Of a stretch of DNA of 33,017 nt, positions 1-33,017 are shown in pieces. Numbering within the stretch: the first letter of the stretch is position 1; each line of letters begins with the position of its first letter. The position numbers were made by a program, and so were the translations under genes. The notes under the pieces are model-generated. The model saw only the letters and a program-made list of their open reading frames with translations. It did not search any database and was not told the DNA's origin. The stretch spans positions 1-33,017 of the forward strand of contig MFVE01000006.1 in NCBI GenBank assembly GCA_001785985.1, in the 5' to 3' direction. The stretch is from Candidatus Nomurabacteria bacterium RIFCSPLOWO2_01_FULL_42_17 (GTDB lineage Bacteria; Patescibacteriota; Minisyncoccia; Phycocordibacterales; UBA9973).

Positions 1-861
1 AAAGTCCGCATTGTCGTGCCAGGGAGTGATAGTCATTACCCCAGTTCCAAATTCCATGTCTATGGACTCGTCCTTTATCACAGTGGCTTCGATTGGTCCA
101 TTGATCCATTCCAATTTTATTTTTTGTCCTTCCGCAAAGTCCGCATAGCGTTTGTCATCTGGATGCATGACCACATATTTATCGCCAAATTTTGTTTCTG
201 GTCTGGCTGTGGCTATGGTAAACGGACCGTATTTTAAATAATACAAACTATCCGTACGCTCCTCATCTTTTATTTCTAGATCAGAGAAAGAGGTCTGATG
301 TTTCGGGCACCAGGATATGATCTTGTTGCCCCGGTAGATCAGATCGTCATCATACATCTTTTTAAAAGTCTGATGCACATTCTTGATCACATCTGGATCC
401 AGGGTAAACTTTTCACGAGACCAGTCGCATGAAGCCCCGAGCTTTTTTATTTGAGATTTTATGTTTGTTGAATTAGTTAGGGTAAAATCCAAAATTTCTT
501 GATATAACTGCTTTGGTTCTATATCAAATCTAGTCCTTCCTTCTTTCTCTAGTTTCTTTTCATAAACTACCTGCGTCTCAAAGCCTGCATGGTCCAGGCC
601 GGGAAGCCACAGGGTTTTGAATCCCTGCATTCTCTTGTAGCGGATTATAATGTCTTCGATCGTCATCACGAGCCCATGGCCAGCATGCAGAGAGCCATTT
701 GCATTAGTGGGCGGCATTATTATCGTAAAAGGTTCTTTCCTCTCACCGGGGAGATTGTCTGGGTTAAAAAAACCGCTATCTTCCCATAGCTTGTATATTC
801 TTTCTTCTGTTTCTTTGGGGTTGTAGGGCTTTAATAGCTTGGATGGCACCTTTTCGTTCAT
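1..861 (-). CDS. valS: Valine-tRNA ligase, N-terminal part (runs off the window)
   Basis: Charges tRNA-Val with valine in the cytoplasm. This open frame gives the first 287 residues of a class I synthetase; the rest lies beyond base 1. The HIGH-type ATP motif appears as HAGH at residues 59-62, after a TNANGSLHAGHG stretch. DWSRE at 146-150 and the WCPKHQTSFSDLEI segment near 184-197 are typical of ValRS, as is the editing-domain segment GTGVMTITPWHDNADF at 272-287. A zinc-knuckle-like CPxC is here CPxH. The start ATG (861-859) follows an extended -10 (TGATATTAT) by 6 nt, so the mRNA is probably leaderless. It lies 22 bp after tsaD on the same strand but appears to have its own promoter. IleRS and LeuRS are less likely because of the editing-site wording. 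Confidence 0.93.
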   Translation of the reverse strand, partial: MNEKVPSKLLKPYNPKETEERIYKLWEDSGFFNPDNLPGERKEPFTIIMPPTNANGSLHAGHGLVMTIEDIIIRYKRMQGFKTLWLPGLDHAGFETQVVYEKKLEKEGRTRFDIEPKQLYQEILDFTLTNSTNIKSQIKKLGASCDWSREKFTLDPDVIKNVHQTFKKMYDDDLIYRGNKIISWCPKHQTSFSDLEIKDEERTDSLYYLKYGPFTIATARPETKFGDKYVVMHPDDKRYADFAEGQKIKLEWINGPIEATVIKDESIDMEFGTGVMTITPWHDNADF

Positions 862-883
862 GCTTAAATAATATCACAAGCGC

Positions 884-2140
884 CTAGCCTCTGCGAGGCT
901 GGCTAAGCCTTAAGTTGCCAGTTGCTTTGATATTGCCTGGTTTCAGAGTTTTCTTTTTATTCCCGCCTTTTCGGCGGGCAAGTTTTATATAATTCAAATA
1001 TCCAGCGATGCCGATCATGAGGGAATTGTCTCCCGCTAATTCCTTGACGGGAAAGTAAACCTTTATTTTTTTTCCACCCAAGGCGGATCCGCCTAGGGCG
1101 GACATTTCTTTTCTTAGGTATTTATTTGCGGCGACTCCGCCAGCCACGATCAAAGTTTTCGCGCCATATTTTTCCATCGCTTTTTTTGTTTTATAAACTA
1201 AACATTCAATTGCGGCGTTTTCGAATTCCAGAGCTATCTGCGCTTTTGTCCGAGGGGTGAGTGGACCAATTTTTTTAATCAAATACAGAACCGCTGTTTT
1301 CAATCCGGAAAAAGAAAAATCAAAATTTTTGCTATGCAACATCGGACGGGGGAGAGCCATAGAGAAAACACTTTGGCGGGGTGTCTCGCAGGCTGTCGAG
1401 CCGAGAGGCAGCGCTCCGCGAGCACGCGGAGACAGCGACCCCGCAAAAGCTGTTTTTTCTAGGGCTCTCTGTATTTCCGCCAACTTTGAAATCTGCGGCC
1501 CGCCGGGATAGGGCAGGTCGAGCATTCGGGCTACTTTATCAAAAGCTTCACCGACTGCATCGTCTAAGGTTTCGCCGATTATTTCATAATTCATCCACTT
1601 TTTTGTCAGCACCAGCTGTGTGTGTCCACCGGAAACCAAAAGAGAAAGTATAGGGGTTTTTAGTTTTGCTTGCCCGCCAGAGCCTTGGTGACGGAGGGGG
1701 ATTTTAAATTTACCTTTCTCTTTTCCAAAAACCGAAAGCACATGTCCTTCCATATGATTTGTGGGTATGATAGGTACATTCCATTCTTTCGCTAAATTTT
1801 GCGCGAAGAGGATTCCTTCCCAGAGACACATTTCTAGGCCTGGTCCATAGGTGACGGCGATGACATCTACAGGTGATTTTCCGCCTTTTCGGCGGATCGC
1901 CGGTGAGGCGATTTTCAGCTTTGCCTGCTTTAAACTAGCTTCCAATATAATTGGCAAGTTTTTTTTATGTTCTCTTTTCGCCAGTACTGGATAAACTCCG
2001 CCGTATGGTATGTGGATATTTATTTGCGAATTAGAATTATTTGCCAGCACCTTAAAAGAGGCATTTGTCATGCCTCCCTTTGCTTCCATTATACTTACGC
2101 AAGTGTCATCGCAAGATGTTTCAATTGAAAGTAATTTCAT
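884..2140 (-). CDS. tsaD: tRNA N6-adenosine threonylcarbamoyltransferase TsaD, with several in-frame insertions
   Basis: Transfers the threonylcarbamoyl group onto A37 of ANN-decoding tRNAs, working with TsaB/TsaE. Family hallmarks are SIETSCDDT at the N-terminus, the metal-binding NHMEGH (His129, His133), LVSGGHTQL (168-176), LDLPYPGGP, DFSFSGLKTAV (274-284), VAGGVAANK and the late GDNSLMIG Asp. I place the start at the ATG at 2140 (MKLLSIETSC); an upstream GTG would add five residues. The protein is 418 aa, against about 340 for the family. The excess sits in discrete stretches at residues ~78-88, ~147-161, ~232-256, 347-356 and 388-418. Each is encoded by a GC-rich palindrome, and none interrupts a recognisable motif. 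The stop codon itself lies in a small palindrome (887-901). Confidence 0.94.
   Translation of the reverse strand: MKLLSIETSCDDTCVSIMEAKGGMTNASFKVLANNSNSQINIHIPYGGVYPVLAKREHKKNLPIILEASLKQAKLKIASPAIRRKGGKSPVDVIAVTYGPGLEMCLWEGILFAQNLAKEWNVPIIPTNHMEGHVLSVFGKEKGKFKIPLRHQGSGGQAKLKTPILSLLVSGGHTQLVLTKKWMNYEIIGETLDDAVGEAFDKVARMLDLPYPGGPQISKLAEIQRALEKTAFAGSLSPRARGALPLGSTACETPRQSVFSMALPRPMLHSKNFDFSFSGLKTAVLYLIKKIGPLTPRTKAQIALEFENAAIECLVYKTKKAMEKYGAKTLIVAGGVAANKYLRKEMSALGGSALGGKKIKVYFPVKELAGDNSLMIGIAGYLNYIKLARRKGGNKKKTLKPGNIKATGNLRLSQPRRG
962..978 (-). repeat. GC-rich palindrome inside tsaD (CCCGCC-GAAAA-GGCGGG)
   Basis: Perfect 6-bp arms around a 5-nt loop, encoding ARRKGG in the C-terminal extension of TsaD. 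The same core (CCGCC-GAAAA-GGCGG on the coding strand) recurs at 1881-1895 in the same gene, also read as RRKGG. The two look like copies of one small mobile or recombining palindrome family. Confidence 0.6.
1073..1102 (-). repeat. 30-nt in-frame palindromic element, copy in tsaD
   Basis: On the coding strand this reads as two linked hairpins: TCCGCC-CTA-GGCGGA followed by TCCGCC-TTG-GGTGGA. It encodes exactly ten residues, SALGGSALGG (347-356), in a loop of TsaD between the VAGGVAANKYLRKEM and IKVYFP segments. Related 30-nt units occur at 5015-5044 (udg) and 16801-16830 (rsmH). Confidence 0.8.
1375..1446 (-). repeat. About 70-nt nested palindrome inserted in frame in tsaD
   Basis: Outer arms GCGGGGT...ACCCCGC and GTCTC...GAGAC enclose an inner CCGCG-tgct-CGCGG hairpin and GCTG...CAGC arms. 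It encodes roughly residues 232-256 of TsaD, a Ser/Arg/Pro/Gly-rich stretch. That stretch lies between LEKTAF and ALPRPML, where family members have only a short linker. This unit is larger and more complex than the 30-nt class. Confidence 0.6.
1671..1700 (-). repeat. Degenerate palindromic insert in tsaD
   Basis: Imperfect arms CCCGCC...GGAGGG with a CCTTGG centre encode PLRHQGSGGQ in the loop before the LSLLVSGGHTQ motif of TsaD. It resembles other GC-rich palindromes in this window but shares no clear 30-nt unit with them. Treat it as a probable third class. Confidence 0.45.
1880..1911 (-). repeat. Tandem pair of palindromes inserted in frame in tsaD
   Basis: On the coding strand TCGCC-tcacc-GGCGA is followed at once by TCCGCC-GAAAA-GGCGGA. 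Together they encode residues ~77-88 (IASPAIRRKGGK), just before the DVIAVTYGPGL motif, where TsaD normally has only a short turn. The second hairpin matches the one at 962-978. Confidence 0.6.
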
Positions 2141-2239
2141 AATATTTGTGGTCACAAGTATTTTTCTACTGAAAAATCTCGCGACCCCGGCTCAGCACCG
2201 CCATGCTTCCGCCTCGCAAAAAGTACATTGGTACTTTTG

Positions 2240-2311
2240 TGCGCGGTGAGGGGATTGAGCCCCCGGCCTACCCCACGTCAAGGGGTCGCTCTACCACTGA
2301 GCTAACCGCGC
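2240..2311 (-). tRNA. tRNA-Val (anticodon GAC)
   Basis: A full cloverleaf can be drawn: acceptor GCGCGGT/ACCGCGC, D-arm GCTC/GAGC, anticodon stem ACCCC/GGGGT with loop TTGACGT giving GAC, and a 5-bp T-stem with one G-U pair. The T-loop is CTCAATC, so position 54 is C instead of the usual T. No CCA is encoded. The gene sits between tsaD and the Cas2/PaaX-like unit, transcribed away from the latter. Confidence 0.95.
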
Positions 2312-2319
2312 AATGTCTA

Positions 2320-2349
2320 TTTATAGCATTTTTTAGTCATCTTTTTCAA
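2320..2349 (-). promoter_or_regulatory. Promoter of tRNA-Val
   Basis: On the minus strand TTGAAA (2344-2349), an 18-nt spacer and TGC-TATAAA (-10 at 2320-2325) end about 8 nt before the tRNA 5' end. The TGC before the -10 matches the extended -10 pattern seen across the window. Confidence 0.65.
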
Positions 2350-2358
2350 GTTTAATTT

Positions 2359-2390
2359 ACTTCAAAATCTGCTATCGCAGACTTTGAAGT
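2359..2390. repeat. Upstream flanking palindrome of the Cas2/PaaX-like unit
   Basis: A 32-nt dyad: arms ACTTCAAA(A)TCTGC and GCAGA(C)TTTGAAGT around a TATC loop, 13 of 14 bp paired. It shares its arm pattern (ACTwCAAAmTCTGC) and both outer flanks (AATTT on the left, ATTTA on the right) with the palindrome at 2924-2955, so the two are direct copies of one element. The right arm abuts the extended -10 of the downstream gene, where a -35 or operator would be. Confidence 0.85.
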
Positions 2391-2395
2391 ATTTA

Positions 2396-2404
2396 TGGTA
2401 TAAT
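2396..2404 (+). promoter_or_regulatory. Extended -10 of the Cas2/PaaX-like gene
   Basis: TGG-TATAAT, with the -10 at 2399-2404, ends 6 nt before the ATG at 2411. The predicted transcript therefore begins at or next to the start codon. The -35 region is occupied by the palindrome at 2359-2390, which suggests repression by a protein bound there, possibly the gene's own product. Confidence 0.7.
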
Positions 2405-2410
2405 TTTTTA

Positions 2411-2896
2411 ATGAGTCTAATTTACGAAATTTTAAAAGAACTAAGTTCCACATCTTTGAATTATAAAGGTGTTCGTGTCAATCTTTTTGGTATCCCTAAA
2501 TTTAAGAATTATTCTAAAAATTCTTTGAGCGGAACGTTCTCTAGGCTTTATAAGGATGGTTTTATTGAAGACATTAATTTTAGAACTGAAGTAACTCCGA
2601 AAGGTAAAAAATATCTAAAAAGAAAAATTGATTCCTTAAAACAATTCTATTGTAAATTTGAAAAAGATGCGCCCAAAAATCTGATGGTGATGTTCGATAT
2701 TCCGGAGACAAAAAAAGCGGAAAGGGAATGGTTACGCTGGCATCTAAAAAAGTTCAATTATTCTATGATTCAAAAGAGTGTCTGGGTTGGTCCGTCGCCC
2801 TTACCAGAAGAATTTCTCGAATATATCGAAAAAATAAAAATAAAAGATGGTTTTAAAACTTTTAAATTAGCAAAAGAATACGATTTCAAAAAATAA
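2411..2896 (+). CDS. wHTH protein with Cas2/PaaX-like C-terminal domain
   Basis: 161 aa. Residues ~1-75 look like a winged helix-turn-helix (SLSGTFSRLYKDGFIE and the wing-like VTPKGKKYLKRK). Residues ~88-155 look like the ferredoxin-like fold shared by Cas2 and the C-terminal part of PaaX regulators: the strand NLMVMFDIP, then a long helix, then YSMIQKSVWVGPSPLPEEFLEYI. The window has no cas1 and no CRISPR array, so a spacer-acquisition role is unlikely. I chose the ATG at 2411 rather than an upstream TTG (2384) because the -10 box lies between them. The gene is bracketed by two copies of a 32-nt palindrome and stands between tRNA-Val and glutamate dehydrogenase. Function is unproven: an autoregulator binding its flanking palindromes, or part of a small mobile unit. 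Confidence 0.8.
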   Translation: MSLIYEILKELSSTSLNYKGVRVNLFGIPKFKNYSKNSLSGTFSRLYKDGFIEDINFRTEVTPKGKKYLKRKIDSLKQFYCKFEKDAPKNLMVMFDIPETKKAEREWLRWHLKKFNYSMIQKSVWVGPSPLPEEFLEYIEKIKIKDGFKTFKLAKEYDFKK

Positions 2897-2923
2897 ATCA
2901 AATCAGTAAATAAATATAAATTT

Positions 2924-2955
2924 ACTACAAACTCTGCGATAGCAGAGTTTGTAGT
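2924..2955. repeat. Downstream flanking palindrome of the Cas2/PaaX-like unit
   Basis: Perfect 14-bp arms ACTACAAACTCTGC and GCAGAGTTTGTAGT around a GATA loop, flanked by AATTT and ATTTA exactly like the copy at 2359-2390. The two differences in each arm are matched by compensating changes in the other arm, so pairing is kept while sequence drifts. It lies between two convergent genes and lacks a T-tract, so it is not a standard intrinsic terminator. Confidence 0.88.
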
Positions 2956-2980
2956 ATTTAGCCAGGATATTTGTGTTTAA

Positions 2981-4207
2981 TTATTTCAGTTTCTCTTGGA
3001 TTCGCTCAAGTGCTAAGATGAAAGCCCCCATGCGCAGAGATGTGTTTGATTCTTTGGATTTTTCTAGTATTTGTTTAGCTGAGTCCTCTATCATTAATTT
3101 AAGTTTTTTAAAAATTTCCTCTTCGGTCCAATGTCCTCTCTTTAAATTCTGATCCCATTCAAAATAAGATACAATAACGCCCCCGGAATTAGCCCAAATA
3201 TCTGGTAGTACGGGTATTCCTCTTTTGAATAAAATTTCATCAGCCTCTGGACTAGTGGGGCCGTTTGCTAGTTCTAAAATAACTTTTGCTTTTATTTTGT
3301 CTGCGTTTTCTTTATTTATTTCATTTTCAAACGCGCTAGGAATTAATAAGTCGCACTTTAATGCAAGAAGTTCTTGGTTAGTTATTTTTTTACTATCTGG
3401 AAAATTCGCTAGGGCACCTGTCTTTTTTTTATGTTCTAAAAGTTTTTCAATATTCAATCCATTTTCATCATAAATTCCTCCTCTAGAATCAGACACAGCT
3501 ATTACTTTATGTCCAGCTTTGTGCCATATAGATGCGGCGTGAGATCCCACATTTCCAAAACCCTGTATCACGACTGTGCATTTTTCTGGGAGATTTAATT
3601 CTTTTCTAAATGCTTCAAACCCATAAAATCCTCCTTGGGCCGTGGAAGTATTCCTACCCTCTGAACCCCCTTGATCTGTCGGCTTGCCGGTAAACGACGC
3701 TTCGGTATTGTCGCCGCTTATTTTTGCGTATTCATCTGCCATCCAAGCCATTATTTCTGGAGTGGTGTTTACATCCGGAGCTGGCACATCTTTGTGCGGA
3801 CTTAGAACGTCGGAAAGAGCTCGCACCCATCCACGTGAAAGCCTTTCCAATTCGCCTTTAGACAAATCCTTCGGCTCAACCGTTATCCCCCCCTTGCCTC
3901 CACCCATCGGTATGCCGGCAACAGCGCATTTGAGAGTCATCCAGAAGGCTAGTGCTTTCACTTCGTTTATCTCAGTCAGGGGGTGGTATCTGATTCCACC
4001 CTTGTAAGGTCCGAGCGCATTGTTGTACTGCACTCGATATCCCTCAAAGATTTTTATCGCTCCGTTGTCCATTTGGACCGGAATTGAAATTCTAATGTCT
4101 CGCTCCGGCTGCCTCAAGCGCTCCGCTAGATCATGTAATTTTTTCGTTTTATTTATTTTGACGGCTTTGTCTAGCTGCGCCATCGCATTTTGAAATGGGT
4201 TTTGCAT
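2981..4207 (-). CDS. gdhA: Glu/Leu/Phe/Val-family dehydrogenase, probably glutamate dehydrogenase
   Basis: Interconverts glutamate and 2-oxoglutarate plus ammonia with NAD(P). The 408-aa protein has the substrate-binding GPYKGGIRYHP segment (lysine in the KGG), a second Lys-rich MGGGKGG stretch, the catalytic-Asp region VPAPDVNT, and the Rossmann signature VIQGFGNVGSHAA. Family-typical TGKP...GGSEGR links the domains. Length is normal for a bacterial hexameric enzyme. The stop of the glmU-like gene is 8 bp upstream, yet a -10-like TATAGT overlaps that stop and ends 7 nt before this ATG. It may therefore be read both from the upstream gene and as its own leaderless mRNA. In a small genome it could serve nitrogen or redox balance. 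Confidence 0.92.
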   Translation of the reverse strand: MQNPFQNAMAQLDKAVKINKTKKLHDLAERLRQPERDIRISIPVQMDNGAIKIFEGYRVQYNNALGPYKGGIRYHPLTEINEVKALAFWMTLKCAVAGIPMGGGKGGITVEPKDLSKGELERLSRGWVRALSDVLSPHKDVPAPDVNTTPEIMAWMADEYAKISGDNTEASFTGKPTDQGGSEGRNTSTAQGGFYGFEAFRKELNLPEKCTVVIQGFGNVGSHAASIWHKAGHKVIAVSDSRGGIYDENGLNIEKLLEHKKKTGALANFPDSKKITNQELLALKCDLLIPSAFENEINKENADKIKAKVILELANGPTSPEADEILFKRGIPVLPDIWANSGGVIVSYFEWDQNLKRGHWTEEEIFKKLKLMIEDSAKQILEKSKESNTSLRMGAFILALERIQEKLK

Positions 4208-4215
4208 ATGTATAA

Positions 4216-4974
4216 CTATACTACTAGTTTCTCTAATATATTCAATTCTTCTTTGGTGTTGGCACCCAAGGCTTCATGAGGTTCTATTTCTATCGATTCA
4301 ATTTTAATTCCTTCTTTGGTTGCTATCTTTATTAGATCTGTCAAATAATATTCCTTTTGCGTGTTGTCAGTTTTTAAAATTCTCAGTTTTTCCCAAAGCC
4401 ATGAGGCCTCAAAACAAAAATAACATGGGTTCACTTCAGTGACTTTTTTCTCTTCCTCACTCGCGTCTTTAAATTGAACATCATTGATAATATTTCCGTT
4501 GGCATCCCGAATAATGCGGGAAAAATTTGCGTAAAAGACTTCTCGCCAGTCTTCAAAATCCGGTAACTTAACTGTCGCCATTGTTATTTTATGATTCGAA
4601 TCCAAATGCTTTTTGACTAATTTCTGAATGGTTGCAGAACTTATAAAAGGATGGTCTCCGTAAAGCACGACCACATGATCCGCCTTGTTTTCAAGCATCT
4701 CTTGCGCAGCCATGACTGCGTGTCCGGTGCCCAGCTGTTCTTCTTGAATGGCGTATCTATAATTATTTCCCATATCTCTCAGGGTCTTCATCACTAATTC
4801 TCGCTGTTGGCCGACGACTATGATAGGACTATCACAGACTCCCGATTCTTTTATTGCAGAGAGAACATGAGCAATCAAAGGTTTGCCATGGAGCGGTATG
4901 AGAACCTTGTGCAATTCTGATTGCATGCGTTTGCCGTGGCCGGCTGCTAGGATGATGATTTGTATTTTTTGCAT
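4216..4974 (-). CDS. glmU: GlmU-like UDP-GlcNAc pyrophosphorylase, uridylyltransferase domain only
   Basis: A nucleotidyltransferase of 252 aa that would make UDP-GlcNAc from GlcNAc-1-phosphate and UTP, feeding peptidoglycan synthesis. The N-terminal IIILAAGHGKRM is the NTP-transferase signature (normally LAAGxGTRM, here with K in place of T), and VLYGDHPFI carries the metal-binding Asp. EEQLGTGHAV matches the uracil-contacting region of GlmU. The left-handed beta-helix acetyltransferase half of canonical GlmU (about 450 aa) is absent, with a clean stop, so this is a natural single-domain form. An extended -10 TGT-TATAAT lies 10 nt before the ATG. It could instead use another sugar-1-phosphate. 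Confidence 0.85.
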   Translation of the reverse strand: MQKIQIIILAAGHGKRMQSELHKVLIPLHGKPLIAHVLSAIKESGVCDSPIIVVGQQRELVMKTLRDMGNNYRYAIQEEQLGTGHAVMAAQEMLENKADHVVVLYGDHPFISSATIQKLVKKHLDSNHKITMATVKLPDFEDWREVFYANFSRIIRDANGNIINDVQFKDASEEEKKVTEVNPCYFCFEASWLWEKLRILKTDNTQKEYYLTDLIKIATKEGIKIESIEIEPHEALGANTKEELNILEKLVV

Positions 4975-5014
4975 AACGGGGAAGATTATAACATCTTTTT
5001 ATTTTTCACGCCTC

Positions 5015-5044
5015 TCAGCCCAAGGCTGATCCGCCTCGGGCGGG
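5015..5044 (-). repeat. 30-nt palindromic element forming the 3' end of udg
   Basis: The coding strand reads CCCGCC-CGA-GGCGGA then TCAGCC-TTG-GGCTGA, the same two-hairpin layout as 1073-1102 and 16801-16830. It encodes PARGGSALG, and the element's last three bases TGA are the stop codon of udg. In the other copies the matching triplet is GGA or GGG (Gly), so one base difference turned the insert into a new C-terminus. Confidence 0.8.
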
Positions 5045-5614
5045 TATTTCTTTCAGGACTTTTGGAATCTTTTTAAAATCCTCTATCAGAATTTCTCGCA
5101 TCGAGCCGTTGTAAAGGGCCGCTGCCGGATGATAGAGAGGGAAGAAATATTTTGTGGACATTCCTTTGAATTTTTGTATCAATAATTTCCCATGGGCGCC
5201 GGAAATTTGCAATTCTGGGAAAAAATTATTCATGGCGTGCCGGCCGAGGAAGATTATTAATTTTGGTGAGATTATTTTTAGTTCGTCTAAGAGCCATTCT
5301 CTACAAGCCGATTTTTCTTCCGGCAGGGGATCGCGATTGTTCGGCGGACGGTATTTCACTATGTTGGTGATATATATTTCTTCTCTCTTTATATTTATAT
5401 GCGAGAGCATTTCACCCAAGAATTTCCCAGCCGCTCCCACAAACGGACGGCCTAGCTCGTCTTCCTTTTTACCTGGCGCTTCGCCAATAAAAACAATTTC
5501 AGATATAGGATTGCCATCTCCAGGCACTGCTTGTGTTGCAGTTTTCTTGAGTTCACACTCGCATTTTTCCTTCCATTTTTTATTTAAATCATCAAGTTTC
5601 TCTTTTTTATTCAT
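5015..5614 (-). CDS. Family-4 uracil-DNA glycosylase, with altered cluster ligands
   Basis: Removes uracil from DNA to start base-excision repair. 199 aa with motif 1 IGEAPGKKEDELGRPFVG, the conserved NIVKYRPPNNRDP region, and motif 3 HPAAALY near the end. Family-4 enzymes normally hold a 4Fe-4S cluster with a CxxC pair near the N-terminus, the Cys of KCRPP, and a Cys about 16 residues later. Here the N-terminal pair is CEC (Cys18, Cys20), one residue short of the spacing, and KCRPP has become KYRPP; only the later Cys (KSACREW) is in place. Cluster binding is therefore doubtful. The last nine residues come from a palindromic repeat. TACAAT ends 6 nt before the ATG, so the mRNA is probably leaderless. 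Confidence 0.88.
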   Translation of the reverse strand: MNKKEKLDDLNKKWKEKCECELKKTATQAVPGDGNPISEIVFIGEAPGKKEDELGRPFVGAAGKFLGEMLSHINIKREEIYITNIVKYRPPNNRDPLPEEKSACREWLLDELKIISPKLIIFLGRHAMNNFFPELQISGAHGKLLIQKFKGMSTKYFFPLYHPAAALYNGSMREILIEDFKKIPKVLKEIPARGGSALG

Positions 5615-5663
5615 AATACGATTGTATAGAATTAAAGCTTGATTATCAATCTTCTTTTCGCTA

Positions 5664-5692
5664 TTGACTTTTGTATTTCAGTATGGTAGACT
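5664..5692 (+). promoter_or_regulatory. Consensus promoter for the 44-aa membrane protein
   Basis: TTGACT (5664-5669), a 17-nt spacer and TAGACT (5687-5692). Expected transcription start is about 5699, giving a leader of some 14 nt that includes the ribosome-binding site AAGGAAAGG. Confidence 0.75.
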
Positions 5693-5712
5693 CTATTTAA
5701 GGAAAGGTTGTT

Positions 5713-5847
5713 ATGAAAAAAACACATGGTTTTCCTCTCGAGCTAAAGCGCTTATGGGAGGAAACGTCAGCGAATTGGAAATGGATTGTTGCTTTCTTCT
5801 TAGTCTGCAACATACTCCTTTTCCTTCTAAGTCGCTTCTACAAATAA
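5713..5847 (+). CDS. 44-aa single-pass membrane microprotein
   Basis: No family recognised. The reading frame starts MKKTHGFPLELKRLW and has one hydrophobic helix at about residues 24-41 (IVAFFLVCNILLFLLSRF), ending in RFYK. The layout of a basic/amphipathic N-terminus and a C-terminal membrane anchor fits a tail-anchored microprotein. It is a complete isolated transcription unit: consensus promoter, strong Shine-Dalgarno (AAGGAAAGG, 5 nt before the ATG) and a good intrinsic terminator 17 bp after the stop. That packaging, better than for most large genes nearby, argues it is real and well expressed. Confidence 0.72.
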   Translation: MKKTHGFPLELKRLWEETSANWKWIVAFFLVCNILLFLLSRFYK

Positions 5848-5863
5848 ATATGGAGCGGCGGAC

Positions 5864-5897
5864 AGGGGCTGCAACATTGCACGCCCCTTTTTATTTG
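5864..5897 (+). terminator. Intrinsic terminator after the 44-aa gene
   Basis: AGGGGC/GCCCCT stem continued by TGC/GCA after a one-base bulge, loop AACATT, then TTTTTATTT. Confidence 0.85.
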
Positions 5898-5915
5898 GTG
5901 ATATAATTTAGAGGT

Positions 5916-7373
5916 ATGCAAAAATCCATTTTGATTATTTTTGGTCTTGGAACGCTAGTGGTAACTGGAGTGTATTTAGTATTTAATTCTTCTAAACAAG
6001 ATACGACGCCCATCCCTCCACCACAAAGCGCTCCGACAGAAACAGCTTCTCCAAAAACTCCAGAGACGACAACGGAGCCGAAGAAAAATACTTCTACCAC
6101 AACACCACCGCCTACCCAAACCACGACTTCGGATATTCCTGTCGCTCCTCCTGTTTCTCCTGCTCCGCCTGTCTCTGAAGTTTCCACCGTATGCAATACA
6201 TCTCTCTTTAGTTCGGACGGTTTTGACAGCGCTCGGGTCATTTCAAGAGGAGCATGCGATTCTTTGAATAGCCTCTACGCGCAAGGCAAAATCTCCGGCA
6301 ATGCGGGGGATACATACGAGAATCGCGATGGTCTACACGTGAATTTCTGCGAAGGTTGGACGCCAAATCCGGATTGTCCTCTTGCTTATAGATTGTTCCC
6401 CCAGCATGCATGGCTCCTCTCTGGCAGTGCAGGCAAAGCGACGGGGGTGCACAGTGGAGTGACGGTGGGCCAAGCCTCTTATTCCGGAGAAACCAGCGGG
6501 GGAGTCAAACACAGCATTCCCTATGTATTTTATAAAACTCAAAGCGGAGCGGATATTTTATACAATCAGTATACTCACAACAACCTTTACATTTATCCGT
6601 CTCTCGCAGAGTCTACTGGCGACAATATCGGGAACACATCGTATGTCATAAGTTCAGAAGATATTGCGAAAGCCGGCACGGATTATTATCATGCTCACGA
6701 TTCATCCGGCAGTGATCTACCGTTTGTAAAAATAGCTCTGGCGACGCTGGCTTCGTTTCGGCCTGAAGTGAAAAGATCTCTGATTTCGGGGACGAATATA
6801 GATGGCAAGCGAGTATCATTTTTGATGCCGACTCTGCAGATGCTCATCCGGCATGCGCATCGTTCAGTAAGCACTGAGTCGGATTATTTAGGAAGTGTGG
6901 CACATGATAATACGAGCAGGGCCAACTACATGGCAGGTGGTCTTCCGCAACCTTCTTACGATTCAGCTAAACTAGTGCGTCTGGGAAGTGAACTCACTCT
7001 CAGCGAAGTTCCTCCGCTAGTGCGATTGAAAGTTCTTGCAGAAAATTTTACCGACAGCGAAAAGCTTTTTAATACTCCGGGCGCTATAGCGCGAAGTGTG
7101 TCTGTCGGCACAGCTCTGCGCAGTATCACAATTTCAGCTGAAGACAGTATTGATCTTGATGGTACTAAATCTAATCATATGTATGAATGGAGAGTTTTGC
7201 ATGGAGATGCAAATAAAATTAAAATTACAAAAGATCAAAGTGTTCCCGGAAGGGCAGTGATTGAATTTACTGGGGGAGATATTTGGAAGCGGCTAGATGT
7301 GGGAGTGTTTGTGAAAAAACAAAATGGTAAATACTATTCCGTGCCGGGGATTGTGTCGGTGTATGTGCGTTAG
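5916..7373 (+). CDS. Membrane-anchored extracellular protein with Thr/Pro linker and PKD-like C-terminus
   Basis: 485 aa, family not recognised. Residues ~4-24 form a signal anchor (ILIIFGLGTLVVTGVYLVF) with no lipobox Cys. Residues ~28-90 are a low-complexity Thr/Pro/Ser linker, as in cell-wall-spanning stalks. The middle domain has four Cys (VCNTS, GACDS, NFCEG, PDCPL) that could form disulfides outside the cell, and is rich in His/Tyr/Ser. The last ~90 residues (ISAEDSIDLDGTKSNHMYEW ... VSVYVR) read like a PKD/Ig-type beta-sandwich. An extended -10 TGA-TATAAT ends 8 nt before the ATG. Probably a surface protein; no catalytic motif is visible. Confidence 0.8.
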   Translation: MQKSILIIFGLGTLVVTGVYLVFNSSKQDTTPIPPPQSAPTETASPKTPETTTEPKKNTSTTTPPPTQTTTSDIPVAPPVSPAPPVSEVSTVCNTSLFSSDGFDSARVISRGACDSLNSLYAQGKISGNAGDTYENRDGLHVNFCEGWTPNPDCPLAYRLFPQHAWLLSGSAGKATGVHSGVTVGQASYSGETSGGVKHSIPYVFYKTQSGADILYNQYTHNNLYIYPSLAESTGDNIGNTSYVISSEDIAKAGTDYYHAHDSSGSDLPFVKIALATLASFRPEVKRSLISGTNIDGKRVSFLMPTLQMLIRHAHRSVSTESDYLGSVAHDNTSRANYMAGGLPQPSYDSAKLVRLGSELTLSEVPPLVRLKVLAENFTDSEKLFNTPGAIARSVSVGTALRSITISAEDSIDLDGTKSNHMYEWRVLHGDANKIKITKDQSVPGRAVIEFTGGDIWKRLDVGVFVKKQNGKYYSVPGIVSVYVR

Positions 7374-7420
7374 TAATTTTCTGAATGTGACCCTAATTAT
7401 ACGGAATTGGAACCTTGTTT

Positions 7421-8260
7421 TCAATCAAATAAAGGGTTTTTCCATTCTTTCAATCTAAAATTCACACGAGAATGGAAAGTCTCTCCTGGTTTAACTTTCT
7501 CTGGATCTACAACAAGCCCTCCCTTATTTCGCATTACAGGCTCTACGCAAACAAAATCTTTCCCAGGCATAGACCAAATCCAAATTTTCCTAAATTCTGG
7601 CGAAGCATCAATTACAAGTGTTCCAAGCCCAGGAATCACCACTTCCATTACGGCATTCGAATCTTTCACTTTGGGATTGTCTATGGATATAGCTTTCCCG
7701 TTTGCCCAGACTTCTATTTGTTCTTCTATAAATTTTCCTCCATCGAAATTAAATTTAATCTCGCTTTTTTTATCTTGTGGAACTTTGAAATATGGATGCA
7801 ATCCCATTGAAAGGGGTAGTTCTTCATTGTCTTCTAAATTTTCTACTTCTTGGTCCACCGAAAAAGAACCATTTTCCCTAAAATTTGCATCAATGGATAG
7901 ACGAAAATCAACAGGAAACATTTTTTTAGTTTCTTCGCTGGACGTTAATGTTTCCCTGAATCCTTTTTTAGATTTTTTAGTTTTCCATCTAGAAGAATCT
8001 CTAGCGAAACCATGTTGTTTTAGGTTGGGATATTGTGGACCTTCAAGAGGTCCAGCGTTAGGGAAGAGTATTGGAATACCACCCTTAACATTTACTTTAG
8101 GGTTTTGCAATGTTGCTTCATCTAAATAGAGAATTTCCTTACCCTTAAATTTTATTGAAGTAATAATTCCACCACGCTCAGGACAAAAAGAAACTTGATT
8201 ACCTTCAGGTGTTGTAATTGTTTCAATTTTAACAGCACGATTTTCTATTGGATTTTCCAT
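7421..8260 (-). CDS. Aldose 1-epimerase / hexose-phosphate mutarotase-like protein
   Basis: A galactose-mutarotase-fold protein of 279 aa that would interconvert alpha and beta anomers of a hexose or hexose-6-phosphate. Visible landmarks are GGIITSIKFKGKEILYLD, the sugar-pocket segment KGGIPILFPNAGPL, the conserved His in KQHGFARDS, SMGLHPYFKVP with the second His, and a late acidic region (PGKDFVCVEPV). I start at the ATG at 8260 (MENPIENRAV) because TGT-TATAAT ends 6 nt before it; a longer frame would run into tRNA-Glu. Convergent with the PKD-like gene, 47 bp apart, with no terminator seen between them. Substrate cannot be told from sequence. Confidence 0.85.
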   Translation of the reverse strand: MENPIENRAVKIETITTPEGNQVSFCPERGGIITSIKFKGKEILYLDEATLQNPKVNVKGGIPILFPNAGPLEGPQYPNLKQHGFARDSSRWKTKKSKKGFRETLTSSEETKKMFPVDFRLSIDANFRENGSFSVDQEVENLEDNEELPLSMGLHPYFKVPQDKKSEIKFNFDGGKFIEEQIEVWANGKAISIDNPKVKDSNAVMEVVIPGLGTLVIDASPEFRKIWIWSMPGKDFVCVEPVMRNKGGLVVDPEKVKPGETFHSRVNFRLKEWKNPLFD

Positions 8261-8293
8261 ATAAAAATTATAACATGCCGAAGTTTCATTTTG

Positions 8294-8365
8294 TGACTCT
8301 ACCGGGAATCGCACCCGGATTTAGTGCTTGAAAAGCACTCGTCCTAACTATTAGACGATAGAGCC
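8294..8365 (-). tRNA. tRNA-Glu (anticodon TTC)
   Basis: Acceptor GGCTCTA/TAGAGTC, anticodon stem AGTGC/GCACT with loop TTTTCAA giving TTC, T-arm CCGGG/CCCGG with a TGCGATT loop. No CCA encoded. It differs from the tRNA-Glu at 22158-22229 mainly in the anticodon stem-loop and T-stem, so the two genes are likely paralogues. Confidence 0.95.
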
Positions 8366-8426
8366 AGACAAGTATCATCTTATATTATTTTTGAAAAAAT
8401 CGCAAAAAGTGCTAGATTAAAATCAA

Positions 8427-8514
8427 GGAGATGTGGCAGAGCGGTTGAATGCACCGGTTTCGAAAACCGGCATACCGAAAGGTATCGTGAGTTCAAATCT
8501 CACCATCTCCGCCA
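8427..8514 (+). tRNA. tRNA-Ser (anticodon CGA)
   Basis: Class II tRNA with acceptor GGAGATG/CATCTCC, anticodon stem CCGGT/ACCGG with loop TTCGAAA giving CGA, a long variable arm (ATACC-GAAA-GGTAT) and T-loop TTCAAAT. G73 is followed by an encoded CCA (8512-8514), unlike the other three tRNAs here. TGC-TAGATT just upstream is a plausible extended -10. Confidence 0.95.
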
Positions 8515-8527
8515 TGGCGTCTTATTG

Positions 8528-8536
8528 TGCTACAAT
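8528..8536 (+). promoter_or_regulatory. Probable extended -10 for the SEC-C microprotein
   Basis: TGC-TACAAT, 14 nt after tRNA-Ser. It would give a leader of about 110 nt holding the two hairpins at 8596-8640. No clear -35. Confidence 0.45.
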
Positions 8537-8595
8537 AGGAGGGTACGATAGATATGTTTTAGTCGGCGTATTTTTCGATACGATTATCATTTAAT

Positions 8596-8640
8596 CCCGA
8601 CGCCCTTACAGGGTCGGGACCCCGACAGAATCGTCGGGGT
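8596..8640 (+). repeat. Two tandem GC-rich hairpins in the leader of the SEC-C microprotein
   Basis: The first is CCCGA...TCGGG with inner CCCT/AGGG (8596-8618). The second is ACCCCGAC-agaatc-GTCGGGGT with 8 perfect bp (8619-8640). They share the CCCGAC/GTCGGG core, sit back to back, and end 13 nt before the ATG. They could be a dispersed palindrome family or a leader control element. Confidence 0.7.
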
Positions 8641-8653
8641 TGAGAAAAAATTT

Positions 8654-8812
8654 ATGGCTGAGCAAACAATGTATGAGAAGTTAAAAGCAAATTGTGCATG
8701 TGGTTCTGGAAAGTCTTATGTGCAATGTTGTGGTAAGGGCGAGATATGCCCTTGCGGTTCTGGTAAAAAGGCGATTGACTGTTGTTTCGTAAGTCCTGAA
8801 ACTCATCAGTAA
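8654..8812 (+). CDS. 52-aa microprotein with two SEC-C-type zinc-binding motifs
   Basis: Starts MAEQTMYEKLKANCACGSGKS. Two copies of the SEC-C knuckle CxCGSGK..xxCC are present: CACGSGKSYVQCC (residues 14-26) and CPCGSGKKAIDCC (32-44). In SecA and many small proteins this motif binds one zinc through C-x-C...C-C/H. Here almost the whole protein is two knuckles, so it probably folds only around metal. No other domain is present, so SecA, YchJ or UPF0225 identity is excluded. The gene follows tRNA-Ser, has a structured leader and ends in a strong terminator. Role unknown; ribosome or protein binding is a guess based on other SEC-C proteins. Confidence 0.85.
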   Translation: MAEQTMYEKLKANCACGSGKSYVQCCGKGEICPCGSGKKAIDCCFVSPETHQ

Positions 8813-8821
8813 AAATAGAAT

Positions 8822-8851
8822 AAAAAAAAGCCCTGGAAGGGGCTTTTTTTT
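8822..8851. terminator. Bidirectional intrinsic terminator
   Basis: A-tract, AGCCC(T)-GGAA-(G)GGGCT stem with a tetraloop, then T-tract. The symmetric A and T tracts let it serve both the SEC-C gene (+) and trxB (-); it touches the trxB stop codon. Confidence 0.85.
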
Positions 8852-9815
8852 ATTTAGTATGTATCGCTAGATAAATATCTTCGAGCGCGCGGACGGCGTC
8901 ACCGGCCGCTATATTGTTTTGGTGGTACAAAATATTCGTGCAATCTCCCGCCGCCCAGATGCCGGGAGTTTCTGTTTTTTGGTTTAAAGGATTTATTTTG
9001 ACTCGGCCGTATTCATCGAGCGGGACGACATCCTTGGCAAAGTCGGTATTTGGAATCTGGCCGATTTCCACAAAGATGCCAGAGACTTTCAATTCTGTTT
9101 CTTGGCCGGTTGTTCTGTCTTTATAAACAATGCCTTCGACAAATTTATCACCCTTCACTTCTAAAATATCCACATTTTTAATCGCTTTCATTTTTGGATT
9201 TTTCAAAACTTTTTCCACGGTGATTTCATCCGCTCGATTAAAAGATTCGCTGCGGTGTAGAAGTGTGACTGATTTGCAGTAAGCGAGCAATTGAGAAGCA
9301 GTTTCAAATCCGGCATTGCCTCCGCCAGCCACAACTACATCCATTCCCGAAAATAGAGGCCCGTCGCAAGAGGCGCAATAGGTGAGTCCCTTGTGTTCGA
9401 GTCTATCTGCATTTTTGGCTTCGAGTTTTCTGCGACCGCTACCACTCGATATCAAAACTGTTTTTGTCTCAAATTCTCCACCTGATTCAGTTTTAACTTT
9501 GAAATTATCACCATTTTTCTCAATTTTTATTACTTTCTCGCCGTCTTTTACTAAAAGGGTCGAGCCCATGTCTTCTGCCTCTTTGAGATTTTCAGTGCCG
9601 ATGGCATTTGCCATCACATGCTTTTTTAAATTTTCCGCCAGCTCATTGCCGGAGATGGAAGTAGTTCCAATCCAGTTGTAAATCTTTTCAGAGACGATAG
9701 ATTGTCCGCCCCATTCGGCAGTGATAAAAAGCGTCTCTAATCTTTTGCGAGAAGCATACACCGCCGCCGCCGCGCCCGCCGGCCCGCCCCCAATAATTAT
9801 TAAATCGTAAGTCAT
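8850..9815 (-). CDS. trxB: Thioredoxin reductase
   Basis: An FAD/NAD(P)H disulfide reductase of 321 aa. The N-terminal FAD-binding IIGGGPAGAAAAVYASRK, the redox pair CASC (Cys147, Cys150) followed by Asp-Gly, the second dinucleotide motif VVAGGGNAGFETA, and the C-terminal GIWAAGDCTN FAD motif are all in order. In the NAD(P)H motif the usual GGGDSA reads GGGNAG, and HRSESFNR follows, so coenzyme preference may differ from E. coli TrxB. TATAAT ends 6 nt before the ATG, implying a leaderless mRNA. It lies downstream of the 177-bp inverted-repeat element that separates it from ftsZ. Confidence 0.92.
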   Translation of the reverse strand: MTYDLIIIGGGPAGAAAAVYASRKRLETLFITAEWGGQSIVSEKIYNWIGTTSISGNELAENLKKHVMANAIGTENLKEAEDMGSTLLVKDGEKVIKIEKNGDNFKVKTESGGEFETKTVLISSGSGRRKLEAKNADRLEHKGLTYCASCDGPLFSGMDVVVAGGGNAGFETASQLLAYCKSVTLLHRSESFNRADEITVEKVLKNPKMKAIKNVDILEVKGDKFVEGIVYKDRTTGQETELKVSGIFVEIGQIPNTDFAKDVVPLDEYGRVKINPLNQKTETPGIWAAGDCTNILYHQNNIAAGDAVRALEDIYLAIHTK

Positions 9816-9860
9816 AATTATATTATATATTATTATAAAACTTTTTGGAAATTTTAGAAG

Positions 9861-10037
9861 AAAAATTTAGACACCCTTTCTTGGCATACTTTTTATAAAG
9901 CAATCTATCTGGCACAGCTGTGCCAGCGAACTGCTCGTCGATCAAGAAAATAATAGAAAGAGTACTTTCTTTATTTTCTAATCTCCTGCGCAAGGCTTTC
10001 TAAAAAGTACGCCTGCGACGAGTAAGTCTAAATTTTT
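9861..10037. repeat. 177-bp nested inverted-repeat element, pseudoknot-capable
   Basis: Terminal arms AAAAATTTAGAC (9861-9872) and GTCTAAATTTTT (10026-10037) match over 12/12. A second pair (9883-9901 with 9995-10013) matches at 17 of 19 positions. Inside are the perfect palindrome CTGGCACAGCTGTGCCAG (9909-9926) and a 15-bp hairpin with one bulge (9945-9979, loop AGTA). CTCGTCG (9934-9940) can also pair with CGACGAG (10016-10022), across the second stem, forming a pseudoknot. No ORF is supported. The right end overlaps the ftsZ stop codon. It could be a structured RNA or a non-autonomous mobile element. Confidence 0.75.
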
Positions 10038-11232
10038 ACTTCTTTCTCCTTAGAAATGCTGGAATAGCGCTCCAGTCCTCCGTATCGTCTTCTATGATGA
10101 TATCTTTGATCGGTTCTGTCTTCTTGTTGTCCATTTTCTTTATGAAATCATTACTGCCGATGTTCCCGCTCTTGATGGTGTTGCTTATTTCCTTTTTCGC
10201 TGTATTTGCATTGTCTTCTTTTAGGAGTGTCTGGCCTGTGTTACCAGTCGCGCTAAAGAGGCTCTTCCTAGGTGTATCAGCAGGGAAGTTGGTCGCAATA
10301 ACGGTAACTTTTATTTCACCCTTTTTTAATTTTTCATCGCGAATCGTGCCGAAAATAACTTTCGCATCCTTGTCGATTGATTCTGTTATTACCTTTGCTG
10401 CTTCTTGGATTTCATGAATAGTTAGATCATCTCCGCCAGAGATGGCAAAGAGGACGCCTTTCGCGCCGTGAATTGATACCTCTAAGAGCGGAGAGTTGAT
10501 CGCCGCCAAGGCTGCTTTTTCCGCTCGTTTTTCGCCTGAAGAAGTGCCGATGCCCATGAGCGCGCTGCCAGCGTCTCTCATGACGGCTTTGATATCTGCG
10601 AAGTCGACATTGATGATGCCCGGAGTAGTGATAAGGTCGGAAATACCTTCTACCGCTTGGCGCAAGACGTTGTCCGCACTGCTAAAAGCGTCTTTAAAAT
10701 TAGTATTTTTGTCAGCTAGTTGGAGAAGTTTGTCGTTTGGAATGACGATGATTGCGTCTACTTCTTTAGACAATTCTTCGATTCCTTTTTCGGCAATTTT
10801 CATTCGGTGATTGCCTTCAAAGAAGAAAGGCTTGGTCGTCACTGCGACAGTCAGGATGCCTTGCTCTTTTGCTGCGCGTGCGACGATGGGTGCTGCGCCG
10901 GTGCCGGTGCCTCCGCCCATTCCGCAAGCGATGAAGATCATATCCGCTCCCTTGATCACGTCTTGGATTTCAGATTTTGTTTCTTCGGCCGCTTTTTTGC
11001 CAACCTCTGGATCCATTCCCGCGCCGAGACCTTTGGTCAAATTTTTCCCGATATGAATTTTCTTATCCGCTAGAGAGTGGTGCAAGTCTTGAGTATCGGT
11101 ATTCATACAGATAAAGGAGACCCCTTTGACCTTGGAATTTATCATATGGTTTATGGCATTTTTCCCTGAGCCACCTACTCCGATGACCATAATGCGAGCG
11201 AAACTCTGTATATCTTGGTTTACTTTTGGCAT
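10036..11232 (-). CDS. ftsZ: Cell division protein FtsZ
   Basis: Tubulin-like GTPase that forms the division ring. I start at MPKVNQDIQS (ATG 11232), giving 398 aa; an in-frame extension upstream runs through repeat sequence and is unlikely. Landmarks: VIGVGGSGKNA, the tubulin signature GGGTGTG (106-112), the T7 loop NVDFADIKAVM with catalytic Asp, and a C-terminal tail after a ~60-residue variable linker ending in AIPAFLRRKK, the FtsA-binding peptide. It lies downstream of ftsA with a 145-bp gap that holds repeated ATTAGGTTCTAG arms and a GC-rich hairpin near the start codon. A weak TTTACT-18-TATACA may be an internal promoter. Confidence 0.97.
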   Translation of the reverse strand: MPKVNQDIQSFARIMVIGVGGSGKNAINHMINSKVKGVSFICMNTDTQDLHHSLADKKIHIGKNLTKGLGAGMDPEVGKKAAEETKSEIQDVIKGADMIFIACGMGGGTGTGAAPIVARAAKEQGILTVAVTTKPFFFEGNHRMKIAEKGIEELSKEVDAIIVIPNDKLLQLADKNTNFKDAFSSADNVLRQAVEGISDLITTPGIINVDFADIKAVMRDAGSALMGIGTSSGEKRAEKAALAAINSPLLEVSIHGAKGVLFAISGGDDLTIHEIQEAAKVITESIDKDAKVIFGTIRDEKLKKGEIKVTVIATNFPADTPRKSLFSATGNTGQTLLKEDNANTAKKEISNTIKSGNIGSNDFIKKMDNKKTEPIKDIIIEDDTEDWSAIPAFLRRKK

Positions 11233-11235
11233 AGT

Positions 11236-11263
11236 TTTTCTTGCCCCGCCGTGGCGTGGGCTT
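11236..11263 (-). repeat. GC-rich hairpin just upstream of ftsZ
   Basis: GCCC-CGCC-gt-GGCG-(t)-GGGC arms lie within about 30 nt of the ftsZ start codon, in its probable leader. It resembles the other GC-rich small palindromes of this window, here outside a gene. It might reduce translation initiation, but no effect can be shown from sequence. Confidence 0.5.
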
Positions 11264-11319
11264 GTTAATAATTTACTTGTATAAAGGCATACTAGCACTG
11301 AAGTAAAAAAAAGCAACTA

Positions 11320-11374
11320 ATTAGGTTCTAGTGATTAGGTTCTAGTTTCTAGTCGCTAGCACCTAGAACCTAAT
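11320..11374 (-). promoter_or_regulatory. Competing-arm hairpin between ftsA and ftsZ
   Basis: On the coding (minus) strand one ATTAGGTTCTAG arm (11363-11374) is followed by two tandem CTAGAACCTAAT arms (11334-11345 and 11320-11331). The first can pair perfectly with either one. Pairing with the distal copy places a T8 tract (11305-11312) seven nt after the stem, a weak terminator layout; pairing with the proximal copy does not. It starts four bases after the ftsA stop codon. Extra CTAG units lie in the loop. Confidence 0.6.
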
Positions 11375-11377
11375 TTT

Positions 11378-12550
11378 TTACGGCATTAGCTGTTTGATGC
11401 TTGATTTTACAGTATTTTTCAGGTCTTTAAATAAATTTCGCAGTGAGCCTTCGGAGTAGCCGCTCTCGTCTCGGAGAGCGGTGACGAGTCCGAGCGCGGC
11501 AAACCAAGCCGAGTCGCGAAGTTTAGTTTTTGAATTGCCAAAAATCTCGGTCGCTCCGGCGCTGGCGGGGAGTTTCAGGATAGATTTGGAAAGTTCCAGC
11601 AGTCCCGGTAGATTGCTACCTCCGCCCACAAATACGATGCCCGCCGGCAAGAGTCCACTTCGTTTTATTTTTTTCAGTTGATTTTCTATGGATTCAAAAA
11701 TATCATAAAGGCGCGCCTCGATAAATTCGTCCAACTTTTTCTTTGAAAATTCTTCTGAAATATTTCCAAGTTTTAATTCATCCGCTTCTTCGAGCGTGAT
11801 TTTAAATCCGAGCGCGATGTCATTCGTGATATTCGCAGATCCGATGGAAAAAGTATGGATCAAAATCGGCAAGCCGTTTTCAAAAATGGCGAGCGTTGTC
11901 GTCTGATGTCCGATGGAGACCAGCGCTACTCCTACAATTTTTTGTTTTTCCGACAATGCAATTTGCGCCATAGCGATAGGGGAGGCGATGACATCGATAG
12001 TCTCCACTCCCGCCTTGGCTACGACTTCGATCAAGTCTTCCAGATGCTGCATAGAATAAGTCACAAAAAAAGCTTTTACTTCGAGCTTTGTCCCGCGCAT
12101 GCCTTCTAGCCGGCCGAGGACTTCTCTGCCGTCGAGTCTGGAAGAAATATGGAATGTTTGAATGATTTTTTTATTGCTTAAATTCAAATTATCTTCGCAA
12201 TCCGCAAGTGCTTTGGTTATGTCCAGGTTGGTAACTTCGCCGTCGGCTTTAGAAATGATGACTGAGCCAGAGCTCCATTCTCCGCGCAAGGAAACTCCGC
12301 CGACGGAGAGGAATGCGCGTTTTATTTTTATGCCGCTAGATTTCTCTGCCATTGCTACGGCATTTTTGACGGAGATCACTAGCTCCAAAGAGTCATCAGA
12401 GTCATCCACATATCCATTCTTCATGCCCCTAGTCTCGCTCTCGCCCGCGCCGATGACTCTAGGATTTTTTTCTCCTTTTAAAAATTCTCCCACCACGATC
12501 CTCGTCATGGAGGATCCCACGTCTATTCCCACTGAAATATTTCTGTTCAT
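11378..12550 (-). CDS. ftsA: Cell division protein FtsA
   Basis: Actin-like ATPase that tethers FtsZ to the membrane. 390 aa with the phosphate-1 motif VGIDVGSSMTRIVVGE at the N-terminus, an SHS2-type 1C domain region (~residues 80-165), ALVSIGHQTTTLAIFENG (phosphate 2), and VFVGGGSNLPGLLELS (adenosine motif). The C-terminus ends in a basic amphipathic stretch (RNLFKDLKNTVKSSIKQLM) fit for membrane binding. The start codon lies 92 bp inside ybeY in another frame, so translation is likely coupled. Order rpsU-ybeY-ftsA-ftsZ on one strand suggests one operon. Confidence 0.95.
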   Translation of the reverse strand: MNRNISVGIDVGSSMTRIVVGEFLKGEKNPRVIGAGESETRGMKNGYVDDSDDSLELVISVKNAVAMAEKSSGIKIKRAFLSVGGVSLRGEWSSGSVIISKADGEVTNLDITKALADCEDNLNLSNKKIIQTFHISSRLDGREVLGRLEGMRGTKLEVKAFFVTYSMQHLEDLIEVVAKAGVETIDVIASPIAMAQIALSEKQKIVGVALVSIGHQTTTLAIFENGLPILIHTFSIGSANITNDIALGFKITLEEADELKLGNISEEFSKKKLDEFIEARLYDIFESIENQLKKIKRSGLLPAGIVFVGGGSNLPGLLELSKSILKLPASAGATEIFGNSKTKLRDSAWFAALGLVTALRDESGYSEGSLRNLFKDLKNTVKSSIKQLMP

Positions 12551-12857
12551 ATTTTTTCTCGGCTCTTTCCATTGTACTACTATGTTTCATTCCTTTCAAA
12601 TGAAGCATGCCGTGGATAACTAAAAACCCCAGCCATTTTCGATAAGGGCGATCCAAATTTTTTGCTTCGTGGCGGATCACGGCCGGGCACAGCACCAGCT
12701 CGCCGGAATTTTTAGAAAAAGCAAAAGAGAGGACATTGGTCGCTTTGTCCTTTTTTCTATATTTTTTATTTATTTCTCTAGATTTTTTTTCTGCTACCAG
12801 CGCAATCGAAAGTTCGTAACTTTTTCCGAGTATATCTTTTTTAATTTTCTCAAACAT
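12459..12857 (-). CDS. ybeY: Endoribonuclease YbeY
   Basis: Zinc-dependent RNase for 16S rRNA 3'-end maturation and ribosome quality control. 132 aa with NKKYRKKDKATNVLSFAF, and the metal motif HGMLHLKGMKH supplying three His. The usual Asp before the last His (GYDH) is Lys here. The recognisable domain ends near KKYEQKYF; the last ~25 residues are basic and lie in the 92-bp overlap with ftsA. It follows rpsU by 2 bp, a natural ribosome-biogenesis pairing. Confidence 0.92.
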   Translation of the reverse strand: MFEKIKKDILGKSYELSIALVAEKKSREINKKYRKKDKATNVLSFAFSKNSGELVLCPAVIRHEAKNLDRPYRKWLGFLVIHGMLHLKGMKHSSTMERAEKKYEQKYFSGNRRGILHDEDRGGRIFKRRKKS

Positions 12858-12859
12858 GG

Positions 12860-13093
12860 TTACTTTGTCACCATCTTGCCGAGTTTTTTCAAATGTTCTA
12901 TCTCGATTCTGCGAGCCATCCTCTTGAGCGCGCTTTTTTTCACTTTAAGTTTGGATTCTTTGCGGACATTATAACGAGCGCCTTTAACTTTGCGGATTAT
13001 GCCAGACTCTTGAATCCTGCGCGAAAAACGGCGCAAAATGCTTGAATTGTTTTCATTTGGGTTTTTCTTCACCTCTATTACTGTGTTTGCCAT
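12860..13093 (-). CDS. rpsU: Small ribosomal subunit protein bS21
   Basis: 77 aa. The bS21 pattern is clear: a short beta start (NTVIEVKKNPNENNSSILRRFSRRIQESGII), then a long Arg/Lys-rich helix (RYNVRKESKLKVKKSALKRMARR). bS21 sits near the mRNA exit and the anti-SD helix in the 30S subunit. First gene of the rpsU-ybeY-ftsA-ftsZ cluster. The divergent promoter for the 69-aa gene starts about 40 bp upstream on the other strand. Confidence 0.95.
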   Translation of the reverse strand: MANTVIEVKKNPNENNSSILRRFSRRIQESGIIRKVKGARYNVRKESKLKVKKSALKRMARRIEIEHLKKLGKMVTK

Positions 13094-13132
13094 AGTCCAT
13101 AGACTACCACATAAACGATTTTTAGCAAACCA

Positions 13133-13160
13133 TTGACAAAGTGGTAAAAAAGTGTATTAT
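13133..13160 (+). promoter_or_regulatory. Consensus promoter for the 69-aa gene
   Basis: TTGACA (13133-13138), 16 nt, TATTAT (13155-13160); a 17-nt reading gives ATTATA. Expected start is near 13167, so the transcript has a leader of about 85 nt. Confidence 0.8.
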
Positions 13161-13177
13161 ACCTTTCGGGAGGTAAT

Positions 13178-13220
13178 AGCTGGCGGGTCTGTTCTTGTGA
13201 ACAGGATAGTTCGTCCAGCT
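13178..13220 (+). promoter_or_regulatory. Structured leader of the 69-aa gene
   Basis: Two nested stems: AGCTGG (13178-13183) with CCAGCT (13215-13220), enclosing CTGTTC-ttgt-GAACAG (13189-13204). A GGGAGG (13168-13173) sits at the predicted 5' end but no start codon follows it at a useful distance. The real ATG (13252) has no Shine-Dalgarno. Could be a cis-regulatory leader; no known riboswitch class recognised. Confidence 0.55.
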
Positions 13221-13251
13221 GCGTTCGAAGAAAACACAAAACACAGTACAT

Positions 13252-13461
13252 ATGGGAAAAGACAGAAAACTTTTCATTACGTTTCGTAATGAAACAACTC
13301 GCACCCCTATTTCTACAGAGGAATTCGAGGTGATTAGGAATAATGGACGGCCCGTGAGCCGCGAGGAGTTGCCGCAATTGTTGTCGGCGAAGATTGCACC
13401 GTCGAGTCGCAAGTTGTACAACGTGACCGACGATCGGAACAGTGGGTTGGGACAGTTCTAG
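13252..13461 (+). CDS. 69-aa protein of unknown function
   Basis: No family recognised. The protein is charged and soluble (starts MGKDRKLFITFRNETTRTP, ends DDRNSGLGQF). There is a predicted beta strand (KLFITFRN), then a segment STEEFEVIRNNGRPVSREELPQLLSAKIAP that could be two helices. No Cys and no membrane segment. It is a separate transcription unit: near-consensus promoter, ~85-nt folded leader and strong terminator at 13482-13516. The strong signals argue that it is expressed at high level. Divergent from rpsU. Confidence 0.7.
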   Translation: MGKDRKLFITFRNETTRTPISTEEFEVIRNNGRPVSREELPQLLSAKIAPSSRKLYNVTDDRNSGLGQF

Positions 13462-13481
13462 CGTCCCCAAATCTTCAAAAT

Positions 13482-13516
13482 CCGGTACGTTCTTAATTGG
13501 ACGTACCGGCTTTTTT
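13482..13516 (+). terminator. Intrinsic terminator after the 69-aa gene
   Basis: Perfect 9-bp stem CCGGTACGT/ACGTACCGG with a 10-nt loop, then C and six T. Confidence 0.9.
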
Positions 13517-13520
13517 GTTG

Positions 13521-13565
13521 ACCCGGTAGTGAGACTTTTTCAAAGAAAAAGCTCTACTACCGGGT
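13521..13565. repeat. Long hairpin immediately upstream of the greA promoter
   Basis: Ten perfect outer pairs (ACCCGGTAGT/ACTACCGGGT), then GAG/CTC and CTTTTTC/GAAAAAG with two single-base bulges, loop AAA: about 20 bp in all. Its right end shares a base with the -35 of greA. The motif GTTGAC flanks both sides of the element as a direct repeat. Confidence 0.75.
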
Positions 13566-13593
13566 TGACTTTTTTATAAAAAAAGAATAAATT
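13565..13593 (+). promoter_or_regulatory. Promoter of greA
   Basis: TTGACT (13565-13570), 17 nt, TAAATT (13588-13593), ending 6 nt before the greA ATG. Predicted start falls on the A of ATG, so the mRNA is leaderless. Confidence 0.75.
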
Positions 13594-13599
13594 GAAAGC

Positions 13600-14067
13600 A
13601 TGAATCAATCGGCAGATTATATAACTAAAGAAAAAAGGAAAGCTTTGGAAATCGAACTCGAAGATTTGAAAGGACCGAAGAGGAAAGAAATTTTGGCGAA
13701 TTTAGAATACGCAAAATCATTAGGCGATTTGTCCGAAAATGCGGAATATCATCAGACGCGCGAAGATCAAGGCAAGCTCGAAGAGCGCATCGCTAAAATA
13801 GAACAAATTTTACAATCCTCGCAAACTATTTCCGGGGGCGGGGGAGATGTGATCGAAGTTGGATCAAAGGTTGTGGTCCAAAAAGAAGGTACCAAAGAAG
13901 ATAAGACATATATGATTGTCGGCTCAGAAGAAGCAGATATGGTAGCTGGTAAAATTTCTAACAGATCTCCTTTTGGAGAAGCGCTTTTCGGTAAAAAGAA
14001 AGGCGGCGCTGTCTCCTTCAAGACTCCGAATGGAGTAGTTAATTATAAAATTCTGAGCGTTTCTTAA
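13600..14067 (+). CDS. greA: Transcription elongation factor GreA
   Basis: Rescues backtracked RNA polymerase by stimulating transcript cleavage. 155 aa, normal length. The N-terminal coiled coil (~1-75) includes ALEIELEDLKGPKRKEILANLEYAKSLGDLSENAEYHQTREDQG, whose acidic tip (D..ENAEYH) carries the cleavage-stimulating residues. The C-terminal FKBP-like domain contains GSEEADMVAGKISNRSPFGEALFGKKKG. Sixteen bp upstream of lysS, which also has its own -10-like TATAAC ending 7 nt before its ATG. Confidence 0.96.
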   Translation: MNQSADYITKEKRKALEIELEDLKGPKRKEILANLEYAKSLGDLSENAEYHQTREDQGKLEERIAKIEQILQSSQTISGGGGDVIEVGSKVVVQKEGTKEDKTYMIVGSEEADMVAGKISNRSPFGEALFGKKKGGAVSFKTPNGVVNYKILSVS

Positions 14068-14083
14068 ACGTATAACATATATA

Positions 14084-15562
14084 ATGTCTTCAATTGATGA
14101 AATTAGAGATGCGAGAATAAAAAAACTTGAACTTTTACGCAGCCGTGGCGTAAATCCGTATCCAGCGGAAGCAAATAGAGAAATTTCTCTAAAAGAGGCG
14201 ACAGAAAAATTTGATGATCTAGAAAAGCCTGCCCGCCGTGGAGGGAAAAAAGAAACCAAGTGGATCTCTGGCAGGATCATGTCTATTCGCGGCCAAGGCG
14301 CTATTATTTTTATAACTCTCAATGATGGTACAGGAACTTTTCAAGGTTTACTCAAAAAAGATATTTTAAGCGATGATAAATTTGATTTTTTTAATGCTGT
14401 CGTCGACATTGGGGATTTTATAGAAATTCAAGGCAGTTTTTTTACGACCAAAAGAGGGGAAAAAACACTAGAAGCAAAAGATTGGCGGATGCTCAGCAAG
14501 AGTCTGCGACCACTGCCGGAAAAGTGGCATGGCTTGCAGGATGTAGAAGAAAGATTTCGCAAACGCTACTTGGATATTTTAATGAATCCAGAACTCAAAG
14601 AACTTTTTGAAAAGAAGGCGAAGTTTTGGAGCGCTACTCGTAATTTTTTGAAAAAAGAAAATTTTCTGGAGGTGGAAACTCCGACGCTAGAGATCACGAC
14701 TGGCGGGGCGGAGGCCAGACCGTTTCAGACGCATCACAATGATTTTGACATAGATGTTTTTATGCGTATATCTGTCGGCGAGCTTTGGCAGAAGAGATTG
14801 CTGGCAGCAGGTTTTCCGCGAGTTTTTGAGATCGGCAGAGTCTACAGAAATGAAGGTTCGAGTCCGGAGCATACGCAAGAATTTACTGGTATGGAATTTT
14901 ATGCTGGTTATATGGACTACAGGGAAGGCATGGAGTTTACAGAAAAAATGATAAAAGAAGTTGCCTTGGAGACATTTGGGACATTAGAATTTGAAACACA
15001 CGGACACAAAGTTGACTTATCAAAAAAATGGGAACGCATTTCGTATGTTGAGACGATAAAGAAAATGCTCGATGTGGATGTGCTCTCTTCAACTGAGAAA
15101 GAAATGATGAAAAAATTAGATGAGGTTGGAGTGAAATACGAAGGCGCGAACAAGGAACGCTTGACCGACTCGCTCTGGAAACATTGCCGCAAGCAGATCG
15201 TGGGACCGGTGTGGCTCGTCGATGTGCCGAGGTTAGTTTCTCCGCTGTCAAAAGCCAAACCGGAAAATCCACTACTCACCGAACGTGTGCAATTGATTTT
15301 AGCTGGCGCCGAGATGACCAACGGATTTTCTGAATTAAATGATCCGATAGATCAATCTGAACGTTTTGAAGTTCAAAGAAAATTAATTGAGAAGGGAGAT
15401 GAAGAAGCGATGATGCCGGACGATGAATTTGTAGAGATGCTGGAGCATGGCATGCCTCCGGCTTTTGGTTTTGCTTATGGCGAAAGATTGTTCGCATTTC
15501 TAGTAGACAAACCACTACGCGAGACGCAACTTTTCCCATTGATGAAGCCAAAGAAAGAATAA
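14084..15562 (+). CDS. lysS: Lysine-tRNA ligase, class II
   Basis: 492 aa. An N-terminal OB fold binds the anticodon (~55-165, ISGRIMSIRGQGAIIFITLNDGTGTFQGLL). The class II core follows: motif 1 near FLEVETPTL, motif 2 FEIGRVYRNEGSSPEHTQEFTGMEFY, and AGAEMTNGFSELNDPIDQSERF, which is LysRS-specific. Motif 3, normally GGLGIGIDRL, reads AFGFAYGERLFAFL here: the Arg is kept but the glycine pattern is altered. A PARRGGKK stretch (49-56) before the OB fold is encoded by GC-rich sequence and may be a decayed palindrome insert. AsnRS/AspRS identity is excluded by the SELNDP block. Confidence 0.95.
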   Translation: MSSIDEIRDARIKKLELLRSRGVNPYPAEANREISLKEATEKFDDLEKPARRGGKKETKWISGRIMSIRGQGAIIFITLNDGTGTFQGLLKKDILSDDKFDFFNAVVDIGDFIEIQGSFFTTKRGEKTLEAKDWRMLSKSLRPLPEKWHGLQDVEERFRKRYLDILMNPELKELFEKKAKFWSATRNFLKKENFLEVETPTLEITTGGAEARPFQTHHNDFDIDVFMRISVGELWQKRLLAAGFPRVFEIGRVYRNEGSSPEHTQEFTGMEFYAGYMDYREGMEFTEKMIKEVALETFGTLEFETHGHKVDLSKKWERISYVETIKKMLDVDVLSSTEKEMMKKLDEVGVKYEGANKERLTDSLWKHCRKQIVGPVWLVDVPRLVSPLSKAKPENPLLTERVQLILAGAEMTNGFSELNDPIDQSERFEVQRKLIEKGDEEAMMPDDEFVEMLEHGMPPAFGFAYGERLFAFLVDKPLRETQLFPLMKPKKE

Positions 15563-15566
15563 AAAT

Positions 15567-15779
15567 ATGGAACGAAAATCATCAAAAATAGATAAGAAAG
15601 ACGTTCAACGTCCGCCAACACTTGAAGAAGCACAAAATATGCTGGCGTTTGCAGATTCACAGATCGAAAAATTAAAAGCAACCGGCAGTGAAGACAAACG
15701 TCTCCTTGAATATTTAAATCAGAAAAGAGATAAAGCAATCAAAGCAATAGCTAGGATTGAGGGGGAAAGTAAAAAATAG
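15567..15779 (+). CDS. 70-aa charged helical protein, unknown
   Basis: Starts MERKSSKIDKKDVQRPPTLE and is mostly predicted helix (EEAQNMLAFADSQIEKLKA, then LLEYLNQKRDKAIKAIARIEGESKK), so a helical hairpin or short coiled coil is likely. No known family recognised. The start is 4 nt after the lysS stop with no Shine-Dalgarno, so it is probably cotranscribed and coupled. It ends right before the intrinsic terminator. Confidence 0.7.
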   Translation: MERKSSKIDKKDVQRPPTLEEAQNMLAFADSQIEKLKATGSEDKRLLEYLNQKRDKAIKAIARIEGESKK

Positions 15780-15785
15780 AAAAAA

Positions 15786-15808
15786 CGGAAGCAAGGCTTC
15801 CGTTTTTT
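15786..15808 (+). terminator. Intrinsic terminator of the greA/lysS region
   Basis: CGGAAGC-aag-GCTTCCG, 7 perfect bp, then six T; five A precede it, so it can also act on the minus strand. Confidence 0.92.
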
Positions 15809-15821
15809 GTTTTAGGAAAAT

Positions 15822-15986
15822 GAAAATCCCCGGAACCAGAGATTCTCGGGGAAATTTTTTGACGCTTTTTTTAAGCGTCGATAGTTTTACAGTGGGACCA
15901 CCCCACCAGGAACCTGGACTTCATGCACTGAAGCCAGACTGATCTGATGGGGTGCCCACTGCTGGCGGGAGGACGCCGATGGGAAC
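15822..15986 (-). ncRNA. Candidate structured small RNA with four-way-junction core
   Basis: No ORF is supported here. On the minus strand a consensus promoter (15993-16021) would start an RNA near 15986. In order the RNA has a GGCG/CGCC hairpin showing TCCTCC in its loop (15964-15977), then a 14-bp helix (15955-15961 and 15948-15954 with 15890-15896 and 15899-15905, two-base bulge). This encloses three hairpins separated by 0-1 nt: CAGA-tcag-TCTG, CTTCA-gtgca-TGAAG and CCAG-gttc-CTGG. A GACGCTT/AAGCGTC hairpin (15861-15879) follows, then CCCCG...CGGGG (15828-15851) followed by ATTTTCATTTT as a probable terminator. It is not SRP RNA, tmRNA, RNase P or a tRNA by their signature sequences. Confidence 0.65.
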
Positions 15987-15992
15987 ACACAC

Positions 15993-16021
15993 AATATAAA
16001 ATACAATACAGGAAAAGTCAA
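15993..16021 (-). promoter_or_regulatory. Minus-strand promoter for the candidate RNA
   Basis: TTGACT (16016-16021), exactly 17 nt, TATATT (15993-15998). There is no minus-strand gene before the candidate RNA, so it appears dedicated to it. Divergent from the mraZ promoter. Confidence 0.75.
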
Positions 16022-16054
16022 TAAAAGTTATCCCCAGATGGGGCTTGTTTTTGT

Positions 16055-16083
16055 TTGCTTTGTATTTATTGGTGGTTTACAAT
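16055..16083 (+). promoter_or_regulatory. Promoter of the mraZ division/wall operon
   Basis: TTGCTT (16055-16060), 17 nt, TACAAT (16078-16083). Start near 16090, giving a ~30-nt leader that contains the MraZ boxes. Confidence 0.7.
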
Positions 16084-16092
16084 ATATATCAG

Positions 16093-16107
16093 GTGGGAAA
16101 AAGTGGG
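16093..16107 (+). promoter_or_regulatory. MraZ binding boxes
   Basis: Two direct GTGGG boxes at 16093-16097 and 16103-16107, ten bases apart (GTGGGAAAAA then GTGGGAAATA). This matches the known MraZ operator, TGGG boxes with 5-nt spacers. They lie just downstream of the promoter, as expected for autorepression. Only two clear boxes are seen; three is more usual. Confidence 0.85.
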
Positions 16108-16120
16108 AAATAATAATTTT

Positions 16121-16564
16121 ATGTTGATCGGCGAATACATTCACACAATAGACGAGAAAAACAGAGTTTCCATGCCGGCAAAGTTTCGCCAAGAGCTCGG
16201 CAAGAAAATTATTATTACTCCCGGACTTGGTCAATGCTTGTTCATTTTCACAATCAAAGAATGGCAAAAAGTTTCCCAAAAACTTTCCGACTCGGATTCT
16301 GATTTATCTTTTTTAAAAGCTGATCAGAGAAGTTTCAACCGATACATGTTTGGTCGCGCGGCGGAAGTAGAGATAGATTCTATCGGCAGGATCTTGATTC
16401 CGGATTTTCTCAAAGAAAGAATCGGTTTGAAGAATTCGGCGGCGGTCATCGGAGTCAAAGACAGAGTAGAAATATGGAACGAGAGCGCATGGTCGGAGCA
16501 AAAGGCAATCGTGGAAAAGCAGGCGGAGCAGTTGGCGGAAAAACTTGGGAATGAAAAATCATGA
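16121..16564 (+). CDS. mraZ: Transcriptional regulator MraZ
   Basis: 147 aa from MLIGEYIHTIDEKNRVSMPAKFR; a longer frame upstream would run through the promoter and boxes. It has two tandem AbrB-like halves, each with a D-x-(K/I)-x-R-(V/I)-x-(M/I)-P block: DEKNRVSMPAKFR and DSIGRILIPDFLKE. MraZ forms a ring and represses its own operon. It overlaps rsmH by 4 bp (ATGA). Confidence 0.95.
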   Translation: MLIGEYIHTIDEKNRVSMPAKFRQELGKKIIITPGLGQCLFIFTIKEWQKVSQKLSDSDSDLSFLKADQRSFNRYMFGRAAEVEIDSIGRILIPDFLKERIGLKNSAAVIGVKDRVEIWNESAWSEQKAIVEKQAEQLAEKLGNEKS

Positions 16565-17466
16565 GTTTACACAGGACAGTTCTTTTAAATGAAACAATAG
16601 ACGGTTTGGATTTGAAATCCGGTTCAGTAGTTCTGGACGGCACTTTTGGCGGAGGGGGGCATTCTCGGGAGATTTGTAAGAGATATCCCGGGGTCAAAAT
16701 AATTGCTCTGGATCAAGATTCAAGCACTCTAAAAAATAAAGACAGTAACTGTGAAATTATTTTTCATAACGAAAATTTCAGAAATTTAGATAGAGTTTTA
16801 TCCGCCCAAGGCGGACCCGCCTCGGGCGGGGAAAAGGTTGACGGAATTATTTTTGATCTAGGTTTGAGTTCTGACCAATTACAGAATTCTGGACGAGGAT
16901 TTTCTTTTTTGATCGATGAGTCCCTCATCATGCAAATGAAAAATTCAGGGAAAGAAAATCCTTCAGGAGAAGATATCACAGCGCAAGAAATTGTGAATAC
17001 TTGGGGAGAAGAGAGTTTGGCCGATATTATTTATGGTTACGGCGAAGAAAAACAGGCGCGCCGAATAGCGAAAGCAATAGTGGAATCTAGGAAAAAACAG
17101 GAAATAAAAACCACTTTTGATTTAGTAAAAATAATCGAACAGGCAATTCCGGCAAAGTTTCGCAAAGGTAGGATACACTGTGCCACCAAGACTTTTCAGG
17201 CAATACGCATAGCAGTAAATGACGAATTGGGAGCTCTGGCAGAAGGTTTGCAGAAAGGTTTCGAAGCATTGAGGGCAGGTGGCAGGATGTCGGTGATTTC
17301 TTTTCATAGTTTGGAAGACAGAATAGTCAAAAAGTTTTTCAGAAAACAGGCGGAAGATAAAAAAGCATTTTTAATAAATAAAAAACCGATCATTGCGTCG
17401 GGGGAAGAAGTTAAAAATAATCCCCGAGCAAGAAGCGCAAAGTTAAGGATTTTGGAAAAAATATGA
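16561..17466 (+). CDS. rsmH: 16S rRNA (cytosine-1402-N4)-methyltransferase RsmH
   Basis: 301 aa, AdoMet-dependent. HRTVLLNETIDGL, VLDGTFGGGGHSREI (AdoMet loop), IIALDQDSS, GIIFDLGLSSDQL and GRMSVISFHSLEDRIVKKFF are all present. Residues 81-90 (SAQGGPASGG) are encoded by a 30-nt palindromic element in the loop before GIIFDLG; the flanking segments VL and EKVDGIIFDLG fit the family without it. ATGA overlaps join it to mraZ before and ftsL after. Confidence 0.95.
   Translation: MSLHRTVLLNETIDGLDLKSGSVVLDGTFGGGGHSREICKRYPGVKIIALDQDSSTLKNKDSNCEIIFHNENFRNLDRVLSAQGGPASGGEKVDGIIFDLGLSSDQLQNSGRGFSFLIDESLIMQMKNSGKENPSGEDITAQEIVNTWGEESLADIIYGYGEEKQARRIAKAIVESRKKQEIKTTFDLVKIIEQAIPAKFRKGRIHCATKTFQAIRIAVNDELGALAEGLQKGFEALRAGGRMSVISFHSLEDRIVKKFFRKQAEDKKAFLINKKPIIASGEEVKNNPRARSAKLRILEKI
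16801..16830 (+). repeat. 30-nt in-frame palindromic element, copy in rsmH
   Basis: Two hairpins, TCCGCC-CAA-GGCGGA and CCCGCC-TCG-GGCGGG, encoding SAQGGPASGG. Same length, layout and reading phase as the tsaD copy (1073-1102) and the udg copy (5015-5044). Confidence 0.82.
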
Positions 17467-17849
17467 GACAGATAAGTGCAAAATTCAATATGTATATGGC
17501 CCGAGAAGGTGCAATCAATAACAACATTGAGAAACTTTCCTTACATTTTATCCTTTTGTCTTTTGGAGTGCTGGCGCTTTTGTATCTAATATTTTTAGGG
17601 AACATGGTCAAAAACATCGTTGAACGCCGCAGTCTAGAAGCACGGGCTGTTTCTCTCTCTAATGAAGTTCGAAATTTAGAAGTCACTTATTTATCTCTGT
17701 CCAAAGGTGTCGATCTGCCTATGTCGTATTCCATGGGGTTTAAAGAAACAAAAGCAACCTTCGTTTCTCGCAAATCTGTCAATTCCCTTGGCCTAAATTC
17801 CGGCGAGACTTTTGGCAATACAGAGATAGCCAAAAATAATGATTTATAG
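17463..17849 (+). CDS. ftsL: FtsL/DivIC-like septum protein
   Basis: 128 aa: a cytoplasmic basic N-terminus, one transmembrane helix (~residues 28-48, HFILLSFGVLALLYLIFLGN), then a periplasmic-side coiled-coil segment (VERRSLEARAVSLSNEVRNLEVTYLSLS) and a polar tail. Sequence identity to FtsL cannot be judged by eye. The position between rsmH and the class B PBP, the size and the topology are diagnostic. ATG overlaps the rsmH stop. Confidence 0.82.
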   Translation: MRQISAKFNMYMAREGAINNNIEKLSLHFILLSFGVLALLYLIFLGNMVKNIVERRSLEARAVSLSNEVRNLEVTYLSLSKGVDLPMSYSMGFKETKATFVSRKSVNSLGLNSGETFGNTEIAKNNDL

Positions 17850-17851
17850 TT

Positions 17852-19588
17852 ATGGCATACAGTTTTATTTTTAGATCTAGAATTATACTTTTTTGCGTTG
17901 TAGTTTTCTTTTTGGTTTTAGTGGGCAAACTTTTCTTGGTTCAGATAGTGCATCGCGATCTTTATTCAGATTCGGCGGATCGCCAATATTTCACGCCCGG
18001 GAGCAATATTTATGAACGCGGGACTATTTTTTTTCAAAGTAAAAGCAAAGACCAGGGGGGCGGACCTAAAAACGGACAGTTGATCGCGGCGGCCACTCAG
18101 GCATCCGGATTCAAAGTCGCTATCGATCCGAGTAAAATTACTGATGCCGAAAGTGTTTATCTAAAATTATCAAAAATAATAATTTTAGACCGCGATGAAT
18201 TTTTAGAGAAGGCGGGGAAGACCTCGGACTCCTATGAAGAAGTCGCGCATCGCCTTTCTAAGACATCGGCCGATGCTATTTCCTCCCTTAAAATTCCCGG
18301 TGTTAATATTTTTAAAGAAAAATGGCGATTTTACCCCGGAGGAACGCTTGCTTCGCACGCACTGGGCTTCATCGGGTACAAGGGGAATGAGCTGGGGGGT
18401 CGTTATGGTCTAGAGAGACAATATGACGAACTTTTAGCGCGTCGAAGTGACACTCCTTATGTTAATTTTTTCGCGGAAGTTTTTTCTAACATAAATAAAA
18501 CTTTATTTAAGCATGAGACAGCGCAAGGGGATGTGATCACTACGATTGAGCCGACGGTTCAAGATTTTTTAGAAAATAAATTGGGAGAGGTAAAGGAAAA
18601 ATATCAGATTGATTCTATCGGTGGAATAATCATGAATCCGATGGACGGCTCCATTTACGCCTTCGGGGTCAAGCCGGACTTTAATCCAAATGATTTTTCT
18701 AAAGAAAAAACATCCACCTTTTCTAATCCGCTGGTGGAGAGCGTTTTAGAATTCGGCTCAGTGGTGAAGCCGCTCGTCATGGCCGCCGCACTGGATGCGG
18801 GAGTGGTCACTGCTAATACTACGTACAATGATAAGGGATCAGTGATAGTTGAGAAAAAAGAGATATTCAACTTTGATAAAAAGGCTAGGGGTCCGGGTAC
18901 GAGCATGCAAGAAGTTTTGAACCAATCTCTGAATACCGGAATGGTTTTCGTAGAACAAAAATTGGGTAAAATAAAACTGCGTGATTATTTATTTTCATTT
19001 GGCATAAAAGATAAGACGGGAATTGATTTGCCAAATGAGACGAGGGGCTTGGTCTCTAATCTAAATGTTAGTCGCGAGTTTGAATATGCCAATGCTGCCT
19101 TTGGTCAGGGAATAGCTTTTACCCCTGTGGCAATGATCCGAGCTTTAGCGTCGCTAGCAAATGGAGGAAATTTAGTCGTGCCTCATGTTGTCAAAGAAAT
19201 AAAATATGAAAATGGCAGTTCGAAAGTCATGAGCTATCCCACCGTCCGCACCAAAATCACAGAGGAAACAGGCGAAGAAATAACTAGGATGCTGGTGACG
19301 GTGATGGACAAAGCGATCAAAGGAGGTCTGGCAAAATTAGATCATTTCAGCGTGGCGGTAAAAACAGGTACGGCGCAGGTTGCAGATAATATTAACGGAG
19401 GATATTATGAAGACAGGCACACGCATTCCTTTGTCGGTTATTTCCCGGCTTATGATCCGAAATTTATAGTTTTCCTTTATGCGGTAAATCCCAAAGGCGT
19501 GCCCTATGCGGCGACCACCTGGACTGACCCATTCTTGGAAATAACAAAATTTTTATTGAATTATTACGAAATTCCGCCAGACAGATAA
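17852..19588 (+). CDS. ftsI: Class B penicillin-binding protein (FtsI/PBP3-like)
   Basis: Septal transpeptidase of 578 aa. Signal anchor at ~10-32, a dimerisation/pedestal domain to ~230, then the transpeptidase with SxxK at Ser303-Lys306 (GSVVKP), SxN at 359-361 (SLN) and KTG at 504-506. Genomic position after ftsL supports FtsI over PBP2. In the N-terminal block the usual RGTIxxxxxGxxLA reads RGTIFFQSKSKDQGGGPKNGQLIAA, an extra ~9-residue stretch that may be another insert, although no clean palindrome is seen there. Two bp after ftsL. Confidence 0.93.
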   Translation: MAYSFIFRSRIILFCVVVFFLVLVGKLFLVQIVHRDLYSDSADRQYFTPGSNIYERGTIFFQSKSKDQGGGPKNGQLIAAATQASGFKVAIDPSKITDAESVYLKLSKIIILDRDEFLEKAGKTSDSYEEVAHRLSKTSADAISSLKIPGVNIFKEKWRFYPGGTLASHALGFIGYKGNELGGRYGLERQYDELLARRSDTPYVNFFAEVFSNINKTLFKHETAQGDVITTIEPTVQDFLENKLGEVKEKYQIDSIGGIIMNPMDGSIYAFGVKPDFNPNDFSKEKTSTFSNPLVESVLEFGSVVKPLVMAAALDAGVVTANTTYNDKGSVIVEKKEIFNFDKKARGPGTSMQEVLNQSLNTGMVFVEQKLGKIKLRDYLFSFGIKDKTGIDLPNETRGLVSNLNVSREFEYANAAFGQGIAFTPVAMIRALASLANGGNLVVPHVVKEIKYENGSSKVMSYPTVRTKITEETGEEITRMLVTVMDKAIKGGLAKLDHFSVAVKTGTAQVADNINGGYYEDRHTHSFVGYFPAYDPKFIVFLYAVNPKGVPYAATTWTDPFLEITKFLLNYYEIPPDR

Positions 19589-19599
19589 CCTCACCCCAG

Positions 19600-19620
19600 C
19601 CCTCTCCTGAAAGGAGAGGG
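19600..19620 (+). promoter_or_regulatory. Hairpin burying the murF ribosome-binding site
   Basis: Nine perfect bp CCCTCTCCT-gaa-AGGAGAGGG. The 3' arm is the Shine-Dalgarno of murF (AGGAGAGGG, ATG at 19628). The flanking CCTCACCCCAG resembles a palindrome class found between genes in many unrelated bacteria. Confidence 0.75.
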
Positions 19621-19627
19621 AGAAATC

Positions 19628-20953
19628 ATGAAAATTACACTTAAAAAAATAATAGCTTATATCTTGCAATTGGAATCACGCCTGGTAATTTGGAGATATA
19701 AACCAAAAATAGTCGCTATTACCGGGAGCGTCGGCAAGACTTCTACCAAAGACGCCGTTTACGCGGTTTTGTCCGGAGTTTCTTATGTCCGTAAAAGTGA
19801 TAAAAGCTACAACAGCGAAATAGGATTGCCGCTTGCTATTTTAGGTGTTCCAAACGGATGGAGCAATCCTTTTGTCTGGCTCAAAAATATTTTAGAGGGC
19901 CTATGGCTCATTATAAATCCATTTTCTCAAAAATATCCGAAGTGGCTGGTGCTAGAAGTGGGCATAGGAAAGGAAGGAGACATGCGTCGTACTGCCCTGT
20001 GGCTGAAAACAGATGTGGTCATCGTCACGGCGATAGGAGAAACTCCAGTTCACATTGAATTTTTTAATTCACGCAAAAATTTGATAGAAGAGAAAAGCAA
20101 ACTCATTGATACATTGAAACACGACGGAGTTTTGATCTTGAATGCTGACGATTCCGATGTGCTAGAAATGAAAAGCAGAACAAAAAATATCACGATCACG
20201 TACGGCTTCAAGGAAGGCGCAGATATTTTAGGTTCGCAAGATGTCATTCTTTATGATGACAAAGGAGAGTCTGCGGACAATGGTCCGGGTAAACCGCAGG
20301 GAATAATTTTCAGAGTAGATGAAGCTGGGAATAGCCTGCCTGTCGCCATCGAGGGAGTGTTCGGCCGGAATCATGTCTACGCTTCTCTGGCGGCATTGGC
20401 GTTTTGTTCTGGTTTAAAATTAAATATGTTGGATGCCATAAATTCGCTGAAGCGATATGATGTCCCGCCCGGGAGGATGCGGCTACTCGACGGCATCAAT
20501 GATTCTCTCATTATTGACGATACTTATAATTCTTCTCCAGCTGCCTGCCAGTCCGCGCTTTTGACTTTAAGAGAAGTAAAGTGTTCCTGCCGCAAGATCG
20601 CTATACTCGGAGATATGCTAGAATTAGGAAAGCACACCGAAGAGGCTCATAGAAATATCGGCAAAATTGGGAGAGAGCACTGTGATGTGCTCATCGTTGT
20701 CGGGCCGAGAGCGCAAGCTATTTTAGAGGGCGCGCTGGAGGCGGGCTTGAGTAAAGAAAATATTTTTGAATTTACGGATTCTTCGGCGGCCGGCGAGTTC
20801 GTGAAAACTTTTGTAAAGAAGGGTGACCTTGTACTGATAAAAGGATCTCAGGGCATGCGCATGGAGCGGGTCGCGGAGGCAATACTCCTAGATGTGGAAA
20901 ATAAAGATAAATTATTGGTGCGCCAAGATGATGAATGGCAAAAAATAAAGTAA
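19628..20953 (+). CDS. murF: UDP-MurNAc-tripeptide:D-Ala-D-Ala ligase MurF
   Basis: Adds D-Ala-D-Ala to the peptidoglycan precursor. 441 aa with the Mur-ligase P-loop AITGSVGKTSTKD, NADD, the central EGVFGRNHVYASLAALAFC, and the C-terminal IIDDTYNSSPAACQSAL, GDMLELGKHTEEAH and LIKGSQGMRMERV blocks that mark MurF rather than MurE or MurC. Residues ~205-225 (GESADNGPGKPQG) come from a stretch with CTGCGG...CCGCAG and GGAC/GTCC dyads, a possible decayed insert. Its start is controlled by the hairpin at 19600-19620. Confidence 0.94.
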   Translation: MKITLKKIIAYILQLESRLVIWRYKPKIVAITGSVGKTSTKDAVYAVLSGVSYVRKSDKSYNSEIGLPLAILGVPNGWSNPFVWLKNILEGLWLIINPFSQKYPKWLVLEVGIGKEGDMRRTALWLKTDVVIVTAIGETPVHIEFFNSRKNLIEEKSKLIDTLKHDGVLILNADDSDVLEMKSRTKNITITYGFKEGADILGSQDVILYDDKGESADNGPGKPQGIIFRVDEAGNSLPVAIEGVFGRNHVYASLAALAFCSGLKLNMLDAINSLKRYDVPPGRMRLLDGINDSLIIDDTYNSSPAACQSALLTLREVKCSCRKIAILGDMLELGKHTEEAHRNIGKIGREHCDVLIVVGPRAQAILEGALEAGLSKENIFEFTDSSAAGEFVKTFVKKGDLVLIKGSQGMRMERVAEAILLDVENKDKLLVRQDDEWQKIK

Positions 20954-20965
20954 AATAAAGTAAAA

Positions 20966-21886
20966 ATGAAAAGATTAATCGATCCAAAAATATATATTCC
21001 GGCGGTGGCTGCACTCTCGGGTTGCGCGCTTGCGGCACTCCTTTATTTTGGCTTTCAAACTTTTACCAATTATAAGATGCAAAAAGAAGAGGCGATCCAA
21101 ATCCAAAAAGAAAAGGAGAGAGAGCTCGAATTGCAAAAAGAACAGGACTCTGCGGCAAGAGAGTTAAAAGAAAGGTTGCGGGATGCCGAGCTAGCAGATT
21201 TGAAGCAGCAGCTTTTAGATTTGCAAAACAAATCTTCTGAAGTTAAAACTGTGACCAATACAGTGGAAGCCAAGGACACTATCGTAGATATAGTCAAAGA
21301 ATGGGGTCCGAGAGTGGCGCATATGGAATGCAATTGGTTTTATCCAAATGGAGTTCTCTTTGCTAAATCAACGGGCTCAGCGACGATAATCAACTTTACT
21401 AATTTAGGGATTCGAGCTGTCACTAGCAAACATATTTTAGCTGAAAAAAAGAATTATGCTCCGAATGTTTGCAAGATATTGCTTGCTGATGAAACTGAAT
21501 ATTCAGTTTTAATTAATGAAAATACTGTCAGCGTTGGTCCAAATGAGGATTGGGCGTATTTGACATTGCCTAAAGACGCGCGTCTCACCAGCATTACAAA
21601 ATCAACTGTAAAATTATGCCAGAATGTGGAGATCGGAGACAAGCTCCTTGTTTTAGGGTATCCCATTATCGGTTCTAAAACTGGATTGACGGTCACAGAA
21701 GGAATTTTGTCCGGTTTTGATAGAGATTATTACATTACATCGGCCAAAATTGACAAGGGGAATTCTGGCGGAGCAGCTGTCTTGATAAAAAACGATTGCT
21801 ATCTAGGAATACCCACCGCCTCAGTAGTGGGTGTAATTGAAAGTTTGGGCAGAATTCTCAAGGGTAGTTTTGTTATATCAAACTAA
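20966..21886 (+). CDS. Membrane-anchored trypsin-like serine protease
   Basis: 306 aa. Transmembrane anchor at ~8-30, an extracellular Glu/Lys-rich coiled coil at ~38-90, then a chymotrypsin-fold domain with the triad His156 (AVTSKHIL), Asp195 (NEDWAYLTL) and Ser267 (DKGNSGGAA). GYPIIGSKTGLTVTEGILSG matches the DegP/HtrA-type core, but no PDZ domain follows. Placed 12 bp after murF, so likely the last gene of the division/wall operon; a role in envelope protein turnover is inferred. Convergent with the next gene, 1 bp apart. Confidence 0.87.
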   Translation: MKRLIDPKIYIPAVAALSGCALAALLYFGFQTFTNYKMQKEEAIQIQKEKERELELQKEQDSAARELKERLRDAELADLKQQLLDLQNKSSEVKTVTNTVEAKDTIVDIVKEWGPRVAHMECNWFYPNGVLFAKSTGSATIINFTNLGIRAVTSKHILAEKKNYAPNVCKILLADETEYSVLINENTVSVGPNEDWAYLTLPKDARLTSITKSTVKLCQNVEIGDKLLVLGYPIIGSKTGLTVTEGILSGFDRDYYITSAKIDKGNSGGAAVLIKNDCYLGIPTASVVGVIESLGRILKGSFVISN

Positions 21887-21887
21887 A

Positions 21888-22136
21888 TCACATTTCGCCG
21901 GTAAATTTTACGATCCATGCTTCGATCTTATTTATGAGTGGAGATAAATGGGGTCTTTTTTCTGTGTGTTTTTTTATCAATAGACGAACTTTTGGCACGC
22001 ATAGAGATACCAAGATAAAGCCAATGACCAGAAAGAGAATTCCTTGTAAAAAGGGTAGCACCAATCCGACCAATCCCAGTAGTATGAAAATAATTCCAAC
22101 GATCAGCACCAATATTTTTTTTATTTTTTTATGCAT
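21888..22136 (-). CDS. Small two-helix membrane protein, PGPGW-type
   Basis: 82 aa with two hydrophobic helices (LVLIVGIIFILLGLVGLVL and ILFLVIGFILVSL) joined by a PFLQG turn, then a basic tail. The pattern matches the small putative transmembrane PGPGW/YbaN-type families, though the PGPGW signature itself is degenerate (LPFLQG). TGC-TACAAT ends 5 nt before the ATG: leaderless. Function unknown. Confidence 0.75.
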   Translation of the reverse strand: MHKKIKKILVLIVGIIFILLGLVGLVLPFLQGILFLVIGFILVSLCVPKVRLLIKKHTEKRPHLSPLINKIEAWIVKFTGEM

Positions 22137-22157
22137 AATTTATTGTAGCATTTTTTG

Positions 22158-22229
22158 TGACTCTACTGGGAATCGCACCCAGATTTAAAGCTTGAGAAGC
22201 TTTTGTCCTAACTATTAGACGATAGAGCC
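22158..22229 (-). tRNA. tRNA-Glu (anticodon CTC)
   Basis: Acceptor GGCTCTA/TAGAGTC, anticodon stem AAAGC/GCTTT with loop TTCTCAA giving CTC, T-arm CTGGG/CCCAG. No CCA encoded. Near-identical D-arm and acceptor to the TTC gene at 8294-8365. TGC-TATATT lies just upstream as its -10. Confidence 0.95.
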
Positions 22230-22294
22230 AATGGTAAAAATATAGCATTTTTATTAAAAAATTAAAAACTTGTCAACCTGCCACGTCGACAAGT

Positions 22295-23350
22295 TTATTC
22301 TTCAATTTTTGGTTTTTCCACTTCGAGCAATGAGAGTTCTGGAGAACTTCCAGCTATGCGCAAGACATCTTTGTCTATCTTTTTTAATTCTTTATTCGAG
22401 GCGTTGTAGTGATTTACGACGGTGCCGAGTGCGTTGCCTAATTTATTATGATACTCATCATAAGATTTTAAATGTTTGCCCAAGTCTTCCACTTTTTTGA
22501 TTATTTCTTTCGCGGATTCTTCTATTTTAAGAGCCTTCAATCCTTGTAGGACAGTTTGCAAGTAGGCCAAAAAAGAAGTGGGGGAAGTGATGATGACTTT
22601 GTATTTTCCAGCTGCGCGCTGGATCAAATTTTCAGCATTTTCTTCGAGCGAGCCAACTTTGTTTGTTAGAAGGTCATAGTAAATTGCCTCGTGAGGGATA
22701 AACATAAAAGCGAAATCAGTTGTACCCTTGGTCGGCTGGATGTATTTTGCGGTTTCGGTAATTCTATTTTTCAAATCATTCACAAAAATTATTTCTAATC
22801 TTTTTTTCTCTGTTCCATCTCTCTCTTCCACCATTTTGTTGTAATTCTCCAGTGAGAATTTTGAATCTATCGGAATAATTTTATCTTTCACGAAAACCAC
22901 GGCGTCGACGATCGTTTTATCCGGAAACTCATACTGCATTTGATAACTGCCGGGCGGCAAAACATTTTTTAGAACAGTTTCGAGGTAATATTCTCCCAAA
23001 ATGCCGCGCTGTTTAGGATTTTTTAAAATATTTTCTAAGCTCTGTAGCTGATCGGCAAAGGAAATCACTTGTTTATTCGTCTCGTCTAGCCTAGTGAGCC
23101 GTTCCGTCACATCCCTGATGATTTTATTTGATTCACTAGAATGGAATTTTAAACTCTCGTTGACTTGTTTATGAGATTCGCCTATTTTATTGTCTACCGT
23201 CCTCGAGAGTTCGTTTATTTGGGTAAGAATAAGATTCAATCCCACATCTCCATTTTGCACATTCTCTTTGTCTTTCTTGCGTCCAAAAACAAAATAAGCC
23301 AGAGCTATTCCGCCCGCTATCCCTAAAACTATCCAAACAGCATTTTCCAT
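22295..23350 (-). CDS. rmuC: DNA recombination protein RmuC
   Basis: 351 aa. An N-terminal membrane helix (WIVLGIAGGIALAYFVFG) precedes a coiled coil (~40-110), then the RmuC nuclease-like domain: LENILKNPKQRGILGEYYLETVLKNVLPP, PIDSKFSLENYNKM, AFMFIPHEAIYYDLL and SPTSFLAYLQTVLQGL. RmuC limits rearrangements at inverted repeats in E. coli, of interest in this palindrome-rich genome. TGA-TAAAAT ends 6 nt before the ATG. Confidence 0.93.
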   Translation of the reverse strand: MENAVWIVLGIAGGIALAYFVFGRKKDKENVQNGDVGLNLILTQINELSRTVDNKIGESHKQVNESLKFHSSESNKIIRDVTERLTRLDETNKQVISFADQLQSLENILKNPKQRGILGEYYLETVLKNVLPPGSYQMQYEFPDKTIVDAVVFVKDKIIPIDSKFSLENYNKMVEERDGTEKKRLEIIFVNDLKNRITETAKYIQPTKGTTDFAFMFIPHEAIYYDLLTNKVGSLEENAENLIQRAAGKYKVIITSPTSFLAYLQTVLQGLKALKIEESAKEIIKKVEDLGKHLKSYDEYHNKLGNALGTVVNHYNASNKELKKIDKDVLRIAGSSPELSLLEVEKPKIEE

Positions 23351-23385
23351 GTCTTTATTTTATCACTCCCAGGTAAAAATAAGAA

Positions 23386-23418
23386 GCCGCCTGTGGAAGC
23401 TCGGCTTTCCACGGCGGC
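23386..23418. terminator. Bidirectional terminator between the 66-aa gene and rmuC
   Basis: GCCGCC/GGCGGC continued by GTGGAA/TTCCAC after one bulge; T-rich runs follow on both strands (minus: TTCTTATTTTT; plus: TGTTTTTTT). Confidence 0.85.
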
Positions 23419-23429
23419 GATGTGTTTTT

Positions 23430-23630
23430 TTATTGTCCGATTATCCTTTCTACTTGGATTGTTGATCTTTCCAGCAGATCTTGGATATCACCGTCATTTC
23501 CGTTGGTGATTTCCAAGATCATCTTTCTCGAGTCTCTTATCGTGACTCGTTTTCTGGTGTAGTGAAGAACAAACAGCACTACCGCATCCAGATTCAGCTC
23601 CTCCGGAGCGTGAACAATTTTCACGAACAT
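23430..23630 (-). CDS. 66-aa protein of unknown function, strongly signalled
   Basis: No family recognised. Starts MFVKIVHAPEELNLDAVVLF; predicted alternation of strand, helix and strand (VTIRDSRKMILEITNG) and a final helix (DIQDLLERSTIQVERIIG). No Cys and no membrane segment. A strong Shine-Dalgarno GAGGAGG (23639-23645) lies 8 nt before the ATG, with its own promoter and terminator. This is unlike the leaderless genes on either side and suggests high expression. Confidence 0.72.
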   Translation of the reverse strand: MFVKIVHAPEELNLDAVVLFVLHYTRKRVTIRDSRKMILEITNGNDGDIQDLLERSTIQVERIIGQ

Positions 23631-23651
23631 AATTTGTACCTCCTCATCTTA

Positions 23652-23679
23652 AAATTAACATACGTGGAGTCGCTGTCAA
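23652..23679 (-). promoter_or_regulatory. Promoter of the 66-aa gene
   Basis: TTGACA (23674-23679), 16 nt, TAATTT (23652-23657). The -35 overlaps the stop codon of the upstream exonuclease gene. Confidence 0.7.
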
Positions 23680-24401
23680 GCTTCCAAATAATGCCTCAAT
23701 GTATAAATCCAGTCTTCGTCGATCTGATCGCTTTTTTCTTTCTCACGCAGCAGCCACTCTAGCCAGCCGCGGTCTATTTGTAGCACCTCTTCTACTTTCT
23801 TGCCCTTGTATTTACCAAAATTTAAAGTTCTGATCAGTGACGGATGTGAAGAAATCTCTATCATTTTTTCAATCACTTTATTTTCATCCATATTTTCTTC
23901 TGCTGATTCTTTTTGCATTTTATTTTTCAATCTTTCAAAAAGCTTGGATAATACCAAAACATCTCCCATCGCATCATGCGCAGTCGCGTCTATTTCTATA
24001 TCTAATAAATAGCGTAAGTATTGCAAATTGTATTTTTCTATTTTTTCTTCTTTGTCCAGATATCTGGCGAGTCGTAGGGTGCAAATGAAATTAGCCGGCT
24101 CGATGCCTTCCTTTTTTATTATCATCAGATCAAAAGGCGCGTTGTGCGCTATCACGACAGTATCTTTATCTTCAAAAAGTTTTTTAATCTTTGGCAGATC
24201 ACCGCTTTCTTTGAAAGATTTTTTATCTTCCACCATTTTATTGGAAATATGGTGTACGGCCGAAGCTTCGGGCGGGATTTTGAACGGTGGCTTATAAAGA
24301 CCGGTGAAATTCTCATCAGTGCTTTTATAAGCGATCTGACAAAGAAAATCTTTTTGTTCATTACCGGTAGTTTCCGTATCGAAAAATATTAACTTAGACA
24401 T
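23676..24401 (-). CDS. DEDDh 3'-5' exonuclease with ExoX-like C-terminal domain
   Basis: 241 aa. Exonuclease motifs: FFDTETTG (Asp8, Glu10), VIAHNAPFDL, and HDAMGDVLV with the catalytic His and last Asp. The DnaQ-type domain ends near 155. A linker follows, then a ~65-residue C-terminal module (TLNFGKYKGKKVEEVLQIDRGWLEWLLREK) like that in exodeoxyribonuclease X and DUF3820 proteins, probably nucleic-acid binding. Likely a repair or proofreading nuclease. TGC-TAAAAT ends 6 nt before the ATG, inside a TGCTA/TAGCA dyad. Confidence 0.9.
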   Translation of the reverse strand: MSKLIFFDTETTGNEQKDFLCQIAYKSTDENFTGLYKPPFKIPPEASAVHHISNKMVEDKKSFKESGDLPKIKKLFEDKDTVVIAHNAPFDLMIIKKEGIEPANFICTLRLARYLDKEEKIEKYNLQYLRYLLDIEIDATAHDAMGDVLVLSKLFERLKNKMQKESAEENMDENKVIEKMIEISSHPSLIRTLNFGKYKGKKVEEVLQIDRGWLEWLLREKEKSDQIDEDWIYTLRHYLEA

Positions 24402-24453
24402 AGTGCTATTTTAGCACATTTCTGGTATAATTTATCCAGAAAAGTTAATTTAT

Positions 24454-24903
24454 ATGCTTCACGAACAAATAAAAAACGGAATAAAAGAGGCGATGATGGC
24501 AAAGGATGCCCTACGTTTGAAGGCTTTTCGCGCGATGTCGGCTGCTTTTACGAACGAACTTGTAGCTAAAAATAAAAAGCCACAGGAAATGCTTACTGAT
24601 GAAGAAGCGATTGCTGTCATTATAAGGCTTGCCAAACAAAGAAAAGATTCGATCGAGCAATTTAAAAAAGGCAATCGGGAAGATCTGGTAAAGGAAGAAG
24701 AAGCGGAGCTTTCAATTCTAGAGACTTATTTACCAAAAATGATGAACAAAAGCGAGGTTGAGAAGATTGCAAAAGCGAAAAAAACGGAACTGGCTATCAC
24801 GGATGCTACCAAAAAGGGGATGCTGATGTCGGCTTTGATGAAGGAATTAAAAGGCAAAGCGGACGGAGCTCTGGTCAAAGAAGTGGTAGATTCTTTATTT
24901 TAA
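24454..24903 (+). CDS. yqeY: YqeY/GatB-tail family protein
   Basis: 149 aa, one YqeY domain: helical KDALRLKAFRAMSAAF, IIRLAKQRKDSIEQFKKGNREDLVKEEEAELSILETYLPK and the C-terminal KGMLMSALMKELKGKADGALVKEVV. This domain is also the tail of GatB and may contact tRNA. TGG-TATAAT lies upstream with a short leader (~16 nt). One bp before the MYG1-like gene. Confidence 0.92.
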   Translation: MLHEQIKNGIKEAMMAKDALRLKAFRAMSAAFTNELVAKNKKPQEMLTDEEAIAVIIRLAKQRKDSIEQFKKGNREDLVKEEEAELSILETYLPKMMNKSEVEKIAKAKKTELAITDATKKGMLMSALMKELKGKADGALVKEVVDSLF

Positions 24904-24904
24904 A

Positions 24905-25816
24905 ATGGTTGTTTCAAAGAAAAAATTAATAAAATTAGTAACACACGATGGGTCTTTTCACGCGGATGATATATTTGCCTGTGCGACGCTTTCTATCATG
25001 TTTGAGAAAGATAATAAGAAATTTGTAATAATTAGAACTCGAGATAAGGAAGTAATAGATAGTGCTGACTATGTATTTGATGTTGGGGGCATATATGATG
25101 AAAAATTAAATAGGTTTGATCATCATCAGACTGGTGGTGCAGGAAAAAGAAAAGAGAACATAGAATATGCTTCTTTTGGTTTGGTTTGGAAAAAATTTGG
25201 TGTAGAGCTCTGCGGATCCGCGAAGGCCAGCGAGATAATAGATAAAAAATTAGTTGCACCTATCGACGCGCATGATAATGGTTTTGATTTGGTTGAAAAT
25301 AAATATGAAATTTCACCGTATTCTATTCAGCATTTTTTTTATTCAATGAGGCCAACGTGGCGAGAAGAACATGTAACGGATGATGAAATGTTTTTAAAGT
25401 GTGTAGGAATGGCAAAAGAAATTCTATCTCGTGAAATAATTCAAGCAACAGATGGAGTTTTGGCAGAAGATTTAGTTATTTCAACTTATCAAGATACACA
25501 AGACAAGAGGATTATTGTTTTAGATAAACATTACCCTTTTGAATATATCTTAGAAAATTTTTCTGAACCTCTTTTTGTAATTTGTCCTAGTAGAGTTATA
25601 AAGAATAAATGGACAGTCAAAGCACTTCGCGAAGATCCAAAAATTTTCAAAAACAGAAAAGACTTTCCAAAATCTTGGGCAGGACTTCATAATGAAGAAT
25701 TGCAGAATGTTTCCGGAGTAAAAGATGCTGTGTTTTGCCATCGAGGACTTTTTTTAGCTGTCGCGAAATCTAAAGAAGGTGCGGTCGCGCTAGCAAAAAA
25801 AGCGCTAAGCCAGTAG
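24905..25816 (+). CDS. MYG1-family metal-dependent hydrolase/exonuclease
   Basis: 303 aa. THDGSFHADDIFACA at the N-terminus, DVGGIYDEKLNRFDHHQTG and the APIDAHDNG block give the His/Asp metal ligands of the MYG1 (UPF0160) family, related to DHH phosphoesterases. The C-terminal CPSRVIKNKWTVKALRE and KSWAGLH segments also match. The eukaryotic member is a 3'-5' RNA exonuclease; the bacterial role is not established. Likely cotranscribed with yqeY. Confidence 0.9.
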   Translation: MVVSKKKLIKLVTHDGSFHADDIFACATLSIMFEKDNKKFVIIRTRDKEVIDSADYVFDVGGIYDEKLNRFDHHQTGGAGKRKENIEYASFGLVWKKFGVELCGSAKASEIIDKKLVAPIDAHDNGFDLVENKYEISPYSIQHFFYSMRPTWREEHVTDDEMFLKCVGMAKEILSREIIQATDGVLAEDLVISTYQDTQDKRIIVLDKHYPFEYILENFSEPLFVICPSRVIKNKWTVKALREDPKIFKNRKDFPKSWAGLHNEELQNVSGVKDAVFCHRGLFLAVAKSKEGAVALAKKALSQ

Positions 25817-25818
25817 AA

Positions 25819-25902
25819 AGTTCATAAAGTAATCAAGTTCATCAAGTGAAATTCCTTGTGGTATACTGACTTTATAAACTTTATAACTTTTAACTTTATA
25901 AC
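25819..25902. promoter_or_regulatory. Repeat-rich region and promoter upstream of obg
   Basis: TATACT (25862-25867) is a probable -10. AGTTCATAAAGT (25819-25830) is an 11/12 inverted match to ACTTTATAAACT (25869-25880), and ACTTTATAA recurs three times between 25869 and 25901. A second -10-like TATAAC ends 5 nt before the obg ATG. Confidence 0.4.
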
Positions 25903-25907
25903 TAACA

Positions 25908-26903
25908 ATGGCATTCATTGACGAAATAAAAATATATGCAGAGGCTGGACGAGGTGGAAACGGCGTCGTGCGCTGGCATCGGCAGAAATTTGAACCGAAA
26001 GGCGGACCGGCGGGGGGAGATGCCGGACGAGGCGGGAATTTTTATGTTTCAGCTGTTCGTGATGTGCATATACTTTTAAAATATAAAGCGAAGAAAAGTT
26101 TTATTGCAGGCAGAGGAGAAGATGGTGGAAGTAAAAGCTTACATGGGGCCAACGGACAAGATTTTATTTTGGAATTACCGATAGGTTCTATTATTTCCAA
26201 TACTGAGACTGATGAAAAATGGCAATTGACCGACGAAGGGCAAAAGATTTTACTTTTGAAGGGAGGATTTGGTGGATTTGGCAATGAGCATTTTAAAAGT
26301 TCGGTCAATACGACACCAAAAGAATCCAATATAGGAGGGCCTGGTGAAAGCGGAAATTTCAAAATAGAATTAGAGCTTTTTGCCGACATTGGATTCATCG
26401 GACTGCCGAATGCGGGAAAATCTTCTCTACTAAATGCGCTCTCCAACGCAGATGCAAAAGTGGGCGATTATCCGTTCACTACCCTTGATCCAAACTTGGG
26501 AGATTTTTTTGGCTATATTATTGCTGATATTCCGGGAGTTATCGAAGGGGCCTCAGAGGGTAAGGGTCTCGGGGTCAAATTTCTACGTCACATAAAACGC
26601 ACCAAAATGCTTGCGCATTTAATATCTTTCGAAAATCCTAACATGATGAAAAGCTATAAAGAAATTCGCAAAGAATTAGCCAAATACGATAAAAATTTGG
26701 GTCTGGGTGAAGAGGGCCTATCTAGTAAAGAAGAGATCATCGTTTTGACTAAATCTGACGTAGTAGATGATCCAAAGATTGTCTCTAAAAAAGTAAAAGA
26801 CTTTCAAAAAATAGCTAAAAACGTTTTTGCAATCTCCTTGTATGATGATAAAATGGTCAAAAAGTTTAGCGATGCTCTGATAAAGATTTTGAAGAAGAAA
26901 TAG
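25908..26903 (+). CDS. obg: Obg/CgtA GTPase
   Basis: Ribosome-assembly GTPase, 331 aa. The N-terminal Obg fold is glycine-rich (AGRGGNGVVRWHRQKFEPKGGPAGGDAGRGG). The G domain begins near residue 160 with GLPNAGKSSLLNALS, then the switch region DYPFTTLDPNLG, ADIPGVIEGASEGKGLG and LTKSD. It stops right after the G domain, so the C-terminal OCT domain is absent. Followed 12 bp later by gatB. Confidence 0.95.
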   Translation: MAFIDEIKIYAEAGRGGNGVVRWHRQKFEPKGGPAGGDAGRGGNFYVSAVRDVHILLKYKAKKSFIAGRGEDGGSKSLHGANGQDFILELPIGSIISNTETDEKWQLTDEGQKILLLKGGFGGFGNEHFKSSVNTTPKESNIGGPGESGNFKIELELFADIGFIGLPNAGKSSLLNALSNADAKVGDYPFTTLDPNLGDFFGYIIADIPGVIEGASEGKGLGVKFLRHIKRTKMLAHLISFENPNMMKSYKEIRKELAKYDKNLGLGEEGLSSKEEIIVLTKSDVVDDPKIVSKKVKDFQKIAKNVFAISLYDDKMVKKFSDALIKILKKK

Positions 26904-26915
26904 ATTTATGAGATT

Positions 26916-28349
26916 ATGAAAAAAAAGTATTACCCTACAATTGGATTGGAAATTCATGCTGAATTGAAAACAAACACAAAGATGTTTTGTAGCTGTAAAA
27001 ATGATCCTGATGAGGAGAAGCCAAACGTGAATATTTGTCCGGTGTGCATGGCGCATCCGGGGGCTCTGCCGGTTATAAACAAAAAGGCGATCGAGAATGT
27101 GATCAAAGTCGGTCTAGCAGTCGATGGAAAGATTGCCGACTTTACAGAATTTGACCGCAAAAATTATTTTTATCCGGATATTCCGAAAGGCTATCAAATT
27201 TCACAATATAAATACCCAATAGTTTCTGGAGGGCATCTGGCTGATTTTGATATTACTCGGGTGCATTTAGAAGAAGATACGGCAAACAATAAACACGACC
27301 GCGGGGACTTTTCCTTGATTGATTTCAATCGCGCCGGAGTGCCACTCATGGAGCTCGTAACCGAAGCGACTACTTTTCAAAATGCTGACGAAGCAGCCAA
27401 GGGAGCGACAAAATTTGCTAAAGAGTTGCAGTTGGTGCTGTGGTATCTCGGAGTTTCTGAAGCGAACATGGAAAAAGGCGAAATGCGGGTGGAAGCCAAT
27501 ATTTCTGTTTCCACCGATCCAAAAAAATTAGGAACCAAAGTCGAAGTAAAAAATCTAAATTCTTTTCGCAGTGTTGAACGCGCCATAAAATACGAACTCG
27601 ATCGAATGACACAGTTGCAAGAAGAAGATAAGGGATCGGAAATAGTGCAAGAGACGCGAGGTTGGGACGAAGGCAAGCAGAAAACTTTTTCTCAGAGAAA
27701 AAAGGAGGGTAGCGCGGATTACCGATATTTTCCAGAGCCGGATCTGCCGAAATTAAAACTCCATGCGGCTTTTGATTTAGACAAAATGAAGCATGATTTG
27801 CTTGAATTACCGATGGCAAAGCGCGCAAGGTATAAAAAAGATTTTGACATTAAAGATGAAGATGTAGAAGTTTATATAAATGATTCTGTTCTAGGTATGT
27901 GGTTCGAGGACATCGCAAAAACTTTAGATAATAAAGATAAGATTAAAATAGCTTCAAATTATATTACGACGGACTACATCGGACTCAAAAAGGCCAACTT
28001 GAACATCGGATGTCCAAGTGCGGAGAATTTTGCGGACCTTATAAATTTGATCGCTGAAAACAAGATTTCTTCGCGAGCGGCCAAAGACATTCTCGCTATG
28101 ATAGTTGTAAAAGATGAATCACCGCTTAAAATAGCTACCGAGAAAAATTTGCTACAGAGTAATGATACAGGTGCGCTCAAAGAAATAGCGCAAAAAATTA
28201 TTGATGCCAATCCGAAAGTCGTGGCGGATTATAAGGGCGGTAAAGAGGCGGCCCTGATGTCTTTGGTAGGACAAATTATGAAAGAAACAAAAGGTAGCGC
28301 CAATCCGTCAGTCACAAAACAAGTTTTAATTGATATACTAAAAGGATGA
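26916..28349 (+). CDS. gatB: Asp/Glu-tRNA amidotransferase subunit B
   Basis: Kinase/tRNA-binding subunit of GatCAB, which converts misacylated Glu-tRNA-Gln or Asp-tRNA-Asn. 477 aa: PTIGLEIHAELKTNTKMFCSCKND with the Cys pairs (CSC, CPVC) for zinc, YFYPDIPKGYQISQY, HLEEDTANN, LIDFNRAGVPLMELVTE, and a C-terminal YqeY-like tail. gatA and gatC are not in this window. Overlaps the aldolase gene by 4 bp (ATGA). Confidence 0.96.
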   Translation: MKKKYYPTIGLEIHAELKTNTKMFCSCKNDPDEEKPNVNICPVCMAHPGALPVINKKAIENVIKVGLAVDGKIADFTEFDRKNYFYPDIPKGYQISQYKYPIVSGGHLADFDITRVHLEEDTANNKHDRGDFSLIDFNRAGVPLMELVTEATTFQNADEAAKGATKFAKELQLVLWYLGVSEANMEKGEMRVEANISVSTDPKKLGTKVEVKNLNSFRSVERAIKYELDRMTQLQEEDKGSEIVQETRGWDEGKQKTFSQRKKEGSADYRYFPEPDLPKLKLHAAFDLDKMKHDLLELPMAKRARYKKDFDIKDEDVEVYINDSVLGMWFEDIAKTLDNKDKIKIASNYITTDYIGLKKANLNIGCPSAENFADLINLIAENKISSRAAKDILAMIVVKDESPLKIATEKNLLQSNDTGALKEIAQKIIDANPKVVADYKGGKEAALMSLVGQIMKETKGSANPSVTKQVLIDILKG

Positions 28350-29383
28350 ACCAAGAAATTTTGATTAAAACAGTGCAGCGTTTAGTGGAGCCGGGGAAAG
28401 GCCTTTTGGCTATCGATGAGAGTTTCAAGACTTGCGCCGGCCGTTTTGAAAAGCTCGGCGTGCCGAATACGGAGGAAACGCGCAGAGAGTATCGAGATCT
28501 CTTGATCACTGCGCCAGAAATTGAGAAATATGTTTCTGGATATATTCTTTTCGATGAGACTATCAGACAATCTACGCTTACGGGGGAAAGTTTCGTTTCT
28601 ATTTTGCAGGGAAAGGGTATAGAGGTGGGTATAAAAGTCGACGCCGGCACGGTAGACTTTACAGGACATCCGGGAGAAAAGGTAACGGACGGTTTAGACG
28701 GATTAGAGGATCGATTGAAAGAATATAAAAAGATAGGAGCGACGTTTGCCAAATGGCGCGCAGTTTATACCATAGGAGAACATACTCCGAGTGAAGAATG
28801 CATGAAGGCAAACGCAGAAATTTTTGCAAAATATGCAACCTTGTGTCAAGAAAATGATATTGTGCCGATCGTGGAACCAGAGGTTCTAATGGATGGAGAT
28901 CATGGCATGGAGCGGTCTTATGAAGTGACTGCGCGCAATCTAGAAGTTGTTTTCGATGAACTTAAAAGAGCCCTGGTCTTTATCCCAGGCATGATTTTAA
29001 AAACGAGCATGGTCCTTCCCGGGAAGGATGGAGAGGTGGCAGTGTACAACAAGGAAATAGCTCAAAATACCGTGAAATGCCTAAAGGAGAAAGTGCCAGA
29101 AGTGATCGGCGGAATTGTCTTTCTCTCTGGTGGACAGAAAGACGAAGAAGCAACGAAGAATTTAAACGCGATGCACAATTTAGGACCACTTTCTTGGCCG
29201 TTGACATTTTCTTACGGGCGAGCGATTCAGAACCCTGCTCTTTTAGCTTGGGCAAAAAATCCAAACGACGTGATAACCGCTCAAAAACTTCTTTTGCAGG
29301 CTGCAGAAAATAATAGTCTGGCTTCGATCGGAAAGTATGAAGATTTAATAAATCGTGTCAGAACGAGCAGGCACCGTGAATAA
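28346..29383 (+). CDS. Fructose-bisphosphate aldolase, class I (Schiff-base type)
   Basis: Glycolytic aldolase, 345 aa. It resembles the animal/plant class I enzyme: GLLAIDESFKTCAGRFEKLGVPNTEETRREYR, SGYILFDET, GATFAKWRAVYTIGEHTPS (Lys136), PIVEPEVLMDGDH, GMILKTSMVLPG with the Schiff-base Lys219, FLSGGQKDEEAT and LTFSYGRAIQ. The C-terminal Tyr tail of animal aldolases is missing. Translationally coupled to gatB, an odd pairing of functions. Confidence 0.94.
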   Translation: MNQEILIKTVQRLVEPGKGLLAIDESFKTCAGRFEKLGVPNTEETRREYRDLLITAPEIEKYVSGYILFDETIRQSTLTGESFVSILQGKGIEVGIKVDAGTVDFTGHPGEKVTDGLDGLEDRLKEYKKIGATFAKWRAVYTIGEHTPSEECMKANAEIFAKYATLCQENDIVPIVEPEVLMDGDHGMERSYEVTARNLEVVFDELKRALVFIPGMILKTSMVLPGKDGEVAVYNKEIAQNTVKCLKEKVPEVIGGIVFLSGGQKDEEATKNLNAMHNLGPLSWPLTFSYGRAIQNPALLAWAKNPNDVITAQKLLLQAAENNSLASIGKYEDLINRVRTSRHRE

Positions 29384-29401
29384 AAATAGCAGAAAAAATG
29401 C

Positions 29402-29407
29402 TATAAT
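29402..29407 (+). promoter_or_regulatory. -10 box of the FAD-linked oxidase gene
   Basis: TGC-TATAAT, six nt before the GTG start. The box is the right arm of an ATAGCA-gaaaaaa-TGCTAT dyad. Confidence 0.65.
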
Positions 29408-29413
29408 ATTGGT

Positions 29414-31093
29414 GTGAAAGACGCAATTAAAATCTTTTTCAAAGGAGATGTGGAGGATAGTGAGGAAATCCTCTCAAAATATTCGCACGATGCGAGTCTG
29501 CTCGAAGTGCGGCCGAAGGTTGTCGCCTTTCCAAAAGATTCGGAGGATGTGAAAAATCTAGTGAGATGGGTGGGAGAAAATAAAAATAAATACGCAGATC
29601 CGGAAATGAACAAAGATTGGAAAGATCTCTCGATTACGGCGAGGTGCGCGGGCACAGATATGTCCGGCGGAGCGATCGGGGAATCAATAATTTTAGATTT
29701 TACGAGATACATGAATAGATTGATCTCTTTTTCTTTCGCGCCGCCTAGTATCACTGTAGAACCGGGTATGTTTTATCGGGATTTCGAGAAATTAACTTTA
29801 GAAAAAGGGCTCATTTTGCCTTGTTATACGGCTTCAAAATCCATCAATGCTGTGGGCGGAATGTTTGGCAACAATTCTGCCGGCGAAAGAACTTTGAAAT
29901 ACGGCAAGACGGAGGATTATATCTTGCAGACTAAAATGGTTTTTGCCGACGGGGCAGAAAAAATCGTAAAGCCCATTCCTCTGAATGAAATTGTTAAAAA
30001 CGGAGAAATATATAAAAAAATTTACGATTTAATTAAGAATAATGAAAAAGAGATAGGTCTAGCCAAGCCCAATGTGCACAAAAATTCCGCCGGCTACTAT
30101 ATTTGGAATGTTGTTCAAAAAAACGTTTTCGATTTGAATAAACTTCTAGTCGGCTCGCAGGGGACTCTGGGTATCGCTACCGAAATTACTTTCAGATTAG
30201 TGCCGGAGAAAAAATATTCCAAACTGGTGGTTATTTTTATGAAAGATTTACAGCCGCTTGGCCGCTTGGTGGATGAAATTTTGACGCTTAATCCGGAAAC
30301 ATTGGAGACGTACGATGACAAGACGATGAAGTTAGCCGTCAAATTTTTCCCTGATTTCCTAAAACATAAAGGATTTTTCGGGATGATAAAATTTATGTGG
30401 GGCTTTTTGCCGGAATTTTTTATGCTAATCACTTCTGGTTTTCCAAAATTAATTATTTTAGCTGAATTTGCCGGCAGTAGTGAAGACGAAGTGCATGATA
30501 AATGCGTAAAACTTGTAGAAAAAATAGAAAATTTTAGGCTTAAAGTCCATATCACCAAAGACAAAATGGAAGCGAATAAATATTGGGATATTCGGCGAGA
30601 AAGTTTTGCCCTGCTTCGGAAACATGTAAAAGGCAAGCGTACCGCGCCATTTATCGACGACATCATCGTCCGTCCGGAATTCTTGCCGAAATTTCTTCCG
30701 GAGCTCGATCTTATTTTAAAAAAATATAATCTGATTTATACCCTGGCCGGTCACGCGGGAGACGGGAATTTCCATGTTATTCCGCTGATGGATTTCAAGC
30801 GTCCTGACACAGCGAGTATCATCACCGAGCTTTCGGAAAAAGTGTATGATTTGGTCATAAAATATCGCGGATCAATCACCGCCGAGCATAACGATGGCAT
30901 CATCCGCACTCCGTATTTAGAAAAAATGTATGGAGGAAATATCACGAAAATTTTCAGAGAGATAAAGGAAATTTTCGATCCGAAAAATATTTTTAATCCC
31001 GGCAAAAAAGTCGTGACGGATCATATGGGTGGCACAAAAGAATATATTGCTTCGCACATTGCAATGGAACACGATGCTACCCATCGGGTTTAA
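29414..31093 (+). CDS. FAD-linked oxidase, GlcD/D-lactate dehydrogenase-like
   Basis: 559 aa, GTG start supported by the -10 spacing. FAD-binding PCMH domain at ~30-220 (RCAGTDMSGGAIGESIILDFTRYMNRLI, then GGMFGNNSAGERTLKYGKTEDYI). C-terminal FAD-oxidase domain with GHAGDGNFHVIPLMD and SITAEHNDGIIRTPYLEKMYG, as in D-lactate and glycolate dehydrogenases. It lacks the Fe-S CCG domain of the large fused forms. Substrate is probably a 2-hydroxy acid but cannot be fixed from sequence. Confidence 0.9.
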   Translation: MKDAIKIFFKGDVEDSEEILSKYSHDASLLEVRPKVVAFPKDSEDVKNLVRWVGENKNKYADPEMNKDWKDLSITARCAGTDMSGGAIGESIILDFTRYMNRLISFSFAPPSITVEPGMFYRDFEKLTLEKGLILPCYTASKSINAVGGMFGNNSAGERTLKYGKTEDYILQTKMVFADGAEKIVKPIPLNEIVKNGEIYKKIYDLIKNNEKEIGLAKPNVHKNSAGYYIWNVVQKNVFDLNKLLVGSQGTLGIATEITFRLVPEKKYSKLVVIFMKDLQPLGRLVDEILTLNPETLETYDDKTMKLAVKFFPDFLKHKGFFGMIKFMWGFLPEFFMLITSGFPKLIILAEFAGSSEDEVHDKCVKLVEKIENFRLKVHITKDKMEANKYWDIRRESFALLRKHVKGKRTAPFIDDIIVRPEFLPKFLPELDLILKKYNLIYTLAGHAGDGNFHVIPLMDFKRPDTASIITELSEKVYDLVIKYRGSITAEHNDGIIRTPYLEKMYGGNITKIFREIKEIFDPKNIFNPGKKVVTDHMGGTKEYIASHIAMEHDATHRV

Positions 31094-31099
31094 TCTGTT

Positions 31100-31128
31100 T
31101 TGACTTTTCATGTGTGTTCGGGTATACT
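31100..31128 (+). promoter_or_regulatory. Promoter of rplY
   Basis: TTGACT (31100-31105), 17 nt, TATACT (31123-31128), ending 7 nt before the ATG at 31136, so a leaderless transcript is predicted. Confidence 0.8.
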
Positions 31129-31135
31129 CGTCTTT

Positions 31136-31816
31136 ATGTTTGTAATTAAAGCTGATAAAAGAGATTCGGGCGCGAAGTTGGGTGTTTTGAGAAAATCTGG
31201 GAAAATCCCGGCTGTTTTTTACGGCGCAGGGGAGAAAACAACTTCCGTCACACTTTCAAATACTGAATTTAAAAAGATCTGGAGAGACGCGGGGGAGTCT
31301 TCGGCTATTAAGATTTCTACCGGTAGTGGCGATGTCAATGCGCTGATTCATGAAGTGCAGGTAGATCCGGTGACCGATGAGCCGATCCATGTAGACTTCC
31401 TAGTCATCGACATGAAAAAGAAAATAAAAGTTAAAGTTCCTCTTGTTTTCGAAGGAATTTCAAATGCAGTGAAGAGTGGAATCGGAAATTTGGTCAAAGT
31501 GCTTCACGAAATCGAAGTCGAGGCTCTGCCTTCCGACTTGCCGCACAGTCTATTTGTGGATATATCAAAACTCGAAACACTAGACAATAACATTCTTGTT
31601 TCCGATATAAAATTACCAGCGGGAGTCGTGGCGATTACGAATGGGGGTGACGTCGTGGCTTCTGTCGTGGCTCAAGTAGAAGAAAAAGAAGAAGTTGCCG
31701 CGCCAGTTGATTTATCTGCTATTGAAGTCGAAAAGAAGGGCAAGAAAGAGGAAGAGGGAGCTCCTGTCGAAGCCGCTGCGCCAGTCAAAGAGGAAAAAAC
31801 AGAGAAGAAATCTTAG
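31136..31816 (+). CDS. rplY: Large ribosomal subunit protein bL25, CTC type
   Basis: 226 aa, start at MFVIKADKRD. The 5S-rRNA-binding L25 domain covers ~1-90 (SGKIPAVFYGAGEKTTSVTL ... VQVDPVTDEPIHVDFL). The CTC beta domain covers ~91-185 (VPLVFEGISNAVKSGIGNLVKVLHEIEVEALPSDLP). A charged low-complexity tail rich in Glu, Lys, Ala and Pro follows. The frame could be opened 12 codons earlier, but that start lies upstream of the -10. Confidence 0.94.
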   Translation: MFVIKADKRDSGAKLGVLRKSGKIPAVFYGAGEKTTSVTLSNTEFKKIWRDAGESSAIKISTGSGDVNALIHEVQVDPVTDEPIHVDFLVIDMKKKIKVKVPLVFEGISNAVKSGIGNLVKVLHEIEVEALPSDLPHSLFVDISKLETLDNNILVSDIKLPAGVVAITNGGDVVASVVAQVEEKEEVAAPVDLSAIEVEKKGKKEEEGAPVEAAAPVKEEKTEKKS

Positions 31817-31860
31817 GATTAAAGATTTTAAATTTCAATTCAATTTATGGTATAATAAAG

Positions 31861-31883
31861 ACTATGGTGAAAAAAACCATAGT
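31861..31883 (+). promoter_or_regulatory. Hairpin across the start codon of the lytic transglycosylase gene
   Basis: ACTATGGT-7 nt-ACCATAGT, 8 perfect bp, followed by TTTTTGTTTT. The ATG is in the left arm. It resembles an intrinsic terminator (possibly of rplY) that is also the first codons of the next gene. Confidence 0.6.
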
Positions 31884-33017
31884 TTTTGTTTTATTAGCTA
31901 GTTTTATTCTAAATTTCTCGGTACCACAAGTATACGCCGCTTTTGATTGTCTGACTTTGACGACAACTTCGCGCCAGTCGGAAAAAGATTATTGCAAGAA
32001 CGAACTTGCGCAGATAGAAGCCCAACTGGCTAGTTTGTTGGCTCAGCAAAAAGAACAACAAAAGCAGACTGGCACCATCAAAGGCGATGTGGATTATTTG
32101 ACGAGTCAAATCAATGCTCTGAAGGCAAAAATAAAAGCTAGGGGCCTGGTCATCGCTCAGTTGAAGGTCAATATCGCCGAAAAAGTCAGCACCATTAATT
32201 CACTTTCCGAAAAAATAGCTCGCGAGCATGAGTCCTTGGCGCAACTTTTGCGCAATACAAATGAATTTGACGAGGAAACTCTGGTTCATCTGATGCTTTC
32301 GGATAATACTATTTCAGATTTTTATAGCGATTTAGAATCATATACTTCGATCAAAGAAGCTGTGAAAGCATCTATCGATGTCATCAATGGTGTCAAGGCA
32401 GAAACTGAAGTTGCGAAAAATGATCTAGAGAAAAAGCAAGACGCGGAAACGGACGCAAAAGCAGAATTGGAAAGCGCGCAAAAAAAAGTCGCGCAGTCTG
32501 AAGCGGACAAGAAATTGCTCTTAGCTATTTCCAAAAACAAAGAAGCCGAGTATCAAAAACTTGCCACGCAGAAAAAAATTCAAGCCGATAGGATCCGGGC
32601 AGCGCTGTTTCCTTTAGCCGGCATTTCCACAAAGATCGAGTTTGGCACAGCCTTGGCATATGCTGACGAAGCGCAGAAGGTCACCGGTGTAGATCCGGCA
32701 TTTCTGTTAGCGGTGTTAACACAGGAATCCAATCTTGGTTCAAATGTCGGTCAATGTTATCTGACGAATCCAAATACGGGCGCGGGGGTTGGAAAAAACA
32801 CGGGCACTGTGTTCCCAAATGTAATGAAGCCGATGGGTCTGCCCGGCAGAAAGGGAGATGTCGATGATTTTATAAAAATCACTAGTGGACTTGGCCTAAA
32901 CGCATTTCAGACTGCTGTTTCTTGCCCCATTCCTTCGGCAGGTGGCTACGGCGGCGCGATGGGACCGGCTCAATTTATTCCCTCGACTTGGGCAGGATAT
33001 GTCAGCCGTTTAAAAAA
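31864..33017 (+). CDS. Secreted coiled-coil protein with lytic-transglycosylase-like domain (partial)
   Basis: 384 complete codons are visible; the end lies beyond the window. Signal peptide with cleavage after YAA (VKKTIVFVLLASFILNFSVPQVYA). Residues ~45-240 are a long coiled coil like PcsB/CwlO/EnvC hydrolase activators. From ~255 comes an SLT/MltB-like domain: DPAFLLAVLTQESNLGSNVG, where the Glu is the probable catalytic acid, and GGAMGPAQFIPSTWAGY. Probably cuts or remodels peptidoglycan. TGG-TATAAT ends 7 nt before the ATG, the same layout as the gene at 2411. Confidence 0.88.
   Translation, partial: MVKKTIVFVLLASFILNFSVPQVYAAFDCLTLTTTSRQSEKDYCKNELAQIEAQLASLLAQQKEQQKQTGTIKGDVDYLTSQINALKAKIKARGLVIAQLKVNIAEKVSTINSLSEKIAREHESLAQLLRNTNEFDEETLVHLMLSDNTISDFYSDLESYTSIKEAVKASIDVINGVKAETEVAKNDLEKKQDAETDAKAELESAQKKVAQSEADKKLLLAISKNKEAEYQKLATQKKIQADRIRAALFPLAGISTKIEFGTALAYADEAQKVTGVDPAFLLAVLTQESNLGSNVGQCYLTNPNTGAGVGKNTGTVFPNVMKPMGLPGRKGDVDDFIKITSGLGLNAFQTAVSCPIPSAGGYGGAMGPAQFIPSTWAGYVSRLK

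Follow-up and report, generated by a model that had tools for sequence, protein, structure and literature searches.

A predicted small noncoding RNA gene back to back with the mraZ division operon in one genus of Nomurabacteria

The window analysed here is a 33,017-nt stretch that forms part of contig C6 in a genome of ~670 kb (95% complete). It carries lysS, a 70-aa open reading frame (ORF), an intergenic element on the minus strand, and then the mraZ-rsmH-PBP-mur division (dcw) operon on the plus strand. Relatives of its mraZ in named records belong nearly all to Candidatus Nomurabacteria (Patescibacteria); what looked like an in-frame TGA in a few MraZ sequences proved to be the normal C-terminal stop. 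Between the element and mraZ lie a DnaA-box-like site, two GTGGGA repeats, and the -10 region of mraZ. The repeats resemble the known type of MraZ operator. The coordinates of all features are collected in Table 1.

Table 1. Features of the lysS-mraZ region, in window coordinates
Feature	Position	Strand	Basis or remark
lysS (class II LysRS), convergent neighbour	14084..15562	+	
70-aa ORF behind lysS	15567..15779	+	without Pfam match
Terminator-like hairpin, bidirectional, after the 70-aa ORF	15780..15808	.	terminator scan (minus); T-run on both sides
Predicted small RNA gene, ~167-172 nt	15815..15986	-	fold; shared anatomy in relatives
P3, C/G hairpin of predicted intrinsic terminator, then TTTTCATTTT	15827..15852	-	covariation; terminator scan
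P2 element AUC-GACGCUU-AAAAA-AAGCGUC, constant module	15861..15882	-	consensus AUC-GGCG..CGCC-A
P1, GC-rich extended imperfect hairpin	15889..15962	-	outer helix 8+11 bp plus inner helix
5' hairpin GGCG-UCCUCC-CGCC	15964..15977	-	loop complementary to GGAGGA Shine-Dalgarno
-10 hexamer TATATT	15993..15998	-	TATANT in most RNA-bearing relatives
-35 hexamer TTGACT	16016..16021	-	-35-like hexamer at the same place in 14/16 RNA-bearing loci
DnaA-box-like site TTATCCCCA	16028..16036	+	between RNA promoter and mraZ promoter
Two GTGGGA direct repeats, 10-nt period, putative MraZ operator	16093..16108	+	~72/75 relatives
mraZ, divergent neighbour	16121..16564	+	Pfam MraZ

The first-pass annotation had proposed a structured RNA gene on the minus strand of this gap, with a promoter reading TTGACT-17-TATATT. 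We found this promoter (16021-15993) to be of the sigma-70 type with 10/12 matches, a level reached in 0/200 shuffles of the 75 nt adjoining the DnaA box. Over 16 RNA-bearing loci, the summed promoter score was 148 against a shuffle maximum of 122, and 14 of these loci had the 17-nt spacer. The gap had also been described as free of any supported ORF, and this agreed with our reading: the two longest minus-strand ORFs in the element measure 39 and 44 aa, and neither is preceded by a visible Shine-Dalgarno sequence. At the other end, the C/G stem and T-rich run of the earlier description are present as P3 and TTTTCATTTT, and the terminator scan agrees. The start of the RNA was taken to lie 7 nt past the -10 hexamer, and its end was placed at the T-rich tail. 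By these signals the element has a predicted promoter of its own and a predicted 3' intrinsic terminator, as a free-standing small-RNA gene should.

The minus strand at 15822-15990 folded to -78 kcal/mol (z -8.4, 0/200 shuffles as good), while the exact predicted RNA gave a z of -10.8 and the plus strand of the element reached -71 kcal/mol (z -5.9). The best structure consists of a 5' hairpin followed by P1, P2, and P3. P1 occupies the site at which a compact four-way junction (15890-15961) had been proposed. That junction can be drawn, but at -38.4 vs -46.6 kcal/mol for the extended hairpin it is 8.2 kcal/mol worse, with a probability of ~6e-7 under the Turner model; relatives carry an equivalent P1, and the claim was dropped. 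The additional hairpin that had been placed downstream corresponds to P2 (15861-15879). The 5' hairpin, absent from the first-pass annotation, is not kept in relatives; its sequence echoes the P2 motif AUCGGCG..CGCCA.

Because BLASTN with the element as query produced chance matches only among 60 relatives, the orthologous gaps were located through mraZ, which was found in 78/80 genomes searched in the genus. Up to 3 kb upstream of mraZ was compared in 76 of those genomes. The lysS-mraZ synteny holds genus-wide, with lysS upstream of mraZ in nearly all and a gap of 103 to 2567 bp. A recurring layout was observed on the minus strand: a DnaA box, TTGACT-17-TATANT, a GC-rich hairpin, AUC-GGCG..CGCC-A, a C/G hairpin, and a T-rich tail. 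Some 17-23 of ~75 same-genus gaps have it in the same orientation, a count that is approximate because the labels were assigned partly by eye. The RNA is thus a case in which plain BLASTN shows no conservation despite a kept structure, promoter, and 3' module.

The first-pass annotation had suggested a covariance model of the lysS-mraZ gap in relatives as a check, and comparison of these gaps showed a conserved promoter and a 3' module with covarying pairs. The model, R1, describes the P2-P3 module and was seeded with nine hand-trimmed sequences from the locus. The trimming was done by hand because MAFFT misaligned P2 in untrimmed modules, so the evidence was taken from matches outside the seed. 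Non-seed members at the same place were L083 (44.0 bits), L171 (40.1), L110 (39.7), L185 (34.2), L117 (30.2), and L119 (27.6); L083 lies near a contig end adjoining lysS and shows the full P1-P2-P3 anatomy. Where lysS is over 1 kb distant (L116, L126, L139, L166), the module is still found with the promoter on the mraZ side. R1 matches beyond the genus (6/148 genomes of the order at E<=1e-5) were set aside as resembling generic gene-end terminators, and those above 30 bits had the same ordinary look; for this reason, we regard the RNA family as found only in this genus. Weak R1 matches within the genus but away from mraZ were also terminator-like. A pattern search for P2 in the window's own genome was too loose to be of use, with 29 matches vs 17 in the reversed control, and a scan of viral contigs found no mraZ relatives. 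The element is single-copy in its own genome.

In 22 module sequences, 96.7% of the P2 and P3 pair cells were standard pairs, and 11/12 pairs had cells changed on both sides (57 cells in all), as counted on an alignment fitted to the covariance model. Slid controls of the same alignment gave at most 51% paired, 4 pairs, and 6 cells. Because the alignment was model-fitted and P3, as a terminator, would covary anyway, it is the P2 result that carries weight: compensatory changes were observed in 5/5 of its pairs. A covarying secondary structure is therefore kept in relatives. The strand is indicated by G.U cells outnumbering A.C cells (12 vs 4) and by better folding of the minus strand than the plus in 14/19 RNAs. 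For the 5' domain of module-bearing loci, z ranged from -2.0 to -7.7 (median about -4.8, GC ~0.56), compared with a median z of -0.1 and a GC of 0.34 at the same place in 45 control gaps without the RNA. The sequences of P1 barely align across species (the window's own vs L123: z 3.9), so homology of P1 is mostly positional, and P1 differs even between sister genomes. Sequence comparison shows the promoter, the strand, P2/P3 base pairing, and a recurrent P1.

Distribution was evaluated on a mraZ-rsmH tree. The RNA was found in 8/8 genomes of the window's own clade (SH-aLRT 99) and in 12/13 genomes of the next clade (support 96). Its label is clustered on the tree, with 11 changes vs a shuffled mean of 18, and 1/500 shuffles was as low. 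Since about two thirds of the genus have no RNA at the lysS-mraZ site, it is not essential genus-wide. Other species have small ORFs or nothing in the slot. Minus-strand small ORFs stand in the place of the RNA in L125, L128, L134, L136, L141, L152, L174, and L177. The slot ORFs measure 42-104 aa and are often hydrophobic, most being led by a Shine-Dalgarno sequence and several having transmembrane-like stretches; of the small ORFs that were compared with Pfam, none reached a curated cut-off. In L134, L152, and L174, a small ORF is followed by the same P2-P3 module, and tandem copies occur at the slot in L166, L126, and L174, those in L166 and L126 being of the RNA. A 400-nt highly structured RNA lies in the same slot in L185 (197-600) and L111, with the same promoter and the same 3' end position, and between these sister genomes 20/87 of its pairs show compensatory double changes. 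Judged by eye, a protein encoded at the slot in L185 (611-3061) resembles class I LysRS, its HIGH- and KMSKS-like motifs reading HVGS and KMSSSKG; the class II lysS of relatives appears to have been replaced in place here by a non-orthologous gene.

The DnaA site of the window, TTATCCCCA, likewise absent from the first-pass annotation, is a degenerate one-base variant of the consensus TTATCCACA of relatives. The exact box was present at this place in 73/75 relatives, compared with 3 copies in 184 kb elsewhere, and was mostly 3-6 nt from the -35 of the RNA. Almost throughout the genus, ~77-198 nt separate it from the mraZ start downstream. As the box is near-invariant and adjoins the -35 of the RNA, control of both divergent promoters by DnaA is plausible, and its position suggests that DnaA may control the division operon in Nomurabacteria.

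We conclude that the minus strand at 15,815-15,986 is probably a free-standing small noncoding RNA gene (probability roughly 0.8). The proposal that this lineage has a new family of small RNAs, put at ~165 nt, gained support from conserved position, covariation, and the lack of an Rfam match. Among the readings that give the sequence another role, one would deny it any product: P3 and P2 would be a bidirectional terminator guarding lysS and mraZ against read-through, and P1 a chance GC-rich inverted repeat or what is left of a small mobile element. P3, with its A-rich linker and T-rich tail, does look bidirectional, and the plus strand is nearly as stable as the minus, but the dedicated conserved promoter with its 17-nt spacer, together with a module that accompanies this promoter instead of lysS, makes this unlikely. 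The element is, moreover, single-copy, P2 is kept on top of a sufficient terminator, and P1 recurs in module loci. A cis-acting plus-strand leader of mraZ, akin to the actinobacterial mraW motif, would fit the position upstream of mraZ and the good plus-strand fold. It is extremely improbable: the mraZ -10, the MraZ boxes, and the DnaA box intervene in nearly all relatives, placing the element outside the mraZ leader, while the strand comparison (minus better in 14/19, more G.U pairs) and the lack of an RF01746 match also count against it.

A transcribed RNA could act in several ways, or be one tenant among many. RNAIII and the Rsa RNAs block Shine-Dalgarno sequences through a C-rich loop, and the UCCUCC loop of the 5' hairpin, predicted to be fully unpaired, could serve a trans-acting antisense RNA in the same manner. 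We consider this very unlikely, as a clearly accessible CCUCC was observed in just 3/19 members, at differing places, and the idea was dropped. Hardly any more weight, and if anything slightly less, goes to a 6S-like RNA whose P1 would mimic melted promoter DNA and sequester RNA polymerase. Its length, its long irregular hairpin with shape kept and sequence not, and the lack of any Rfam 6S RNA in 26 same-genus genomes in which controls were found are in keeping with such a role; against it stand the lack of an element match at E<=10, a P1 without a large central bubble, and the failure to find the element at this site in roughly two thirds of the genus. A broader reading treats the hypervariable lysS-mraZ gap as a slot for accessory cargo: structured RNAs or small proteins, often of the membrane, would turn over there under diversifying selection, for example in phage defence or host-cell interaction, and the RNA would be one such cargo and not a conserved regulator. 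The spread of gap lengths from 103 to 2567 bp, the Shine-Dalgarno-led ORFs without Pfam family that occur elsewhere in the genus, some with the same P2-P3, the tandem copies, and the unlikeness of P1 between sister genomes all point that way. However, the window's own clade keeps the RNA in every genome and looks vertical, and the slot proteins tested with Pfam show no defence or mobile-element family, leaving this reading a real possibility that we do not favour.

For the free-standing RNA gene, the sigma-70-type promoter, back to back with the promoter of mraZ and the dcw operon and with the DnaA box between them, would start the transcript, and the intrinsic terminator P3 would end it before lysS. 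The RNA would comprise a shape-conserved, sequence-variable P1, then the constant AUC-[GGCG..CGCC]-A-rich P2, and then P3. Because P1 keeps its pairing but not its sequence, a target-pairing role for it is unlikely, and the AUC-P2 element with its A-rich flank is the obvious candidate for contacting a protein or an RNA. Tentatively, we picture a stable trans-acting RNA in which a protein or RNA partner would bind the constant AUC-P2 element, P1 would act by its shape, and DnaA at the adjacent box would tie synthesis to the replication and division cycle. A more far-reaching and rather doubtful version sees a fast-evolving RNA family working through shape and AUC-P2, under DnaA-box-centred control shared with dcw, in a slot whose occupants are interchangeable. 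If true, DnaA would set the output of the RNA and of the division genes together, and the slot would be filled elsewhere by the 400-nt structured RNA or small membrane proteins.

Keeping a noncoding gene in a genome of ~670 kb is costly. This RNA gene has comparative, covariation-backed support, and it sits at the division operon's control region, adjoining a nearly invariant DnaA box. Our searches of the literature turned up no publication on Nomurabacteria small RNAs, nor one that names noncoding RNA in Patescibacteria by means of covariance models. The gene offers a concrete target for metatranscriptomics.

The first-pass annotation had seen no signature of SRP RNA, tmRNA, RNase P RNA, or 6S RNA and had proposed an Rfam search, and the search bore this out: neither the window nor 14 relatives gave a match to the element, and the element with its flanks had none at gathering scores and none below E 0.29 with lax filters. 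A whole-genome Rfam pass (G000) found tRNAs, rRNA pieces, tmRNA (RF00023, on C5), RNase P RNA (RF00010, on C2), a SAM riboswitch, and a group I intron, with the tmRNA and RNase P RNA thus lying apart from the element. The intron is at L295:3469-3688 (G000:C2), and the riboswitch, exactly at its gathering threshold, is at L281:5109-5223 (G000:C5). Bacterial SRP RNA is likewise a small GC-rich hairpin RNA, yet this identity was rejected, since the element has no RF00169 match; RF00169 was not detected in 80 genus genomes, a motif scan of G000 found no Ffh/FtsY-like GTPase, and the lack of SRP in Parcubacteria has already been published (PMC4508563).

With 6S RNA (RF00013), the element shares its length, its long irregular hairpin, and a shape kept over sequence. 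It differs in having small internal loops only in P1, where 6S RNA has a long duplex opened by a large bubble at its centre, in giving no covariance-model match, and in not being universal in the genus. The mraW motif (RF01746), a putative cis-regulator of Actinomycetales only (PMC2864571), also adjoins mra/dcw genes, but it lies in the leader of the mra operon on the same strand, whereas our element, at which the motif had no match, is on the opposite strand and outside the mraZ leader. The closest parallel in kind is with the RNA families that comparative genomics has brought to light (Weinberg et al. 2010, PMC2864571; later sets), which are likewise intergenic and structured, with promoter and terminator, and defined by covariation. 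Compared with these, the element is confined in our searches to one genus of Nomurabacteria, and its main hairpin shows next to no conservation of primary sequence. The family is new and restricted to this lineage, but does not represent a new kind of system.
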